NCBI GenBank assembly: GCA_020846145.1 | Contig: JADLEL010000186.1 | Coordinates: 31,779-95,778 of the forward strand | Direction: 5' to 3' | Source of the DNA: Pirellulales bacterium | GTDB lineage: Bacteria; Planctomycetota; Planctomycetia; Pirellulales; Thermoguttaceae | Length of the DNA: 64,000 nucleotides | Shown here: one piece after another, positions 1-64,000 of the stretch | Position numbering within the stretch: the stretch's first letter is position 1 | Layout: each line of letters opens with the position of its first letter | Position numbers and translations under genes: made by a program | Notes under the pieces: generated by a model | Database searches by the model: none | What the model saw: only the letters and a program-made list of their open reading frames with translations | Told to the model about the DNA's origin: nothing

Positions 1-855
1 AAGGTTTACCGCGATTTTTGGGGCCGGCAAAAGGTTCGGGCGTTAAAGGCCCTCGACCTCGAAGTCCGCCGCGGGGAAATCTTCGGACTGTTAGGCCCCA
101 ACGGTTCGGGAAAGACTACCACCATCAAATTGCTCTTGGGATTGCTCTTCCCCACTACGGGACAGGCCCTGGTCTTCGGAAAAGACGCCACCGAAGTTAC
201 CAAAAACGAACGCATCGGCTACCTGCCCGAAGAGTCCTACCTCTACCGCTTCCTGAACGCCGAAGAAACGCTCGATTTCTACGGCCGCCTCTTCGATATC
301 CCCCACGCGCGGCGGCGGCAGCGCGTCGCCGACCTCATCGAAATGGTCGGCCTCGAGTGGGCCAGGAAGCGGCAGCTCAAGGAATACTCGAAAGGCATGG
401 TCCGCCGCATCGGACTGGCCCAGGCGCTCATCAACGATCCCGAATTGATCGTCCTCGACGAACCGACCACCGGCCTCGATCCCCTCGGCGTGCGGGACAT
501 GAAGGATTGGATCCTCAAACTCCGCGATCAGGGCAAAACGGTCCTCATGTGCAGCCACCTTCTGGCCGACGTGCAGGACGTTTGCGACCGCATCGCCATT
601 TTGTACCAGGGCGAACTCAAGGAACTCGGCCGCGTCGATTCGCTCCTCAAGGTGGGCGACGAAACCGAAATCCGCGCCTCGAATCTCAGCCCCGCTTTAC
701 AGGCGGAAGTCAGAAAAGTCATCGAGCGCGACGGCGCGAAGGTCCTCGCGCTGGGCAATCCCACCACCACCCTCGAAGAACTGTTCCTCAAAATCATCCG
801 CGAAAGCGAAGAACATCCCGGCCGCCGCGTCCGCGGAAAGACGGAGAAGAATTAG
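1..855 (+). CDS. ABC transporter ATP-binding protein (5' truncated by window edge)
   Basis: Frame 1 is open from base 1 ([43 protein letters not shown]...), Walker [10 protein letters not shown], Walker [14 protein letters not shown]; stop TAG 853-855. Confidence 0.95.
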
Positions 856-889
856 GGGCGCGGGGTGTGGGGCGAGGGATGAGGGATGC
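855..889. repeat. Heptamer tandem array (GGGGCGC GGGGTGT GGGGCGA GGGATGA GGGATGC)
   Basis: Five consecutive 7-mers starting in the stop codon of the ABC ATPase gene. Confidence 0.7.
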
Positions 890-990
890 CGCTCGCGGCT
901 TAGCAATGCATTACCGATAAACATCGCATGTTCCCGAACCGCGACCAATGGTCGCGGCTTTGCAATTCATAACGGTTATCCTCAATATCC

Positions 991-2835
991 ATGGAATTCG
1001 ACTTCACGCAACTACAGCCCTTTTGGAACTGGTTTCCGCGGGCTTCGATCATTTACCTCGCGCTCTTGGTTTTGCTGACCTTGGCCGTGGTTTTCGTCGG
1101 CTGGATGCTTTCTTTCATTCGGCATGGGCCGAGGCAAGCATTTTCTTGGCTCACGACGCTCGGGCGCGAGGGGCCGATCGCGGCTTTGGAACGAATCGGC
1201 CGCGCCCTCTGGTGGTGCCTCGGCGATCTTGCGATGATTTCGCCCCGCCGCGTCGCTGCTTTGACGGGGCTGGCCGTGAAGGAATCGATTCGCCGCCGCG
1301 TGGTGGTCGCCGTCGCGGTGTTTATTCTGGTGCTGCTTTTCGCCGGCTGGTTCCTCCATCCCAATAGCCCCCATCCCGCGCAGTTGTACATCAGCTTCGT
1401 GATGACCGCCACGAGTTATTTGGTGCTGCTTTTGACGTTGATCCTCTGTTCGCTCAGCATTCCTACCGACCTGAAAAACCGCACGCTGCATACGATCGTC
1501 ACCAAGCCCGTCCGCCCCAGCGAGGTTATTCTCGGACGGGTATTCGGCTTCATCGCCATCGGCACGGCGCTCCTTGCGATCATGGGAACGGTCAGCTATT
1601 TCTTCGTGGTCCGCGGTCTGGCGCATTCGCACGAGTTGATGCTTGCCGAGGATTCCGACGGCAAACAACTCCCGCCCGCGAAGACCAGTTCTGCCCGCTA
1701 TCACTTTCATCGGGTTTTGAGCGATTCCGATTCGCGGGGAGAACTCTGGTTGGAGGACAAGCAGTCTCATACGCACTCCCTCGGGGTCGAAAGGGATGAC
1801 GACTCGGGCAAAATAACCGCCGCCAAAATCGGCCCCGCCGAAGGCGAGTTGATCGCCCGCGTGCCGATCTTCGGCGAACTCTCGTTTTTCGACCGCGCCG
1901 GCAAACGGACGAACAAAGGCATCAGCGTCGGCAAGGAGTGGACCTATCGAAGTTATATCGAAGGAGACTCGAAGCAGGCCGCCCTCTGGAAGTTCCGCGA
2001 CATCACCGAGGATCGCTTTCCGGAAGGATTGCCGGTCGCCTTGAGAATCAGCGTCTTTCGTTCCTGGAAGGGAGAGATCGAAGAAGGCATCCCCGGCAGC
2101 CTCAGCGTGCGCATTCCCGGCCCGGGATCCGAAGAAAAATGGATCGAAGCCGTCGTCTTTACCGCGAAAGACGCCTCGATCGACGTTCAGACCATCCCCC
2201 GCGTTTTACAGCGGGGGGATAAAAAGTACGATCTCTTCAAGGATTTGGTGAAGGACGGCGAGGTGGAAATCCAACTCCGCTGCCTCGCCCCGGCGCAGTA
2301 TTACGGCGTCGCGCAGGCCGACGTTTATCTCCGCACTCCCGATGCCCCGTTCTTCCTCAATTTCTTCAAGGGCTATCTCGGCATCTGGCTGCAAATGTGC
2401 GTCTTGACCGCGCTCGGCGTGTTTTTCAGCACCTTCTTGAGCGGTCCCGTGGCCATTCTTTCCACGGCGGGTTTGCTCGTCGCGGGCCTCTGGCACGACT
2501 TCCTCTTCCGGCTCGCCACCGGCCAGACCTACGGCGGCGGCCCCTTCGAGTCGCTGGTCCGCCTCTTCACGCAGGATAACGTCATTTCCGAAATGGAGCC
2601 CGGCTTGCGCGCCACGGTGGTGCAATCGCTGGATAGCGTTTTCCTCGTCGTGCTCAAGGCCCTGGCGGCGATCCTGCCCGATTTCGAAAAACTCAGCTTC
2701 GCCGATTACGTGGCGAACGGCTTCAACATCCCCGGCGAATTGTTCGTGAAGTGCCTTTGCACCGCGGCGGCGTTCATCGTTCCCGTCTTCGTGGCGTCGT
2801 ATTTCTGCTTCAAAATGCGCGAGGTGGCCAAATGA
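991..2835 (+). CDS. ABC transporter permease-like multi-spanning membrane protein
   Basis: 614 aa, hydrophobic segments (IYLALLVLLTLAVVFVGWML, SYLVLLLTLILCSLSIP, etc.), directly downstream of the ABC ATPase. Confidence 0.8.
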   Translation: MEFDFTQLQPFWNWFPRASIIYLALLVLLTLAVVFVGWMLSFIRHGPRQAFSWLTTLGREGPIAALERIGRALWWCLGDLAMISPRRVAALTGLAVKESIRRRVVVAVAVFILVLLFAGWFLHPNSPHPAQLYISFVMTATSYLVLLLTLILCSLSIPTDLKNRTLHTIVTKPVRPSEVILGRVFGFIAIGTALLAIMGTVSYFFVVRGLAHSHELMLAEDSDGKQLPPAKTSSARYHFHRVLSDSDSRGELWLEDKQSHTHSLGVERDDDSGKITAAKIGPAEGELIARVPIFGELSFFDRAGKRTNKGISVGKEWTYRSYIEGDSKQAALWKFRDITEDRFPEGLPVALRISVFRSWKGEIEEGIPGSLSVRIPGPGSEEKWIEAVVFTAKDASIDVQTIPRVLQRGDKKYDLFKDLVKDGEVEIQLRCLAPAQYYGVAQADVYLRTPDAPFFLNFFKGYLGIWLQMCVLTALGVFFSTFLSGPVAILSTAGLLVAGLWHDFLFRLATGQTYGGGPFESLVRLFTQDNVISEMEPGLRATVVQSLDSVFLVVLKALAAILPDFEKLSFADYVANGFNIPGELFVKCLCTAAAFIVPVFVASYFCFKMREVAK

Positions 2836-2854
2836 CCGCTTTTGGTTTTCAATT

Positions 2855-4393
2855 ATGCAAGGAATCGAAATGACCGCGAAAAGTTCCTTCCTCCGAAAAA
2901 TTTATTACATCATCGGCATCGCCGGACTGCTTTTGTGCTTGTATTTCGTCGGGCGTCCCGCGACGAAGGGCGGACTGGCCCAGCATAGCGATCCCGGCGG
3001 AATGCTTGCCAAGTTCCGCGAAGATCCCCAATATGGCCTCAGCCAAACGCAACTCGGCGAAATCGATCCCGCCGGCGAGAGCATCAAGCTCGCCACCCTC
3101 GGCCTCCGCGGCGTCGCCGCGCTCGTGCTCTGGGAAAAATCGAACGAGTATAAGATGAAGGAGGACTGGGCGAAGTACGAGGCCACCCTGAACCAAATCG
3201 CCGTCGTCCAACCGCATTTCATTTCGGTCTGGATCCACCTCGCTTGGAATCTTTCCTATAATATCTCCGTCGAATTCGACAATTACCGCGACCGCTACCA
3301 TTGGGTCATCGAAGGCATCAAGTACCTGCAAAAAGGGATCGAAAACAACAACAACGACCCCCGCCTGCTCTGGGAAACCGGCTGGACGGTCTCGCAAAAA
3401 ATTGGCCGCGCCGACGAACACTTGCAATATCGGCGGCTCTTCAAGGAAGACGACGAGTTCCACGGCGCGCGGCCCAAGGCGCTCCGCGACAACTGGCTGG
3501 TGGGGAAAACCTGGTACGACAAGTGCATCGAAGAGGCCGAAAGAACCGGCAAGCGCGTCAAGGGCAAGGGACCGTTGATCTACAACTCCAGCCCCGCCAT
3601 GTGCCTGATGAATTACAGCGAAGCCATCGAGGAGGAGGGCACCTTCGGCCAGGTCGCCAAACTGGCCTGGCAAAACGCCTCCAAGGCCTGGCAGGCATTC
3701 GGCCGAAAAAAAATCCCCGATCCCGACAACAACGACCTCTATCTGGCGGACCTGGAAAAGCGCGAGGAACTCGTGAAAAAATACGCCGGGGAACTCGACG
3801 ACCTCGATCCCGGCTTGCGCGAAAAAATCCGCCGGAAAAAGTACGAGGCCCTCAGCCAGGAACAGAAGGACGCGTTAAAAACCGACCTCGAAAAGCGCAC
3901 CGACAAGCAGCATTCCCTCGTGAGCCAGGCCGAAGCGCAAATGGAAGTTACCTATGAGGAAATCGCCAGGCAAGTTCCCCTCGATAAACGAACCAAGGCG
4001 AAAGAACTCGCCGCGGAAGCCTTGAAAAACGAGTTTATCGCCGTCGATATCCGCCGTTCCCGCGACGTCGTCAATTACGCCTATTGGAAACTTCGCGCCG
4101 AAGTCGAACAGGAAGACGACGCGGTCGCCGCCCGCAAGGCCATTTACGACGGCACCCGGCTATTCCGCCGCGAGGCCGATCTGATCGGCGCCCGCGACCT
4201 CTTCAACAAGGGCTTCCTCCTCTGGCGAAACGTGCTCGACAAACATCAAGCCCTCATCGAGGACTCGCTCACCGGCGACGACATGATGGACGTGATCAAC
4301 GTCTATCGCGACCTGCTTCACAAAATGGGCGAACCTTTCCCCAAGCCTTTCATCCTCCAAGATATCGTCGATAAATACGACAAAAAAAGATAA
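2855..4393 (+). CDS. Hypothetical protein with N-terminal membrane anchor
   Basis: 512 aa; IIGIAGLLLCLYFVG near the N-terminus; co-directional with the ABC genes; alternative ATG at 2870. Confidence 0.8.
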   Translation: MQGIEMTAKSSFLRKIYYIIGIAGLLLCLYFVGRPATKGGLAQHSDPGGMLAKFREDPQYGLSQTQLGEIDPAGESIKLATLGLRGVAALVLWEKSNEYKMKEDWAKYEATLNQIAVVQPHFISVWIHLAWNLSYNISVEFDNYRDRYHWVIEGIKYLQKGIENNNNDPRLLWETGWTVSQKIGRADEHLQYRRLFKEDDEFHGARPKALRDNWLVGKTWYDKCIEEAERTGKRVKGKGPLIYNSSPAMCLMNYSEAIEEEGTFGQVAKLAWQNASKAWQAFGRKKIPDPDNNDLYLADLEKREELVKKYAGELDDLDPGLREKIRRKKYEALSQEQKDALKTDLEKRTDKQHSLVSQAEAQMEVTYEEIARQVPLDKRTKAKELAAEALKNEFIAVDIRRSRDVVNYAYWKLRAEVEQEDDAVAARKAIYDGTRLFRREADLIGARDLFNKGFLLWRNVLDKHQALIEDSLTGDDMMDVINVYRDLLHKMGEPFPKPFILQDIVDKYDKKR

Positions 4394-4505
4394 CCTTCGC
4401 GTCGAAGCGACTGTGGGACTGTCGCCCCGGTGATTTTACGCGTTCCGATATTTCGGAAGGCAACGCAATTCTCCTGCACTCCAGCATCGCTTACTTCATC
4501 TATAT

Positions 4506-4746
4506 CACCACCGAGACGCGGAGGGCACGGAGAATGTGATTGGGAGCGGAAAATTTAACGTTCATCGCGTTTTCGCTGTTTCGTGCTATCGCGATAACAT
4601 GAGCGCGAAATGGCGAAAGAGCGAAACGGCGAAAATCGCGACTCCGACCGGAATACTGCGTTTTCACGAAAAGCGATAAAAATCCCACGATATCGACGAT
4701 GCGGGAATCCTCCCGAAATCCATCGTCTCCGTGTCTCCGTGGTTTT
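4506..4746. repeat. Inverted repeat of the CTCCGTGTCTCCGTGGT type
   Basis: ACCACCGAGACGCGGAGGGCACGGAGA near 4507 and TCTCCGTGTCTCCGTGGT near 4727-4745 in opposite orientation; related sequence at 55889-55990. Confidence 0.6.
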
Positions 4747-4881
4747 TTATGATGTGAGTCGCACAAGCTTAACGGCGTTGCCCAAATCTTTCCCGGTTTC
4801 CATCCGGGATCGCTCATCGCATTTCCCATCTTCCCCATCTTCTCTTGACTTATCCGACCATAATGCCTACTCTCGGCATCT

Positions 4882-6168
4882 ATGAAAAATCCTAAAAGAA
4901 TCCCCCTTTTTATCGTCTATCTGGCGTTTTGGCCACTTGGAGCCATTGCCGCGGAGGAGCCGCCGTTGCTCGAAAACGGCCGCCAACTGCTCCTGCTTCG
5001 CAACGGTCAAGTCCTCGAAGGCCGCGTTGCGAAACTCAAGGATCACTATCTGGTCGATCTACCGGACGGCGAAATTCGCGTTCGCACCGCCGAGGTCGCG
5101 TTCGTCTGCCGGAACCTCGAAGAAGGCTATCGGCGCAAACGGGCGGCCATCCAAACCGAAAATTGGCGCGACCGCCTCGAATTGGCCCGTTGGTGCCACA
5201 AGCATGCGATGGCCGAACATGCGGCCGCCGAACTCGCCGCGGCTGAAGTTGCGTCGCCCGGCAATCCCCTGGTCGCCGCGCTCCGGCGGCAAATGGAACC
5301 CGTCCCCGAATCGGCCGCGAAACCGGAGAAATCCAACGCTCTCGACGACGCCGTCCCAAACGAAGAGCTCGACTGCATGGTCCGCGGCCTGCCGCCCAAG
5401 ACCATGGAAGCGTTCACCCAAACCGTGCAGCCGATGTTGATGAACAACTGCACCGCGATGGGCTGCCACGGGCCGCAATCGACCGCCAATTTCAAGCTCT
5501 TTCGCGTGTCGGCGGGCGAGGCCGCCAATCGCCGCTTGACGCAGCGGAACCTTCATGCCGTGCTGCAATACGTCAACCGCGAACATCCCGAGCAAAGCCG
5601 CCTGTTGACTTTGCCCGCCGCGCCGCACGGACCGGCGAAAAAAGCGATCTTCACCGAACGCCAGACGGGCCAATACTTCCGCTTTTCCCAGTGGGTGATG
5701 GGATTCGACACGCGCGATTTCCCCAAGTCCGCCGAACTCATGGCCGAGCAGGATTTGCCCCAAAACCCCGCGGAGGATTTGCCCGCCGACTCGCTTTCCG
5801 CACCGCGATTGCTCCCCGGCGACGCTCGGCGGGCCAAACCGTTGATTGCCGAAAGGAAAACTCCCGCGAAGCCGAATTCCGCGGCGGATGCCGCATCGAG
5901 CGAAATCGCCCCGGCATCCTACCAGGAACCGCCCGCCGAGTTTTTGCATTCGAGCCGCGCCCGCCCCGGCAAAGCGAGTTTCCCCCCGCAACCACAACCG
6001 CGGCTCCCGATGGAAAAAGTTAAACGCGGCGCTCCGCTTCCCCAACCGGAATCGAAAGACCCTTTCGATCCCGAAATCTTCAATCGCCGCTATCACAAGG
6101 CGGAAACACCACCAGAGAGGGGAAAACAATCAGAAGACGCAAAACAGCCCGAGAAAATCCCGGATTAA
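4882..6168 (+). CDS. Secreted hypothetical protein with possible CX4CH haem-binding-type motif
   Basis: Signal peptide MKNPKRIPLFIVYLAFWPLGAIAA; motif NNCTAMGCHG; proline-rich C-terminus. Confidence 0.8.
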   Translation: MKNPKRIPLFIVYLAFWPLGAIAAEEPPLLENGRQLLLLRNGQVLEGRVAKLKDHYLVDLPDGEIRVRTAEVAFVCRNLEEGYRRKRAAIQTENWRDRLELARWCHKHAMAEHAAAELAAAEVASPGNPLVAALRRQMEPVPESAAKPEKSNALDDAVPNEELDCMVRGLPPKTMEAFTQTVQPMLMNNCTAMGCHGPQSTANFKLFRVSAGEAANRRLTQRNLHAVLQYVNREHPEQSRLLTLPAAPHGPAKKAIFTERQTGQYFRFSQWVMGFDTRDFPKSAELMAEQDLPQNPAEDLPADSLSAPRLLPGDARRAKPLIAERKTPAKPNSAADAASSEIAPASYQEPPAEFLHSSRARPGKASFPPQPQPRLPMEKVKRGAPLPQPESKDPFDPEIFNRRYHKAETPPERGKQSEDAKQPEKIPD

Positions 6169-6193
6169 GCCCAAATTATTCATAGAAGCGATT

Positions 6194-6250
6194 CGTAGAA
6201 GCGGCATCTTGCCGCTTTTGCCAAATATGCGGCAGGATGCCGCATCTACG
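6194..6250. repeat. Palindromic intergenic repeat (CGTAGAAGCGGCATCTTGCCGC...GCGGCAGGATGCCGCATCTACG)
   Basis: Imperfect inverted arms of about 22 nt. Confidence 0.7.
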
Positions 6251-6483
6251 ATGAGTTTGAATATTCCCGGATTAGCCCTTGCTGGGAGTTTTTCACTTGT
6301 TTTATCGTGCATTCTGAGCGCATAATAAGGTTTCCCGCCTGAATCGTCCTCCAAACCGGCAAAAAATCCGCTTGCCCCAGTCCGTTACGGGATATCGAGG
6401 GTTTAATTGGACGGTATTTGCTCTGAAGGCGGATTTCACGCCGATTGGGCAGACATTTTCCCGCACGTTTTATTCCTCCGCCC

Positions 6484-7689
6484 ATGCCCGAATTTCAATA
6501 CACTGCCCGCGATACTACCGGAAATAAAATCACCGGCACGATTGCCGCCGCGGGTCGGCGCGAGGCGGCGGCGAATTTGGTGGCCAAGGCGCTGTTCCCG
6601 GTCGATGTCCAAGAGGCGGGAAATGTCGTCGAGACGAAAAGTATTCGCCGCGTGCCCGCACAGTTGCTCGCCGTAACCTATTCGCAATTGGCCGATCTCT
6701 TGCGCAGCGGCGTTCCCTTGCTCCGCGCGCTCGAGGTCATCCGCAAGCAGACTTCCCACAATGCCATGAATCAGGTATTGAGCGAAGTCTGTCATCAAGT
6801 CGAGGAAGGTTCGACGCTGGCCGACGCCTTCAACCGCTTTCCCCGCGTCTTTGGCGAAATGGCGGTGAACATGATCCGCGCCGGCGGCGAGGGCGGATTC
6901 CTCGAAGAAGCCCTGATCCGCGTCGCCGAATTCACCGAGGCCACGGAAGACCTGAAAAAACGCACGCTGGGCGCGGTGGCGTACCCGGCGATTTTGGCCA
7001 TTTTCGGCGTAACGCTCGTGATCGTCTTAATCGTCTTCTTCGTGCCGCAATTCGAGAATCTGTTCAGCCAACTCCGCCAGCGCAATGAACTGCCTGCGCT
7101 CACCGAAACTTTGCTCTGGCTCAGCGAAACGCTCCGCGGCCGGTACGGATTGGCGCTTTTGGCCGCGGCGATCGCCGGCGTCGGCTTCGCGCGGTACTCG
7201 CTGAACACCGAAAAGGGCCGCCTTTGGAGCGATAGGGCGAAAATGAAACTGCCCATCGTCGGGCCGATTTTTCAGAGTCTGGCCGTCGCCCGCTTCTGCC
7301 GCGTTCTGGGCACGCTTTTGAAAAACGGCGTCCCCATCCTCCGCAGCATGGATATTTCCCGCAATGCCACGGGCAACCGCGTACTGGCGATCGCCATCGG
7401 CAACGCCACCGAAAATATCTCCGCAGGCCAGTCGCTCGCCGAACCGTTGGCCGCCAGCGGACAATTCCCCCCTTCCGTCGTGGAGATGATCGCCGTGGCC
7501 GAACAAGCCAATAATTTGGAAGCCGTGCTCCTGGATACGGCCGACACGCTCGAAAAACGCACCTGGCGAAAGCTCGATCTAGCCGTTCGCCTCATTGAAC
7601 CGCTTATGCTCTTGTTGATTGCCGGTCTGGTGTTGCTCATGGCCATCGCCCTGCTGCAACCCATGTTCAACATGAGCCGAACCATTTAG
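6484..7689 (+). CDS. gspF: Type II secretion / type IV pilus inner-membrane protein, GspF/PilC family
   Basis: MPEFQYTARDTTGNKITGTI...; LADLLRSGVPLLRALEVIRKQ; C-terminal LLIAGLVLLMAIALLQPMFNMSRTI typical of GspF. Confidence 0.92.
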   Translation: MPEFQYTARDTTGNKITGTIAAAGRREAAANLVAKALFPVDVQEAGNVVETKSIRRVPAQLLAVTYSQLADLLRSGVPLLRALEVIRKQTSHNAMNQVLSEVCHQVEEGSTLADAFNRFPRVFGEMAVNMIRAGGEGGFLEEALIRVAEFTEATEDLKKRTLGAVAYPAILAIFGVTLVIVLIVFFVPQFENLFSQLRQRNELPALTETLLWLSETLRGRYGLALLAAAIAGVGFARYSLNTEKGRLWSDRAKMKLPIVGPIFQSLAVARFCRVLGTLLKNGVPILRSMDISRNATGNRVLAIAIGNATENISAGQSLAEPLAASGQFPPSVVEMIAVAEQANNLEAVLLDTADTLEKRTWRKLDLAVRLIEPLMLLLIAGLVLLMAIALLQPMFNMSRTI

Positions 7690-7926
7690 AGTCATTCGGA
7701 AAGAAAATGCTAGCCGAGGGGATAAAAAAGCGAACCGAGGGATTTATCTTCTCCGCCCGAACGGAGAGCCGTTGACGTAACTCGTTGACGACTTTCATGT
7801 TGTGCTCTCGCCATGTCGTTCCTCCGGGTGGCCGTGCTTGTTTTCAGCTTGTTTGGCTTCGGAAAACTTGATCTTTTTTTGGGGATTCTCGTGCTGGTGG
7901 TGATTTTCTTTTTGTAACCGTTCACA

Positions 7927-8007
7927 GGGGACTGTCCCGATTTTCGCGGCGCAAAAGATGATGGCGCCGTAAAAGTGCTTAATCGCCGCGAAAATGGGAC
8001 TGTCCCC
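7927..8007. repeat. RAYT-flanking palindrome, copy 1 (GGGGACTGTCCC family)
   Basis: GGGGACTGTCCCGATTTTCGCGGCG...CGCCGCGAAAATGGGACTGTCCCC; inverted relative to copies at 9625-9706 and 45564-45643. Confidence 0.85.
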
Positions 8008-8017
8008 CTCGCGCCGC

Positions 8018-8140
8018 GTCGAGTTTGTATCGGTGGGAGATGCGGAGAACGCGGCGGATGCGGATACGGGCTATGGCAGGGTCGATTCGCCTACAACCTC
8101 GGCAAATACGGCGTAACGGCCGGGCAGTACAGCGAAATAC
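8018..8140 (+). pseudogene. Frameshifted fragment resembling the N-terminus of SUMF1/formylglycine-generating-enzyme-like secreted proteins
   Basis: VEFVSVGDAENAADADTGYGRV in one frame followed by FAYNLGKYGVTAGQYSEIL in another. Confidence 0.5.
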
Positions 8141-8144
8141 TGGC

Positions 8145-8509
8145 TCATCCGGATAAAGCGTACCCGATGATTTGGTTTACCGGGAATTTCAAGGAATGAA
8201 TCGCAAGGAGCAATGGAATTGCGCTATCGAGCGCGGATTTCCTCGATTTCGGGCCGAAGGCCCAGCCGTTCGCCCAGCCCTGGGCAACGCCCAGGGGAAC
8301 GAGGCCCCGCCGCGTTAATTCCAGGCCCAACTTTCCCGGCCGGTCTCCTTCGGGAAGGTGAACGATTGGCCCGTTGGGCCGACGCGAAAATGTTTTGCCG
8401 CGCCGTTTTCCCCAGGCGTTGCCTGGGGCTGGGCGAACTGCCGGCCCTTTGGGCCGCCGCGGCCGCGTTCCAATGGCATTAATCGGTTAGGTACGCTTTA
8501 GCCGGATGA
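8145..8509. mobile_element. MITE-like element bounded by a 20-nt inverted repeat, containing a CCCAGG(G)CGTTGCC(C)TGGG repeat pair
   Basis: TCATCCGGATAAAGCGTACC at 8145-8164 vs reverse complement TCATCCGGCTAAAGCGTACC of 8490-8509 (19/20). Confidence 0.55.
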
Positions 8510-8577
8510 ACCGTAATTATTGAACGTCGTTAGCGTTGTTCGCCGTTCTCGGACGGCGGAAAGAAAGGAGATTTCGC

Positions 8578-9231
8578 ATGGCGCGATTGGCGCGGGTGGT
8601 GGCGGCGGGGATGCCGCATCATATAACGCAGCGGGGGAACCGGCGGCAGCCGACGTTTTTCCGCGACGAAGATTACGTCGAGTACCTGGAACTGATGGCC
8701 GAGTGGACGCACGAGTGCGACGTGGCGGTCTGGGCCTATTGCCTGATGCCCAATCACGTGCATCTGATCGCCGTGCCGAAGCGCGCGGACGGCTTGCGGC
8801 GCGCGATCGGCGAGGCGCATCGGCGCTATACGCGATACGTCAATTTCCGCGAGGGCTGGCGCGGGCATCTTTGGCAGGGACGGTTCGCGTCGTTCGTGAT
8901 GGACGAGCCGTATCTGCTGGCCGCCGCGCGGTACATCGAACTCAATCCGGTGCGGGCGGGGCTGGCCGATTCGCCGCGCGCGTACCGCTGGAGCAGCGCC
9001 CGGGCGCATTTGCGGGGCAAGGACGATCTCCTGGCGAAGGTCGAACCGCTCCTGGCGCTGGCCGAGAACTGGCGCCGCCTGTTGACGAGCGCGGCGAGCG
9101 AAGAGAAACTCAAGCTTTTCCGCGCGCACGAGACCACCGGCCGCGTGTTGGGCGACGGGGAATTTCAGAAGCGTTTGGAGAAGAAGCTCGGTCGTGTATT
9201 GCGGCGGCAAAAACCCGGCCCGAAAGGATAA
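8578..9231 (+). CDS. REP-associated tyrosine transposase (Y1_Tnp/RAYT, IS200-like)
   Basis: MARLARVVAAGMPHHITQRGNRRQPTFFRDEDYVEYLELMAEW...YCLMPNHVHLIAVP; HUH motif HVH. Confidence 0.95.
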   Translation: MARLARVVAAGMPHHITQRGNRRQPTFFRDEDYVEYLELMAEWTHECDVAVWAYCLMPNHVHLIAVPKRADGLRRAIGEAHRRYTRYVNFREGWRGHLWQGRFASFVMDEPYLLAAARYIELNPVRAGLADSPRAYRWSSARAHLRGKDDLLAKVEPLLALAENWRRLLTSAASEEKLKLFRAHETTGRVLGDGEFQKRLEKKLGRVLRRQKPGPKG

Positions 9232-9235
9232 TTAT

Positions 9236-9586
9236 GAATAGGTATCTGGAATTGGAGTTGGCGCTAACTGGCACGTGGTCGGCTTCGTGGAGTATATCAC
9301 CGGCGCGACGAAGATTACCGACAGTTTTGCCACCGGCGGCGTAACCGGTTCGTCGGGCTGGTTCGTGGGCCAGATTTCCGGGAGCGGGGCGACGTTCGCG
9401 AACAATTACTACCTGGAGCGGTCGGGCCAGCCCAGCCCGGCGGTTTCGGGGGTGAGCAGCGCCACGCAGGCCCAGTTGAGCGACGCGAGTTTCGCGCTCC
9501 ACACGGGCGGCAGTACGCCGTGGGATTTCGTCAACACCTGGACGATGGACGAGTTGCCGGAGTTGCTGATCGTGACGGGGGCGTGA
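9236..9586 (+). pseudogene. C-terminal remnant of a GLUG-motif/adhesin-like surface protein
   Basis: GIGVGANWHVVGFVEYITGATKITDSFATGGVTGSSGWFVGQISGSGATFANNYYLERSGQ...LSDASFALHTGGSTPWDFVNTWTMDELPEL resembles the end of GLUG-repeat proteins; no 5' part present. Confidence 0.5.
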
Positions 9587-9624
9587 GAGGAATACACTTT
9601 CCTTGCTCAGGTTCGGCGGCGCGA

Positions 9625-9706
9625 GGGAGTCAGTCCCATTTTCGCGGCGATTGAGCATTTTTACGGCACCATCATCTTTTGCGCCGCGAAAATCGGGACA
9701 GTCCCC
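9625..9706. repeat. RAYT-flanking palindrome, copy 2
   Basis: Inverted copy of 7927-8007. Confidence 0.85.
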
Positions 9707-9724
9707 TGTGAACGGTCGTGGCGA

Positions 9725-11203
9725 TCAAATAGACACCTTTTCCATGCCCATCAGGTCGGCCAATTGGCCGAGTTGGCGGCGGTACTCGCCATGCACGATG
9801 ATGGCGTGGTGGGCGAAACCCGCCTGGGCGACCATCTTCACGTATTCCCGGATGGGCCGATCGATCTTGACGATGAGCGAAACATCGTGAATCGGCAGCG
9901 CGGGCAGGTCCATGATTTCGCCGCGGCAGATCAGCATCCGCCAGCCCAGGGCGTCGCGAATCCAGTGGCTCATCGTGCAGGGGCCGGGGTCGTAGGTGAA
10001 TTCGTAGCTGAAACCGTTGCCTTCGAGTCCCCATTGTTCGGCGGAGGGGGTGATAATCGGCTTGGCGTCCTTGCGGCACTGCGTCGGATCGGCGAATCCG
10101 TGGCCCAAGAACATCATCGCGTTCCGCTTCACGTCGAACTCGGAGAATTCGCCGAAGAAGGGCGTCTTGCCGGAAAAGGCGCGCAGCACCTTCATCATGA
10201 TGAGTCCCAGGATGTCGCCTTCGGTCACGCTCATCACTTCCCCCTTGGCATGGAGTTCGGCCATGCCGAGGAAGGAGGTGGCTTTGGTCTTGGCCTCGAC
10301 GAAATGCTGGCCCAACAGCACGATGCCGTCGAGGCGGAACCGGTCGGCCACGCGCTGGAGCGCGACGGCCACCCGGGCGGCGGCGGCGATGTCGCGATCG
10401 AGCACGCCCTTGATTTCGTATTCGGCATGAACCTTCGCGACGAGTTTGCGCACCTCGGCATCGTTTTCCGCGATCGATTCCCACAGATCCAGGAGGTGGC
10501 TGATCTGGATGTTGATCACTTCGGGCCCGAGCGTGCCCTTAACCATCGTCTTGTCGAATTCGAAGTCGAACATGCCGCGGAAGACCTGTCCGATGGAGCC
10601 GAAGGTCATGGTTTTCAGGCGTTTATGGATCGTAGCCACGTCGATGTATTCGTCGATCCGGCGGTATGCCTCGTCATCGTGGATGCTGCCCACGATGACC
10701 TCGACGTTCTCGTACTTGCCCATTTTTTTGAAGCCGGCGATGAGCTGAATGATCGACATCATGCCGCTCTCGCGGAGCGCGTCTTCGTAATTGCACTTCA
10801 GGTCCATCGTGTCGTGCGACTGCGAAATGTAGATCAGAATCGGCACGCCGGGAATGTGCGAGAGCAATTGGTGGGTATAGTAATCGGGTACGTAGGAGCG
10901 CTCGGTGATGATAAGCAAGTCGATTTGCTCGTCGCGGAAGACTTTTCCGGCGTGGTCGGCGGAGTCGATCGTTTCGACTAAACCGGGATAGACGATATCG
11001 TGCTTTTTCTTCAGCCGATCGAGCACGATTTGAGTGTCTCGAACGAGCTTTTCCCTCATTTCCGGGTACATCCGCCAGTATTCGAAAAAGGCGCCGGACA
11101 TCAGGCCGATCTTCAGCGGCCTTTTGCTCAAAATGCGGTCGCGCGAAAGCAGATCGCCGAACACATCGCCCCGGGCGGTTTCGAAAGATTGCATTTCGGA
11201 CAT
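9725..11203 (-). CDS. L-fucose/L-arabinose isomerase-like protein
   Basis: Start MSEMQSFETARGDVFGDLLSRDRILSKRPLKIGLMSGAFFEYWRMYPE; the ORF track extension to 11488 is not protein-like. Confidence 0.75.
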   Translation of the reverse strand: MSEMQSFETARGDVFGDLLSRDRILSKRPLKIGLMSGAFFEYWRMYPEMREKLVRDTQIVLDRLKKKHDIVYPGLVETIDSADHAGKVFRDEQIDLLIITERSYVPDYYTHQLLSHIPGVPILIYISQSHDTMDLKCNYEDALRESGMMSIIQLIAGFKKMGKYENVEVIVGSIHDDEAYRRIDEYIDVATIHKRLKTMTFGSIGQVFRGMFDFEFDKTMVKGTLGPEVINIQISHLLDLWESIAENDAEVRKLVAKVHAEYEIKGVLDRDIAAAARVAVALQRVADRFRLDGIVLLGQHFVEAKTKATSFLGMAELHAKGEVMSVTEGDILGLIMMKVLRAFSGKTPFFGEFSEFDVKRNAMMFLGHGFADPTQCRKDAKPIITPSAEQWGLEGNGFSYEFTYDPGPCTMSHWIRDALGWRMLICRGEIMDLPALPIHDVSLIVKIDRPIREYVKMVAQAGFAHHAIIVHGEYRRQLGQLADLMGMEKVSI

Positions 11204-11268
11204 CGTTTTTTCCTTTCGGCGGAAGACCCGGCGCGGCCGGGATCGAAATCGCTTAGATTTTTTGGGAA

Positions 11269-12375
11269 TCAATGCTCCGTAATCGCGGCGCTGGAGGGAG
11301 TGGACGGGGAGTCGGCCTGGCGCGAAAACAGGTACGCCACCGGACCGCTCACGACCGTCGAGAGGATCAGCGCCGCCAGGCCGCACCAGACATAGGACCA
11401 AGTCCGCCTGCCGACGCCTTTCCACTCGCGGTAATACAATCCCCAGAGATTGCTGAAAAAAATCACGAACGCCAGATGAATCGGCCAACTCGCGAAGTCG
11501 TAGCGACCCATCTTGGTTTTACCCATGCCGAACCAGAAGAACTCCTGGGCGCCGACCGCGCCGGCGAGCACCGCCAGAAAATAATACAGCGCCAGTTGCT
11601 TTGCGGGACCGCGGCGGTAATCGCCCCAGGAGCGGTGAACGGCATTCAAGATGAGGCAAGCCGCGAGATTGGCGACAAAATTGCCGATCATCAGCGGCAC
11701 CACCGCGGCGGTATTCTTCCAAATATCCGGAACGTCGAATTGCTGCCGGGCCAGTTCGGCGATGGGCGCGCCGGCTTCGATGCCGAAATTGCAGAAGGAG
11801 CTCATGACGCCCGAAACGAGCGCCGCCAGGAATCCCTTGCCCAAGTGAAACTCCTTGACGCCTTCCTGCTTTTGTTCGGCCGTCAACTCGGCTTCCTTGC
11901 GCATGCCGGCGTAGCCGCAGAGCGCGATGCCCAACAAACAGAGGGGCATCCCCAACAGCGAGACGAGGTTCGACGCATTTCCGACCAGTTCCCCCAGCGT
12001 TCCCTTGAAAATAGGAGGCACCAGAGTGCCTAGTACCGTGCATAGTCCCAGGACGACGGCCATACCCAGCGACATACCCAGCCAGCGCAGCGCCAATCCG
12101 AAAGTCAGTCCGCCGATCCCCCAAAGAAAACCGAAGAAAAACACTTGCGCGAGGGTCTGGGAATCGGCGGCGGCCAGCAGATCGGCAAAGTGCGGGATCG
12201 TGCAGAAGGCGATCGCCAGCGGGGCCGCCAAGTACGCGACGAAGTTCGCCACCAGCCAGCCGGTTTCCCAATTCCAGCGTTCGATTTTGCGTAAGGGAGC
12301 ATAAAAACTACCGGCCGCCAAACCGCCCACGGCATGAAGAAATACGCCCGATAACGGATTCATAACGGTTCCCAT
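11269..12375 (-). CDS. rhaT: L-rhamnose-proton symporter (RhaT) family transporter
   Basis: MNPLSGVFLHAVGGLAAGSFYAPLRKIERWNWETGWLVANFVAYLAAPL... multi-spanning, RhaT-like WETGW motif. Confidence 0.85.
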   Translation of the reverse strand: MGTVMNPLSGVFLHAVGGLAAGSFYAPLRKIERWNWETGWLVANFVAYLAAPLAIAFCTIPHFADLLAAADSQTLAQVFFFGFLWGIGGLTFGLALRWLGMSLGMAVVLGLCTVLGTLVPPIFKGTLGELVGNASNLVSLLGMPLCLLGIALCGYAGMRKEAELTAEQKQEGVKEFHLGKGFLAALVSGVMSSFCNFGIEAGAPIAELARQQFDVPDIWKNTAAVVPLMIGNFVANLAACLILNAVHRSWGDYRRGPAKQLALYYFLAVLAGAVGAQEFFWFGMGKTKMGRYDFASWPIHLAFVIFFSNLWGLYYREWKGVGRRTWSYVWCGLAALILSTVVSGPVAYLFSRQADSPSTPSSAAITEH

Positions 12376-12441
12376 GCAAGGTGCGTCACTTGGCGGAGAA
12401 TCGGCATCATGCCTCGATTATCGAGCATCGAAGGTATAATT

Positions 12442-12483
12442 CAAGTGCCAATTTGCGACAATCTATGGCTCTTTTACGACAAT
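12442..12483 (-). promoter_or_regulatory. Putative AraC-type two-site operator upstream of rhaT
   Basis: Minus strand ATTGTCGTAAAAGAGCCATAGATTGTCGCAAATTGGCACTTG; TTGTCG half-sites 21 bp apart; matches 13995-14036 at 33 of 42 positions by manual alignment. Confidence 0.65.
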
Positions 12484-12900
12484 CGAAAAAGCAGCGCAAT
12501 GCATCGTTCACGGCCGAAGTCCTGTATGCGCAGCGGGAGAATATGATTCGGGCGGCGCGAATGGCGGATCGAATGCGGATCGTTCGACTGCGGCGAATTC
12601 GCATTCCCTTGCGCTTGACAATTCTGTCTCTTTTGCGGGAAAATGGACTCTTTCCGCCTGAAAGCACAATAAGTTATGCGCGATTTCGGGAGGACAAGGA
12701 TTGCGATTTCAAAAACGCAAAAAAACCGCCGGTCCGTTTGATAGGCGAGATGATTCGCGCCCCCCACGACTCGGCGGAATCCTCGCCTGAACGGTTTCGG
12801 TTTAGCGAATGCGGAATATTGCGACAGGCTCCCGCGGCGCGAAATCGCGCGCTCCCGCGGCTCGACGAAGACGAAGGACCTTTCGCGGAGGACGTCGAAG

Positions 12901-13824
12901 ATGCAGATTTCGGAGAAAGAATACTTCCATTACATTCCCGTGTCCGAGTGGGACGTGCAGTGGGGGCTGTACGTGACGGGAGCAGGTTGCGGCACCTTTC
13001 CCGGCGACAAACCGTATCCGCAACTGGTGCATCCCGATCTGTATCAATACGCTTGGGAAAAAGGGCGCGTCTTGCCCGAGTATCAAATCGTGTACATTCT
13101 CCGCGGCGAAGGCATCTTCGAGTCGGCCCCCACCGGCGCCCTTGCGATCCGCGGCCCTTGCGTGCTGTTGACCTTCCCCGGCGTCTGGCACCGCTACCGG
13201 CCGACGGGCAAGACGGGTTGGAGCGAGTGCTGGGCGGGCTTGAGCGGCGAACACCTGCATCGCCTCCTCCGGCAAGGCTTTATTTCGCCGAACAGTCCGC
13301 TCTTGAAGGTCGAGGACGACGCGCGGCTGCGCAAGGCCTGGGATTCGTTTTTCGATCAGGTTCGGCTCGACGCCACGCGTTCGCATTCCATCGCCGCCGG
13401 CGCGATGCTGATCCTGGCCGAAGCGCTCGAGGCCGCCCAAGTGCGGCCCATGCCGCCCGATCCCCGCACCTGCATCTCGCCCTCCGAGGACGCCCTGGTG
13501 GCCGAAGCCATCCAGTGGATTTGGGACCACAGCCAGCGGCCGATGATCGTGAAAAACGTGGTGGCGCAACTCCCGGTGACGCGGCGTTCCCTCGAACGCC
13601 GCTTCCGCCGCGCCGTGGGGCATAGCATTCTCGACGAAATCAACCGCTGCCGGCTCGAACGCGCCAAGTGGCTGCTGAAAGAGACCGATCTGCCGATCAA
13701 GGGCGTGGCGATGTCGGCCGGCTTCTCGCGGACCAAGCGGATGAACGAAGTCTTCCTGCGGAACCTGGGATTGTCCGCGGCGAATTATCGCGCGCAAATA
13801 CGCCGAGAATCTTCCAATTCTTGA
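12901..13824 (+). CDS. AraC family transcriptional regulator (XylR-like)
   Basis: C-terminal HTH VVAQLPVTRRSLERRFRRAVGHSILDEINRCRLERAKWLLKETDLPIKGVAMSAGFS. Confidence 0.92.
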   Translation: MQISEKEYFHYIPVSEWDVQWGLYVTGAGCGTFPGDKPYPQLVHPDLYQYAWEKGRVLPEYQIVYILRGEGIFESAPTGALAIRGPCVLLTFPGVWHRYRPTGKTGWSECWAGLSGEHLHRLLRQGFISPNSPLLKVEDDARLRKAWDSFFDQVRLDATRSHSIAAGAMLILAEALEAAQVRPMPPDPRTCISPSEDALVAEAIQWIWDHSQRPMIVKNVVAQLPVTRRSLERRFRRAVGHSILDEINRCRLERAKWLLKETDLPIKGVAMSAGFSRTKRMNEVFLRNLGLSAANYRAQIRRESSNS

Positions 13825-13994
13825 ACCGTGAAATAGGCGTTTACGATTTCACCTTCTCATGCAGGAAGGGCGTTCTTTCGAAAACACCCGCAGACAAATG
13901 TCTAGGGAATTGACCTCGTGGAAGGGTTAAAAAACGACCGAAAGCATCTCAAGCTAAACCACCATTCGGCGAGGAAATGGAGTTATCGCGCCAA

Positions 13995-14036
13995 TCTGTC
14001 GCAAAACGGCTATATATTGTCGCAAGTTGGTACTTG
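13995..14036 (+). promoter_or_regulatory. Putative AraC-type two-site operator upstream of the PEP-CTERM giant
   Basis: TCTGTCGCAAAACGGCTATATATTGTCGCAAGTTGGTACTTG; same spacing and same orientation relative to the downstream gene as 12442-12483. Confidence 0.65.
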
Positions 14037-14160
14037 TTTTCACCCGTTACGGGTGCTTATAGTGCCAATATATGGTTAATTTTGCCAACTTATCATGGTT
14101 TGAAGATTCACATTTTTCGACTTTCTTCGACCCTGTTTACTTACTTGTTGAAGGTGCTTT

Positions 14161-17100
14161 ATGAATTCCAGGCTTCGGATGTCAATAATTGTTTCGGCGC
14201 ATTGCCTTGTCGGTATGTTTGCCTTACTTATGATCTTTAGTCCCACCACGGCGGCGACCTTCACCTGGGACGGCGATGGCGGCGACGGCATGATTAACAA
14301 TGGGGCGAACTGGGTCGGCGGGGCCTCGCCGAACTGGACGACCACGACCACCGACTCGATCGTTTTCGATGCCGTAGCGGGCGGAGCGAGCACGACGCCG
14401 CAAACGGCGGCGGGCGATAATTATATCGGCGGCAACCAAACGGGAAGCGGGGTGGTTCCGATTCCGGTGTTCACCTTTAACGCCGGCGCTCCCGCCTACA
14501 CGTTTAACTACACCAATAGCACCGATTACCTGGTCCTGCGCCGAACTACGGCTTCGGGCACCCCTTACAATCTCTTGGAGAATAAGAGTTCCGCGACGCA
14601 AACGTTCAACGTGAATTTCGGCGCTACCCGACGCGCCGCCATTTCCGCCACCGCCGGCGATCTCGTCTTCAATGGCGAATTTGCCCCCGGCTATCAGAGC
14701 ACCACCAGCGGTTCCGGCTGGATCAGAATCGAAGGCGCCCACAATGTTTACCTTAACGGCATTATCTTCGGTGCGTCGGGCTTGGATACCAACAGTGCCC
14801 AACTCATCGCCATTGACGGCGGCGGCGGCGCGGTCGCCATCGGCGATGCCGGCACGGCGTGGAATGGGAAGCTCGTGCTGAGCGGCGATACGCTCGACGC
14901 CACCCGTGGGCGCAGCGATGGCCGGCTCCTTGCCACGAACAATAATTCGTTCGGCGGCACGGGCGGCGGCACCTACATCATGTCCACGCCGACGGCCTCG
15001 CAGAGTTCCACGCAACTCGGCACGGGAAGAGTCGAACTCGACAACGCTTTTGGGGTTACCGTGGGCGAGTCCTTCGGGCTGGAAGGCCGCGGCGGCGCGG
15101 CGGCAACCGCTTTTCACATCTTGAATACGAGCGGCAACAACACCATCAACGGGAACCTCTTCAACAGCGGCGGCGGGGGCAACTTCATTCCCGCCACGGC
15201 CATCGATCAGACCGAGTACAACCTCGGCTCCAACGGCGGCAGCCTCACGATTTCGGGCAACATCACCCAAGGCCAGACGACCGGCGCTCGCAATCTCAAT
15301 TTGGGAGGAATCAGCACCGCGAATAACACCATTTCCGGCGTTATCCAGCAAGCGGCCGGAGCATCTGCCTGGAATCTCGTGAAACGCGATGCCGGCAAGT
15401 GGATCCTCGCGGGCGCGAACACCTACACCGGCACGACGACGATTTCCGGCGGTACGCTCGTCTTGGACAGCACCGGATCGATCGCCGCTTCCTCTTCGAT
15501 CAACGTGCAGAGCGGCACTTTCGACGTCTCCGCCGTTGCGGGCGGATTCATCTTGGGCGGCACGCAAACGCTCAAAGGCGGCGGCGCCGTTACGGGCGCC
15601 GTCACCACTACCAGCGGCAGCATCCTTGCCCCGGGGGCCAGCGCGGGCACAATTACCTTGAACGGCCCGTTGTCGCTGGTTGACGGCACCGTTCTGCAAT
15701 ATGAGTTGAGCAACAATATCGCGAGCGGCAACGATCGCATCCAACTCAACGGCAATCTGACGCTTTCGGGCAGCAGCACCTTGGCCGTTACCATGCTCAA
15801 CGGCGCGCTGGGGACCGGCTCGTACCGGCTGATCGATTACACGGGCACGCTTACGGGCAACGCCGGCAATTTTGCCCTTTCGGGATTGGCCAGCGGATCG
15901 ACCCGGCAGTCGTTCAGTCTGCTCACGGGCAACGACGTCGGCGGGACGGCCAACCAGGTCAATCTCAAGGTGACGGGCGCAGCGCAAAATATCGCCTGGA
16001 AAAACGGCGTCAGTTCGTACAATTGGGAACTCGTCGGCGCGGCGAGCAACTGGACGAGCAGCGACGGAAAATTCTACAATCTCGACAATGTAACATTCAA
16101 TAACACCGGTTCCAACGCCTCGAACATCAATCTTACGACCACGTTGAATCCCGCTTCGCTCACGTTCACGAACAACAGCGGCCACAATTACGCGTTTGCC
16201 GGCGGCGGGGCCATTGTCGGGAGCACGATCCCGCTGGCGCTCGGCGGATCGGGGAATGCGACCTTCGGCAACTCGGCCGCGAACACCTTCGGCGACGTCA
16301 CGGTCAGCGGCGCGGGAACCTTAACCTTCAGCAACACGGCCGCGAACACGTTGGGCAACGTCAGCGTCAGCGGCGGGAATCTGACCTTCGCCAACGGCGC
16401 GAACGCGAACGCGCTGGGCAACCTCACGATCGGCGGCGGAACGGTGAACGTGGCCAACGGCGCGGCGAATACCTTTGCCAGCCTCGCCTTGAATGGCGGC
16501 ACGCTGACCTTCAATCAGAGCGTGGACGTTTCGCTGGCCAATGCCCTCACCGGGGCCGGCAACTTGCAGCAGCAAGGCTCACGCATCCTCACGATTGCCG
16601 GCACGACTTCCGGTTTCACCGGTTCGGTGGCGGTCGCCGCGGGCGCCACGCTGCAGATTACCGCTTCCACGGCGTTCACTTCCGCCAGCGGGATTACGGT
16701 CGCCTCCGGCGCCACGCTGGAACTGGTGAAAGCCAACGTCGGCACGACGAGCACGGCGCCGGTCCATGTCGGCGGGGCGGGCGTGGGCGGCAACGGCGCG
16801 GTCATGGACAACTCGACGTTCGCCGGCGGCACGGACACCTACGGCGTCCTCCATAATGTCGTTCTAACCGGCGACACGACGATTGCCAACACGAACCCCG
16901 CCGGAGTCTGGGGATTTGGTTTCAGCACCATTCACGCTCCGCTCTCCGCCACCAATCTTCCCGGCACGTTGCAGGGAAATGGTTATACCTTGACGAAGAT
17001 CGGCGTCGGCGAAATTGATATCGAAAACGTCTTCGATACCCATCTGGGGAATATCAACGTTTTCGGCGGCAACCTTGTCTTCCAATACGAAGCTACCCTG

Positions 17101-20100
17101 GGAAGCAATCCCGGCGTCGTCACCATTAACGATACGGATGCGTCAAGCAAGGATGCCGCTCTCGGCCTTTACCAGACTCCGGAAATCCACGGCAAGCCGA
17201 TCACGATCGGAGCGAACGGCGGTGGAGTTACGGCTTGGCGAGGCACCATTCAGATGATTTCGCCCATCACCACCACGGCCGGCAGCGGCGGCCTGCGATT
17301 GAGGTACTCGCGATCCACCGGCAGTTTTTACTTGCGCGGCCCCATCACCGGTCCCGGCGGGCTTACCTCTTCGGCGAGTGCCGCGGCTCCCCGAATTTAC
17401 CTCTCCAATGACAGCAACACTTTCACCGGCGAGATCGTCGTCCAGAGCGGCAACCTGGTCATCGGCGAAGCCGGTACGACCGGCTCGCTCGGCGCCGCCG
17501 CTTCCATCGAGTTGCAGGGGGGCGTCCTCGCTTGGAATCTGAATAAGGCCTATACCGTCGCCAAAACCTACTTCGGGGCCGGCGGCGTCGATTTCGGCGA
17601 AAACAACGTCGTCCGGCAACTCCCCAACGCCGTCGTAACCGTGAACCTCGACAGCACCTACTCCGGACCGACCAACATCTACCAGGGCAAAGTAATCCTG
17701 AAAACCAACAACGGCTTCGGCGCCGATGGCGGCAACGTCTCGGTCTTGAGCAATGCGACGAGCACGACGGGCGGGGAACTCGATCTCGATAACGCGGCAG
17801 GATTGACGATTAACCAAAACTTTATTGCGGCCGGTTCCGGCGGCTACGGCGGCTTCTTCTACGGCGGCCCGGGAGTGATCCGCAACGTCGCCGGCGCGAA
17901 CAAAATCAACGGCGGCATCAACTTGAACACCGGAAACGGATTGATCGTCTCCGCGGGAGGTTCGCTCGAACTGGCGGGGACGATCGGCAACCTCGCCGCG
18001 TCCGCGGAGCGGGCCATCGTGCTGGGCGGAACGGCGCCCGGGCTGGTTTCCGGCTCGATCGCCGATGGAACCGCCGCCCGCACGATGTTGGAAAAAATCG
18101 GCGCGGGAACGTGGACCATCTCCGGCTATGGTTATAGCACCGGCGCGACCAACATTTACGAGGGCGCCTTGGCGCTAACGGGCGGCGCGGGCCTCGGCAC
18201 CGCCGCCATCACGCTCGAAAAATCGTCGGCCACCTTCGACGTTTCCGCCCTCTCGGCCGGAGCGTTCTCTTTGGGCGGCGCGGGCGTACAGCAGGTTCTG
18301 CAAGGCGCCGGCACGGTGAAGGGCAACTTGGCCTTTTACAGCATAAACAACCTGATCTCGACCGGCGGTCCCGCGGTCATCAATTATCCTGCCGCGACTC
18401 CCAACTTGACGCAAAACGTCAACGCGCCAAGCGGCCCGCTGACGATCCAGGGCGATTTCAGCCTGGGCGACGGCGGCAACACGCTGCAATTCTCGCTCGC
18501 CGGCGCTCCCGGTAGCTCCAATAACGGCAAGATCACCGTTACCGCCGCGCTGACCAAAGGTCTGTATTACGACACCAACGTGCTGATCGTGCCCCAGACT
18601 TCGCTGACGGCGGGAAGATATACGCTGCTTTCGGCGAGTTCGGTCGTCGCCAATCCTTACGGCTTCGTCCTCGATCCGCTGTTGGACGCGGGCCAAAACA
18701 CCCGCTATGGATTTACCCTGGATAATGCCACCGATCCCAAGAAGTTGGACCTCGTGGTAACCGGCTCGAACGCCAACCTGACGTGGACGGGCGCCATCTC
18801 CGCCGACTGGGATCTAAAGTTAACGCCCAACTGGAGCGGCGCCGCGGACGAGAAGTTCTACCAAGCCGACGCGGTAACCTTCGGCGACGGTCCGACCGCC
18901 ACGGCGGTCAATCTCGCCGGGGTGCTGCGTCCGGCCTCGATCACGGTGAATTCCGCCTCCGATTACACCTTCGGCGGCACGAGTGGCCGGATCACCGGCG
19001 GCACGGGAATCGTCAAGAGCGGCTCCGGCGTTTTGACGATCTCGAACTATCACGATAACGGAACTCCCGCGCTTCTCACCGATGATTATTCGAACGATTT
19101 CACCGGCACGGTTACCATTGCCGGCGGCACCCTCAAGGTCGGCAACGCCTCCGCTTTGGGCAACTCGTCGAACGGCGGCGTGTACCCCAACGCCGGCACC
19201 GTCGTCGATGGCGGCACGCTGGACCTCAACGGCCAGAACGTCTCGCCCGAAACCATCGCCGTCAAGAATAACGGATCGCTAGTCAACAACGGCACGGCGA
19301 ACAGTTACTTGCTGTACGTCGAGCTTACCGGCAACGCCACGTTCGGCGGCTCGCGGTTCTGGCAGATCAACAGCGGAGCGGCTTCGCCGATGTTTACCCT
19401 GCCTTATCTCAAAGGCAACAACTTTGCTTTGACCAAGGTCGGGACCAACGAAGTCGATCTGACCGACATGGGCGAAACCAACCTGGGCGCTATTTTCATT
19501 CAAGCAGGGTCTCTGTGGTTTGTCGGCAGCACGACCATGGGCAACGCGGCCAGTACGGTCGCGATTTCCAACAACGCCCAATTGGTTTTGCAGGATTGCA
19601 CCGTGGTGCATGCAAAGCCGGTCGTGGTGGATGCCACGGGCGGCACGATCTTTACGTGGTCGGGCAATAATACCATGAGCGGGGGGATTGCCTTGAACGG
19701 CGCCGGAACGCTGAGCACCGGCAACGGTTCGACGTTGACCCTAAACGGCGTCATTTCGGGCGCCGGCGGTCTGACCAAGATCAATTACAACGCGGCGGGC
19801 GGGACGGTAATCCTCGGCGGTAACAACAGCTACCAAGGCCCGACCTTGATCTCGGCGGGCAAGCTGGAATTGACCGCGACGGGCCAGATTTCCACGGCCT
19901 CCGCCATTACCAACAACGCCACTTTCCAGATCGACGGCGGCACGCATGCCCTGGGCACGATCGGCGGGACTGGGGCGATGTACGTGTTCGGAACTTCGGC
20001 GGTCACGGCCGTATCGATTACGCAAGGCGCGCTGTCGATCGGCGGTGCCGCTCCGGCAGTTGCCGCTGCGGCGGCCGTGCCCGAACCGGGGATGTGGTCG

Positions 20101-20157
20101 TTGTTGCTTCTGGGCTTGGTTGTTGGAGCAATTCGGCGTTATGTGCGGAAGCGGTGA
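14161..20157 (+). CDS. Giant PEP-CTERM protein with autotransporter-associated beta-strand repeats
   Basis: 1998 aa; signal peptide; repeated GAGTWTISG/GANTYTGTTTISGGTLVLDS motifs; C-terminus VPEPGMWSLLLLGLVVGAIRRYVRKR. Confidence 0.93.
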   Translation: MNSRLRMSIIVSAHCLVGMFALLMIFSPTTAATFTWDGDGGDGMINNGANWVGGASPNWTTTTTDSIVFDAVAGGASTTPQTAAGDNYIGGNQTGSGVVPIPVFTFNAGAPAYTFNYTNSTDYLVLRRTTASGTPYNLLENKSSATQTFNVNFGATRRAAISATAGDLVFNGEFAPGYQSTTSGSGWIRIEGAHNVYLNGIIFGASGLDTNSAQLIAIDGGGGAVAIGDAGTAWNGKLVLSGDTLDATRGRSDGRLLATNNNSFGGTGGGTYIMSTPTASQSSTQLGTGRVELDNAFGVTVGESFGLEGRGGAAATAFHILNTSGNNTINGNLFNSGGGGNFIPATAIDQTEYNLGSNGGSLTISGNITQGQTTGARNLNLGGISTANNTISGVIQQAAGASAWNLVKRDAGKWILAGANTYTGTTTISGGTLVLDSTGSIAASSSINVQSGTFDVSAVAGGFILGGTQTLKGGGAVTGAVTTTSGSILAPGASAGTITLNGPLSLVDGTVLQYELSNNIASGNDRIQLNGNLTLSGSSTLAVTMLNGALGTGSYRLIDYTGTLTGNAGNFALSGLASGSTRQSFSLLTGNDVGGTANQVNLKVTGAAQNIAWKNGVSSYNWELVGAASNWTSSDGKFYNLDNVTFNNTGSNASNINLTTTLNPASLTFTNNSGHNYAFAGGGAIVGSTIPLALGGSGNATFGNSAANTFGDVTVSGAGTLTFSNTAANTLGNVSVSGGNLTFANGANANALGNLTIGGGTVNVANGAANTFASLALNGGTLTFNQSVDVSLANALTGAGNLQQQGSRILTIAGTTSGFTGSVAVAAGATLQITASTAFTSASGITVASGATLELVKANVGTTSTAPVHVGGAGVGGNGAVMDNSTFAGGTDTYGVLHNVVLTGDTTIANTNPAGVWGFGFSTIHAPLSATNLPGTLQGNGYTLTKIGVGEIDIENVFDTHLGNINVFGGNLVFQYEATLGSNPGVVTINDTDASSKDAALGLYQTPEIHGKPITIGANGGGVTAWRGTIQMISPITTTAGSGGLRLRYSRSTGSFYLRGPITGPGGLTSSASAAAPRIYLSNDSNTFTGEIVVQSGNLVIGEAGTTGSLGAAASIELQGGVLAWNLNKAYTVAKTYFGAGGVDFGENNVVRQLPNAVVTVNLDSTYSGPTNIYQGKVILKTNNGFGADGGNVSVLSNATSTTGGELDLDNAAGLTINQNFIAAGSGGYGGFFYGGPGVIRNVAGANKINGGINLNTGNGLIVSAGGSLELAGTIGNLAASAERAIVLGGTAPGLVSGSIADGTAARTMLEKIGAGTWTISGYGYSTGATNIYEGALALTGGAGLGTAAITLEKSSATFDVSALSAGAFSLGGAGVQQVLQGAGTVKGNLAFYSINNLISTGGPAVINYPAATPNLTQNVNAPSGPLTIQGDFSLGDGGNTLQFSLAGAPGSSNNGKITVTAALTKGLYYDTNVLIVPQTSLTAGRYTLLSASSVVANPYGFVLDPLLDAGQNTRYGFTLDNATDPKKLDLVVTGSNANLTWTGAISADWDLKLTPNWSGAADEKFYQADAVTFGDGPTATAVNLAGVLRPASITVNSASDYTFGGTSGRITGGTGIVKSGSGVLTISNYHDNGTPALLTDDYSNDFTGTVTIAGGTLKVGNASALGNSSNGGVYPNAGTVVDGGTLDLNGQNVSPETIAVKNNGSLVNNGTANSYLLYVELTGNATFGGSRFWQINSGAASPMFTLPYLKGNNFALTKVGTNEVDLTDMGETNLGAIFIQAGSLWFVGSTTMGNAASTVAISNNAQLVLQDCTVVHAKPVVVDATGGTIFTWSGNNTMSGGIALNGAGTLSTGNGSTLTLNGVISGAGGLTKINYNAAGGTVILGGNNSYQGPTLISAGKLELTATGQISTASAITNNATFQIDGGTHALGTIGGTGAMYVFGTSAVTAVSITQGALSIGGAAPAVAAAAAVPEPGMWSLLLLGLVVGAIRRYVRKR

Positions 20158-20286
20158 CTTCCACCAATAGGAAAAAGGATTCATCACCTCCCGCCGCGGC
20201 GAACTCGCGGCTCCCTCCGAGCGCGAGTTCGCCCGGCGTTCTTCCGGAAGTGATGATTCGAAGGATTGCCGTGTAGGATATTGGAA

Positions 20287-21300
20287 ATGGACCATTTACG
20301 ATCGTTCGGGAAATTGCATTTACGAAAGCGGCCTTGCGGCTTTACGTTGGTCGAGCTGCTGGTGGTGATCGCCATCATCGGCATTCTGATCGCCCTGCTG
20401 CTGCCCGCGATCCAGGCGGCGCGGGAGGCTGCCCGGCGGATGCATTGCAGCAATAACCTCAAGCAGATCGGCTTGGGGATGTTGACCTACGAGTCGGCCC
20501 TGCGGCATTTCCCCCCGGGCAGACAAGGGTGCGATTCCGTTCGCAGGGAGCCGCCCTGCCTGCCGGCAAACAATCCCGATTCGTCGCTGACCGGGCAGAG
20601 CGGATTCGTGTTGATCCTCCCGTATCTCGAATTGAAGAGTTTGTACTATAACCGTCTGGAAAAGGATCCGTATTTCCTCAACACCTTACCCAGTTACCCG
20701 CTCAGTCGGCAGGCGGCCTTCGTCATTGCGCAGCGGCCGCCGGTTTTCGTCTGCCCTTCCGACACGGCGAAACCGTTTTTGGATTACGCGGGCAACAGTA
20801 CGTATTGGGTGGGCTCCACCGCCGACGATAAAATCGCGGCGGGCAGCTACGCGATGTCGGGCGGCACGAAAGGGGCCGATTGTTACCCCACCCAATTCGA
20901 GATCAAAACCCGCAACACGGGCGTTTTCTTATATAAGAGAACCATCCAGCGCAAGGAAATTCCCGACGGATTGAGCAAAACGCTATTCGTCGGCGAAGTC
21001 CGCGACGGCTCCGTCCTGCATACCGTTTGCACTTGGGCACTGGGCAACATGGGCGAGACCATCCGCTATACCACCAATCCGATCAATACTCCCCCCGAAG
21101 CGGGAGTCGCTTACACGGCTTTCAACGTCACCATTAATATGGCCTTTGCCAGCAAGCACCCCCAAGGCGCACAATTCGTATTCGGCGACGGCCACGTGGA
21201 ATTTCTTACCGACGACCTCGCCCTTCCCACCTTCAAGAAGCTTTCCACGCGCAATTTCCGTTACGACATTTTTACGAGTTGTTCCGATGACATTCCCTGA
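20287..21300 (+). CDS. DUF1559 domain-containing protein (prepilin-like N-terminus)
   Basis: [46 protein letters not shown]. Confidence 0.95.
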
Positions 21301-21802
21301 GCGAAAGGTTTTCCGGCATAAGCGATATTTTGTCGCTCATTCATCCCGACGACGGCTGTGGCAAGGCTGCTTGCTCCTCCTGCCGCTGCTCCTGATGGGG
21401 TGCGGCGATCAGCGACCGCGGCGGGTCTCCGTTTCGGGGCGGATCACCATCGACGGCAAGCCGCTGGAAGTCGGCTGCGTGCAAGTTCAGCCGGAGGGTC
21501 ATCGCCCGGCCTTCGGCAAGATCGAACCCGACGGCCGTTATCAACTCACGACGTACGATCCGAACGACGGCTGCGTCCTCGGCGAGCATCCCGTCGTCAT
21601 CGTGAGCGCCCACAAGCAAATCAATAGTTCCACGGGCATGATCTGCGCTCCCGAAAAATACCAATTTCCGAATACCTCCGGCTTGAAGATCAACGTCCAA
21701 GGACCGCGGGACGACGCCAATTTCGAACTCACCTGGAAAGGCAGCGGGCACGACGGGCCTTATACCTATCTGATCGAATCGGGTAGAACTCCGAAGAAAT
21801 AG
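21287..21802 (+). CDS. Hypothetical lipoprotein (carboxypeptidase-regulatory-like)
   Basis: Overlaps end of the DUF1559 gene; [14 protein letters not shown] lipobox; [14 protein letters not shown]. Confidence 0.85.
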
Positions 21803-21810
21803 CGCCCTCA

Positions 21811-21909
21811 GAGGTTGTGAAAAAATGGGACTGGCTCCGAACCGAATTGTCGAAAATCGGCCCAATAATGGGCGTCGTGAGGTGCCTGTCCCAATTTTTT
21901 CACAACCTC
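21811..21909. repeat. Palindromic repeat GAGGTTGTGAAAAAATGGGAC...GTCCCAATTTTTTCACAACCTC
   Basis: Inverted arms of about 21 nt. Confidence 0.8.
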
Positions 21910-21952
21910 TCCCTCCGACGTCGTTCAAAACCATTCACAACGAAGAAAGCCT

Positions 21953-23410
21953 ATGTTAAGTTCTTGTCGTTACGGATTCCTTCGATTGCTCCTCGGGATC
22001 GCGGCGGGCCTTGCCGGCTGGGAGTATGCGCCGGGCGAGGGGGTCCCGCTGGAGGTTCCACCGTCTTCGACCGGCGCGGTTCATTCGAAATCCGCGCCGC
22101 CGGCGAAGGACGCATCGCCCGCCGACCGGCAAGCAAAGGTCATCGCCCCATGGCGCGCGCTCGCGCTCGATCCCGAATTCGGCGGCGCGTGGGTCGTGGC
22201 CGGCGATCTGGACGGAGACGGCGTGCCGGAAATCGTCAGCGCGCAGAACAAGGGGACGGAAAACGTGAACCAGAAAGCTGAGTTCCACTTTACCAGCGCC
22301 GTCGTCGCGCAGCGGTTGGACGGCGGCGTATTGTGGCGGTGGGGCGATCCGAAGATCGGCCGCAAGAAACTCCACCACGATGTCGCCTGCCAGATTTACG
22401 ATTGGGACGGCGACGGCAAGAACGAGGTCGTGCTTTGCGGCGACGGTTTCCTCTCCGAGTTGGACGGCGCCACCGGCCGCGAGAAGCGCCGTCTGCCGTT
22501 GCCCAAGGATGCGGGCGGCTTTCTTGCGAGCGACAGTCTATCGTTCGTCAACCTCTCCGGCAACTCGCGTCCGACCGACGTGCTGGTAAAGACGCGTTAC
22601 ACGCAGATTTGGGCGTTCGATCGAAACTGGAAGCAACTGTGGACCATCGAAAAACCCGGCGGCTATCGCACGGCGCACCAACCCGTGGCGGTGGACTTGG
22701 ATGGGGATGGGCGCGACGAAATCATGGCCGGTTTCGCGATGCTGAATGCCGATGGTTCGACCCGCTGGGCGTACAAATCACAAAAAATGCAACTCCGCCG
22801 CGGCCACTGCGACTGCTTTCGCCTCGTACGCGCGGCGGAGAAAACCGAAGACGCTCGTTTCGTGCTCACGATGTGCGGCGCGAAGGGTATTGCCCTGCTC
22901 GACGGCAACGGAAAGCCGATCTGGGAAGTCGGCGGCCAACATTTCGAATCCGTCGATGTGGGCCACATATTCCCCGGCGCCGAGGACCGTCAACTGGCGG
23001 TGGACATGGGCGTATTGGGGGATAGTCCGCTCTGGGTCTTCGACGAGCGCGGGCAAGTCCATACGAAGATCAAAACGCACTGCTCACGCTTCCACGCGCT
23101 CTTGGATTGGACCGGCGACGGCCTAGACGAAATCCTGGTGGCCGATTCGCGCTCGCTCTACGACGGCCAAGGCCGGGTCGTGGCGACATTTGCGATGAAC
23201 GCCGGGGATGCCCAAGACATGGACGCAAAAGATTACACTCGCGGGGGGGAACCCATGGCGATGACCGGCGATTTCACCGGCGACGGCGTGCCGGATGTGC
23301 TGCTGACCACCCATGCGATGACTCATTTATACATTTACAAGAACGAACGTGGTAAAAGGCCGACTCCTCCCGCGCCCTTGGGAACCCGCATCAACTTCTC
23401 GCTGTATTGA
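21953..23410 (+). CDS. FG-GAP/VCBS repeat secreted protein
   Basis: Signal peptide; repeated DGDGVPEIV / DLDGDGRDEIMAG / DWTGDGLDEILV / DFTGDGVPDVLL. Confidence 0.88.
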   Translation: MLSSCRYGFLRLLLGIAAGLAGWEYAPGEGVPLEVPPSSTGAVHSKSAPPAKDASPADRQAKVIAPWRALALDPEFGGAWVVAGDLDGDGVPEIVSAQNKGTENVNQKAEFHFTSAVVAQRLDGGVLWRWGDPKIGRKKLHHDVACQIYDWDGDGKNEVVLCGDGFLSELDGATGREKRRLPLPKDAGGFLASDSLSFVNLSGNSRPTDVLVKTRYTQIWAFDRNWKQLWTIEKPGGYRTAHQPVAVDLDGDGRDEIMAGFAMLNADGSTRWAYKSQKMQLRRGHCDCFRLVRAAEKTEDARFVLTMCGAKGIALLDGNGKPIWEVGGQHFESVDVGHIFPGAEDRQLAVDMGVLGDSPLWVFDERGQVHTKIKTHCSRFHALLDWTGDGLDEILVADSRSLYDGQGRVVATFAMNAGDAQDMDAKDYTRGGEPMAMTGDFTGDGVPDVLLTTHAMTHLYIYKNERGKRPTPPAPLGTRINFSLY

Positions 23411-23463
23411 TCGCTACGATTTCGAAAACTTCTGATCGACCGCAACATCCGAAAGTCATTACG

Positions 23464-26292
23464 ATGCTCATTCGAATCCTGTTTGCACTATCGGTCATCT
23501 CGGCGGTTTGCATCGCCGCGTCGCCCTGCGCGGCGGAAACCGGCGGCGCTCCCGCCTTGGTTGTGGCTGAAACTACCTGCGAATACGCCGTCAATCCCGT
23601 CGGAATCGACGTGCTTCGGCCGCGATTCACGTGGGTGCTCGATGCCGGGCGGCGCGGGACGATGCAGCAAGCGTATCGGGTGCTGGTGGCCGGTTCGCCG
23701 GAAAAACTCGCCGCCGATGCCGGCGATCTCTGGGACAGCGGCAAAGTAACTTCCGACGAATCGGTGAACATCGCCTATAACGGAAAGATACTTTCGAGCC
23801 GGCAACAGTGTTACTGGAAAGTGCAAGTCTGGGACGATCGGGGACATGCAAGTCCTTGGAGCAAGCCGGCAAACTTTGAGATGGGACTGCTGGAGCAATC
23901 GGAATGGCGCGGCCGCTGGATCGGCCTTGGCGGCGGCAAGACCGAGTTCGTTTCACCGCTTTTGCGGAAGAAGTTTTCGGTGGCCGGGCCGGTGAAACGG
24001 GCCACGCTCTATGCCGCCGGCATCGGCTGGTCGGAATATTATCTCAATGGAAAACGCATCGGCGACGCGGTGCTCGACCCGGCTACGACCGATTACGACA
24101 AACGAGTGCTCTATGTGACCCACGATGTCACCAAGATGCTGAAGACCGGCGACAACGCCTTGGGTGCGATGCTGGGCAATGGATGGTATTGCGCGCCGCC
24201 GCCCGATAAAGGCTACGCCGATTCGCCGCGATTGCTGTTGGAGTTGGTCGTCGAAACGGCCGACGGCAAGGCGCAACGACTTTCCAGCGACGAGACCTGG
24301 CGGGCGACGGCCGGTCCGATCCTCAAGAATGACATGTGGGGCGGCGAATCTTACGATGCCCGCCTCGAAAAAACCGGCTGGCTGGATGCGACTTACGACG
24401 ATTCGTCGTGGGACTCGGCGGCCGAGAAACCGCATCCCGGCGGACGGCTCGAGGCGCAAATGATCGAGCCGATCAGGGTCAATAAGACCTTGAAGGCGCG
24501 GAAGATGACCAATCCCAAGCCGAATGTTTACGTCTATGACTTCGGGCAATTCTTCGGCGGTTGGGCGAAATTGAAGGTCAAGGGTCCGGCCGGAACGAAG
24601 GTCACCCTGAAATACGCCGACACGCTCGCGCCCGACACCGGCCTGGTCGATAAGCAAGCGCACTATCAGATGTATAAGAAGGATGGCGCGACCGACTACT
24701 ATGTTCTCAAAGGCGATCCGGCCGGCGAAACTTACGAGCCGCGTTTCACTTTCCACCCGGTCCAATACGTCCAAATCGAGGGACTCCCGACCGCGCCCGC
24801 GATAACCGACCTCGAGGGCCGCGTCGTCTATTCCGACGTGAATATGGCCGGCGATTTCGAGTGCTCGAACGAGCTGCTGAACCAAATCCATCGCAATTGC
24901 GTTTGGACGTTCCAAAATGAAATGTACGGCATCGAACTCGACTGCCTGTTCCGCGAACATTGGGGTTGGCTGGTCACTTCCAGTGATGCCTCGACGTTGT
25001 TTTCCCGTAAGCACATCCCGCTTTTCTGGACGAAATTTTTAGACGATGCCAAAAACGCGCAGTACGCCGACGGCCACATTCCCGACGTCGTTCCCAATTA
25101 TCCCCGAAAGAAACGCTTTACCGGCGATCCCGCCTTTGCAGGCAACTATCCGCTCGTGGCTTGGTTCGTGTATCAAACTTACGGCGACCGCCGAATCTTG
25201 GAGGAGCACTACTTCTCCATGAAGCGCTGGGTGAACTATCTGACCACGCTCGCCAAAGACAACCTGATTATGGAGGGCGGCTACTATAACGATCACATGG
25301 TCCCCGGCGAAAAACCGGGCCAAGAGAAATTTCTTTCCACCGAAACCTCGGCGCCGATGCTCTGGTCGGGCTATTACTACTTGGGCAGCTGGATCGTCTC
25401 GCAAACGGCCAAAATCCTCGGACATGAAGCCGACGCCGCGACCTACGGCAAATTGGCCGACGATATCCGCGCGGCCATGAATAAAAAATGGCTCAGAGCG
25501 GCCGATCATTGCTACGCCAACGACACCCTGACCTGTAATATCTTCTCGCTGGCCATGGGCCTCGTTCCGGAAGAGAACCGGCAAAATATTCTCGACCACT
25601 TGGTCGATCAAATCACGAAGAAAGGTCGTGGCCATTTGATGATGGGCGATATCGGCGTCACCTGCTGCATGGACGCCTTGGCCGCCCTCGGACGTCCCGA
25701 CGTCCTCTACAACGCCGTGAACACCGTGGAATTCCCCGGTTGGGGCTATATGGTGAAACAAGGCGGTACGACGATCTGGGAGAGCTGGTCGGGCAATGTC
25801 CGACTCACGGGCAGCTTCGGAAAAGGACACATCAACTCTTACTGCGAATTCAGCATGCCGATGTTCACCTCCGTCGAAAAGCTCTTCCAGAACACCCTGG
25901 CCGGCATCGACGGCCCGCGTTATTTCGGCGCCCACTTGATGACGCCCGGTTTCCGCGAGATTCGCATTCGCCCGCAAGTCTTGGGCGATCTGACCTACGC
26001 CAACGCGCATATCCTCACGGTGCGGGGAATGGTGGCCGTCGATTGGAAACGAAACGAACGGGGCATTACGGTCAAGGCAACGATTCCGGTCAATGCCAGG
26101 GCCAAAATCAGCATTCCCAAGCTCGGACTGCACGATGTCCTCGTCGAAGAAAACGGCAAACCGGTCTGGCGGAAAGGAGCCTACGTCGGCGGCGCCGAAG
26201 GAATCACTGCCGGAAACGACGAACGGGACGATGTGACTTTCGATACCGGTTCAGGCACCTTCATTTTCACGCTTAAGGGAAGCGACAAATGA
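23464..26292 (+). CDS. Alpha-L-rhamnosidase (GH78-like), secreted
   Basis: Signal peptide MLIRILFALSVISAVCIAASPCAA; CEYAVNPVGIDVLRPRFTWVLD; YLNGKRIGDAVLDPATTDYDKRVLYVTHDVT; catalytic-domain DCLFREHWGW. Confidence 0.92.
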   Translation: MLIRILFALSVISAVCIAASPCAAETGGAPALVVAETTCEYAVNPVGIDVLRPRFTWVLDAGRRGTMQQAYRVLVAGSPEKLAADAGDLWDSGKVTSDESVNIAYNGKILSSRQQCYWKVQVWDDRGHASPWSKPANFEMGLLEQSEWRGRWIGLGGGKTEFVSPLLRKKFSVAGPVKRATLYAAGIGWSEYYLNGKRIGDAVLDPATTDYDKRVLYVTHDVTKMLKTGDNALGAMLGNGWYCAPPPDKGYADSPRLLLELVVETADGKAQRLSSDETWRATAGPILKNDMWGGESYDARLEKTGWLDATYDDSSWDSAAEKPHPGGRLEAQMIEPIRVNKTLKARKMTNPKPNVYVYDFGQFFGGWAKLKVKGPAGTKVTLKYADTLAPDTGLVDKQAHYQMYKKDGATDYYVLKGDPAGETYEPRFTFHPVQYVQIEGLPTAPAITDLEGRVVYSDVNMAGDFECSNELLNQIHRNCVWTFQNEMYGIELDCLFREHWGWLVTSSDASTLFSRKHIPLFWTKFLDDAKNAQYADGHIPDVVPNYPRKKRFTGDPAFAGNYPLVAWFVYQTYGDRRILEEHYFSMKRWVNYLTTLAKDNLIMEGGYYNDHMVPGEKPGQEKFLSTETSAPMLWSGYYYLGSWIVSQTAKILGHEADAATYGKLADDIRAAMNKKWLRAADHCYANDTLTCNIFSLAMGLVPEENRQNILDHLVDQITKKGRGHLMMGDIGVTCCMDALAALGRPDVLYNAVNTVEFPGWGYMVKQGGTTIWESWSGNVRLTGSFGKGHINSYCEFSMPMFTSVEKLFQNTLAGIDGPRYFGAHLMTPGFREIRIRPQVLGDLTYANAHILTVRGMVAVDWKRNERGITVKATIPVNARAKISIPKLGLHDVLVEENGKPVWRKGAYVGGAEGITAGNDERDDVTFDTGSGTFIFTLKGSDK

Positions 26293-26312
26293 GGAGCTGA
26301 AAAAGCTTCCGG

Positions 26313-26546
26313 TTACTCTTGGGGCACGAATACGCAGCGCATGCCGCGGTCGATGACTTCCTTTTCCACGAAGGCCGGCGAGCGGTAGGTCTTGCGATAC
26401 AGCCGATTCGTGGAGAAAATAATCACCACGCCGATGGAGCCGGATTCCAAGGCGGCGCGGAGATTCTGCAGCTCTTCCCGCCGCGAACTCCGGCCGGTCG
26501 CGCCTTCATCGACGAAGACCAATATAATCGGCGCAGGGCAGCCCAA
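26313..26546 (-). pseudogene. Serine recombinase (resolvase) N-terminal-domain remnant
   Basis: VFVDEGATGRSSRREELQNLRAALESGSIGVVIIFSTNRLYRKTYRSPAFVEKEVIDRGMRCVFV then stop; catalytic Ser region and C-terminus missing. Confidence 0.65.
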
Positions 26547-26926
26547 ATCGTGTTGAATGTGTGCTTATCCAATTGCCAAACAACCACGGACAACCACGAA
26601 CAACGAATTCCATCAGCGGAAATGCAAGTTCCCGCCAGTCAAAAACTTGCATTGCAAAGTGTTTAACAGTAAGGACTTGCGTAAAACAACCTCCGGACGA
26701 GAAGAAGCTTGCCCCCTCGTCTGGCGTTGGAAGATCATCGCCAGCTTCCAGCCGAGGGGATATACCCTTCGGCTCGCTCGGTTCGCTCAACTCGCGCGGC
26801 TCACTGGCTTGCCCCAACGAAACATAATCGTATTTGGAGGGTTAAATAGGGCATAGGGATTGCACAAATTGAAATCCAAGCCTAATTGTTTTATCATATT
26901 GGGAGTCAAGATTAATCCAAAGGAGA

Positions 26927-27376
26927 ATGTCTGTGAATAGTTCAACAAACAATCCACGTCGCGGCTTTACCTTGATTGAAGTCATGTTGGTCATGGTCAT
27001 CATCGTGATCCTGGCTTCGTTCGCCGTGGTCGCGGTGGGAAGAAACCGGGCGCGATCACAGATCAATCAGGCGAAGATTCAAGTAGGCCATTTCAAAACC
27101 GCCATCGAACTATTTAACATCGACATCGGCTACTATCCCAGCACCCAGTCGGGTTTGGAGTCCCTGCGCAACTGCCCGCCCGACATCCCCAATCCGGCAA
27201 AATGGGGACCGACCCCTTACATGGATACCGAGATTCCCTTGGACCCCTGGGATCAACCCTATCAATATTGCGCGCCGGGCAGAATCAATATCGATTCCTT
27301 TGATGTTTGGTCGCTTGGAGCGGATCGCCAGGACAACACGCCCGACGACATCGGCAATTGGCCGATGCAGCAGTAA
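26927..27376 (+). CDS. gspG: Type II secretion major pseudopilin GspG
   Basis: RRGFTLIEVMLVMVIIVILASFAVVAVG; YYPSTQSGLESL; DPWDQPYQYCAPG. Confidence 0.95.
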   Translation: MSVNSSTNNPRRGFTLIEVMLVMVIIVILASFAVVAVGRNRARSQINQAKIQVGHFKTAIELFNIDIGYYPSTQSGLESLRNCPPDIPNPAKWGPTPYMDTEIPLDPWDQPYQYCAPGRINIDSFDVWSLGADRQDNTPDDIGNWPMQQ

Positions 27377-27400
27377 GCGCCTATCCCAGAACCATCTCGG

Positions 27401-27473
27401 TTGGGGTGGCAGTTGTACTGCCACCCCTTGAATCGCCGGATAGCGGGGGATGGCAGTACAACCGCCACCCCAA
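27401..27473. repeat. Palindromic repeat pair (TTGGGGTGGCAGTTGTACTGCCACCCC...GGATGGCAGTACAACCGCCACCCCAA)
   Basis: Exact palindromic arms GGGGTGGCAGT/ACTGCCACCCC; related copy at 44151-44180. Confidence 0.8.
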
Positions 27474-27508
27474 CGAATTGCGGTTTGAGGATAAGTTCTA
27501 AGATCATC

Positions 27509-28180
27509 ATGGGCGATAAATACCGAGACTCGACGCGCCGCGGCCTCACGCTGATCGAGGTGATGTTGGTACTCGCTCTCATGGTCGTGATCGCCTCGTT
27601 CTGTTGGCCCGCGCTGAGCAGGGCCTTCTCCAGCCAGCGATTGAAAAAAGCGGCCGATATCGTGTGCACGCAATGGAGCAAGGCCCGCATCAAGGCGATG
27701 AGCGAAAACTGCATCGTCCTCTTCTACTATGAAATGGACGGCGGCCGATTCCGCATCCGGCAACTTAGCGACATGGACTCCCTCGCTTTTTCCCCAGACG
27801 CGGCGGCGGCCGATTCCAACGCGGCGCTCGGCGCGGTTGCGTCCGGCAGTCCGGCGGCCGAATCCGCCGGCGGCTCGTCGGATATCATCAATTATTCGTC
27901 GCCCGACGGCGTGCAATCGTTGCCCAAGGGGATCGTGTTTCGCGCCGGCCAAATCGAAAACGACAGCCGCGCCTCGACGGCGGACGTGGGACAGGTTTCC
28001 AACCTGTCGAGCGACGTGCTGTGGTCCGCCCCCATCTTTTTCTATCCCGACGGCACTTCCTCGAGCGTTCGCCTGCAAATCTGCAACGATCGCAACTTAG
28101 GCCTCGAACTCGCGCTCCGCGGCATGACGGGCGTCGCCCGCGTCAGCGATATCGGCGCCGCGGAGGGAGCCGTGCCATGA
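27509..28180 (+). CDS. gspH: Type II secretion pseudopilin GspH-like
   Basis: RRGLTLIEVMLVLALMVVIASFCWPALSRAF; position after gspG. Confidence 0.85.
   Translation: MGDKYRDSTRRGLTLIEVMLVLALMVVIASFCWPALSRAFSSQRLKKAADIVCTQWSKARIKAMSENCIVLFYYEMDGGRFRIRQLSDMDSLAFSPDAAAADSNAALGAVASGSPAAESAGGSSDIINYSSPDGVQSLPKGIVFRAGQIENDSRASTADVGQVSNLSSDVLWSAPIFFYPDGTSSSVRLQICNDRNLGLELALRGMTGVARVSDIGAAEGAVP
27986..28012. repeat. Partial GTAGGACAGGTTTCTAACCTGTC element inside gspH
   Basis: GTGGGACAGGTTTCCAACCTGTCGAGC; translated DVGQVSNLSS; same family as 28189-28245. Confidence 0.75.
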
Positions 28181-28821
28181 AATCCACCGTAGGACAGGTT
28201 TCTAACCTGTCGAGCACAAAAAGACAGGTTAAAAACCTGTCCTACCAGCCCGGTGCCATGCCCACGCTCGTCGTGGGCATGTTGCGGGATTTGGCCCATT
28301 TTCCTCATGCCCACGACGAGCGTGGGCATGGCACCCTCTTTCGTTCGTCGGGTCGCTCTGCTTTCACGCTGCTCGAAGTGATGCTTGCGCTGGCGATTCT
28401 CGCCGCCGCGCTCGCCGTGCTGGGCGAGTTCGCGCGGATGGGCCTGCGCAGCGCGAAAGCCGCCCGCGACCTGACCCGCGCCGAACTGCTCTGCGAAAGC
28501 ATCATGAGCGAAATTACCGCGGGCATTACCCCGCCCGATCCCGTGGAAAACGCGCCCGTCGTCGATCCCGTAACAGGCTCGACCCTCGACGAAATCCAAA
28601 CCGACGACGTCGCCCCGTGGATCTATTCGATCGACGTGCAGTCCATCGACGAAGACGGTTTGCTGGCGGTAAAAGTTACCGTAGCGCAAGAACTCCCCCC
28701 CGCGCAGCGCCCCGCGAGTTTTTCCCTCGTTCGCTGGATGCCCGATCCCATGCTCGACGTGCTCTACGGTTCCGCGGAGAGCGGTTCGTCGAGCACGCAA
28801 AGCACGGGCACGACTCCTTAA
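28177..28821 (+). CDS. gspI: Type II secretion minor pseudopilin GspI-like with repeat-derived long leader
   Basis: ATGA overlap with the gspH stop; FTLLEVMLALAILAAALAVLGEF after a leader of about 59 aa. Confidence 0.85.
   Translation: MKSTVGQVSNLSSTKRQVKNLSYQPGAMPTLVVGMLRDLAHFPHAHDERGHGTLFRSSGRSAFTLLEVMLALAILAAALAVLGEFARMGLRSAKAARDLTRAELLCESIMSEITAGITPPDPVENAPVVDPVTGSTLDEIQTDDVAPWIYSIDVQSIDEDGLLAVKVTVAQELPPAQRPASFSLVRWMPDPMLDVLYGSAESGSSSTQSTGTTP
28189..28245. repeat. GTAGGACAGGTTTCTAACCTGTC palindromic element
   Basis: GTAGGACAGGTTTCTAACCTGTC...GACAGGTTAAAAACCTGTCCTAC; related sequences near 46343 and 59579. Confidence 0.8.
28252..28335. repeat. Palindromic element with perfect 30-nt arms
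   Basis: GGTGCCATGCCCACGCTCGTCGTGGGCATG...CATGCCCACGACGAGCGTGGGCATGGCACC. Confidence 0.9.
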
Positions 28822-28858
28822 ACCTGCCCTTGATGTTTGACCGAAAAAATTATTTACC

Positions 28859-30217
28859 ATGAAGATACGACTCATTCGCGTCTTGATTTGCCCCAAAGGG
28901 GCAGCCATTCTCCCAGCCCAGGGCAACGCCCTGGGGAGAGTGGCGGCTTGCAACCATTACTGGCCCAACGGGCCAACCGTTTCCGGCGAACGGCTGGCCC
29001 GTTGGGCCGTAAATTATTTTAGGGATTTCCAATCCCCAGGGCGTTGCCCTGGGCTGGGAGAACCTTCGGCCGTTGGCCGAAAATATCGAAGCCTTCCGAC
29101 GTCCAAGCGAAGTAGCGCAAACCATTCCTACCGGCGCGCCTTCACGCTCCTCGAAGTGATTCTCGCGTTGGGCCTGTCGCTGGTCCTGGTCGCCGCCATC
29201 GGCACCGCGATCGCCATGTACGTGCGGCTCTTCGATTCCGGCCGCACGAACATCGAGGAAGCGCAACTCGCCCGCTCCATTCTCCGCCGCATGGCCGACG
29301 ATCTCCGCGGCGCGGTGCTTCACAGCGAGGTGGACGTGAACCAACTCGTTTCGGCGGTTGCCGGTTCGACCTCCGGGACAAGCGCAGCTTCTTCGTCCGG
29401 TTCATCTGGTTCGTCCGCGAACAATTCCGCATCGGGCGGTTCCGCGATCGACGAATCCATGCTGGATCCTTCCGCGTTGGAAGAATCGCTCGTCGATGAA
29501 CTCACCGACCTCTCCGCCACCGGGCCGCAAAACGCCCCCGGCCTCTACGGCAATGCCTATCAACTGCAAATCGACGTCAGCCGCCTGCCCCGCATCGACG
29601 AGTACATGCTGGCCGGCGATCAAGGCGGTTCCGCCGTCGATCCGTTGACCGGCGGCCCGTCGGTCGATCGCGTGAGCGATCTCAGAAACGTCTCGTATTA
29701 TATTTTCGGCGACGCGGCCACGATCGCGATGGGCGCCTCCTCCGGGATGTCGATGGGCTTCGGGCTCATCCGCCGCGACATCGACCGCGCCGCGGCGCTT
29801 TACTCCGCGCAAAACGGAATGGAAGTCGATCTCGACGCCGCCGCCGATCCGATCGCTCCCGAAGTCGAATCGGTCCAGTTCGCTTATTACGACGGATACG
29901 ATTGGTACGATTCCTGGGACTCGACGCAAAACGGCGGCTTGCCGATGGCGGTCCAGATTACGCTGGCGATCGCCCGGCCGGCGAAAAAAAACGGCGAAAT
30001 ACCGCCTCCCGGCGTTTATTCGCTGCTGGTGAACCTCCCCCTCGCCAAACCAATCGCCTCGGCCGATATGTCCTCTTCCGGCATGGAAGAGTCCGCCGAT
30101 TCCCCGACCGGATCGCAGGAATCTCCCGCGCCAGCTCCCAATACGCCCGCGCCGACGCCCAACAACAATCCGAGTCCCTCGAATAATTCTTCCGGCCAGA
30201 AAAATCCAAAAACATAA
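28859..30217 (+). CDS. gspJ: Type II secretion minor pseudopilin GspJ-like with repeat-derived long leader
   Basis: RRAFTLLEVILALGLSLVLVAAIGTAIAMYVRLFDSGR; no in-frame ATG/GTG/TTG between the repeat and this motif. Confidence 0.85.
   Translation: MKIRLIRVLICPKGAAILPAQGNALGRVAACNHYWPNGPTVSGERLARWAVNYFRDFQSPGRCPGLGEPSAVGRKYRSLPTSKRSSANHSYRRAFTLLEVILALGLSLVLVAAIGTAIAMYVRLFDSGRTNIEEAQLARSILRRMADDLRGAVLHSEVDVNQLVSAVAGSTSGTSAASSSGSSGSSANNSASGGSAIDESMLDPSALEESLVDELTDLSATGPQNAPGLYGNAYQLQIDVSRLPRIDEYMLAGDQGGSAVDPLTGGPSVDRVSDLRNVSYYIFGDAATIAMGASSGMSMGFGLIRRDIDRAAALYSAQNGMEVDLDAAADPIAPEVESVQFAYYDGYDWYDSWDSTQNGGLPMAVQITLAIARPAKKNGEIPPPGVYSLLVNLPLAKPIASADMSSSGMEESADSPTGSQESPAPAPNTPAPTPNNNPSPSNNSSGQKNPKT
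28891..29080. repeat. CCCAGGGCGTTGCCCTGGG inverted repeat pair, in-frame with the gspJ leader
   Basis: CTCCCAGCCCAGGGCAACGCCCTGGGGA near 28909-28937 and CCCCAGGGCGTTGCCCTGGGCTGGGAG near 29035-29061, plus GGCCC-type hairpins. Confidence 0.88.
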
Positions 30218-30232
30218 TTCGCGAAGCCAGCG

Positions 30233-31948
30233 ATGATAAAGAATATCCTTCAATTATTCGTATCTTCCTTTCGCGCCGCGGAATGTTTTTCGGCCAAAGG
30301 CCGAGCGTTCTTCGGGAATAATTGGTCCGTTGGACCGAAAAGCGTTTTATGTCCACCCGTTCCCCAGGGCGTTGCCCTGGGCTGGGAGAACGGCTACCCC
30401 TTCGGGGCAAACTATCGAAACAAATCCCCGTCCCGCCGCGGCTCCGTGCTGCTCCTGGTGCTGGTGGTGATCGTCATTCTCTCGCTCGCCGGGTACACCT
30501 TTTCGGAATTGATGCTCACCGAACGCAAGGCGGCCGAACTGAGCGGGCAGAAAATCCAAGCCCAGGCCGCGGCGGAATCGGGCGCGCAATTCGCGCGCAT
30601 TTTCCTCATGAAAACCGCGGAAGACCAGACCCAACTCGGCGGCTGGTACGATAATCCGACCGTCTTTCGCGGCCTGGTCGCCGACGACGACAATCCCCGC
30701 CTCCGCGCGCGATTCACCATCGCGGCCCCCGTCGTGGATGAGCAAGGCATCGTCGTCGAAGGCCTGCGCTACGGGCTGCAGGATGAATCGTGCCGCTTGA
30801 ATCTCAACACCCTTCTGCTGGCCGACAAAGCCAAGCCCGGCAGCGCGCGGACGATCCTGCTCGGCCTGCCCGGCATGACCGAGCAGATCGCCGATTCGAT
30901 TCTCGATTGGATCGACACCGATTCCGAACCCCGCGAATTCGGCGCGGAAGCCGAATACTACGCGATTCTCTCTCCGCCCTACACCCCGAAAAACGGTCCG
31001 CTGGAAACGGTCGAGGAACTGTTGCTCGTGCAGGGCGTTACGCCCTGGCTGCTGTTCGGCTGCGACGCCAACCGCAACGGCCGCATCGATGCCGGCGAAC
31101 CCGATCCCATGAGCATCCCCGACGTCGATAATTCCGACGGCTCCATGACGCAAGGCTGGGCGGCGTATCTCACGCTCTACAGCATGGAAAAGAATCTCAA
31201 GCCCGACGGTACGCCCCGCATCAATATCAACCAAGACGACATGCAAACCCTCTATGACGAGCTATCCGAAGTGCTCACCGCGCCCGTCGTTACTTTTATC
31301 GTGGCCTATCGGCAAAACGGGCCTTATTCCGGCACTTCCAGCAACACGGCGAAACTCGCGACCGGCGAACTCGATTTGACGAAAAAAGCAAAAACGAAGT
31401 TGAAAACGATCCTCGACCTCGTCGGGGGAAAAGTGCAAGTGACTTTCAAGGGCGAGAAAAAAGCCACGATTTTGGAATCTCCCTTCCCCAACGTCCCCGG
31501 GGCGACGAGCGTTATTTTGACCAACTTGATGGATAATTGCACCGTCAATCCCGCGCCGATCATCCCCGGGCGGATCAACATCAACCAGGCGCCCCGCGTC
31601 GTGCTGGCCGGCATTCCCGGATTGACCTCCGACATGGTCGATCAGATACTTTCCACTCGCATTATGAATCCCGCCGAGGCCGACATCAGCCGCAGCTATG
31701 AGACCTGGTTAATCGACGAGGGAATCGTAACCTTAAAACAAATGAAGGATATCATTCCCTATGTAACGGGCGGGGGCAGCGTTTTTCGCGCCCAGGTCAT
31801 CGGCTATTTCGATCAGAAAGGGCCGGCCGCAAGGCTCGAAGTGGTGATCGACGCTACCGCAACGCCGCCCCGCATGGTATTCTGGAGAGATATCAGCCAT
31901 CTCGGCCGCGGTTACCCGGTCGAACTTCTCGGCACGGAAGCGGAGTAG
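30233..31948 (+). CDS. gspK: Type II secretion minor pseudopilin GspK with repeat-derived leader
   Basis: RRGSVLLLVLVVIVILSLAGYTFSELMLTERKAAELSGQ; GspK-like RLNLN and GRININQAPRVVLAGIPGL. Confidence 0.93.
   Translation: MIKNILQLFVSSFRAAECFSAKGRAFFGNNWSVGPKSVLCPPVPQGVALGWENGYPFGANYRNKSPSRRGSVLLLVLVVIVILSLAGYTFSELMLTERKAAELSGQKIQAQAAAESGAQFARIFLMKTAEDQTQLGGWYDNPTVFRGLVADDDNPRLRARFTIAAPVVDEQGIVVEGLRYGLQDESCRLNLNTLLLADKAKPGSARTILLGLPGMTEQIADSILDWIDTDSEPREFGAEAEYYAILSPPYTPKNGPLETVEELLLVQGVTPWLLFGCDANRNGRIDAGEPDPMSIPDVDNSDGSMTQGWAAYLTLYSMEKNLKPDGTPRININQDDMQTLYDELSEVLTAPVVTFIVAYRQNGPYSGTSSNTAKLATGELDLTKKAKTKLKTILDLVGGKVQVTFKGEKKATILESPFPNVPGATSVILTNLMDNCTVNPAPIIPGRININQAPRVVLAGIPGLTSDMVDQILSTRIMNPAEADISRSYETWLIDEGIVTLKQMKDIIPYVTGGGSVFRAQVIGYFDQKGPAARLEVVIDATATPPRMVFWRDISHLGRGYPVELLGTEAE
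30291..30409. repeat. CCCAGGGCGTTGCCCTGGG family element inside the gspK leader
   Basis: CGGCCAAAGGCCG...GGTCCGTTGGACC...CCCCAGGGCGTTGCCCTGGGCTGGGAGAA...CCCCTTCGGGG. Confidence 0.85.
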
Positions 31949-31987
31949 GGGAGAGGGATTAGGGGTTAGGGATCAGGGGATAGGGGA
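31946..31987. repeat. Heptamer tandem array (TAGGGGA consensus)
   Basis: TAGGGGA GAGGGAT TAGGGGT TAGGGAT CAGGGGA TAGGGGA; the first TAG is the gspK stop codon. Confidence 0.85.
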
Positions 31988-32266
31988 GGACATTCCAGCC
32001 GCTTGCGGATTAGCAAACCATCGCGAACTTGTTCACAATCCTCCCCCCAAACGGATTAAAAGCAATTCCTCCGCATACGATTATCCCCTAACCGACTATC
32101 TCATAAGACTTTACGATATATCCCCCGATTTTTTCCTTGAAAAGGAGCTATCCGCTTCGCTACTATAAACCTATGGCGATACATTCTTAATAAGTTTTTT
32201 GAGGAAAAACGGTAGAGGCTCCACGATGCCAGGGCCGAGGACGGCCCGGCTCGCTAAAGTTTCTTT

Positions 32267-32315
32267 CCCCATCCCCTATCCCCCATCCCCTATCCCCTAT
32301 CCCCCATCCCCTACC
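32267..32315. repeat. Heptamer tandem array (CCCYATC consensus), inverted partner of 31946-31987
   Basis: CCCCATC CCCTATC CCCCATC CCCTATC CCCTATC CCCCATC CCCTACC ending 2 nt before the gspL ATG. Confidence 0.9.
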
Positions 32316-32317
32316 CA

Positions 32318-33817
32318 ATGCCTCACCTCCTCGCCCTCGAATGGAACGGCACCGAAGCGCGGCTGGTTTATGCCTCCGGCCGCGGCGATCGGGTGGTGAT
32401 CGAACAGGCGTTTGCGGTCGAGATGCGGCGCCGCAACGACGACGGCGAGCAGCCCGAAGTCGATATCGGCGACCGGCTCGTTTCGGCCTTGGGGGCGCGC
32501 GGCATCGGCCGCGTCGAAACGCTGGTGGCCATCGGTCGGACGAATATCGAACTCCGTCAGCTTTCGCTCCCTCCCGCGCCCGACGAGGAACTGCCCGACC
32601 TCGTTCGCTTTCAGGCCATGCGGGAGTTCAACGAGTTGGACGACGATTGGCTCTTGGACTACGTCCCCTTGAACGATTCGCCCGACGAGCCGCGCGCCGT
32701 ATTGGCCGCGGCGGTGGGGCCTGACCTAGTCTCGCAAATCCAACAAACCTGCGAGAAAGCCGGATTGAAACCCAAGCGTTTGGTGCTCCGGGCGTGCGCG
32801 GCGGCGGCGTTGCTGTCGCACACCCAAGCGGCGAGGCAAGGAGAACTCCGGCTGTTGGTCGATCTGCTCTCCGACGAAGCCGATTTGACCGTCGTCAACG
32901 ACGGCCGCGTGGTTTTCATGCGCACCACGCGCTTGGGCGAACCGCCCAATCCGCAGGTCCTCTTTGGCGAAATCCGCCGCACGATGGCCGCGGTGCAGAA
33001 CCAACTCGCCGGCCGCAAGGTCGAATCGATCGTCCTCTGCGGCCGAGGGCTCGAACAATCCGATCTCGCGCGCCGCATCCAAGCCGAACTCGACGTCCCC
33101 ACCGAACTGTTCGATCCCTTCGACGGCTTGCAACTCGGCCCCGAACTCGAGGAAGCGTTGCCCGACCATCCGGGCCGATTCACGCCGCTCTTGGGGATGT
33201 TGGCGACCGAATTCGCGCGCCGCCCCCACGCGGTCGATTTCCTGCATCCCCGCCGGCGTCCCGCGCCCCCCAGCAAATGGCGGCGGTACTCCTTGCCCGT
33301 CGCCGCGGCCGTCGTGCTGTTGATTTCGTACTTGGGATACCGGCAATGGCAATACAACGGACTTCAGGCGGACATCGAGAAGTTGAACGCGGATTTGAAT
33401 AACTTGGACCAACTCGTCAAACGCGCGGAAAAACGCCGCGAGGTCGCACAAAGCGTCGAAAAATGGTCGATCGGCGACATCGTTTGGTTGGACGCCTTGT
33501 ACGAAATGCACGAAAAACTCCCGCCGGCCTCCGAGGCCATGCTTTCCCATCTCACGTTGAAAAGCACCGCGACGGGCGGAGAAGCCGGCTTCAAAGGATT
33601 CGTGAAATCGTTGGACGTGCTCAAAAAGGTCGAGAATAAAAGCAGCAGCCAGGACGATTCCGTGAAGCCGTACGCCTGGCAATTCAACGGCACCCGGCTC
33701 ATCAAGTCCGCGCCGTCCGCCGCGAAATCGCCTCCGCAGCCGAAAACTCCGTCCCCCCCGCCCCGCTCCCTCGGCGGTTCGCAGCAAGCGCCGCCGAAAA
33801 AGGAGGCGCCGAAATGA
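32318..33817 (+). CDS. gspL: GspL-like protein (PilM-like plus PilN-like region)
   Basis: MPHLLALEWNGTEARLVYASG actin-like N-terminus; single TM SLPVAAAVVLLISYLGYRQWQ then coiled coil; follows gspK. Confidence 0.75.
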   Translation: MPHLLALEWNGTEARLVYASGRGDRVVIEQAFAVEMRRRNDDGEQPEVDIGDRLVSALGARGIGRVETLVAIGRTNIELRQLSLPPAPDEELPDLVRFQAMREFNELDDDWLLDYVPLNDSPDEPRAVLAAAVGPDLVSQIQQTCEKAGLKPKRLVLRACAAAALLSHTQAARQGELRLLVDLLSDEADLTVVNDGRVVFMRTTRLGEPPNPQVLFGEIRRTMAAVQNQLAGRKVESIVLCGRGLEQSDLARRIQAELDVPTELFDPFDGLQLGPELEEALPDHPGRFTPLLGMLATEFARRPHAVDFLHPRRRPAPPSKWRRYSLPVAAAVVLLISYLGYRQWQYNGLQADIEKLNADLNNLDQLVKRAEKRREVAQSVEKWSIGDIVWLDALYEMHEKLPPASEAMLSHLTLKSTATGGEAGFKGFVKSLDVLKKVENKSSSQDDSVKPYAWQFNGTRLIKSAPSAAKSPPQPKTPSPPPRSLGGSQQAPPKKEAPK

Positions 33818-34758
33818 AACTCAACAAGCGGGAAAGAATCCTCGCCCTCGTCGTCGCCGCCATCGCCGTCCTCGTGGTATTCGTCTTGGCTTGGCAATAT
33901 GTTTTCACCGGTAGCGAATCGCTCGCCGATCTGCAAACGCGATACTCCGCCCTGACCGCCAAGGTGAACAAGCGAAACCAAGATCTCGCGACGGCCAAGC
34001 GGGCCGCCGTAAAACTCGACGACTGGCTCCGGCGGGCCTTGCCGTCCGACGTCGAAAAAGGCGGCGCGCTCTATCAGGCCTGGCTCCGCGAGACGCTCAA
34101 CAAGGCCGGTTTCAGCGAGACGAAGGTCGATGCCCTCGCCGGCCAATCGCGCCGCGGCATCTTCGAGGAATTGCGATACAACATCAAGGCCCAAGCCTCC
34201 TTGAAGGAACTCGCGCAATTTCTCTACGATTTTTACGGGGCGGGCCATCTGCATAAAATCTCGAATTTGCAGATCACCCCTCCGCCGCCCAGCGAAAGCT
34301 CGAAAGACCTCGACCTGCTCATCACCGTCGAAGCCCTCTCTCTGGCCGATGCCGACCGCACCCACCAACTCACGAAGGTGCCGGGCAAGCGGCTGCAAAG
34401 AAAATCGTTCGACGATTACAAAAAAACCATCGTCGATCGGAACGTCTTCGCCGCTTTTGTTCCCCCGCGACCTCCGGGAAACGATCGACGGCCCCCGCGC
34501 GAAGAGAATAAGCCTCCCCAATTCGAGCACCTGGAATTCACCACCATCACGGGGATCACCGCGATCGACGGCATTCCCGAGGCTACCATCATCACCAAAA
34601 CCACCGGCAAAAAGTACCTGCTCCACGAAGGCGAAGAAGTCGATATCGCCACGGCCAAAATTAAAGTCCTCCGCATCGGCATCCGCGATATCGATCTGCA
34701 AATCGGCGGCGAAAAACGCACTTTCCTCCTCGGCCAAAACCTGCTCGCCAAACCGTAG
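33814..34758 (+). CDS. GspM-like type II secretion protein
   Basis: ATGA overlap with the preceding gene; MKLNKRERILALVVAAIAVLVVFVLAWQYV; position after gspL. Confidence 0.65.
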   Translation: MKLNKRERILALVVAAIAVLVVFVLAWQYVFTGSESLADLQTRYSALTAKVNKRNQDLATAKRAAVKLDDWLRRALPSDVEKGGALYQAWLRETLNKAGFSETKVDALAGQSRRGIFEELRYNIKAQASLKELAQFLYDFYGAGHLHKISNLQITPPPPSESSKDLDLLITVEALSLADADRTHQLTKVPGKRLQRKSFDDYKKTIVDRNVFAAFVPPRPPGNDRRPPREENKPPQFEHLEFTTITGITAIDGIPEATIITKTTGKKYLLHEGEEVDIATAKIKVLRIGIRDIDLQIGGEKRTFLLGQNLLAKP

Positions 34759-34832
34759 GTTATGCTGCAGCATGACTTTTTCGCGCGCCGGGAGGTCCTC
34801 GTCCCCGGTCGATCGAAAACATCATTTCCTCC

Positions 34833-35753
34833 TCAAGCCCCTTCCCCCATTCCCAACAACCGGGCGGGATTCCGATACGTCAACCGTTCGATATCCGCCG
34901 CGGACAATTGCATTTCCTCCCGCAATAAATTCGCCATCCGCGGCATGGTCGCGGTTGAACCCATCAAGAACATCCCGTCGGGACTGCGGGCGACGAGGTC
35001 CGCGCCGATCTTCACCGCCTGGTTTCCCAGCGTGAAGGTCCCCGTGCCGAGCCTCGCGGCGGCCATCGCGTCGGTAACGACGACCGCGCGGTCGATCCCC
35101 ACGAAATCCAGGTAGTTTTTCAACGCGAACGGCGGTATGTGGACGCCGTCGGCGATGAAGCTGAATTGCAGCAACTCCCGCAGGCTCAGCACGCGCTGCA
35201 TGATGTTGTCGTGCCGCGAAATCGTCATCGGGCAGCCGTTGCCGAAATGCGTGAACATGCTCAGACCGTTATCGATCGCCGCTCGCAGCTCGTCGCGGGT
35301 GCAATCGGTATGGCCGGCTGCGATCAGGATCTTCCGCTCGGCAAGCAACCGCGTCGTCTTGCATCCCGGATCGCGCTCGGGGGCCAGCGTCACCAGGCGG
35401 ATCAGCCCCCGGGCTGCGTCGAGCAACGCTTTCATCGCGTCCGGATCGGCGGGCCGCATGGCCGATGCCGGATGCGCGCCCGCGTAGCCCGGCGTCTCGT
35501 TGAGAAACGGGCCTTCGAGATGAATCCCCAGCACCAGTTCCCGCACCAGCGGATCGCGCTCGCAACATTCGGCGATCCGCGTCAAGCGAGCGCAAAGGAC
35601 GGGCAGGGTGTCGGTGATGATCGTCGCCAGAATGCCTTCGACGCCGTCCTCCCGCAAGGCTTCGCACGCGCGGCGCAGCTCCGCGGGTGAAAATTCGTTG
35701 CCGTTGAAATCGACGCCCGCGTAACCGTTGATTTGCAAATCGAGAAATGGCAT
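34833..35753 (-). CDS. nagA: N-acetylglucosamine-6-phosphate deacetylase-like amidohydrolase
   Basis: FLDLQINGYAGVDFNGNEFS; GIHLEGPFLNETPGYAGAHP; HTDCTRDELRAAIDNGLSMFTHFGN. Confidence 0.85.
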   Translation of the reverse strand: MPFLDLQINGYAGVDFNGNEFSPAELRRACEALREDGVEGILATIITDTLPVLCARLTRIAECCERDPLVRELVLGIHLEGPFLNETPGYAGAHPASAMRPADPDAMKALLDAARGLIRLVTLAPERDPGCKTTRLLAERKILIAAGHTDCTRDELRAAIDNGLSMFTHFGNGCPMTISRHDNIMQRVLSLRELLQFSFIADGVHIPPFALKNYLDFVGIDRAVVVTDAMAAARLGTGTFTLGNQAVKIGADLVARSPDGMFLMGSTATMPRMANLLREEMQLSAADIERLTYRNPARLLGMGEGA

Positions 35754-36515
35754 CTAATGGTTCCTGAATTTCGCGATCGTTTCATCCGAAAGCAGTTCCG
35801 CGGCCGGAGGATCGAGGAAGAGCAACGCTCGCGGATGCCGCTTGAGGATCGAAGCCGGAACCGCGGGCGTAACGGCATCGGCCAGCGCGTCGCGCACCGC
35901 CGGGGCCTTGCGGCGGTCGGGTACGCTGCAGACGAGCGTCCGCGCCTTGAGGATTTGCGGGATCGTCATGCTGATCGCCCGCCGCGGCACGTCTGAGAGC
36001 GCGGGAAACCACCCTTCGCCCAGTTGCTGGCGGCGGCACTTCTCGTCGAGTTCCACCACCAGAAACGGCTCTTGCGTCTCGAAATCGGCCGGCGGGTCGT
36101 TGAACGCCAGATGCCCGTTCTCGCCGATGCCGATGAGCGCCAAATCGACCGTGTGCTTGGCGATGAGATCGCTCACCCGACGGCATTCGCTTTGCGGGTC
36201 CGCCTCGCCGTCGATCAAATGGAACTCCCGAAACGACAAATCCCGGATGACTCGCTCGGCGAGAAACCTGCGGAACGAGGCGGGATGCGTCGGCGGGAGG
36301 TCGAGGTACTCGTCCAGATGAAAGCCGACGACCTTCGACCAATCGATGTCCGCGGCGGCCATCAGGTTCGTCAACATCTCGATCGGCGACGCGCCCGCGG
36401 GAAAGACCACGCACGCCGTGCCGCACTCGCCGATCGCCTCGCGAATGCACGCCGCCGCCGCGCCCGCCGCCCGGCGGCCCAAATCTTTCGCATCGCTGCA
36501 AAGGTGAAGTTCCAT
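35754..36515 (-). CDS. nagB: Glucosamine-6-phosphate deaminase-like protein
   Basis: VVGFHLDEYLDLPPTHPASFRRFL; LALIGIGENGHLAFNDPPADF. Confidence 0.9.
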   Translation of the reverse strand: MELHLCSDAKDLGRRAAGAAAACIREAIGECGTACVVFPAGASPIEMLTNLMAAADIDWSKVVGFHLDEYLDLPPTHPASFRRFLAERVIRDLSFREFHLIDGEADPQSECRRVSDLIAKHTVDLALIGIGENGHLAFNDPPADFETQEPFLVVELDEKCRRQQLGEGWFPALSDVPRRAISMTIPQILKARTLVCSVPDRRKAPAVRDALADAVTPAVPASILKRHPRALLFLDPPAAELLSDETIAKFRNH

Positions 36516-36536
36516 GTTTGCAATCATCCTTCCCGT

Positions 36537-36637
36537 CGTTTAGCCCGGAGCCAACGGCGACGGCGTTTGGGGATATCTATTTATCGCGGTATTTCGCTTT
36601 TGCCCTAGCCCCGTCGCCGATGGTTCCGGGCTAAACG
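36537..36637. repeat. CGTTTAGCCCGGAGCCAACGGCGACGGCG palindromic element, copy 1
   Basis: Arms inverted around a variable loop; further copies at 47003-47105 and 63908-63993. Confidence 0.88.
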
Positions 36638-36656
36638 ATTCAAATGATTTCGTTGC

Positions 36657-37856
36657 TCATCCCAAAAAATACCGCATGAGCTTCCAGCCTTCGGGAAACG
36701 CGAGGTTCGATTTATCCGCTGCAAGTTCGTCGAAAGCCGTAGCCGCATCCGGTGAGACATTCGTTCCGGCCAAGGCGAAGGGGACGTTGCCGTGGCTGTG
36801 GGTCTTCGTCCTCAGCGGCGTGGGATGGTCGGGACTGATTAAAAGGCGATATTCGCCGCGGCTTTTCAGCGCCGCGTGGATTGGGGCGACGATGTGCCGG
36901 TCGATCTGTTCGAGGGCCTCGATCTTCTCCGCCGCGTTGCCTTCGTGCGAGGCTTCGTCGGTGGCTTCGACGTGCACGCAAACCAAATCGGCGTCATTCA
37001 AGGCTTCGATGGCATAGCGCCCTTTGGCGGCGTAGTTGGTGTCGAAGTAGCCCGTCGCTCCGGGCACGTCGATGCGTTTCCAGCCCAGAAGTACGGCCAG
37101 CCCGCGCAGCAAATCGACGGCCGTAATCATCGCTCCTCTTTTGCCGTAAATTTCGGCGAAGGGGGGTAATTTCGGCCTGCTCCCCAAGCCCCAGAGCCAG
37201 ATATTCGTCGCCGCCGGTTTGCCCGCCGCGCGCCGCGCCGCATTCACCGGATGCGCGGCGAAAATCGGCTCGCTGTCGGCCATCAGTTGGTTCAATAAAT
37301 CGCTGCCCGGCCCGCGTGGATAGTCGTCTCGAACGGATTGATCGGTCAAGTCGTGCGGTTGTGCCGTTCGCGTGTCCGGCGAAAAGAGCGCGGGCAGCCC
37401 CGTTCCGCGATAGACCAGCAAATTCCGATACCCCACGCCGGAATAGAATCGCAACCGTTCGCCGCCAAGTTTTTCTTGCAGGGTGGAGAGCAACGCGGCG
37501 GCTTCCGCCGAGGTGATTTGACCGGCGGTAAACGATTCCATCGTCTGCTCTTCGATCGTCACCAGATTGCAGCGCACGGCCCAGTCGTCCGGTCCGAGAT
37601 CGATCCCCATGGCGGCGGCTTCCAGCGGCGCGCGGCCCGTGTAATAGGCCACCGGATCGTAGCCCAGCAGGCTCAAATTGGCGGTATCCGAGCCGGCGGG
37701 GAGCGCGTCGGGAGTGTGGTTGGCCCAACCGACCGCGCCGGCCGCCGCCACCGCATCCATCGCCGGAAGATTCGCCGCCTGAAGCGGCGTTTTGCCGGAC
37801 AACGAATCCTGCGGCTCGTCGGCGCATCCGTCGGGGATGATTAAGGCGTATTTCAT
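36657..37856 (-). CDS. apgM: Cofactor-independent phosphoglycerate mutase, archaeal-type
   Basis: MKYALIIPDGCADEPQDSLSGKTPLQAANLPAMDAVAAAGAVG; YDPVAYYTGRAPLEAAAMGI. Confidence 0.88.
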   Translation of the reverse strand: MKYALIIPDGCADEPQDSLSGKTPLQAANLPAMDAVAAAGAVGWANHTPDALPAGSDTANLSLLGYDPVAYYTGRAPLEAAAMGIDLGPDDWAVRCNLVTIEEQTMESFTAGQITSAEAAALLSTLQEKLGGERLRFYSGVGYRNLLVYRGTGLPALFSPDTRTAQPHDLTDQSVRDDYPRGPGSDLLNQLMADSEPIFAAHPVNAARRAAGKPAATNIWLWGLGSRPKLPPFAEIYGKRGAMITAVDLLRGLAVLLGWKRIDVPGATGYFDTNYAAKGRYAIEALNDADLVCVHVEATDEASHEGNAAEKIEALEQIDRHIVAPIHAALKSRGEYRLLISPDHPTPLRTKTHSHGNVPFALAGTNVSPDAATAFDELAADKSNLAFPEGWKLMRYFLG

Positions 37857-37891
37857 GGGGGCAGGGGATAGGGGATGGGGGATAGGGAGCA
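37857..37891. repeat. Heptamer tandem array (GGGGATA consensus) abutting the apgM start codon
   Basis: GGGGGCA GGGGATA GGGGATG GGGGATA GGGAGCA. Confidence 0.85.
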
Positions 37892-37920
37892 GGTAAGGAC
37901 CAAGCATTTTCCAACAATTC

Positions 37921-37948
37921 ATCCTTCATCCTTCATCCTTCATCCTTT
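37921..37948. repeat. Heptamer tandem array (ATCCTTC) overlapping the hom stop codon
   Basis: ATCCTTC ATCCTTC ATCCTTC ATCCTTT. Confidence 0.9.
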
Positions 37949-39245
37949 AATTTCTGACTCTCATCCGCACCGTTCCGGGATGGACGCTGGAAAGCACGCC
38001 GATCGCCTGCAAGGCATTCTGCATCGCGCCTTCCGGGGCGGAATGGGTCATGATGACCAACGGGACGCTGCGCGACTCTTCTTCGTTTTCGTGTTGAATG
38101 AGCGAGGCGATGGAAATATGATGCTTGCCGAGGATCCCCGCGATGTCGGCCATCACGCCCGGCCGATCGTCCACGTTGAAGCGGAGATAAAACCGCCCTT
38201 GCACGTCGGCCGGATTGCGCGGTTGGATCAACGCTTCGCGGCCGTCGGACCAGAGATCCGACGTTTTGAAGGTGATTGCCATTCGTCCCAGAATCGTATC
38301 GACGATATCCGACACCACGGCCGACGCGGTGGGCATTTGCCCCGCGCCCAATCCGTGGAAAAAAACCCGGCCCACGGCGTCGCCGATGATGCGGATCGCA
38401 TTATACGCCCCGCGAACATCGGCCAAAGGCGTTCCCAGCCTGACCATCGTGGGGGAAACGTGCAATTCCAAACCTTCGGGCGCGCGCTCGGCCACGGCAA
38501 GAAGTTTGATGCTATACCCCAGTTCCTTGGCGAATTGCATATCGCCCGCGGTAACGATGTCGATCCCCGTGCGGGAAATTTCCCGCCAATTCACGTGCGC
38601 GCTGAAGGCGAGATGGGCGAGAATTGCCAGTTTTTGCGCCGCGTCGCTTCCGCTCACGTCCATGAAGGGATTTGCTTCGGCATAACCGCACTGCTGCGCT
38701 TCGGCCAGCGCGGCGGCGTAATCGGTGCCGTTTTCCTCCATTTGCGTGAGAATGAAATTGCTCGTGCCGTTGAGAATCGCATGGATCGATTCGACCTGGT
38801 TGGCGATCAGGCATTCGTTGATCGAGGCGATGATCGGAATGCCTCCCGCCACCGCTCCCTCGAAGGCGATCGAAAGCCCCTTTTCGCGGGCCTTGTCGAA
38901 CAACTCGCGGCCGTGTTCGGCCAACAACGCCTTATTCGCCGTAACAATATTTTTGCCGCTTTCGAGCAACTGAATCACGATGGACCGGGCCGGTTCCAAG
39001 CCGCCGACGAGTTCCACGGCGACCGAAACCTCCGCATCGCGAAGGACGGCATGGAGATCGTCGGTCAAAAGTCCCGCCGGCAATGTGAAATTCCGCTTCC
39101 GCCGGGTATCCGTATCGACCACGTAAGCCAACTCGACCGGCCGCCCCGCATGGCGGGCAATACGATCCTTCTGTTCCAATAGCAGTCTCGCCACCCCGGA
39201 ACCGATGGTCCCCATTCCAATGAGTGCTACCCTGGCTGGTTTCAT
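37947..39245 (-). CDS. hom: Homoserine dehydrogenase
   Basis: MKPARVALIGMGTIGSGVARLL; ILNGTSNFILTQM; EANPFMDVSGSDAAQKLAIL. Confidence 0.95.
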   Translation of the reverse strand: MKPARVALIGMGTIGSGVARLLLEQKDRIARHAGRPVELAYVVDTDTRRKRNFTLPAGLLTDDLHAVLRDAEVSVAVELVGGLEPARSIVIQLLESGKNIVTANKALLAEHGRELFDKAREKGLSIAFEGAVAGGIPIIASINECLIANQVESIHAILNGTSNFILTQMEENGTDYAAALAEAQQCGYAEANPFMDVSGSDAAQKLAILAHLAFSAHVNWREISRTGIDIVTAGDMQFAKELGYSIKLLAVAERAPEGLELHVSPTMVRLGTPLADVRGAYNAIRIIGDAVGRVFFHGLGAGQMPTASAVVSDIVDTILGRMAITFKTSDLWSDGREALIQPRNPADVQGRFYLRFNVDDRPGVMADIAGILGKHHISIASLIQHENEEESRSVPLVIMTHSAPEGAMQNALQAIGVLSSVHPGTVRMRVRN

Positions 39246-39790
39246 AATACTTGAGTAATTTTGAAAGGATAATATAGCAGTTATGAAATAAACATTAACG
39301 GATATTTAGTTTGAGCTACTCAATTATCAAAATGATTATTGCAATTGTTATAAATAAAATCGATCTAATCCACAAAATATTGCTCATAGATTTTTTCCAT
39401 CTTAAGGGGTGCAGGATTTTACTCCATTTTCGATGGGATGGATAGTACGCTCGGTCGTCGCGCTTACCGCGGATGGGACCGTCCACGCCATAACCTCTTG
39501 GCGGATAAAGGCTTAGCGCATGCGTACTCGCTTCTCGTCGAGGCCCGCCGATGCACCGGTCGATTCGATTCGATTACCCGAAATATCCGCGTTTCCGACC
39601 ACCAGTGCTGAATCAATCGACCTCGATAATCGCCAACGATTCGTGTTGCACCGAAACTTGAGAACCGCTAGAATCGGCGCCCGAATCGGCCTCCGCTAGC
39701 ATTCCGGGCGGAAACAATCCCTCATTTTCCCGCGGATACCCCAATAAAATGGGGGGGTATTCGCTCGGTCTGCTCGGTATTGCATCCATC

Positions 39791-40429
39791 ATGAAAATCA
39801 TCGAAGTTCAATCGCTCGTCATCCCCGACGTAAAGGTCGTAAAATTTGCGCGATTTCCCGACCAACGCGGCTATTTCACCGAACCTTTCCGAAAGAGCGA
39901 TTTGCAAAACCACGCGGACGCGGCCTTTATGCGGGGCATCGAGTTCGTGCAGGCCAACGAAAGTTTTTCCCATCCGGGGACGATCCGCGGCCTTCACTTT
40001 CAATGGAATCCGTTCATGGGCAAGTTCGTGCGGACCCTGTGGGGGCACATGGTCGATCTCGTGCTCGATATCCGCAAGAATTCGCCATATTTCGGCAAGA
40101 TTATCGCCTACGAGATGCCGTCCAAGACGGACCAAGCGTGCGGAGAATGGATTTGGGTTCCGCCGGGCTTCGCCCACGGCAATTTTTTCCTGGAATCTTC
40201 GCAGATCGAGTATTATTGTTCCGGCGAATACAGTCCGGGGTGCGAGGCGTGCATTTCGCCCACTAGCGGCGATTTGGATTTCTCGCTTTGCGACCCGACG
40301 TTGAAAAATCAACTCGACCGGATTTTGGCCGATTCGCCCATCGTATCCGACAAAGACCGCAACGGTCTTAGTTTAACCCAATGGAATAACGACGAACGCT
40401 CCCAAAACTTCATCTACGGACGATGTTGA
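39791..40429 (+). CDS. dTDP-4-dehydrorhamnose 3,5-epimerase family protein
   Basis: DQRGYFTEPFRKSDL; TIRGLHFQWNPFMGKFVRTLWGHMVDLVLDIRKNSP; PPGFAHGNFF. Confidence 0.9.
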   Translation: MKIIEVQSLVIPDVKVVKFARFPDQRGYFTEPFRKSDLQNHADAAFMRGIEFVQANESFSHPGTIRGLHFQWNPFMGKFVRTLWGHMVDLVLDIRKNSPYFGKIIAYEMPSKTDQACGEWIWVPPGFAHGNFFLESSQIEYYCSGEYSPGCEACISPTSGDLDFSLCDPTLKNQLDRILADSPIVSDKDRNGLSLTQWNNDERSQNFIYGRC

Positions 40430-40520
40430 AGTCGGCCCGGAACAAGGATTTGCAATTCCGGGCGGGACGCGATGATTATCGAAAAGGACCCATTCGCTTT
40501 TTTTCACGGAGGAAAATATC

Positions 40521-41498
40521 ATGCGCGTTATGGTTGCCGGAGGCGCCGGCTATATCGGTTCCGTTTTCGTTCCGCTGCTGCTCGAGCAAGGCTACCAAGT
40601 CGATGTCGTCGATTTATTGTGGTTCGGCAATCATCTACCGCCGAACGTCAAGGTCATCAAAAAAGACCTCTTCGATTGCACGGCCGACGAACTGGCGAAA
40701 TACGATTCGATCGTGTTCCTGGCCGGGCTGTCGAACGACCCGATGGCCGAATTCCGGCCTTCGATGAACTTCATTCACAACGCCGCTTTGCCGTCCTATC
40801 TGGCCTATACGGCGAAAAAGGCCGGCGTGCGGCGGTTCGTCTATGCCTCCTCCTGTTCCGTGTACGGATATACCGTCGATAAGCTGTACGACGAGGACTG
40901 CCCCGTAACTTGCGGGTATCCCTACGGAATCTCGAAACTGCAGGGCGAGCGCGGCGTGTTGCAGATGGCGGACGAAAAGTTTTCGACCATCGCCCTGCGT
41001 CAAGGCACGATCAGCGGCCACAGCCCCCGCATGCGCTTCGACCTGATCGTGAATACGATGTTCAGGAACGCCGTCTGCGAGGGGACCATCACCATCAACA
41101 ATCCGGCCATTTGGCGGCCCATCCTGGACGTCCGCGAAACGTCGCTGGCCTTCCTCCGCGCGGTCCAGGCCGATCCTTCGGTGAGCGGCGTTTTCAACGT
41201 CGCTTCGGAAAATCTGACCGTCGGGCAAATCGGCGGCATCGTCGCCAAGGAGGTCGAGCGCCTCACCGGCGACAAGGTCGAGATCGTTACGAAAAACGTG
41301 CAGGACTTCCGCAATTACAAGGTGTCGTGCGATCGCGCGAGAAGCGTGCTCGGCTTCGCGCCGAAGTTCACGATTGCGGATATCGTCCGCAACCTTCATC
41401 GGCACATCGAGGAGTACGACGATTTCGCCGACGACGCGTTTTTCAACATCAAGGTCTTTCACAACCAGTTGGCGGGCACGCTCAAGGCGGCCGCTTAG
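40521..41498 (+). CDS. NAD-dependent epimerase/dehydratase (SDR)
   Basis: MRVMVAGGAGYIGSVFVPLLLEQGY; YASSCSVYG; YGISK. Confidence 0.92.
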   Translation: MRVMVAGGAGYIGSVFVPLLLEQGYQVDVVDLLWFGNHLPPNVKVIKKDLFDCTADELAKYDSIVFLAGLSNDPMAEFRPSMNFIHNAALPSYLAYTAKKAGVRRFVYASSCSVYGYTVDKLYDEDCPVTCGYPYGISKLQGERGVLQMADEKFSTIALRQGTISGHSPRMRFDLIVNTMFRNAVCEGTITINNPAIWRPILDVRETSLAFLRAVQADPSVSGVFNVASENLTVGQIGGIVAKEVERLTGDKVEIVTKNVQDFRNYKVSCDRARSVLGFAPKFTIADIVRNLHRHIEEYDDFADDAFFNIKVFHNQLAGTLKAAA

Positions 41499-41531
41499 CC
41501 ACCCTACCGTTCGCACAAATCATTTTCGAAG

Positions 41532-43001
41532 ATGCGCAGGATAATCCAACGCTTCGTCCAATTCCGGTTTTGGGTGTATTTGTTCGTTCAACGGTTCGGA
41601 TTATTCCGCGCATTGCTCGAAACCGTCCGCCGCACGGGCTTGAACTTCCTCAGCGACCGGCTTTTGTCGTCGGTCGTCCCCACCTACCGCGCTTGGAAAA
41701 AACTGTCGCGCGTCGCCCCGGAAACCGTCGCCGACCTGAAAGTGTCGGTCGTGATCCCCGTGTACAACGGAATCGCGGACGGCCTCGAACCTTTGCTCGA
41801 ATCGCTCCAGCGGCAGACGCACCGCAATCTCGAAATCGTCGCCGTCGATTCCGGCTCCACCGATCAAAGCGTGGCGCTGTTGGAGCAATACGGAGCCAAG
41901 ATCGTCAAGATTCGCAAGGAAGAGTTCCGGCACGATTACGCGCGGAACCTGGGCGCGGAGAACGCCGCGGGCGATTTTCTGCTCTTTACCGTTTGCGATT
42001 GCCGCTTCAACGATCCCCGCTGGATCGAACTCGGCCTCCGGCAACTGAAGTGCTTCGGCGCGGTCAGCTATTCCACGCCGCAGACCTACGACGATCGTGC
42101 CGAACCGTACGCCCGGTATCTGGCTTACAATTTCGTGGCGGCGAACGGTTATTCGCTCGGCGCGAACGTTTTCGGCAACCGGCTCCTCGGCCGGCTCGCG
42201 TTTTCCCTGGCGGGCGCCCAAGTCCGCGAGCGCGCGGTTCACATCGACGACACGAACCATCTGGTCCGCAAGGATTTCTTCCTGGCGCACCCCTATAGTG
42301 CCCACACCTGCGAAGACATGAACTTCGGAGTCAAGGTCATCCGCTCCGGCGGCAAATTCGTCTATTCCACGCTCTCCCAGGTGCAGCATTACCATTCCTA
42401 CAAGGACATCAAGAAATACTTCACGCGGGTCTTCGTCGATCTGAGCGCGATCAACGCCTTCCTCGCCCCCTACGCGCCGAAAAAATACTACGGCATCGTC
42501 GATATGACGGTTAACTCGGCCGCCTGCGTGTTGGGCAGTTTGTTGACCGCTTTGCGATTCCATGAGGACCACGGCGTCGCAAAGATTTTTTTGGGTAAGG
42601 CCGCTTCTCTTCCCGAAGCCGGGGCGACGCAATTCGCGGCCATCCGGAGCGCCTTGTCCGTCAAAGAGCCGATCGCCTATATGCTAAACATCAAAACCCT
42701 CCCCGAAGAAGTGGGGGACGTCTTGACCGTGCAATTGGGCCTCGCCTTCGATCCCCACGGCCGAAAAATCGATTTCCGCTTCCTCCGCGCATTTCACGTC
42801 AATTACGTGAATCATCTCCAGGGAGCTTGCCGAATCTTGAACGAACTGGGATTCATGGAATTGCCCCTGGCCGAATTCAAGCACGTCGCCGTGCTCAGCT
42901 TGCTCAACTACATGGCCTGGGATTTGTGCCTGGCGACGCAAAGCGATCTGGATGCAAGCTCCGCGAACCTCGAAAATCTGAAACGCTTGCAATGGATGTA
43001 A
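41532..43001 (+). CDS. Family 2 glycosyltransferase
   Basis: VSVVIPVYNGIADGLEPLLESLQRQTHRNLEIVAVDSGSTDQS. Confidence 0.92.
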   Translation: MRRIIQRFVQFRFWVYLFVQRFGLFRALLETVRRTGLNFLSDRLLSSVVPTYRAWKKLSRVAPETVADLKVSVVIPVYNGIADGLEPLLESLQRQTHRNLEIVAVDSGSTDQSVALLEQYGAKIVKIRKEEFRHDYARNLGAENAAGDFLLFTVCDCRFNDPRWIELGLRQLKCFGAVSYSTPQTYDDRAEPYARYLAYNFVAANGYSLGANVFGNRLLGRLAFSLAGAQVRERAVHIDDTNHLVRKDFFLAHPYSAHTCEDMNFGVKVIRSGGKFVYSTLSQVQHYHSYKDIKKYFTRVFVDLSAINAFLAPYAPKKYYGIVDMTVNSAACVLGSLLTALRFHEDHGVAKIFLGKAASLPEAGATQFAAIRSALSVKEPIAYMLNIKTLPEEVGDVLTVQLGLAFDPHGRKIDFRFLRAFHVNYVNHLQGACRILNELGFMELPLAEFKHVAVLSLLNYMAWDLCLATQSDLDASSANLENLKRLQWM

Positions 43002-43093
43002 CTTCAAGGTCTAATGGCGGCGCGAAGCGGTATCCCCCTCGTTTGTGAATTGCTTCATTGATAATCCCTACCCGATCAGAAAAGAAATCGGAC

Positions 43094-44035
43094 ATGTCAG
43101 ATCGCTTAAAAATCGTCGTTTTCGGCGCGAATGGCCTGCTCGGCCGGGGACTCGTCAAACAATTGGGCCCGCGCCACGCCGTTTCGGCCTTCCCGCGAGA
43201 GCAAGTGGATATCACGGATCAATCCGCGGTTTTGCAAACCTTGGAGGATGCCGCGGCGGACGTCGTCCTCAACTGCGCCGGCTTTCTCAACGTCGATCGC
43301 TGCGAAAAGGAACCCGAGCGATCGCATCGGGTCAACGGCCTCGGCCCCGTCCGCTTGGCCAAGGCGATCGGGCGGATGAAAACCGAAAACAAGCCGCTGC
43401 TCTTCCATTTTTCCACCGATTTCGTCTTCGACGGCGCGAAGGGCGCGTATAAGGAGGAAGATATCGCCCGGCCGCTGAGTTACTATGGGACGCACAAGAT
43501 CGTCGCCGACGAGTTCCTCCTCAACTGCGGCTTGCGGGATTTCTACATTCTGCGCACGGCAAGCCTCTTGTGCAATGTCGAGGGCCGCGACAACTTCGCC
43601 AAGCGGATGCTGACGCTGGCGGCGGAGAAGCCCTTCCTGCAGATCGTTGACGACTTGAAAATCAGCATGGTTACCCTCGAGGTCTTGGCCTGGTTCGTCG
43701 AGCAAATGCTGGAACTTCGGCCGGAATCGGGGCTTTACAACGCCGTTTGCGGGGGGATAACGACCTGGAACGCCATCCTCCAAACGGTCTTCAAGGAATT
43801 GAATGTCGATCGGGAAATTCGCGCCGCGCGCATCGACGCCATGCCCAACGCCGCCCTTCGCCCGCGAAACAGCGATCTCGACGTCGCGAAAATCACCCGT
43901 ACGTTGAATGCCCCGGCGCCGTTCTGGGAACATGCGGTCGCGGACCACGTTCGCGCGAACCGCGAAAGTTACGCGGCGCTGTACGCAAACGCCGTGCAGC
44001 GCGCCTCAATCAATTTGGCAGCGTCATCGAAATAA
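43094..44035 (+). CDS. rfbD: dTDP-4-dehydrorhamnose reductase-like SDR (RmlD)
   Basis: LKIVVFGANGLLGRGLVKQLGPRHAV; VLNCAGFLNVDRCEKEPERSHRVN; HFSTDFVFDG. Confidence 0.87.
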   Translation: MSDRLKIVVFGANGLLGRGLVKQLGPRHAVSAFPREQVDITDQSAVLQTLEDAAADVVLNCAGFLNVDRCEKEPERSHRVNGLGPVRLAKAIGRMKTENKPLLFHFSTDFVFDGAKGAYKEEDIARPLSYYGTHKIVADEFLLNCGLRDFYILRTASLLCNVEGRDNFAKRMLTLAAEKPFLQIVDDLKISMVTLEVLAWFVEQMLELRPESGLYNAVCGGITTWNAILQTVFKELNVDREIRAARIDAMPNAALRPRNSDLDVAKITRTLNAPAPFWEHAVADHVRANRESYAALYANAVQRASINLAASSK

Positions 44036-44150
44036 TTTGCGGTGAGGGCGTCTCGCCCGCCTAATGAAGGCAATCGCGATATTTGCGAAAAAAATGCCGG
44101 CGAGAGGCCCGCGCCACAAGGACTTAGTACCTGTCCCAAACCTTGAAACG

Positions 44151-44180
44151 TTGGGGTGGCAGTTGAACTGCCGCCCCAAC
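44151..44180. repeat. Palindromic repeat GTTGGGGTGGCAGTTGAACTGCCGCCCCAAC
   Basis: Same family as 27401-27473. Confidence 0.75.
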
Positions 44181-44227
44181 TGAGATGGATTTTCGTAGTC
44201 CGCTATTTTTCATTGGAGGTCATTCTC

Positions 44228-45421
44228 ATGGACCAATCGCAACGACCGGAATTTTTGCGTTATCAACGATTCGCCAACGCCAAGATCAATCGTGATCCTT
44301 ATGCGCTCTATCTCGAGCCGGACCTCCGCGGCATCCTGGTCGAACTGGAAAAAATCAACAAAAGCTATTTTACGCTGAACCACAATCTCTTGCGGGCCTG
44401 GCTCGCTCCCGGTTGCTGGAAGATGTGGCTCGGAGAGGCGGCGGACGGGCATTACGCCGTGTACGGATTGATCGTTCCGCCGAAGATGCTCCGTACGCCC
44501 TTCGTCGTGAAGGCCGACGGCCGCGTGCTCGACGAATTCGTGCATCCGGTCCCTTCGTTCGTCGATGATCTGATTTATACCGATCCCCAGCGTCATTTCG
44601 GCTTCACGGCCAAGCTCAAGTGCCCGCCGCTGGAATCCCTCGATCGGCCCATCCGGCTCACGTGCGAGGCGGCTTCCGGCGCGATGGTTTTTCCGGAACA
44701 CACGGACTTTTGGCTGCTCCCCTCCGACGATCCGCTCCCCTCGCCGGAGAACATGAAACGGGTGGGCGCCGCTTCGCACTCGGCATACATCCTCGATGGC
44801 TCGACCTTTTACGGCAAGCTCGACGGCCTGACCCGCCGCTATTTGGGCAAGCCGCTCGACGACGTGGCTCCCGTCCTGGATTGGGGCGTCGGCTGCGGAA
44901 AGATGGTCCGCTACTTTCCCAAGCAGCGGCGGAAGACGGTCTCGGGCGCGGATATCGATCCCGTCAACATTCAGTGGTGCGGCGAAAACATCGCCGGCGC
45001 GAGTTTCTCGGCCATCAAGAAGCAACCGCCGACGAAACTGCCCGCGTCGCATTTCGAGCTGATTTACGGCAATTCGGTGTTTACGCATTTGCGCGAACAG
45101 GATCAGTTTCTTTGGCTCAACGAGTTGCGGCGCATCGTGAAACCCGACGGTCTGGTGGCGGTAACGATTCACGGAAATTTCAGCTTCGCGTTGTTGGGCT
45201 GGTTCGAGGCGTATAGTCTTTTGACTCTGCTGAACAACGGCATGCGGGTAGCCGAATCCTACAATCCTGACCTCGGCGATTTCGGCAAGGACATCTACTA
45301 CGACGTGGCCCACAATCCTCAATACGTCATCGATCGATGGTCGGAGTATTTCGAGGTGCTCGACATTCTCGAGGGCTATTCGTTTGGAGAACTGGCGATG
45401 GTGATTTTGCGGAAGAAGTAA
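44228..45421 (+). CDS. Class I SAM-dependent methyltransferase
   Basis: VLDWGVGCGKMVRYFPKQRRKTVSGADIDPVNIQWC; end of the glycan cluster. Confidence 0.85.
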   Translation: MDQSQRPEFLRYQRFANAKINRDPYALYLEPDLRGILVELEKINKSYFTLNHNLLRAWLAPGCWKMWLGEAADGHYAVYGLIVPPKMLRTPFVVKADGRVLDEFVHPVPSFVDDLIYTDPQRHFGFTAKLKCPPLESLDRPIRLTCEAASGAMVFPEHTDFWLLPSDDPLPSPENMKRVGAASHSAYILDGSTFYGKLDGLTRRYLGKPLDDVAPVLDWGVGCGKMVRYFPKQRRKTVSGADIDPVNIQWCGENIAGASFSAIKKQPPTKLPASHFELIYGNSVFTHLREQDQFLWLNELRRIVKPDGLVAVTIHGNFSFALLGWFEAYSLLTLLNNGMRVAESYNPDLGDFGKDIYYDVAHNPQYVIDRWSEYFEVLDILEGYSFGELAMVILRKK

Positions 45422-45563
45422 TCAGGTTCCGCCGCCAAGAAATTAGCGACGTCGAATCGCCGTCGAGGATCGATGCCCGACTCTGGAATAGCGTAAGCGT
45501 TCGCGCCCCGGTCGGGGGCTGGTCCATTTTTCGGCGGGAAAACGTATTTTGCGCGCGGCGCGA

Positions 45564-45643
45564 GGGGGACAGTCCCATTTTGCGGCGATTAGCACTTTTT
45601 CGACACCATCATCTTTTGCGCCGCGAAAATTGGGACAGTCCCC
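45564..45643. repeat. GGGACAGTCCC palindrome, copy 3 (solo)
   Basis: Same sequence as the RAYT-flanking copies, with no transposase nearby. Confidence 0.85.
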
Positions 45644-45665
45644 TGGGAACGATTACAAAAGCGGA

Positions 45666-46283
45666 TTACCGTTTTTCAGGTTTCTGCTGGGAGCCGTATT
45701 GCTTCTTCAAGTAATCCAGCAAATCCCGCGCGGTGTAGATGCGACCGGTGGGGGCGTTGAAGTCGGCGCCGTTGGGGGCTTGGGAGAGCTGCTTGCCGAG
45801 TTCCTTTCCGCCGGCGGCGGAGGTCATGTACTCGATCATCTTTTCGCCGCCCGGCCCGCGAATCAGGTCGCTGACCGTCTGCTTGCCGCGGGGCATGCGG
45901 CTGAGGCGGTCGAGCCGGTCGTAGCCGTCCTGGTACGCGGCGATGCGGCGCATGAATTTCCGCCCGGCGTTGGTGTTCAACTCGACGTAGAGGAAGTCGT
46001 TTTTCGAGAGCAGCAGTTTCAATAAATCGTCCGGTTTTTTCAGCGCCAGGCCCGCCGTGGAAAGCTGCTTGATGAGCGGCTCCACGTCTTCCCGGGCAAT
46101 GAGGTCGGTGGGGCGGAAATCGGCCTGCGACTGGAAATGTTTCCAAACCAATTTCTCGAATTTGGCGAATTCGCCGTCAACCGCTTTGTTCGGCGGAATA
46201 ATCCGCTGCGCCGCCGTCGGCAGGGCCGTTCCACAAATTCCGATCGACGCCGTAAAAATCAATTTTAATAAAAACCGTTTCAT
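45666..46283 (-). CDS. Secreted hypothetical protein
   Basis: 205 aa, signal peptide MKRFLLKLIFTASIGICGTALPTAA. Confidence 0.75.
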   Translation of the reverse strand: MKRFLLKLIFTASIGICGTALPTAAQRIIPPNKAVDGEFAKFEKLVWKHFQSQADFRPTDLIAREDVEPLIKQLSTAGLALKKPDDLLKLLLSKNDFLYVELNTNAGRKFMRRIAAYQDGYDRLDRLSRMPRGKQTVSDLIRGPGGEKMIEYMTSAAGGKELGKQLSQAPNGADFNAPTGRIYTARDLLDYLKKQYGSQQKPEKR

Positions 46284-46753
46284 GAAATCACCCGGCGGTT
46301 GGGAAGGTTGGACGATTGGGCAGGATTCGATATCTCGCTCATTCGTAGGACCGGTTTCTAATCTGTCATCGGAGGCGCGGCGGATTATTCGCCCGCGTCA
46401 GGCGGCAGGTTGGAATCCTGTCCTTCTTATGCGCCATCCGATTATTGTCAGATTCTACAGTTAAATTATAGGTTACTTTTACCGATCTAACGCATTGATG
46501 GACGCATAGTAAAATCTCGGTCGGATGAGGATGAAGAGCGATATTATTTATGGTTTCCTCGAAAAATCGAGCCAATTGCACATTTAGTCCAGCGAGAAGC
46601 GGCATTACAAACCTACCGCAGATTGCCCATTTCCCCGGCGTTCGCTATTTGAATGCTCGTGTTCGAAAACCTACAATTTGTCGTTGACAAATATTGAACC
46701 GAAAGGATAATGAGCGTCGATGGAAAACTCCGGCGTTGTCAGGAGGATCAGCC

Positions 46754-46987
46754 ATGCCCAACCCGATCTATTACGTGCAGGAGTGCCCCACCTGCGGTCG
46801 CCGACTTCAAATCCGGGTGGAGTATTTAGGGCGTCGCGTCGTTTGCCAGCATTGCCAGGGAGCGTTAATTGCGGCCGATCCCGCCATGCGCAGCGATTGC
46901 GGCAACAAATTGCTGAAGCGCGCCGATGAACTGCTGGCTTCGGTCGCGAATCAAAACTGCCAGTCCCGGCTGCCGCATCCGCGCTGA
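46754..46987 (+). CDS. Small zinc-ribbon protein
   Basis: CPTCGRRLQIRVEYLGRRVVCQHCQG; AGGAGG upstream at 46741. Confidence 0.7.
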   Translation: MPNPIYYVQECPTCGRRLQIRVEYLGRRVVCQHCQGALIAADPAMRSDCGNKLLKRADELLASVANQNCQSRLPHPR

Positions 46988-47002
46988 GACGGTTATGATT
47001 CT

Positions 47003-47105
47003 CGTTTAGCCCGGAGCCAACGGCGACGGCGATTCGCGTTTGCCACGAAGAAAAATTGTCTGAATCCATCGTTTGCCGCCGTCGCCGTTGGCTCCGGGCT
47101 AAACG
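47003..47105. repeat. CGTTTAGCCCGGAGCCAACGGCGACGGCG palindromic element, copy 2
   Basis: Near-identical arms to copies 1 and 3. Confidence 0.88.
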
Positions 47106-47111
47106 AGCAGT

Positions 47112-48389
47112 TCACCGGTTGCAGGCTTTTTCCAAGTCCCTGAAAAACAGGGGATAAGTCTTTGCGGTGCAGGCGGGATCGAGAATGACCACGCCGGGCA
47201 CGCGCAGGCCGACGAGCGCCATGCTCATCGCCATGCGGTGGTCGTCGTAAGTGTCGATGCGCGCGGCGCGGAGTTCGCCGGGCGCGATCTTCAAGCCGTC
47301 GTCGAACTCCTCGACTTCCGCGCCGAACTTGCGCAGCTCCGCGGCCAGAGCGCCGAGCCGGTCGGTTTCCTTGTGCCGAATGTGGGCGACGCCGGCAATG
47401 GTCGTCGGTCCTTCGGCAAAGAGCGCGACGGCGGCGAGCGTTTGCACGGTATCGCTAATGGCGTTCATGTCGATCTCGATGCCTTGCAGCTTTCCGCCGG
47501 TTACGGAGATTGCCCGTTGGCGATAATCGATCTTGCAACCCATTTTTTGCAGGCAATCGCAGAAGGCGATGTCGCCCTGAATGCTGTTTTTCGAGAGTCC
47601 TTCAACGGTAACTTGTCCGCCGGCGATGGCGGCGGCGGCGAAGAAATAACTCGCGGCCGAGGCGTCGGGTTCGACTTGGTACTGCCGCCCGCGATAGCGC
47701 CTCCCGGCGGGGACGGCGAAGCCGCCGTCGAACAGCCGGCGCGTTTCGACGCCGAAATCTTTCATGACGGCCAACGTCATCTCGATGTACGGCTGCGAGA
47801 CGAGCCTGCCTTGGGGGATGAGTTCCACCGCTTGCCGCGCGTAGGGCGCGGCCAGCAGCAGTCCGCTGAGAAACTGGCTGGAAATTTCGCCCGAGACGAC
47901 GATGCGGCCCCCTTTCAAGCCCGCGGCCCGCACGATCACCGGCGGGCAGCCGTTGTCGAGTTCGCTCGCGGCGTCGGCGCCCATTTGCCGCAGGGCATCG
48001 AGCAGGTCTCCCAGGGGCCGCTGCCGCATCCGCGGCGCGCCGTCGAGCCTGTAGGTTCCATCGCCCAGGCAGACCGCGGCCGTGAGGAAGCGCATGGTGG
48101 TGCCGCTCCCCGCGACGTACAAATCGGCCTGCGAGACCGGCGGATGGCCGTCGCAGCCGCGGACGCGAACGGTGCGATCGATCGTATCGTGATGGACTTC
48201 GATTCCCAATTTCCCCAAGGCGTCGATCATGGCGCGCGTGTCGTCGCTATCGAGCGCGCCGTGGAGCGTCGAATCGCCGTCGGCCAGCGCGGCGCAGACC
48301 AAGGCGCGGTTGGTGATGCTTTTCGATCCCGGCGGGCAAACGGTCGCCTGGAGGGGGCCGGAGGGTTGGATGGCAATGCTATCGGGCAT
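47112..48389 (-). CDS. aroA: 3-phosphoshikimate 1-carboxyvinyltransferase
   Basis: PPGSKSITNRALVCAALADG; GSGTTMRFLTAAV; HIRHKETDRLGALAAELRKFGAEV. Confidence 0.96.
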   Translation of the reverse strand: MPDSIAIQPSGPLQATVCPPGSKSITNRALVCAALADGDSTLHGALDSDDTRAMIDALGKLGIEVHHDTIDRTVRVRGCDGHPPVSQADLYVAGSGTTMRFLTAAVCLGDGTYRLDGAPRMRQRPLGDLLDALRQMGADAASELDNGCPPVIVRAAGLKGGRIVVSGEISSQFLSGLLLAAPYARQAVELIPQGRLVSQPYIEMTLAVMKDFGVETRRLFDGGFAVPAGRRYRGRQYQVEPDASAASYFFAAAAIAGGQVTVEGLSKNSIQGDIAFCDCLQKMGCKIDYRQRAISVTGGKLQGIEIDMNAISDTVQTLAAVALFAEGPTTIAGVAHIRHKETDRLGALAAELRKFGAEVEEFDDGLKIAPGELRAARIDTYDDHRMAMSMALVGLRVPGVVILDPACTAKTYPLFFRDLEKACNR

Positions 48390-48507
48390 GATTGTCGGGC
48401 GCTGAGGGGAAGTGAATGGGTTAGAGGTTCGGTTCCATGAACATTTCACATTTCACAACAATCTTATCGCGGCGGCAAGTGGAGCGATGGATTTCGTTGC
48501 GCAATAA

Positions 48508-48532
48508 AAAACCCCCTTTTGCAAGGGGGCCA
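48508..48532 (-). terminator. Rho-independent terminator downstream of the minus-strand DUF1559 gene
   Basis: Minus strand CCCCCTTGCAAAAGGGGGTTTTTTATT. Confidence 0.85.
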
Positions 48533-48558
48533 GATAATGAATAAATCGGATCGGCAGT

Positions 48559-49647
48559 TCAGAACTGACCTTCATCCAATGGAGGCTCCAGAGTTCCATT
48601 CCCATAACGATCGCGAATGCCGCCGCTCTTGGGATCGCTGGGGTTTTTCAATTCGCCGGCATCGCGATCGTTGGGAGCCATGAGTTGCATGAACACGACG
48701 CGTTCGATATCCGTTTTTAGCGTCGATTGATGGCCGTCGCAATAGCTTACCACCACAATGCCGGGGTGGTTGGAATTGGTTTTTTCGCTGATGGGGACGC
48801 TAATCGTATTGGGCACTTGATTATCCGCCGAGGCCCCGGTGTTGGCGGTGAATCGCCAATCGAAACCGAGCTTGATGTTGCCGGTTCCCTGATCGGTATA
48901 GACTTGTTCGTCGTTTTCCCACTTTTGCGCGGGAAAAGCCCATGTCGAAAGCTCTTTGGAGGAGTTCGACTGCTCGCTCAAAAGCAAAGTCGTGGCGGAG
49001 CCGTCTTTGGAGGAAATATAGCTCAAGCCGACGCGCGACATTTTCTCGCCTTGCTGGGGATCGCAGCATTGGTCGGTGCTGACGCCTTCGGAAAGGATTT
49101 GATTGCTAATGACGCGCGCGGCATCGATTTGGACTTGGGTGGGAGATTGCGGCGGAACGAGGGCATTGGGACGATTGCGGCCCGTATTGATGCGGTAAGC
49201 CAACCAGGGAGTGCCGCTCGTCGTATCGGGCGGAAGATCGCTGGGACAGGTCATAATTCTAAGGTAAATATCCTTGTACGGCGGCACGGGTTGGCCCGCC
49301 GCCTGGAGGGCAAAATTATCTTTGATTCGATTGAGGATATCGTTACGTTCCAATTGAGGCAAAATGGACATCACCCAATTGATTTTCATGGCGGCGCTGC
49401 TGCTTTGGCCTTGCTGGGCGACGATTGGAAATGTCAACATGTTCACATATCCGGGGAACGCGCCCTTTTCGTTCTCCGCATTGAGCAATGCCAAGGCAAC
49501 TTGTTTCTGGTTATTCAGGCAATTCGCCCGCCTGCCGGCCTCGCGGGCCGCTTGCACGGCGGGCAGGAGCAGACCGACGAGAACGCCGATAATCGAGATC
49601 ACCACCAAAAGCTCAACGAGCGTGAAGCCGAGTCGTTTCTTAGACAT
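48559..49647 (-). CDS. DUF1559 domain-containing protein
   Basis: [45 protein letters not shown]. Confidence 0.95.
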
Positions 49648-49830
49648 TATAAAACCTCTTTTCTTGGCCCAATATCCCTCTCTTTCATCTTCTCGACATA
49701 TTCACTTTATGTCAAGAGGCAGAACGGAAAATCGGGAGCGAATGAGTTTCTTTTCCCCTAAACTAGCGCAAATGCCACCATTATGGGTGGAATGGGTAAT
49801 CGGCGACCTCATCCTTTGGGCAGGATCTCC

Positions 49831-49910
49831 GCAAAGTCAGAGGACAGGCATTCTTGCCTGTCTTTTCCGCCAGACAGGAATGTCTGGCTTCCTGGTTTAG
49901 GCGACTTTGC
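49831..49910. repeat. Palindromic repeat bounded by GCAAAGTC/GACTTTGC
   Basis: GCAAAGTCAGAGGACAGGCATTCTTGCCTGTC...GACAGGAATGTCTGGCTTCCTGGTTTAGGCGACTTTGC. Confidence 0.75.
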
Positions 49911-50090
49911 AGTTCTCCTGCTCTTTTTCTTTTATCTCTGGCGTTTTTTGCAAAGATAATACAGAATAAAGGAAGATAGACGGTTAGGGACACGCATTTT
50001 CGGTTCGTGGAGAGACCATCGCGGGCCGGATAAGGTTAAAGTCAATTCGAGGCGGCGGTCGAAGGCCGCGGAGGAAACGAGGAGCGCATC

Positions 50091-50948
50091 ATGCCAATTC
50101 TCAGAAAACGCGCGGGATTTACACTGGTCGAAATGTTGGTGGTGATCTCGATCATCGGGGTGCTGATCGGATTGATGTTGCCCGCTATCAATGCCGTTCG
50201 GGAAAGAGGCCGCCGCACGCAGTGCGTCAACAATCAGAGAAACATCGGAATCGCTTTGATTGCGTATGAAAACTCCAAGGGCCGATTGCCGGGGGTGCTG
50301 AACCGCGTTGACCCTACGAATGTCATTTCTCCGCAAACAAACTGGGTGATGGCCCTTTTCGGCGATCTCAACCGCGGCGATTTAATGGACTATTGGAGAG
50401 GCGGCGTCAATCCGAGTAATCCGGGCCAACTCCAAGGTGTTAAGGTCGATGTGTTGATCTGCCCCAGCAACAAGCAAATCGAACCGGTCGGCGGACTGTC
50501 TTACGTGGTGAATATGGGGATTTATTCCATTCCCGCACCCGCGACACCCAATTATGCGATTCGGCTATTCCGCAATCGCGCGACGGTCGAAAACAACGCG
50601 CCGAAGCCCGAACCCGATTTATCGTTCGTCTCGCTCAAGAGTTCTGCGCAGACCATTTTGCTTTCGGAGAGCCTGAACGCCGGGCCGTGGACCTTCATTC
50701 CCTCGAACTCCGGACAGCCGGGATTATTCAATCCGGCATTGTCCACATTGGCATTTATTTGGCCCCTTGACACCAATCCCGGTTCGACGCTCCCCAGCCC
50801 CGAGGTTCTCAGTTCGTCAATACCCGGGCTTTCCAGCAATCATGGCGGCACGATCGTCGTTACTTTCTGCGACGGCCACACCGAGACTCCGGTCGAGGGA
50901 ACCGCCTGTTATCGCGACCCGAACATCACCATTTACGGCACGCCCTGA
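50091..50948 (+). CDS. DUF1559 domain-containing protein
   Basis: [45 protein letters not shown]. Confidence 0.93.
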   Translation: MPILRKRAGFTLVEMLVVISIIGVLIGLMLPAINAVRERGRRTQCVNNQRNIGIALIAYENSKGRLPGVLNRVDPTNVISPQTNWVMALFGDLNRGDLMDYWRGGVNPSNPGQLQGVKVDVLICPSNKQIEPVGGLSYVVNMGIYSIPAPATPNYAIRLFRNRATVENNAPKPEPDLSFVSLKSSAQTILLSESLNAGPWTFIPSNSGQPGLFNPALSTLAFIWPLDTNPGSTLPSPEVLSSSIPGLSSNHGGTIVVTFCDGHTETPVEGTACYRDPNITIYGTP

Positions 50949-50987
50949 CGTGCGGTGCAACGTCATACCGTTCAAAGAGCGAAATAA

Positions 50988-51105
50988 TTAGCCCCCCGTA
51001 AATACACGGGGGGCTTTGCGAAGGGTTCCAACCAACAAATTGTCTGAAAATCCGCATTCCGAAGAAATCCCCCGAGTCGCCCCCGGTGTATTTCCCGGGG
51101 GCTAA
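50988..51105. repeat. Nested hairpin repeat TTAGCCCCCCGTAAATACACGGGGGGC...CGCCCCCGGTGTATTTCCCGGGGGCTAA
   Basis: Each arm is itself a hairpin and the arms are inverted relative to each other; may act as a terminator. Confidence 0.75.
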
Positions 51106-51116
51106 ATGGCGTGGAA

Positions 51117-52355
51117 CTATTTCGGCTCTTTTACCGCCGCGAGCGGGCCGATCGTCAGCGTGGTGCATTTCTCCAACGGGTATTTTTGCAGGACGGCGTT
51201 GACTTCGGCGAGGCCGACTTCGGCGAAGGTCCGTAGTTCGAGTTCGATGGGGCGGTACTGGCGGCGATAGACCCAGTCGCCGCCGACGGGGAAGAGTCGG
51301 CCGCGGGGGCGTTCACTGCCCAGGACGAGGTGCGAACGGACTTTGCTTTTCGCTTGCGCGAGTTCATTCTCGGCAACGCCCTCGGTTTGGGCGCGGCGGT
51401 AGATGTCGCGGATTATTTGCAGATTCTCCTCGGCCCGTTCGGGATCGCAGCTCATGTAGGTGGCCATCATGCCCGCCCCTTGGTATTCGCCGTGGCTCAA
51501 GGTGGCTTGCTCGGCCAGTCCGGGATCGACGAGTTCCCAATAGAGCCGGCTGCCGCTGTCGTCGCCGAGGATCACGGCCAGCAGTTTCGCGGCATGGCGG
51601 TCGTCGTCTTCCGCCGCCGGTCCGGGGGCGAGTTGCAAAACGTATTGCTGGAAGGCGGATTCCTTATGCTCGACGAGAAAGTTTTCTTGGGGAGTGGATG
51701 AAGTAAACGCCCGGTTGGTCGAAACCGGCGTCCACTGCCCGCAGCGGTTTTCGGCGGTTTGGACGAGTGCGTCGAAATCGATCTTGCCGACGGCGGCGAG
51801 GAGAATATTGCCGGGGCTGTAGCGGCGGTCGAAGTAACCGCGCATGGCCTCGACGGGCAAAGCGGCGATGCTCGTTTCGCTCCCCAGCACGCTGCGGCCG
51901 AGCGGATGCGGGCCGAAGAAAGCCGCCCGGCATTTCTCGTCGGCGCAGAACGGCGGCTGGTCCTCGTACATTTTGATTTCTTCGATAATCACCTTTTTTT
52001 CGGTGTTGAAATCGTCCTCGCGCAGGGAAGGGCGCAGCACGTCGGCCCACAGCTCGACGGCGCGGCCGAGATATTCGGGCAGCACGGCCGCGTAATAGAC
52101 CGTGTTTTCCTCGTTCGTGAAGGCGTTGTAGTGCGCGCCCATCTCGTCGAACTCGCGGTTCACGTCGTCGGCCGAACGGGTGGGCGTGCCCTTGAAGAGC
52201 ATGTGTTCGAGGAAATGGCTCACGCCGGACACGGCGTCGGTCTCGTCGCGCGAGCCGGTGCGGACGAAGAAGCCGACCGCCGCCGAATGCGCGTCGCCGT
52301 TGCATTCGGCCACGATTTCCAGGCCGTTCGAGAGGGTGTGTTGTAGGAATTTCAC
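51117..52355 (-). CDS. M16 family metallopeptidase (active-site type)
   Basis: GVSHFLEHMLFKGT HXXEH motif; probable GTG start at 52355, ORF open to TTG 52382. Confidence 0.92.
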   Translation of the reverse strand: MKFLQHTLSNGLEIVAECNGDAHSAAVGFFVRTGSRDETDAVSGVSHFLEHMLFKGTPTRSADDVNREFDEMGAHYNAFTNEENTVYYAAVLPEYLGRAVELWADVLRPSLREDDFNTEKKVIIEEIKMYEDQPPFCADEKCRAAFFGPHPLGRSVLGSETSIAALPVEAMRGYFDRRYSPGNILLAAVGKIDFDALVQTAENRCGQWTPVSTNRAFTSSTPQENFLVEHKESAFQQYVLQLAPGPAAEDDDRHAAKLLAVILGDDSGSRLYWELVDPGLAEQATLSHGEYQGAGMMATYMSCDPERAEENLQIIRDIYRRAQTEGVAENELAQAKSKVRSHLVLGSERPRGRLFPVGGDWVYRRQYRPIELELRTFAEVGLAEVNAVLQKYPLEKCTTLTIGPLAAVKEPK

Positions 52356-52380
52356 GGAATTTGATCGGGATAGAGGATTC

Positions 52381-52422
52381 AAGGCGGAAGGCGGAAGGCG
52401 GAAGGGGGAAGGCGGAAGGGGG
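52381..52422. repeat. Heptamer tandem array (AAGGCGG/AAGGGGG)
   Basis: AAGGCGG AAGGCGG AAGGCGG AAGGGGG AAGGCGG AAGGGGG. Confidence 0.9.
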
Positions 52423-52449
52423 AATATCGGTAGTTCGTTCCCGGCTGTA

Positions 52450-52477
52450 TTCCCCCTTCCCCCTTCCGCCTTCCCCC
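52450..52477. repeat. Heptamer tandem array, inverted partner of 52381-52422
   Basis: TTCCCCC TTCCCCC TTCCGCC TTCCCCC next to the stop codon of the upstream M16 gene. Confidence 0.9.
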
Positions 52478-52481
52478 TTCT

Positions 52482-53771
52482 TCAATGCATCTCCAGCGTT
52501 TTCGGCCCCAGGGTTACGACGGTGAAGTCTTGGGGGGGATTTTTCGCCAAATAAGCGTTGATGGTTGCGCTACTTAGGGCGTCGATCAGTCGTTCGACCT
52601 CCTCGAGGCTGCGCGCGCGGCCGAGGTGATACCAATCGAAGGCGAGCGAGGAACTGCGGCCGCCGCTCGATTCCTGCTGCATGACCAGCGCGCTTTTGAT
52701 GCGGGCTTTGAGGCGGTCGAGTTCGCGCTCTTCGATGCCCTGCTCCAAGCGGAGCAGTTCGCCGAGCGTTACGTCGAGCGTTTCCTGCGCGCGTTCCGCG
52801 CCGGTCCCGGCGTAGCAAAAAACGCCGCCGCGGTGCTTCAACGAATGATACGAGGCATACACGCTGTAGCACAAGCCGCGGCGTTCGCGGACTTCGGTGA
52901 ACAGCCGGGCGCTCATCCCGCCGCTCAAAACGCCCACCGCGCCCCAGGCTTGGAAGTAATCGGGATGATTGTACGGCACGCTGGGGTAGGCGATGCCGAT
53001 CTGCGTTTGATTCGCTTCGTACGGCAGATGCTCGTAGCGGGCAGCGGCGATTTGCTCGGCGATGTCGCCGTTTTCGCCGGGAGTCCACTCTCCAAAGAGT
53101 TCGCCGACGCGATCGCGCAACGCTTCCCATTCGATGCATCCGGCGACGCCCAGGATCGTGTCCTGAGGGCGATAGCGTAGGCGGTATTGGGCGCGAATCT
53201 CCTCGATCGCGATCGATTCGATCGCCAGTCGTTCGCCCTGGGCGGGCCGTCCCCACGGCAGCGGATAGTGCCGCCGGCGAAGTTCGAGCATCACCTTTTG
53301 CGCCGGCTCGTCCTCGACGGCCTGCAACTCCTGCAACATGCCCAAGCGGCCGGCTTCCAATTGATCGTCGGGGAGGTGGGCGGTTCGCAGCACGTCGGCA
53401 TAGATGGCCAGCGCGGCGGGCAGGTTCTCGGCCAGCGTCGCTCCGCTAAAACTGGTATGCGCGCTGGCGACCGATTCGCTGCGCTCGACGCCGAGGTTGT
53501 CCAGGTCGAGAATGAACTGCCGGCTGTCGCGCGCGCCCGCGCCGCGAAGGGCCATTTCGCAAGTGAAGCCGCTCAGCCCGCCGCGGTCCGGGGGATCGTA
53601 AACGCTGCCCGAAGGCACCAGGAACGAAAATGCCGCCGATTGCAGCCAGGGCATCGGCTCGGCGACGAGCACCAAGCCGTTCGGGTACTGATGGAAGAAG
53701 ATTTTATCTTTCACAATGGTGGAAAACGCTATTGGCGGAGAAAGTCGGTCGATCCTTTGTCGTACGTTCAA
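52482..53771 (-). CDS. M16 family peptidase-like protein lacking HXXEH (probable non-catalytic partner)
   Basis: M16 fold-like sequence; GLSGFTCEMAL at the position of the HXXEH motif. Confidence 0.85.
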   Translation of the reverse strand: MNVRQRIDRLSPPIAFSTIVKDKIFFHQYPNGLVLVAEPMPWLQSAAFSFLVPSGSVYDPPDRGGLSGFTCEMALRGAGARDSRQFILDLDNLGVERSESVASAHTSFSGATLAENLPAALAIYADVLRTAHLPDDQLEAGRLGMLQELQAVEDEPAQKVMLELRRRHYPLPWGRPAQGERLAIESIAIEEIRAQYRLRYRPQDTILGVAGCIEWEALRDRVGELFGEWTPGENGDIAEQIAAARYEHLPYEANQTQIGIAYPSVPYNHPDYFQAWGAVGVLSGGMSARLFTEVRERRGLCYSVYASYHSLKHRGGVFCYAGTGAERAQETLDVTLGELLRLEQGIEERELDRLKARIKSALVMQQESSGGRSSSLAFDWYHLGRARSLEEVERLIDALSSATINAYLAKNPPQDFTVVTLGPKTLEMH

Positions 53772-54158
53772 GCACTGTCATTGTACAAATTATCCGGTTT
53801 CCAGAAACCCACTCTCGCCGTGCGTTCAATGTTCCTTTGACGGCCGGAATTTCCGAGGATTCACACCGACGACGGGTGAGAATCGTGCGAGTTTTATTTT
53901 TTCGGCTCGGATTCGAGTCGAACGAGGTCCGTAATAGCAGCGGTGCGTGTCAATGTAACTCCTTATCTAACAAGATGTTAGAATATCCAAGGCCCTTTCT
54001 CATATTCTGCTATTTACCTAAATCGCGCGAGTGGGCAAAATACGTCCTCCCTGCGAATTATTTCTCGTTGACCGAACGTTCCAGTCGGTAAGGCGACCTT
54101 CAGGGAGAGTTCGCCGTTCGTCACGGAAGACCGACGCAACAGCAAGGAGTGCTGAACA

Positions 54159-54884
54159 GTGAAAAAGACCCTTCTTTTGGCGGCTGCCGCCGCCGGCGTG
54201 TTGTCGCTCTGCATTTTCGGACTGCCCGGCAAGGCTCAGGGGCCCGCCGCCGCTCGTCAGCCCGGAGGGCAAGGCGCGAACGGCTTTGCGGGCAAGGTGG
54301 TTTTGCTCGACGTGAACTACGTTTTCAAGAATCACGCGCGCTTCAAGGCGATGATGAATCAATTGAAAAACGACGCCGATGCGATGGACGCGCAGATGAA
54401 AAAAGACGAAGCCCAGTTGCGGAGCATGGCCATGGGCTTGCAGAAGTTGAACGCCGGCAGCGCGGAATACAAAAAACTGGAGGAGGACATCGCCCGCTCG
54501 AAAACCGATTGGACCATCAAAGTCCAACAACAGCGCCGCGAATTCCTGATGCGGGAAGCGAAAACCTACAACGACACCTACAAGGAAATCGAAGACGAGG
54601 TGAACTACTTCTGCCAATCGAACGGCATTTTGATGGTCTTGCGGTTCATGGGCGATCCGGTCGAGGAGGGGAATCCCGACAGCATCCTCGCGAACATCAA
54701 CAAGCCGGTGGTGTGGTACGACAAGAACCTCGATATCACTCCCTACATCATGCAGCGGTTCGCCGCGCCCGCGGGCACGGCCGATCGGCGCAATTCGCCG
54801 ACGGGCGGCGGCGCCGTTCCGCCCGGTTATACCGCTCCGCGCGGCAGCGTTCCGCCCTCTCCTTTCAACGGGAGCGGAAAATAG
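54159..54884 (+). CDS. OmpH/Skp family outer membrane chaperone
   Basis: Signal peptide; VVLLDVNYVFKNHARFKAMMNQLKNDADAMDAQMKKDEAQL. Confidence 0.85.
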   Translation: MKKTLLLAAAAAGVLSLCIFGLPGKAQGPAAARQPGGQGANGFAGKVVLLDVNYVFKNHARFKAMMNQLKNDADAMDAQMKKDEAQLRSMAMGLQKLNAGSAEYKKLEEDIARSKTDWTIKVQQQRREFLMREAKTYNDTYKEIEDEVNYFCQSNGILMVLRFMGDPVEEGNPDSILANINKPVVWYDKNLDITPYIMQRFAAPAGTADRRNSPTGGGAVPPGYTAPRGSVPPSPFNGSGK

Positions 54885-54974
54885 CCTCTTACCGTTTCTT
54901 GCCCGTTCCCCTCATGACGAAGGAGCGGGCGAGGGGAACTTGCAGCACGCGTCAAGGATGACAGGCTTTTCGGG

Positions 54975-55853
54975 ATGAATTCACCACGCAAGCAACACAC
55001 GATAACCGCGCCGGCGTCGATTTCCGGCGTGGGGTACTGGAGCGGAAGCGACGTGCACGTCGAGTTCCGGCCCGCCGCCGCGAATGCGGGGATCGTCTTC
55101 GTCCGCCGCGATCTGCCGGGCAAGCCGCGGATTCCCGCCTCGGTTCATTATCGAACCGAGATCCCGCTCCGAACCAACCTGAGCATGGGCGAAGCGGGCG
55201 TGGAGATGATCGAGCACGTCATGGCGGCGCTCGCGGGACTGCAGATCGACAATTGCGAAGTCTGGGTCGATCGGCCGGAGATGCCCGGCGTCGATGGATC
55301 GGCCCTGCCGTTCGTCGAAGTGCTGCAAACGGCGGGGATCGCCGCGCAGGACGCCCCGCGACCGCGGAAAATCATCCGTCAAGTCGTGCGGCACGGCAAC
55401 GAGAAAAGCTGGATCGAAGCCCGCCCCTGCTGTTCGGGCAAGACGATCCTGCAATACGAACTCGATTACGGCAGCGGCAATCCCATCGGGCGGCAATCGC
55501 TGGAGATTTCGCTTTCGCCGCGGTTCTTCCACGTCAATCTCGCGCCCAGCCGCACGTTCCTGCTCGAGGCCGAAGCCCGCGAACTGATGGCGCGAGGACT
55601 CGGGCGGCGTTCGACGTGCAAAGACCTCCTGGTTTTCGGCGGCGACGGGCCGATCGACAACGAGCTGCGGTTCCCCGACGAGTGCGTGCGGCACAAGATG
55701 GTCGATATGGTGGGCGATCTGGCGCTGGCCGGCTGCGATCTGATCGGACGGTTCGTCGCCTTCCGCAGCGGACATCGGCTGAACGCCGAACTGGTTCGCT
55801 CGCTGGTCGCGCTCGACGACGAGAGTAAAGAAACCATCAAACGTTGTGCTTGA
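54975..55853 (+). CDS. lpxC: UDP-3-O-acyl-N-acetylglucosamine deacetylase
   Basis: ITAPASISGVGYWSGSDVHVEFRPA; MIEHVMAALAGLQIDNCEVWVDRPEMPGVDGSALPFVE; HKMVDMVGDLALAG. Confidence 0.93.
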   Translation: MNSPRKQHTITAPASISGVGYWSGSDVHVEFRPAAANAGIVFVRRDLPGKPRIPASVHYRTEIPLRTNLSMGEAGVEMIEHVMAALAGLQIDNCEVWVDRPEMPGVDGSALPFVEVLQTAGIAAQDAPRPRKIIRQVVRHGNEKSWIEARPCCSGKTILQYELDYGSGNPIGRQSLEISLSPRFFHVNLAPSRTFLLEAEARELMARGLGRRSTCKDLLVFGGDGPIDNELRFPDECVRHKMVDMVGDLALAGCDLIGRFVAFRSGHRLNAELVRSLVALDDESKETIKRCA

Positions 55854-55943
55854 GCGAAACAATAGATGAGATGTGTAATACAACGCGGAGACACGGAGGT
55901 CACGGAGAGAAATGACGAGATCCGAATGACAAAATGTAGCAAC

Positions 55944-55964
55944 ATTCATCATTCATCATTACTT
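55944..55964. repeat. Short heptamer array (ATTCATC ATTCATC ATTACTT)
   Basis: Sits in the loop of a CGGAGACACGGAGG inverted repeat (55889-55990). Confidence 0.55.
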
Positions 55965-56018
55965 TCCGTGTCCTCCGTGTCTCCGTGTTGGAAATAATGT
56001 CTCCGTATTGAAAATAAT

Positions 56019-56091
56019 GTTTAGCCATCCGGCTGGAACCCGGATGGGCAAGGATGCGACCCGATCGCCGCAGGGATGCGGCGGCTAAACA
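56019..56091. repeat. Hairpin element TGTTTAGCC...GGCTAAACA
   Basis: Inverted ends with internal CATCCGG...CCGGATG. Confidence 0.6.
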
Positions 56092-56187
56092 GGCTCGGAA
56101 GGCAAGCAATTCGGAACGCCGGCAATCCCGGCTTTGGTATTCCACCACGATGCTTGCTCCGGACTCCAAAACAGAGGAGCCATTCTT

Positions 56188-56994
56188 ATGGCAACGACGA
56201 TCTCGAAGCTGGCGTCGGTCGATGCGCGTGCGGAAATCGACGAAGACGTGGAAATCGGCCCCTTCTGCACGGTGGGCGCCAACGTCCGCATCGGCCGCGG
56301 CACGCGCTTGGAAAACGGCGTAACTTTGATGGGCCGCGTAACTCTCGGGGAGTTCAATCACATTTATCCCGGGGCGGTTCTTGGCGGCGATCCCCAAGAC
56401 CTCTCCTATCGCGGCAGCGACACCGAAGTCATCGTCGGCGACCACAACATCATCCGCGAGTGCGTTACCGTGAACCGCGCTTCCGAAAAGGAAGACGGCA
56501 TCACGCGGATCGGCAGCCACAATTTCCTCATGGCCTGCTGCCACGTCGCCCACGATTGCCTGCTGGGCGATCACATCATCATCGCCAATAATTCGCTGTT
56601 GGCGGGGCACGTCCACGTTCACGACCATGCCTCGCTCTCGGGCCAAGTCGGGGTGCATCATTTCGTGAGCATCGGAAGCTACAGCTTCGTCGCCGGATGC
56701 AGCGCCGTCCGCCACGACGTTCCACCCTACATGCTCGTCGAGGGTTATCCCGCCAAGCCGCGCTGCGTCAACGCGGTGGGCCTCAAGCGAAACAACTTTC
56801 CGGCATCCGTCGTCACGGCCCTCTCCGAAGCCCATAAGCTGATCTATCGCCAGAAAATCGGCCTCGACAACGCCTGGGAGATCCTCCGCAACAACGGGCA
56901 TTTAGGGCCGCAAGTGAACCACTTGCTGAGTTTCATTCAAGGCCAGCATGAAGGACAGCATGGCCGCGGACGCGAGCGGAGAATCGCCGCGTAA
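56188..56994 (+). CDS. lpxA: Acyl-ACP--UDP-(2,3-diamino)glucosamine O/N-acyltransferase (LpxA)
   Basis: Hexapeptide repeats; GGDPQDLSYRGSDTEVIVGDHNIIRECVTVNRAS; LMACCHVAHDCLLGDHIIIANN. Confidence 0.95.
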   Translation: MATTISKLASVDARAEIDEDVEIGPFCTVGANVRIGRGTRLENGVTLMGRVTLGEFNHIYPGAVLGGDPQDLSYRGSDTEVIVGDHNIIRECVTVNRASEKEDGITRIGSHNFLMACCHVAHDCLLGDHIIIANNSLLAGHVHVHDHASLSGQVGVHHFVSIGSYSFVAGCSAVRHDVPPYMLVEGYPAKPRCVNAVGLKRNNFPASVVTALSEAHKLIYRQKIGLDNAWEILRNNGHLGPQVNHLLSFIQGQHEGQHGRGRERRIAA

Positions 56995-56997
56995 GAG

Positions 56998-57030
<33 letters not shown>

Positions 57031-57052
57031 TTTGATTCTTTTAGTGACTGCC

Positions 57053-57110
57053 GCCTACTTACCTACTGCCTACTGACTACTGACTACTGCCCACTGCCTA
57101 CCGCCTACTA
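57053..57110. repeat. Heptamer tandem array (GCCTACT), inverted partner of 56998-57025
   Basis: GCCTACT T ACCTACT GCCTACT GACTACT GACTACT GCCCACT GCCTACC GCCTACT, ending 3 nt before ATG. Confidence 0.9.
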
Positions 57111-57113
57111 ACA

Positions 57114-58214
57114 ATGTCCAAAATACGCACCGCCGTCGTGGGAGCCGGCCGCCTGGGCGGATTTCACGCGCTGAAGCTCTATCAAAATCCGCACGTCGAA
57201 CTCGTGGCGGTGGCCGATCCGTTCGCACCGAATCGCCATCGCGTGGCGTCCGAGTGCTTTTGCGAATCGCTCCCCGACCATCGCGGACTGCTTGGCCGGA
57301 TCGACGCCGCGATCATCGCAACGCCCACCGGGCTGCATTACGATCTCGCCAAGCAACTACTCGAGGCGGGCGTGCATCTGCTCGTCGAAAAGCCGCTCTG
57401 CAACGATTCCGCCGACGCCGATGCGCTGGTCGCGCTGGCGCGGCGAAAAAACCTCGTTTTGCAAGTCGGGCACGTCGAACGTTTCAATCCCGCCTTCGCG
57501 GCCGCCGCCGAGAGCATCCAAAGCCCGAAATACATCGACGCCGTCCGCGCGAGCGCCTACACGTTCCGCTCGACCGACGTGGGCGCGGTCCTCGACCTGA
57601 TGATCCACGACATCGACCTGGTGCTTTCGCTGGTCAAGAGCCGCGTGCGGAGCGTCGAGGCGCTAGGGGCGTCCGTCGTCGGCGGCCACGAGGACGTGGC
57701 CAACGCGCGAATCGCCTTCGAGTGCGGCTGCGTGGCCAATCTTTCCGCCTCCCGCGTGAGCTACGAAGCCGTGCGGCGGATGCAACTCTGGTCGTTGCAG
57801 GGCTTCGGCTCGATCGATTTCGCCAATCGCTCGCTGTCGGTCGTCCGCCCGAGCGATGCGCTGCTGCGGCGCGAGTTCGACGTGGATCTACTCGCGCCCG
57901 AAGAGATCGAGCGTCAGCGGAAATCTTTCGCCGGCGAGCATCTGCCGCGCGAGGAGCGGCAATTCGACGCGGTCGATGCGCTGGCGTTGGAAGTCCAGGA
58001 TTTCATCGATTCGATCCAAAACCGCCGCGACCCGCGGGTTACGGGCGAAGCCGGCCGCGACGCCGTTTCGCTCGCCGAAGAGATTCTCGACCGCATTCAC
58101 GATCACGCCTGGGACTCGAGCCAAGACGGCCCCGCCGGCCCGCGGGCGCTCCCCCGCCGCCACACCATCCCCGCCCCGCATTTCACGCTCCCCTCGCGCC
58201 GCGTCGCGGGATAG
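57114..58214 (+). CDS. Gfo/Idh/MocA family oxidoreductase, GnnA-like by context
   Basis: IRTAVVGAGRLGGFHALKLYQNPHVELVAVADPF; LLVEKPLC; immediately downstream of lpxA. Confidence 0.9.
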   Translation: MSKIRTAVVGAGRLGGFHALKLYQNPHVELVAVADPFAPNRHRVASECFCESLPDHRGLLGRIDAAIIATPTGLHYDLAKQLLEAGVHLLVEKPLCNDSADADALVALARRKNLVLQVGHVERFNPAFAAAAESIQSPKYIDAVRASAYTFRSTDVGAVLDLMIHDIDLVLSLVKSRVRSVEALGASVVGGHEDVANARIAFECGCVANLSASRVSYEAVRRMQLWSLQGFGSIDFANRSLSVVRPSDALLRREFDVDLLAPEEIERQRKSFAGEHLPREERQFDAVDALALEVQDFIDSIQNRRDPRVTGEAGRDAVSLAEEILDRIHDHAWDSSQDGPAGPRALPRRHTIPAPHFTLPSRRVAG

Positions 58215-58237
58215 AAAACGATCGTTCTTCCGCTCCA

Positions 58238-59560
58238 TTACTTCCCGATCACCACCGTGAAATAGCTGCGCACGACGCGGTCGAAATATTCGGGCCGCAT
58301 CTCCAAGCGCAAGTCGTTGTAGCGGCAATAATTTCCGATCTGTTGCAATAAATCGCGCGGCTGGCAACGCCGGAACGAACGGTTTGCGGGGCGATAATGC
58401 TTCTCGATCAGATGCTCCACCACCTCGCGGCGATAGGCAAAATTCATATTCTCCGCATAAATCCGGAAGAGGCGATGAAATTCCTGCTCGTCGGGATCCT
58501 CGATCTTGATTTTATAGGGAATCCGCCGCAAAAAGGCGTCATCGACCAAATCGCTCGGCTCCAAGTTCGTCGAAAAGATGATCAACTGCTCGAAGGGCAC
58601 TTGAATTTTTCGGCCCGTGGCCAAGGTCAGGAAATCGTGTCGATTCTCCAGCGGGACGATCCAGCGGTTCAAGAGCGCCGTAGGCTCGATCCGCTGCCGG
58701 CCGAAATCGTCGATCAAGAGGCACCCGCAATTGCTCTTCAGTTGCAGCGGCGCCTCGCTCACGCCGCTGTGCGGATCGTGCCGCAACTCGAGGTTGTCCA
58801 TCGTCAATTCCCCGCCTACGACCACCGTCGGGCGGCGGATTTTCACCCACCGCCGGTCGTGCTCCGCGCTTTTCATGATGCTCTTCTTGTCGTCCTTGAC
58901 CGCCTCGTGATAGGCGGAATCGAACAGCTTGATGAGCTGCCCGTCTTCGATCAGCGTCCGCGGTATCCAAATATGTTGCCCGAAGCAAACGGTGATCCGC
59001 CGGGCGAGCGTCGATTTGCCGTTGCCGGGCGAGCCGTAGAGGAACATCCCGGCCCCCGAATTGACCGCCGGCCCCAAACTTTCGAACAAGCCCGGATCGA
59101 TGGAAATATCGGAAAACGCCTTTTCCAATCGCTCGCGGCGGGGGGCTTCGGCGCGGATGGTTTGCGCCTCGACCGAGAGCACGTAATCGTTAAGCGGAAT
59201 CGGCGCCGGCCCGATGTAGCCGCAAGCCTTTGCCCAGGTCTGGGCGCGCTCTCGGCCCTGATCGGTCAAGCTGTAGTAATAATCGTTTAGCGGGGCCGCA
59301 CCGGTATGCACCATGATCTGCCGCGTGCGCAGCGATTGGAAAAGAGTCTCCAAAATGCCGAAGGGCAAGCAGACGTGCTCCGCAATCCCCCGCCCGCTGC
59401 TGCTCCCCACCGTGGCCAGATATTTGCAGACCAACGATTCGACGAGCGTCCCGCTCAAGCCCGTCTCTTCCAAGGTTCGGGGCAAGGTAGGATGAAAGTT
59501 CTCTTCCGAAAGCACGACCGCCAGGGCTTGGCCGCCCATATCCGTCATCACCGTGGACAT
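58238..59560 (-). CDS. AAA ATPase
   Basis: Walker A LYGSPGNGKSTLAR; CGCLLIDDFGRQ; FSTNLEPSDLVDDAFLRRIPYKI. Confidence 0.88.
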   Translation of the reverse strand: MSTVMTDMGGQALAVVLSEENFHPTLPRTLEETGLSGTLVESLVCKYLATVGSSSGRGIAEHVCLPFGILETLFQSLRTRQIMVHTGAAPLNDYYYSLTDQGRERAQTWAKACGYIGPAPIPLNDYVLSVEAQTIRAEAPRRERLEKAFSDISIDPGLFESLGPAVNSGAGMFLYGSPGNGKSTLARRITVCFGQHIWIPRTLIEDGQLIKLFDSAYHEAVKDDKKSIMKSAEHDRRWVKIRRPTVVVGGELTMDNLELRHDPHSGVSEAPLQLKSNCGCLLIDDFGRQRIEPTALLNRWIVPLENRHDFLTLATGRKIQVPFEQLIIFSTNLEPSDLVDDAFLRRIPYKIKIEDPDEQEFHRLFRIYAENMNFAYRREVVEHLIEKHYRPANRSFRRCQPRDLLQQIGNYCRYNDLRLEMRPEYFDRVVRSYFTVVIGK

Positions 59561-60160
59561 CTAAAATACCTCCTCGGTTCGTAGGACAGGTCTCCGACCC
59601 GTCATCGAAAGAAATCGCAATAATCACCACATGCGACAGATTGGAAACTTGTTCGACTTTTAGCCGATACCTGAAATCGCACACCGTCGAGGGGTATCGC
59701 CTTGAGTTCAAGATAAACTATCCAACTATACGTTGGAACTAACGGTAGGATTGTCCTAATTGTTCCCGAATTGCGTTTTTCTTGTGGAAAACGATGTTAA
59801 AAAAAAGCCGTGATTGTGCCCGAGTGGTTTCTAGTGAAGACGGCAGCACGTACGGCAACGCTTTCCGTTTTTGACGAGAGTTTCGATTTTTTCGAGAATG
59901 ACTAATTGGCCGGACGGCTGAACACCGCGAAAAACTCCGCCCGGATGATAACAGCCCGTTGAAAAAGACATTTATGCCATTAGTTTTCAGGATTGAGGCA
60001 ATATCCTCAATCTTTTTGATGGCTACAAGTTGTTGTTGAGTATGGACTTACAATAAATCAACAATTACAGACAAAGGATTTTGCAAGTGTCGCATCGAGG
60101 CCAACAACAACGCAAAACGCGAAATCGCAATCCTGTTATAATCGTTACAGTAGTCACCCA

Positions 60161-63100
60161 TTGGTTGCGGCTACGCCGCGCGAGGCTGAAGCATAACCTC
60201 CTTACTCAATGATCCACGAATTAATGGTTGCGTTCTTTCCTTCAAACCAGAAAGCATCCCATGAAAATTATTCAAGCGCTCTTATTGACGGTCTTGCTGT
60301 TTTTGCTTGCAGACAACGGAGCTTTGCATGCAGTCCTGCACGGGGCCGAACTCGACGAACTCACGGGTCGGCAGGTGGACATTGCCTCCAGCGCCTACCA
60401 ATATCGAGCGGATCGCAAAGCCGATCAGAATCAACCGGAGAGTTGGCTGGCGCTGATGCGATATGCCCATCAACCGCTGAACAAGCCCGTTGACGTGAAG
60501 GCTCCGGCGATCGAGCAAGCATTGTGCGGATTGCTTTGGGAGGAGGTCCGCCCGGTAAAGACCTTGGAATTGACCTGGGCCGCCGATGCCAAACGCCGGC
60601 CCGCACCCGAAGCATTGGCCATCGCGACGCTCAACAACCGGGGGAGCGCCAGTTCGTGGTGGAACAATCTAATCGCCGTGAAACAAGCCGTAAAACCAAC
60701 GCTGTCCGGCGCGGGAAGGACGTACGTTTACGATCTGGGGAAGGACACCTGCGGCATCGTCGTCAGCGTAGTCGGCGACAAGATCGCCGCGAATTTCGAC
60801 GTGCCCACGGTGCGAACGCTGACGGCCGATACGTGGAAAAAGATGGAAGTCGAGATCGAATGGGGCTTTGACGCGGCCGCTTCCGAGAAGGATTACAGCG
60901 GGCGGATCGAGACCTACGACGGCGTCGCGGCTGGATTGCGCCCACTCGATGGCGATGGCGACACCACGGCGGTTGACTCGAGTTCGTGGCATTCAGCCGG
61001 TAAAATCGCCGCCCGTCGGGGCGTGAAATTCAGCCTGCTCTATATGGGCACCTCGAAATGGCGGCGGGTTCAACCTTACACGACCCAACGGGACGACGTG
61101 GCGCGAACCATCGTGACTCTCTGGACCAAGGCCGGCAATTTCTCCTTCCTTGCGGCAGACCTGGAGAATGGACCGATCCTGGCGCCCGAGTATGGGTTCT
61201 TTATCCGACAAACTTCGGAATCGGCGTCTCCCGCGGCAAAGGCTCTCCAAGACCGGCGTGCGCAGCGGATTCCACTGGACGGCAAGAAGAATGCAATCGG
61301 CGGTAATCCGAACCTGCTGGGATGGGGCAGCGACAGCACGCCTTGGTTCGGCGGCAATCCGACGGATAAAGCCGTTTCCGTGCAAGGCATCGCGATTCCC
61401 GCGCGGACCTTGGCGATGCATCCTGGCCCCGACAGCAACGTAGCCGTCGGTTGGCGGAGTCCCTTCCAAGGACAGGTGAAGATCGGGGCGAGCGTGGCCC
61501 ATGCGCAAGGCGGAGGCAACGGCATCGAATGGTGGGTGACGCATGAGACGAAAACCGACCATCGCAATCTGGCCTTCGGTTCGACCGACGGAACCGGCGC
61601 GCAGACGATTCCCGTTGAGGTCGATGCGGCAACATTGCGCAAAGTAACCGTTGAGCCGGGCGACATGGTTTCGCTGGCCGTCGGCCCCAAAGGCAACCAC
61701 TTCTGCGACACGCACGTCATTGATCTGGTCATCACCGAGTTGGGCGGGCAAGGCCGGGTCTGGAACCTGACGGACGAAGTGGCGAAAACCCCGCATGCCG
61801 GGAATCCACGCGCCGATGGCCAAGGCAATGCAAACGTATGGCGATTCTATGCCGAATACGCGCTTCCTCCCTCGGAACCCCCGTTCTCGCTTGCTTCAAA
61901 AGCCACGACCGCCGCGGAGTTCATTACGGAACTCAAGGCCAAGAAGCTGAGCACGATCCGTCAACGAACTCGCGCCCATGCGGAACAGACCTGGGAGGGC
62001 GCGGTCGCGGCGATGCGCGGCAACAACCTGCCGCCCCATCCCCAGCCGCCCGCCGGAGCGGAATCCTCCATGCAGGTGCTGGTTCCGTCCGCGCGGCTGA
62101 CGGCCCAATGGAATCTGGGGGCATGGCATCTGCTGCGACATTGCGAAAAGAATCCGAAGAACGGCCGCCGATGGTTCAACGATTATCCCTATGGCATCCT
62201 GGCCGCCGAAACGTATCTGGTCCTCGCGGCGCTCGACATGATGGGTTCGCACCAGGCCGCCGAAGATGGACTCGACCAATGGACAACGCTGCCGATGGAT
62301 CCCCATTCGGCCGGTCATAACGAAGGGGCACTCCCCGACCGGCCCAGCGGGCTCTTTTCCGATGGCCACGGATGCCTCACGCACGCCGTGGGACCCCACG
62401 GCATCGGCGGCCACATGGATGGCATCCATGCATTCGGGCCGGGTTCCATCGGCTGGGCCATCGTCGAACATTATTGGTTGACCAGAGACGCCCAATGGCT
62501 GAAAGCCAACGCGCCGCGCATCAAGGCCAATGCCGACTGGATGCTGCGCCAGCGGCAGGTTGTCGCGAAGATGGTTCCGGGCGGCGAACGACTCTGGTGC
62601 AAGGGATTGCTGCCGGCGCGTCAGCCGACTCCGGACAGCGGCGGATTGTGGATGCAGGTCTATGAATGCGAGGCGTATTACTTCCTCTTCCTCGAGCAAT
62701 TTGCAAAGGCCTTGAGCGCGATCGATCCCGAGGACGGCGCGAAACTCAAGGCCGAGGTCGCGGCATACCGCAAGGATTTACTCTCCGCGGTCGATCGGTC
62801 CATCGCGCTTTCGCCGCTGGCGCCGGTGCGCGACGGCACTTACCATTCCGTCATTCCGTTCGCTTGTTACGTGCGCGGGCTAAGCACGGGGGCCTGGGGT
62901 TGGCAACGCGACGGTTCCCGCGAGCATGTCGGCCCGTTGTATTGGGAAACCGTCCAGTCGGCGGCTCCGCTCATCAGCCCGGCCGGACTATTGTCGCCCG
63001 ACGACGTGCGGGTGCAGGGATACCTCGACGTGCTGGAAGATCGGTTGCTCTTGGAGAATGCGAATGTCGGAAATCGGCCGTGGTTCGATGCCGGTTGGCA

Positions 63101-63906
63101 GTATCAAGGCGGACTGGAACGCACCGCGAATATGCATCTGCTTGGCGATGACGTTTCGGTCTTTCTCCGATCTTTTCTCAACTGCTATGCCGTTGACATC
63201 CTGCCGAACGACGGATACATCTTCAACGAGCACGCCGTTCACGGCCCGCCCGACAAAATCTTCGAGGAAGCCGCGTTCCTCGAACGTTTCCGCAACCTGT
63301 TGGTGATGGAACAAGGCGACTCGCTTTGGATCGCCAGGGCCGCGCCCCGGGCATGGTTCGAACAGGGCCGGAAGATTAGCGTGAAAAACGCGCCCTCGCA
63401 TTTTGGCGTTCTGTCTTATGAAATCGTGTCCGACGTCGATCGCGGCAAGATCAATGCGACGGTCGAGATGCCCGCCCGCAATCCACCCCAGGCGGTGTTG
63501 TTGCGGATCCGCCATCCCCAAGCAACGCGGATGAAAAGTGCGACGGTCAACGGCCGGCCGTGGAAGGATTTCGACGCGGTCGCTGAAACGGTCCGTTTGC
63601 ACGATTTGTCGGGAAGCGTCAAGGTGGAAGCCAATTACTAAGAGTCTGTCCGAGAACGTTTTTCATACGGTCGATGGCGTGCAAAAAAATCTGCGTGCAG
63701 CGCAAAGGGGCGACCCGCGCGTTACCGCACGGCGCGGATCAGGCGCTTGTTAGACGCAAGCGCATTGCCGTTGTCGAACTGAAGCGGATCCAGGCAGATC
63801 TTGGGCGACTCCCGGAACCGCCTGCGATCGCGACTCAGCTTGCGTTTTCGGACCGGTGCCTCTGCCTTAGCCGGGATTATTCCTAGCGCGGCGTAGCCGC
63901 AACCAA
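60161..63906. repeat. 21-nt perfect inverted repeat pair flanking the large secreted gene
   Basis: TTGGTTGCGGCTACGCCGCGC at 60161-60181 and its exact reverse complement at 63886-63906. Confidence 0.85.
60261..63641 (+). CDS. Large secreted protein, possible alpha-toroid glycoside hydrolase-like
   Basis: Signal peptide MKIIQALLLTVLLFLLADNGALHAV; YPYGILAAETYLVLAALDMMGSHQAAEDGLDQW; long helical C-terminal half. Confidence 0.75.
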   Translation: MKIIQALLLTVLLFLLADNGALHAVLHGAELDELTGRQVDIASSAYQYRADRKADQNQPESWLALMRYAHQPLNKPVDVKAPAIEQALCGLLWEEVRPVKTLELTWAADAKRRPAPEALAIATLNNRGSASSWWNNLIAVKQAVKPTLSGAGRTYVYDLGKDTCGIVVSVVGDKIAANFDVPTVRTLTADTWKKMEVEIEWGFDAAASEKDYSGRIETYDGVAAGLRPLDGDGDTTAVDSSSWHSAGKIAARRGVKFSLLYMGTSKWRRVQPYTTQRDDVARTIVTLWTKAGNFSFLAADLENGPILAPEYGFFIRQTSESASPAAKALQDRRAQRIPLDGKKNAIGGNPNLLGWGSDSTPWFGGNPTDKAVSVQGIAIPARTLAMHPGPDSNVAVGWRSPFQGQVKIGASVAHAQGGGNGIEWWVTHETKTDHRNLAFGSTDGTGAQTIPVEVDAATLRKVTVEPGDMVSLAVGPKGNHFCDTHVIDLVITELGGQGRVWNLTDEVAKTPHAGNPRADGQGNANVWRFYAEYALPPSEPPFSLASKATTAAEFITELKAKKLSTIRQRTRAHAEQTWEGAVAAMRGNNLPPHPQPPAGAESSMQVLVPSARLTAQWNLGAWHLLRHCEKNPKNGRRWFNDYPYGILAAETYLVLAALDMMGSHQAAEDGLDQWTTLPMDPHSAGHNEGALPDRPSGLFSDGHGCLTHAVGPHGIGGHMDGIHAFGPGSIGWAIVEHYWLTRDAQWLKANAPRIKANADWMLRQRQVVAKMVPGGERLWCKGLLPARQPTPDSGGLWMQVYECEAYYFLFLEQFAKALSAIDPEDGAKLKAEVAAYRKDLLSAVDRSIALSPLAPVRDGTYHSVIPFACYVRGLSTGAWGWQRDGSREHVGPLYWETVQSAAPLISPAGLLSPDDVRVQGYLDVLEDRLLLENANVGNRPWFDAGWQYQGGLERTANMHLLGDDVSVFLRSFLNCYAVDILPNDGYIFNEHAVHGPPDKIFEEAAFLERFRNLLVMEQGDSLWIARAAPRAWFEQGRKISVKNAPSHFGVLSYEIVSDVDRGKINATVEMPARNPPQAVLLRIRHPQATRMKSATVNGRPWKDFDAVAETVRLHDLSGSVKVEANY

Positions 63907-63907
63907 T

Positions 63908-63993
63908 CGTTTAGCCCGGAGCCAACGGCGACGGCGGGCATAAGGGGCACTGGAAAACTCCACCCGCCGTCGCCGTTGGCTCCGGGCTAAACG
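63908..63993. repeat. CGTTTAGCCCGGAGCCAACGGCGACGGCG palindromic element, copy 3
   Basis: CGTTTAGCCCGGAGCCAACGGCGACGGCGGG...CCCGCCGTCGCCGTTGGCTCCGGGCTAAACG. Confidence 0.9.
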
Positions 63994-64000
63994 AAAAACT

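Follow-up and report, generated by a model that had tools for sequence, protein, structure and literature searches.

The leader of the minor pseudopilin gene gspI of a Pirellulales bacterium carries two different palindromic elements in tandem, both in frame ahead of the prepilin motif. We put at about 70% the probability that this leader is a class III (prepilin) signal peptide expanded by repeats, which would settle behind stop codons and persist in leaders that are cleaved off. The observations behind this reading are the repeats themselves, their copy number and position, the open frame across them, the absence of a later ATG, GTG or TTG, their enrichment and their independent recurrence across genera. 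The gene was analysed within a window of 64,000 nt (G000:C186:31779-95778; positions below are those of the window unless a contig or locus is named). The home genome comprises 5.81 Mb in 224 contigs, is probably a MAG and, judged by gspI, has Planctomycetaceae/Pirellulaceae MAGs as its closest named relatives.

The gspGHIJK operon and its repeat elements

Five genes in the order gspG-H-I-J-K extend from 26927 to 31948. The first, gspG (26927..27376, + strand), served as a control, having a normal 12-aa leader (MSVNSSTNNPRR-G) without any repeat. Between gspG and gspH lies element E, a GTTGGGGTGGCAGTTGTACTGCCACCCC palindrome (27400..27474). The first-pass annotation had described three consecutive minor pseudopilin genes with repeat-derived leaders, a description that holds for gspI, gspJ and gspK and fails for gspH (27510..28180, +), whose ATG at 27510 sits 3′ of the repeat and opens a usual short leader (MGDKYRDSTRRG); a repeat-coded gspH leader is thereby ruled out. 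A half copy of element A (GTGGGACAGGTTTCCAACCTGTC) at 27986-28008 inside gspH is coded VGQVSNLSS, just as it reads in the leader of gspI; in alignment it falls in a variable loop and does not stand out as a clear insertion.

In the list of open reading frames gspI (28177..28821, +) begins at ATG 28177, in an ATGA overlap with the stop codon of gspH, in agreement with the first-pass annotation. A leader of 61 codons (28177-28359) is followed by AFTLLEV, and homology to relatives, found in 40 of 60 genomes, starts only at this motif. The prepilin N-terminal motif (N_methyl, PF07963; C186:60129-60200, 26.4 bits against a cut-off of 21.2), together with the position inside a gspGHIJK operon, assigns the product to the GspI-type pseudopilins. 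The leader ends in ...SGRSA^FTLLEVMLALAILAAALAV, that is, with the G/A residue and the following hydrophobic stretch with Glu5 that define class III signal peptides, which also share with it the basic residues before the cleavage residue. Peptidase_A24 has three matches in the home genome. Downstream, gspJ (28859..30217, +) has a leader of 93 codons (28859-29137) that also leads into AFTLLEV, and gspK (30233..31948, +) one of about 66 codons followed by RRGSVLLLVLVV.

Element A (28189..28245) reads GTAG-GACAGGTTTCTAACCTGTC ... GACAGGTTAAAAACCTGTC-CTAC, is read as VGQVSNLSSTKRQVKNLSY, and consists of two 23-nt arms (28189-28211 and 28223-28245) that are 96% complementary. Its core, GACAGGTTNNNAACCTGTC with at most one mismatch, occurs at 219 sites in the genome, compared with none for the reversed control pattern. 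Among 58 sampled core palindromes the GTAG tag was present on the left in 27 and on the right in 24, and 15 of 21 close pairs were arranged tail-to-tail (+,-), element A itself being such a dimer. By its tag and its inverted dimers, element A is a member of the GTAG REP superfamily. Y1_Tnp gave 12 matches in the genome, and family A was nearby in none of the 10 loci inspected.

Element B (28252..28335) is a palindrome with perfect 30-nt arms (28252-28281 and 28306-28335, 100% complementary) separated by 24 nt, and is read as GAMPTLVVGMLRDLAHFPHAHDERGHGT. It matches about 40 places in the genome (84 matches in a search that counted both strands of the palindrome), the top ones at 78-90% identity. 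The coordinates and arms thus bear out the two tandem elements reported in the first-pass annotation, and its count of at least three repeat families stands as well, with A and B in gspI and a third family, C, in gspJ and gspK. Element C occupies 28887..29063 in the gspJ leader (CCAGCCCAGGGCAACGCCCTGGGGA ... CAACGGGCC ... mirrored), and a partial copy lies at 30322..30411 in that of gspK. On contig 24, at 1081-2140 of locus L087, a Y1 tyrosine transposase gene is bracketed by composite copies of family C; identity to these two flanks is 79-92%, in pieces, for the gspJ element and 82-91% for the gspK element. This flanking position suggests that family C may be moved by that transposase. The window itself contains a gene for a Y1_Tnp transposase of the REP-associated type (8617..8940, +) with family C sequence nearby (8232-8459).

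According to the reading that we prefer, an original short leader (MKST...SGRS^AFTLLEV-like) would have been extended to 61 aa by the in-frame gain of A and B, with a like expansion in gspJ, in gspK and in all three prepilin genes of the contig 30 operon described below. REP-like elements would settle chiefly just downstream of stop codons, at least family C being probably tied to the resident Y1 tyrosine transposase, whose activity would account for transposition. In a tightly packed pilin operon the base past the stop would already belong to the leader of the next gene, so that a stop-free in-frame copy would be read by the ribosome as leader, throughout its length. Such a copy would persist because the prepilin peptidase would cut the leader off on the cytoplasmic side and leave the mature pseudopilin unaltered.

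Translation and enrichment of leader repeats

The first-pass annotation had correctly listed later in-frame starts at GTG 28273, ATG 28279, TTG 28282 and TTG 28291, overlooking ATG 28258, which also lies in element B. Since no in-frame ATG, GTG or TTG occurs between 28291 and the motif, at least the right arm of element B must be translated, as had been claimed, unless a non-standard start is used. Counted from ATG 28177 the leader has 61 residues; counted from the last start in element B it has about 20, within the range of 6-26 aa given for prepilin leaders (PMC4471445). The leaders of gspJ and gspK clearly exceed this range.

A second pilin operon is present on contig 30 of the home genome, where PilB/T/C-like genes are followed by three prepilin genes (C30a-c). 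All three have repeat leaders, made of repeats other than those of gspI-K: MNDRMKWRVESGEWRV...HSSFIIRHSSFRVHSPLSTLHSPLL-RRGFTLVE in C30a, MRYGKRQNGER...VESGEWRVESGEQGRRKGEGGRRK...HSSFIIHHSSFRPV-RRAVTLIE in C30b and MKRSKVESGEWRVEG...GIHPSYFILHPSPVHSPLS...LI-RRGVSLLE in C30c. The exception to obligate repeat coding is C30a, where a TTG directly 5′ of RRGFTLVE could provide a minimal repeat-free leader. The start of C30c overlaps the preceding stop as ATGA, like that of gspI, and 47 of 60 genomes contain a C30c orthologue.

The repeats could instead be untranslated 5′ spacers, that is, ordinary intergenic REPs, with initiation near the motif at ATT, ATC or CTG or by reinitiation, and a short leader as the outcome. 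In favour of this possibility, most control genes do have an in-frame start codon past the repeat, and the available text of Di Nocera et al. (2013, PMC3733652) holds, after comparing shorter homologues, that most 5′-terminal REPs of three species may not code for protein. However, gspI, gspJ, gspK, C30b and C30c have no ATG, GTG or TTG 3′ of the repeats and before the motif, and the upstream starts of gspI and C30c still overlap the preceding stop as ATGA. Moreover, a spacer has no need of an open frame, yet the six repeat leaders (61, 93, 66, 54, 73 and 59 codons) are all stop-free in the pilin frame, whereas length- and repeat-matched windows of the sample were open in 17, 8, 15, 20, 13 and 18% of cases, respectively, the product being about 1e-5. 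Open frames in six of six leaders favour leaders that are translated throughout; an untranslated spacer followed by an unconventional start codon is the less favoured alternative, which we regard as unlikely.

Repeat distribution was surveyed in 1.70 Mb of the 5.81-Mb home genome, in which repeats covered about 3.3% of the sequence. Coverage peaked just past stop codons, reaching 15-17% of bases at 0-120 nt downstream, and stayed below 1% within genes over most of their final 300 nt, from 300 to 30 nt before the end. We then considered 213 tight junctions (same strand, gap of -120 to +60). By automated scoring of any repeat in the 5′ part of the next gene, 6 of 8 pilin-class junctions were positive (2 of the 8 being false or DUF1559) versus 35 of 205 others (P = 8e-4), one batch of the sample having been picked for element B, which probably raised the control rate. 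Most of the 35 control junctions had an in-frame start shortly past the repeat, so that the repeat there is merely intergenic. Before curation, obligate repeat coding was scored at the 7 of 205 controls that lacked a near start (6 of 8 pilin-class junctions versus these, P = 4e-7). After curation by one reader who had seen the data, it was assigned to the 5′ ends of 5 of 6 pilin genes, a small sample drawn from two operons, versus 2 of 205 others (P = 4e-8).

By eye, the only two convincing non-pilin cases were a DNA polymerase I-like gene (L179:9135, +) and a ThiF-like gene (L194:18044, +), which have repeat-coded N-terminal stretches with no near downstream start codon.

The first-pass annotation had also suggested a positional hotspot. 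Over the 1.70 Mb of home genome and about 28 relatives, these leaders did exceed other gene starts in repeat overlap, and repeat-containing leaders were found in 6 of the 10 non-DUF1559 pilin-type genes of the home genome (gspG-K, C30a-c, C42 and C152). On the other hand, in about 42 DUF1559 prepilins of the same genome the stretch from the last possible start to the motif never held 18 or more repeat bases, and no gspG leader examined contained repeats. A hotspot at all prepilins is thus ruled out; what does exist is a hotspot confined to minor pilins that lie inside operons. This restriction points to scarce intergenic room combined with tolerance, rather than to targeting of the leader sequence, and the repeat-free DUF1559 leaders indicate that tolerance of the leader alone is insufficient. 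In gspG and the DUF1559 genes the repeats seem to stay 5′ of the start codon, and, from the few cases inspected, these genes probably have more upstream room.

Repeat-filled leaders in related genomes

Among the roughly 28 relatives surveyed, in which repeat copy number was judged by DNA searches, repeat-filled gspI leaders were present in six further genera. They contained a palindrome with 29-nt arms (GTGTGCCACTGCTTGCC...) in G015, TAGCCCGAAGCGC... with dozens of copies in G051, GAAATCCGAAATC in G006, GTAGGGTGGGACCAGCGAGC... with dozens of copies at 90-100% in G040, CCAACCTCCAACCTC in G044 and, in G027, family C at 81-100% identity to the gspJ copy of the home genome. The neighbouring minor pilin genes behaved similarly: in G036 one family with dozens of copies is common to the gspH and gspJ leaders, the gspJ leader of G044 is likewise repetitive, and the gspH and gspJ leaders of G040 have the appearance of short-period repeats. 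By a rough count with approximate totals, repeat leaders were found in 7 of 30 gspI genes versus 0 of 27 gspG genes (P = 0.008), and no gspG leader had repeats in any genome examined, the home genome included.

That repeats were mis-joined during metagenome assembly is very improbable. Repeats are classical points of misassembly, and the home genome, in 224 contigs, is probably a MAG, but the same layout appears in two operons of that genome and in other genera, including G051 with its roughly 10 contigs of up to 4 Mb, and the frame is intact on both sides of the repeat in every case.

A functional role of the hairpins themselves was also considered, by which structured leader mRNA would set subunit ratios, holding translation of the minor pilins down compared with that of the major pseudopilin gspG. 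The predicted fold of 28150-28370 is very stable (-134.3 kcal/mol, z = -12) and starts 12 nt past the gspI start, and such elements occur among the minor pilins, in H, I, J and K, and in no gspG leader. The latter fact is, however, also explained by a probably roomier spacer upstream of gspG. In addition, several leaders are short-period repeats (VESGEWR, HSSFII, GRRKGE) rather than a single hairpin, many relatives lack them and nothing is conserved across genera. We therefore hold a regulatory role of the hairpins to be improbable, somewhat more so than the untranslated spacer, and retain the expansion of a cleavable leader as the preferred reading.

Long leaders do not always consist of repeats. 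Ten long leaders from eight repeat-poor relatives each gave no more than a single weak second match in the genome of origin, which rules out that rule, and repeat-free long gspI leaders of 51 aa in G031 and 50 aa in G022 imply that repeats alone are not the cause of length. These pilins tolerate leaders of up to about 50 aa regardless, and repeats fill the leaders where they are abundant.

Relation to known coding repeats and prepilin leaders

Palindromic repeats that code for protein are already known. Rickettsia palindromic elements (RPE) appear to be the closest parallel, being, like the present elements as far as their sequences tell, dispersed palindromic repeats in frame within protein-coding genes, and N-termini carrying RPE-1 have been reported as expressed (cited in the available text of PMC3733652). 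Nevertheless, RPEs occupy many positions in many genes, whereas the coding copies described here, from many unrelated families and several genera, are concentrated in the predicted cleavable leader of a single class of genes. For the GTAG- and CGTC-tagged REPs, the same text (Di Nocera et al. 2013) reports families in Planctomycetes and Verrucomicrobia and a location mostly 3′ of ORFs. Genes for DNA repair and for RNA are the chief hosts of the intragenic copies that it describes, pilins are not named in it, and it doubts the coding status of most copies at 5′ ends. In its tag, its stem-loop and its inverted dimer arrangement, element A agrees with the GTAG-tagged REPs described there, unlike elements B and C, which carry no tag.

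Regarding the leaders, cleavage of class III signal peptides by the prepilin peptidase on the cytoplasmic side is described as established in the portion of PMC10191384 available to us, where Streptococcus sanguinis is also cited, with no length stated, for very long leaders. Compared with the 6-26 aa of class III leaders (PMC4471445), the 54-93 aa found here, mostly repeat-encoded, are about two to four times longer. Our literature search, whose coverage was thin for subscription journals, returned no paper tying palindromic repeats to pilin leaders; the pilin-leader location is the new element.

These leaders show where in-frame repeat insertion can survive, namely in a coding segment that would be discarded, and they offer natural variants for probing how long or odd a prepilin leader can become before SRP/Sec targeting and prepilin peptidase cutting fail. 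They also provide a testable rule for predicting coding REPs, a tight operon junction plus a disposable N-terminus, and a warning that automatic start calling should not cut these genes back to short leaders. Whether planctomycete prepilin leaders constitute a protected landing zone, a translated-then-destroyed “coding intergenic space” in which unrelated repeats independently become signal peptide, is in our estimation an even question. Other cleaved N-termini, such as Sec and lipoprotein signal peptides, may behave likewise.

Dispersed repeats (for example LNLQFAICNYQFAI and LSFIIHPSSFII) also encode some of the hydrophobic stretch of putative Sec or lipoprotein signal peptides, a further kind of disposable N-terminus, at L186:1786 (+) and, on the minus strand, at L119 (start 17767), L165 (start 3164) and L185 (start 6252). 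A PheS-like gene (L132, minus strand, start 14162) has an apparent repeat sequence within the protein (QLSPQQTPQQIPQQTPVGMAVALPSLAKPQAA) and not at its terminus. The commonest repeats of the genome sample were families of about 65-100 copies around AATGGGACTGTCCC and ATGGACCTGTCCCC, and several short-period repeats (CATTCATCATTC, AGGGGATAGGGGAT) were also among the most frequent of the genome.

Follow-up and report, generated by a model that had tools for sequence, protein, structure and literature searches.

A hairpin repeat element in the probable translated leader of a minor pseudopilin gene, gspJ, of a Pirellulales bacterium

The gene for the type II secretion minor pseudopilin GspJ appears to have taken up a mobile repeat in a part of its product that would be discarded. 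We consider it likely that a non-autonomous hairpin element, probably moved by an HUH Y1 transposase, inserted in-frame in the gspJ leader, where it is read through and cleaved off. Prepilin leaders of type II secretion and type IV pili stay cytoplasmic and are removed by prepilin peptidase, hence the length and sequence of such a leader would be nearly free. In the proposed sequence of events, an element of the REPIN/MITE kind would have inserted in frame between ATG 28859 and the prepilin cleavage site, and the ribosome would read through it to give a leader of about 94 residues. This long leader would remain cytoplasmic until its removal by prepilin peptidase, and since mature GspJ would be unchanged, the insertion would be tolerated. 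In gspK the same leader niche would have accepted a truncated copy of the element, and in gspI two other palindromes. We infer the insertion event and the exact element ends, as well as translation through the element and leader cleavage. All positions are those of the window, i.e. the whole 64,000-nucleotide stretch analysed, unless another contig or locus is named.

The gspJ gene (28859..30217, forward strand) was identified from its open reading frame, profile matches and operon neighbours. It carries the motif RRAFTLLEV, lies between gspI and gspK, and matches T2SSJ (E 6e-6) and N_methyl (E 5e-4), both slightly under the curated cut-offs, as well as a second gspJ model (E 4e-4); gspG, gspH, gspI and gspK were likewise identified by profile search. 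The weakness of the GspJ model matches could indicate that gspJ is decaying, the element being a mere insertion in a dying gene. Against this, the frame is open from 28841 to 30214 with a stop at 30215, leaving 452 codons intact, the mature region scores as coding by codon usage, and around it gspG, H, I, K, L and M are undamaged as well. We therefore regard decay as highly improbable.

The in-frame ATG, GTG or TTG codons ahead of RRAFTLLEV are ATG 28859, TTG 28883 and GTG 28940, with no others. A preliminary description had listed ATG 28859 and GTG 28940 only; both are indeed in frame, but TTG 28883 was missed. As this codon lies just outside the element, the argument for placing the repeat in the leader survives. 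In-frame CTG codons occur at 28931, 28994 and 29054, all within the element, and ACG 29099 is the sole in-frame near-cognate codon 3' of it. The same description had held that no start codon falls between the right arm of the repeat and the motif, and this was confirmed by scanning 29084-29155 in the three forward frames, which contain zero ATG, GTG or TTG. A single indel thus cannot make a local start, and a local start hidden by an indel was ruled out. ATG 28859 is the likely gspJ start, being located 37 nt past the gspI stop at an operon-typical spacing; no Shine-Dalgarno-like sequence was seen by eye at this codon. The first part of the leader (28859..28886, forward strand; MKIRLIRVL) precedes the element, is outside the modules common to the repeat family and would be ancestral. 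The element stretch then reads ILPAQGNALGR...FQSPGRCPGLGEPSAVGRK in the gspJ frame, and is followed by the leader remainder (YRSLPTSKRSSANHSYRRA; 29084..29140, forward strand), which is start-free in all forward frames. The prepilin peptidase cut is predicted after Ala (29138-29140), before FTLLEV.

The element copy spans 28887..29083 according to a 42-copy alignment and the copy list, with ends uncertain by a few bases; the preliminary description had ended the right arm at 29080, short of the extent obtained when the outer hairpins are included. Its inverted arms (28908-28937 and 29033-29062) match at 30 of 30 positions, and the whole forms a chain of about 200 bp with six small hairpins. 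The left half consists of an outer hairpin, GCCCC-AAA-GGGGC (28890..28902; helix 1, 99.5% paired across the alignment with double changes in 3/5 pairs), an inner hairpin, CCCAGGGC-AAC-GCCCTGGG (28917..28935; helix 2, 97.6% paired with double changes in 4 pairs), and a central hairpin, GGCCC-AAC-GGGCC (28962..28974). The right half comprises the central hairpin GGCCC-GTT-GGGCC (28996..29008), the inner hairpin CCCAGGGC-GTT-GCCCTGGG (29035..29053) and the outer hairpin CGGCC-GTT-GGCCG (29067..29079), the last being mis-registered in the family alignment (helix 6) and 40% paired there. An Rfam scan of 26000-32000 returned four sub-threshold miRNA models, none on the element.

The repeat belongs to a family with dozens of copies in this genome, which is also abundant in one relative. 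Searching the 5.8-Mb genome with 28 nt of the right arm gave 15 exact matches, compared to 0 for the reversed control. With an 18-nt core and up to 3 mismatches allowed, there were 90 forward and 76 reverse matches, counts that include palindromic sites scored twice. We scanned 507 kb, made up of 59 of 60 stretches fetched around core matches plus the window and thus biased towards the family by design, and found 44 inverted pairs with common modules and halves 100-170 nt apart. The family plan is an outer, an inner (19 nt) and a central hairpin, then the same three mirrored, with variable spacers. A second full copy in the window (8239..8459), with variant stems CCCTGGGC/CCCCAGGC, adjoins a RAYT-like gene. 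No GTAG or CGTC guide tetranucleotide was noted at the hairpin foot when the 42-copy alignment was inspected by eye, unscored. A separate repeat family, TCGTTTAGCCCGGAGCCAACGGCGACGGCG, with inverted arms of ~30 nt, occurs at 36536-36638, 47001-47107 and 63907-63994.

The element had been described as palindromic, and the 30/30 arms bear this out; covariation across the 42 copies, however, resides in the local hairpins and not in the long palindrome. Local stems contain 96 double-change cells compared to 28.8 in shuffled alignments, with a covariation score of 0.197 vs 0.068; the shuffles leave relatedness in, and slid controls, which were also read, reach a local-stem score of at most 0.102. 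Pairing of arm to arm gave 31 double-change cells vs 34.6 shuffled and a score of 0.076 vs 0.073, i.e. without excess, and the long-palindrome reading was rejected. A chain of local hairpins is the more apt description of the element. It resembles a REPIN or REP doublet in that a short hairpin is present as two inverted copies, genome-wide, and in that the hairpins are conserved via compensatory changes.

It had also been pointed out that the element keeps the gspJ frame open over about 190 nt. It does, but this is nothing unusual in the family: the 44 copies have 127 open frames out of 264, compared to about 86 in dinucleotide shuffles, and genome windows have 2.3 open frames of 6, not far under the element value. 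None of the six frames contains a stop within the conserved modules, which can explain the open frames, and coding selection is not needed. The open gspJ frame through the element can be considered a by-product of its stop-poor modules.

Comparison with relatives sets the gspJ leader apart. The start nearest to the gspJ motif is 65 codons away, compared to at most 26 in relatives with a recognised gspJ motif, whose leaders are about 4-26 codons as measured by nearest start. No other gene in a set of 52 pseudopilin genes from this genome, namely 51 model-search matches and gspJ itself, has a distance this large. Comparison of the gspI-gspJ junction, a check suggested in the preliminary description, agrees: the gspI stop and the gspJ motif are 313 nt apart here, whereas six relatives have 20-68 nt, and two others have 165 and 209 nt. 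A GspJ-based search of the genome contigs gave 39 pattern matches and no relative, and hence no close element-free orthologue. The start-free region after the repeat, the operon-typical ATG 28859 and the short leaders of the relatives together give good support to the repeat belonging to the translated leader, provided that translation begins at an ordinary start codon. The repeat had been called an obligatory part of the leader, and with that proviso the claim stands, but a near-cognate start at ACG 29099 is possible. In that case the element would be an untranslated mRNA hairpin in the gspI-gspJ gap, and gspJ would begin with a leader of ~14 residues, which is within the range seen in relatives. 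It is also the case that every sampled full copy sits outside gene cores (0/44 lie inside a codon-usage core on the fetched stretches), and that many N-terminal REPs are actually extragenic (PMC3733652). Nonetheless, such a start would have to do without ATG, GTG or TTG in any frame 3' of the element, the frame is open through the element back to ATG 28859, and the layout recurs in gspI, whose ATGA-coupled start is located 5' of its palindromes. We consider the untranslated element unlikely.

The neighbouring leaders are similarly occupied. The gspI gene (28178..28821, forward strand; GspI E 1.8e-8) starts at ATG 28178, which is probably ancestral because it overlaps the gspH stop (ATGA). Two palindromes unrelated to the element lie between this ATG and the cleavage motif, one (GTAGGACAGGTTTCTAACCTGTC...) at 28189..28245 and a second (GGTGCCATGCCCACG..., with 30-nt perfect arms) at 28252..28335, making gspI the cleanest parallel to gspJ. 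A single GTGGGACAGGTTTCCAACCTGTC unit is located in the gspH body (27986-28008), reading ADVGQVSNLSSD; the same family occurs in the gspI leader. In gspK (30233..31948, forward strand; T2SSK E 1.7e-18, GspK E 2e-25) the order is ATG 30233, a truncated element copy (30285..30411) in which the outer hairpin is joined to the right half, and then SRRGSVLLLVLVV. This copy is read in a different frame from that of gspJ, giving PQGVALGWENG; that its peptide differs from the ILPAQGNALGR of gspJ had been claimed from the sequence earlier. A further palindrome (GTTGGGGTGGCAGTTGTACTGCCACCCC...) occupies the gspG-gspH gap at 27400..27474, 5' of the gspH ATG.

Palindromes are hence present at the four junctions GH, HI, IJ and JK, and within the stretch scanned none was listed immediately 5' of gspG. 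This distribution raises the question of whether the hairpins in the leaders and gaps of gspH, I, J and K have been retained because they reduce translation of the minor pseudopilins compared with gspG, an explanation that would also fit the predicted folding of the leader RNAs, which is far more stable than shuffles for gspJ (-163 kcal/mol, z -9.2) and has z -3.8 vs shuffles for gspK. The operon occurs in relatives without such hairpins, however, the palindromes come from unrelated families, and the covariation characterises the element family in general as opposed to the gspJ site. A role in lowering translation is, in our view, improbable.

Repeats occur in other leaders too. Three neighbouring pseudopilin genes on contig C30 have repeat-rich leaders, one of which (L145, 4914-5058) has 32-nt perfect inverted arms of AGTGGAG repeats. 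In the relative G036 (L016), a peptide of ~35 residues that ends in TGKxQAEPARQGVPRRSLGTR is common to the gspH and gspJ leaders and apparently comes from another repeat. The gspI leader of the relative G027 carries the same element family as gspJ, but TTG and GTG codons follow it, so the element is not obligatory in that leader. A half element was observed between the n-region and hydrophobic core of a putative signal peptide (MSIRIGL...LFAALIVISSTLARAQ; L042, 1875-1902, contig C78). Further leader candidates (L036, TadG-like; L034; L062) are ambiguous.

For genes facing a copy, we asked whether any start codon is left between the copy and the first hydrophobic segment or coding core. By an automatic rule applied to two genomes, no start is left after the copy in 7/18 genes with a hydrophobic N-terminus vs 0/19 others (p 0.003). 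L055, apparently a UDP-glucose dehydrogenase gene, is misclassified among the seven, and six remain without it; some exported genes retaining a start were scored as cytoplasmic. The rule itself is crude, was drawn up once the first cases were known, and uses class limits that differ and may favour the result. The data are suggestive of start-displacing copies favouring N-terminally hydrophobic over cytoplasmic genes in these two genomes.

The genome contains 12 Y1_Tnp matches. One gene (contig C24, 30646-31098), encoding 151 residues and scoring above the cut-off of NF033573 (IS200/IS605 model), sits between two full element copies, and its product has the motifs HVH and YIDGQAKHH. The latter corresponds to Y---Q--HH, the signature of TnpA-Y1 subclass 1.2 (Quentin 2018, PMC6006769), which is present in 20/21 loci inspected in this genome and relatives, the exception being a partial match. 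Up to 450 nt from the transposase gene, hairpins with stems of at least 8 reach a density of 2.08 per kb, compared to 0.16 per kb further out, and they flank the gene on both sides in 12/20 loci; the flanking stems vary in sequence between genomes with pairing retained. Among 59 relatives, element and transposase co-occur (16/20 vs 14/39, one-sided p 0.0014, uncorrected for phylogeny), with the element present in 4 genomes without a detected transposase homologue. The transposase gene of G027 again lies between two element copies. As with REPINs, the repeat is thus linked to Y1 genes: at the C24 locus, and in the window (contig C186), where a RAYT-like gene (8536..9231, forward strand; a Y1_Tnp protein with REP-associated tyrosine transposase as best match, below the curated cut-off) adjoins the variant copy. 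Taken together, an IS200-type HUH Y1 transposase probably moves the element as single-stranded DNA. The element-transposase-element unit adjoins an atpG-like gene both in G027 (L158, contig C142) and in this genome (G000; L038, contig C24), which suggests a conserved, perhaps domesticated, locus. Other Y1_Tnp genes of this genome (L101, L102 and L147) also have flanking hairpin repeats, a separate one for each gene: CACTGGCAAGATGCCAGTG, GGCACTCTCCGAGTGCC and CCAGGGGCGTAAGCCCCTGG respectively.

More tentatively, leaders of exported proteins in these bacteria may be a general safe site for hairpin elements spread by the subclass 1.2 transposase. If true, the elements would generate new long leaders that are cytoplasmic and either cleaved or N-terminal; the rule for harmless entry of mobile hairpins into genes would be a stretch that is removed or kept inside the cell, and an orphan transposase subclass would gain a link to a repeat family. 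For annotation this would mean that the start codon of an exported protein may be a long way upstream when such an element is nearby.

Rickettsia and other bacteria are known to carry palindromic elements in-frame (PMC10969869, PMC3733652). The Rickettsia RPEs, as summarised in PMC10969869 (from Ogata 2000, 2002), are palindromic, about 150 bp and in-frame in protein genes. Compared by description, the present element is similar in being palindromic and may likewise have inserted in-frame, the gspJ frame being open through it without a later start, but many RPEs are described in gene bodies, whereas here all sampled full copies lie outside gene cores and only leaders are entered. REP-encoded residues at protein N-termini have been described (PMC3733652), and RU-2 forms part of a signal peptide (PMC2759123). 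The gspJ element shares with these the repeat-encoded residues at the N-terminus, but it lies ahead of a prepilin motif that is itself intact, and the signal is not made by the repeat. REP doublets associate with RAYT transposases (PMC3116915, PMC6006769); as in these REPIN/REPtron systems, inverted pairs of small hairpins are found here in many copies, mainly intergenic and flanking a Y1 HUH gene. In contrast, each unit here has six hairpins, and the apparent partner is IS200-type with the subclass 1.2 Y motif rather than a RAYT. Subclass 1.2, mostly from Cyanobacteria and Bacteroidetes, shares Y---Q--HH with the C24 transposase and was described as generally without typical flanking IS200 structures, and the hairpins that flank the gene here may or may not be IS ends; TnpA-Y1 class 3 includes Planctomycetes genes with flanking atypical structures and sometimes high copy number (PMC6006769). 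A literature search, mostly without subscription journals, gave no report of the element or of subclass 1.2 as a REP partner, which is weak evidence of novelty. Hence in-frame insertion is a known kind of event, while the cleaved leader as a recurring landing site and the apparent transposase partner look new.

Follow-up and report, generated by a model that had tools for sequence, protein, structure and literature searches.

REPIN-like palindromic elements in the predicted leaders of consecutive pseudopilin genes of a Pirellulales bacterium

Short, high-copy palindromes of the REP/REPIN/BIME type are mostly extragenic, form inverted doublets, are linked to Y1 transposases (RAYT) and occur occasionally within ORFs (PMC3733652; PMC3116915). 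A 2013 survey warned that REPs assigned to N-termini are in many cases possibly extragenic and untranslated, with the start codon placed further downstream (PMC3733652). In Rickettsia, the RPEs are mobile palindromes of 105-146 bp lying in frame within protein genes, while in Yersinia a YPAL/RU-2 element constitutes part of the predicted signal peptide of YPO1552 and was suggested to have given rise to a novel exported protein (PMC2229807). Class III leaders, on the other hand, remain in the cytoplasm, are removed after a G/A residue by prepilin peptidase and are variable in length (PMC10191384), with a reported range of 6-26 aa (PMC4471445).

The locus described here lies in a stretch of 64,000 nucleotides, referred to as the window, from the draft metagenome-type assembly, in 224 contigs, of an uncultured Pirellulales-like bacterium. 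Its elements share with REP/REPIN/BIME sequences the short high-copy palindromes, the inverted doublets, the mostly extragenic position, the occasional copy in an ORF and probably the Y1 transposase link, but here a copy would be translated in a cleavable leader, in which the cleavage motif rules out a downstream start. They also depart from the REP/RAYT scheme in that the transposase associated with the gspK family fits the IS200/IS605 model and, in that family, the GTAG tag is set apart from the stem, although in the first gspI family it is found directly there. A tnpA gene (NF033573) between elements and palindromic ends recall the non-autonomous palindromic derivatives of IS200/IS605, in contrast to which each unit here comprises several hairpins and two inverted cores. 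The initial annotation of this DNA pointed to the RPEs as a precedent; the comparison is apt, since both are mobile palindromes in frame within protein genes, but the nearest kind is REP/REPIN, the translated part here falls in a leader expected to be removed, the phylum is another one and the comparison is one of description. As in YPO1552, a small mobile element supplies part of an export leader; unlike that case, conserved pseudopilin leaders are lengthened here, several times over. A search of a literature collection for prepilin or signal-peptide leaders containing REPs returned no earlier report, and we regard as new both the exclusion of a downstream start by the cleavage motif and the recurrence in adjacent genes as well as, through different repeats, in other genera.

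The gspK leader and its palindromic element

The two features on which the argument is built are the following.

30233..31948, forward strand: gspK, 571 aa; leader 30233-30442 (70 aa), mature part beginning with S at 30443
about 30286..30411, forward strand: REPIN-like element in the gspK leader; core 30363-30381, left core deleted, as judged from aligned copies

The gspK product matches the Pfam T2SSK_1st profile (1.7e-18) and scores below the cut-off of 130 on the NCBIfam GspK model (2.2e-25, 89.8 bits). According to the initial annotation, the gene can start only at ATG 30233, and this was borne out: the TAA at 30215-30217 shares the frame of this ATG, as had been stated, no in-frame ATG, GTG or TTG occurs from there to the RRG^S cleavage motif, and the next possible start, GTG 30446, lies within the membrane helix. 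In addition, no ATT, ATC, ATA or CTG codon was seen between the element and the motif when the codons were read by eye. The motif itself has the form expected of a class III signal peptide, RRG^SVLLLVLVVIVILSLAG, namely a leader ending in G/A followed by about 20 hydrophobic residues. Since a downstream start is excluded by this motif, expression of the gene from any standard start entails translation of the element. A REP at an annotated N-terminus is commonly discounted on account of a possible downstream start, and the gspK cleavage motif closes that escape.

The 70 leader residues originally reported agree exactly with ours, and so does the claim that they translate the element. Its extent had been given as 30291-30409 and is better placed at about 30286-30411, and it is not a whole element but a deleted form without the left core. 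Three observations that had been named as speaking against a translated repeat were looked for: no alternative start is present just before RRGS, the remaining part of gspK is intact rather than frameshifted, its full mature length aligning to relatives at about 60% identity with no stops, and no relative shares an identical long leader.

The core of the element is the 19-mer CCCAGGGCGTTGCCCTGGG, of which the window holds three exact copies, or four when two mismatches are allowed (shuffles, 0.00). Genome-wide, 96 matches with up to two mismatches, 31 of these matches being exact and part of the list belonging to the variant family CCCTGGGCGTTGCCCAGGG, were found at about 66 sites, against none for the reversed-pattern control. 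Alignment of the copies shows the unit to be composite and about 210-240 bp long, with, in order, an outer hairpin, the inverted core, a spacer, a central hairpin around GGCCCAACGGGCC...GGCCCGTTGGGCC, a second spacer, the core and a further outer hairpin. Inverted doublets number 22 pairs, with the cores 116-149 bp apart. The gspK copy keeps the left outer hairpin and lacks the left core, and is therefore an internally deleted unit; the deletion would have followed the insertion. Its remaining core is an exact match to the consensus, which may mean that the insertion is too recent to reveal purifying selection.

High copy number of a short palindrome, inverted doublets at regular spacing and a mainly extragenic location, most examined sites lying between genes predicted with a simple Markov model, are all REP/REPIN features of the gspK-type element. 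The GTAG/CGTC tag is not found at the foot of its stem, many copies having a GYAG some 12 nt ahead of the core stem. Because the GTAG is not at the stem, membership of the REPs proper is incomplete, and we refer to the element as REPIN-like.

Elements in the gspI and gspJ leaders

Upstream of gspK, the operon contains the following pseudopilin genes and elements.

26927..27376, forward strand: gspG, major pseudopilin, used for comparison; ordinary 13-aa leader from its ATG, T2SSG 5.8e-27, TIGR01710 above cut-off
27509..28180, forward strand: gspH-like gene; 12-aa leader from ATG 27509
28177..28821, forward strand: gspI; ATG overlapping the gspH stop (ATGA), 62-aa leader from this ATG
28189..28245, forward strand: first gspI element, a GTAG-tagged REP doublet GTAGGACAGGTT...AACCTGTCCTAC; 57 nt, in frame, skipped if the start is downstream
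28252..28335, forward strand: second gspI element, a REP doublet CATGCCCACG...CGTGGGCATG with perfect 30-nt arms; 84 nt, in frame
28859..30217, forward strand: gspJ; leader of 94 aa from ATG 28859 or 67 aa from GTG 28940
28887..29094, forward strand: complete REPIN-like element in the gspJ leader; inverted cores 28917-28935 and 29035-29053

GspG, GspH and GspI give N_methyl matches. GspI falls below the cut-off of the NCBIfam gspI model (9.8e-9, 35.6 bits; cut-off 44.35), and GspJ shows a weak T2SSJ match just under the Pfam cut-off (6.3e-6). All five pseudopilin ORFs are open to their ends.

Alternative starts skip part of the elements in both gspI and gspJ. Specifically, gspJ may start at ATG 28859, TTG 28883 or GTG 28940, with none beyond, so that, given standard starts, at least the right half of its element is unavoidably translated. 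In gspI the last possible start, TTG 28291, would leave a leader of 24 aa and skip the first doublet together with the left arm of the second, the right arm being unavoidable. The first gspI element carries GTAG directly before the stem-loop, is an inverted doublet and belongs to a high-copy family (285 genome-wide matches to the pattern GTAG-GACAGGTT-NNN-AACCTGTC), as expected of GTAG-tagged REPs; the family of the second has 124 pattern matches. Altogether, four elements of three families are found in the leaders of three consecutive pseudopilin genes, gspI, gspJ and gspK. A rough Poisson estimate for this coincidence is 3e-4, a post hoc figure which assumes that the sites are spread over 12% non-coding DNA, a percentage that is itself assumed.

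As regards the reading frame, the gspI inserts of 57 and 84 nt are both multiples of three, and for the gspI and gspJ elements no forward frame is open other than the one used, while in the gspK element region two of the three forward frames are open. Chance alone would leave all three open in the gene frame with a probability of about 1/3 x 1/3 x 2/3 = 0.07; for 21 other doublets, however, a large share of the frames is open anyway, and openness alone is for this reason weak evidence. The gspJ element is read with its core at codon position 3 and the gspK element with the first base of the core at position 2, so that the two genes translate the same family in different frames and share no common peptide. 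A conserved peptide function of the element was rejected on this ground.

When the shortest possible leader was taken for 45 prepilin-type genes of the genome and the window, found with a motif that missed gspK, the median was 14 aa and gspJ had the longest. The GspK (70 aa) and GspJ (67-94 aa) leaders both exceed the published range, which is no strict definition. Coding-potential scores of the leaders are low (-16 to 13, against 30-74 for genes), as expected for inserts, and decide nothing.

Every junction from gspG through the gspL-like gene holds elements or other repeats. A palindrome at 27400-27474 (GTTGGGGTGGCAGTTGTACTGCCACCCC...), different from the other elements, fills the gspG-gspH gap upstream of the gspH start. 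Mature gspH contains a solitary in-frame REP of the GTAGGACAGGTT family (27983-28012), read as VGQVSNLSS; the gspI leader uses this same frame. The gap separating gspK from the PilM/GspL-like gene is bordered on both sides by inverted blocks (31945-31987 and 32267-32316) of a tandem repeat with a 14-bp unit, CCCCATCCCCTATC.

Relatives and competing explanations

A GspK match was obtained in 49 of the 61 genomes searched, a few of which match only the repeat-derived leader, and a contig scan for close relatives gave a single close match, 47% identical, in a Pirellulales bacterium. The orthologue comparison called for by the initial annotation shows that gspK leaders vary, with both short and long forms. 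Short, element-free leaders, of an ordinary 10-14 aa, include MKYLQRPRRG (L029) and MRNCNLKSPPPRKG (L011, body 63% identical). One of the 67 copies of a different palindrome, CCCCTCTCCCNNNGGGAGAGGGG, lies in the leader region of genome G037, and in G002 the leader contains an interspersed repeat present at nine places; thus, counting the source genome, unrelated repeats occupy the gspK leader in three genera. When 27 gspK leader regions were scanned for hairpins at strict settings, stems were detected in G037 only. Long, repetitive gspJ leaders occur in some relatives as well. Near 340 in the gspJ start region of L010 (G037), the leader carries short tandem repeats PLALPVPWRDVC, with 113 codons open.

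We consider it likely that mobile palindromes inserted at the gene junctions of this type II secretion operon and survive translated inside cleavable leaders. REPIN-like elements would jump into the junctions, downstream of the gspI, gspJ and gspK start codons; inserts keeping the frame open would be translated within the prepilin leader; and prepilin peptidase would cut after the conserved G/A, leaving the mature pseudopilins unchanged and the insertions nearly neutral. Of the two possibilities raised in the initial annotation, the leader as a tolerated landing site is well supported by the four elements of three families in three leaders, by the unrelated repeats in two other genera and by the short repeat-free leaders of some orthologues. 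Co-option of the leader, in contrast, has no support at the peptide level, given the different frames in gspJ and gspK; a role of the hairpins in expression, at the RNA level, is possible. Processing of leaders of 70-94 aa by prepilin peptidase is a prediction that goes beyond the published 6-26 aa (PMC4471445), and the locus represents a natural test of the leader length that this enzyme accepts. It also yields a rule that can be tested about the positions at which coding sequence may admit mobile palindromes, and suggests that disposable leaders are able to absorb mobile DNA.

Such a role in expression could by itself account for the locus if the hairpins in the 5' coding region were kept because, compared with GspG, they make the minor pseudopilins less well translated or their mRNA less stable, the peptide being irrelevant. 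Repeats at each junction from gspG onwards, a leader peptide not conserved between gspJ and gspK and the precedent of REPs acting in this way between operon genes agree with such an explanation. The RNA fold of the gspK leader is also more stable than shuffles (z = -2.85, 1 of 200), but any palindrome would give such a value, and the closest orthologues are without these elements, so the role would not be conserved; on balance we judge this explanation unlikely. Still less probable is that the element is a 5' UTR, with translation beginning at a non-canonical codon after it. The survey warning quoted above and the TTG and GTG choices within the gspI and gspJ elements are in its favour, but gspK offers neither a standard start nor, by eye, any of the near-cognate codons listed above before its motif, the next start falls in the membrane helix, and accidental openness of all three elements has the low chance calculated above.

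Slightly less credible again is a decaying operon, in which gspI, gspJ and gspK have recently lost their function, as marked by the inserts. The crowding of several elements in one operon and the unmutated gspK core would fit it, but the five pseudopilin ORFs are open throughout, mature GspK aligns fully and stop-free, and three Peptidase_A24 matches in the genome represent candidate prepilin peptidases. High-copy repeats are typical misjoin points, and the copy numbers of the repeats involved are high, which would fit wrongly joined repeats in a draft genome; nevertheless, the pseudopilin gene order is the same as in relatives such as L011, the frames are continuous on either side of the elements and three separate junctions would need an error, which renders misassembly the least probable of the explanations, and a very improbable one.

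Element sites elsewhere and candidate transposases

Statements on the genome as a whole draw on individually retrieved loci. In 40 regions with gspK-type or near-variant elements, with genes called by the simple Markov model, nearly all elements lie outside genes, with the start codon after the element. Apart from those in gspJ and gspK, three gspK-family sites extend into gene starts. At L109 the signal peptide of a SCO1/SenC protein is apparently interrupted (MSIRIGLRTISKFVF / element / LFAALIVISSTLARAQ); its translation is not strictly forced, as a TTG at the element edge gives a signal peptide without charged residues. At L083 the element runs into the start of a membrane 4Fe-4S protein, and at L102 it reaches the start of an unassigned protein with a signal-peptide-like beginning. 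Relatives of the L109 and L083 proteins have mostly ordinary signal peptides, which for the 4Fe-4S protein are short in some relatives. The gene start of the 4Fe-4S orthologue in L146 (G011) reads FSFQFSIFNLQF, has no standard start in the stretch shown and resembles another interspersed repeat in the same position.

All five starts reached by an element are of the exported type, which, compared with the other sites facing a gene start, gives about P = 0.02, a value based on few cases classified by eye and open to ascertainment bias, as forced translation is more readily noticed where a hydrophobic landmark is present. For the two gspI families, with 41 and 50 sites, gspI itself is the sole forced-like case. 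We advance tentatively, and with more doubt than confidence, the wider proposal that in this lineage mobile palindromes find a general sink in cleavable export leaders, both class III and Sec. If so, translated insertions would be purged elsewhere and not in leaders, and pseudopilin leaders would grow and turn over via transposition.

As to the source of mobility, L086 contains a 151-aa tnpA with full-length gspK-family doublets on both flanks. Its product matches the IS200/IS605 model NF033573 above the cut-off and gives no match to the RAYT model NF047646. As full-length units flank both sides, the gspK-family elements are probably mobilised by this IS200/IS605-type single-strand transposase, the specificity being suggested by this arrangement. 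The window itself carries a REP-associated-type transposase gene at 8536-9231 (NF047646, 68 bits, below the cut-off of 80), adjoined at 8278-8296 by the variant core CCCTGGGCGTTGCCCAGGG, of which the genome contains a separate set of copies.
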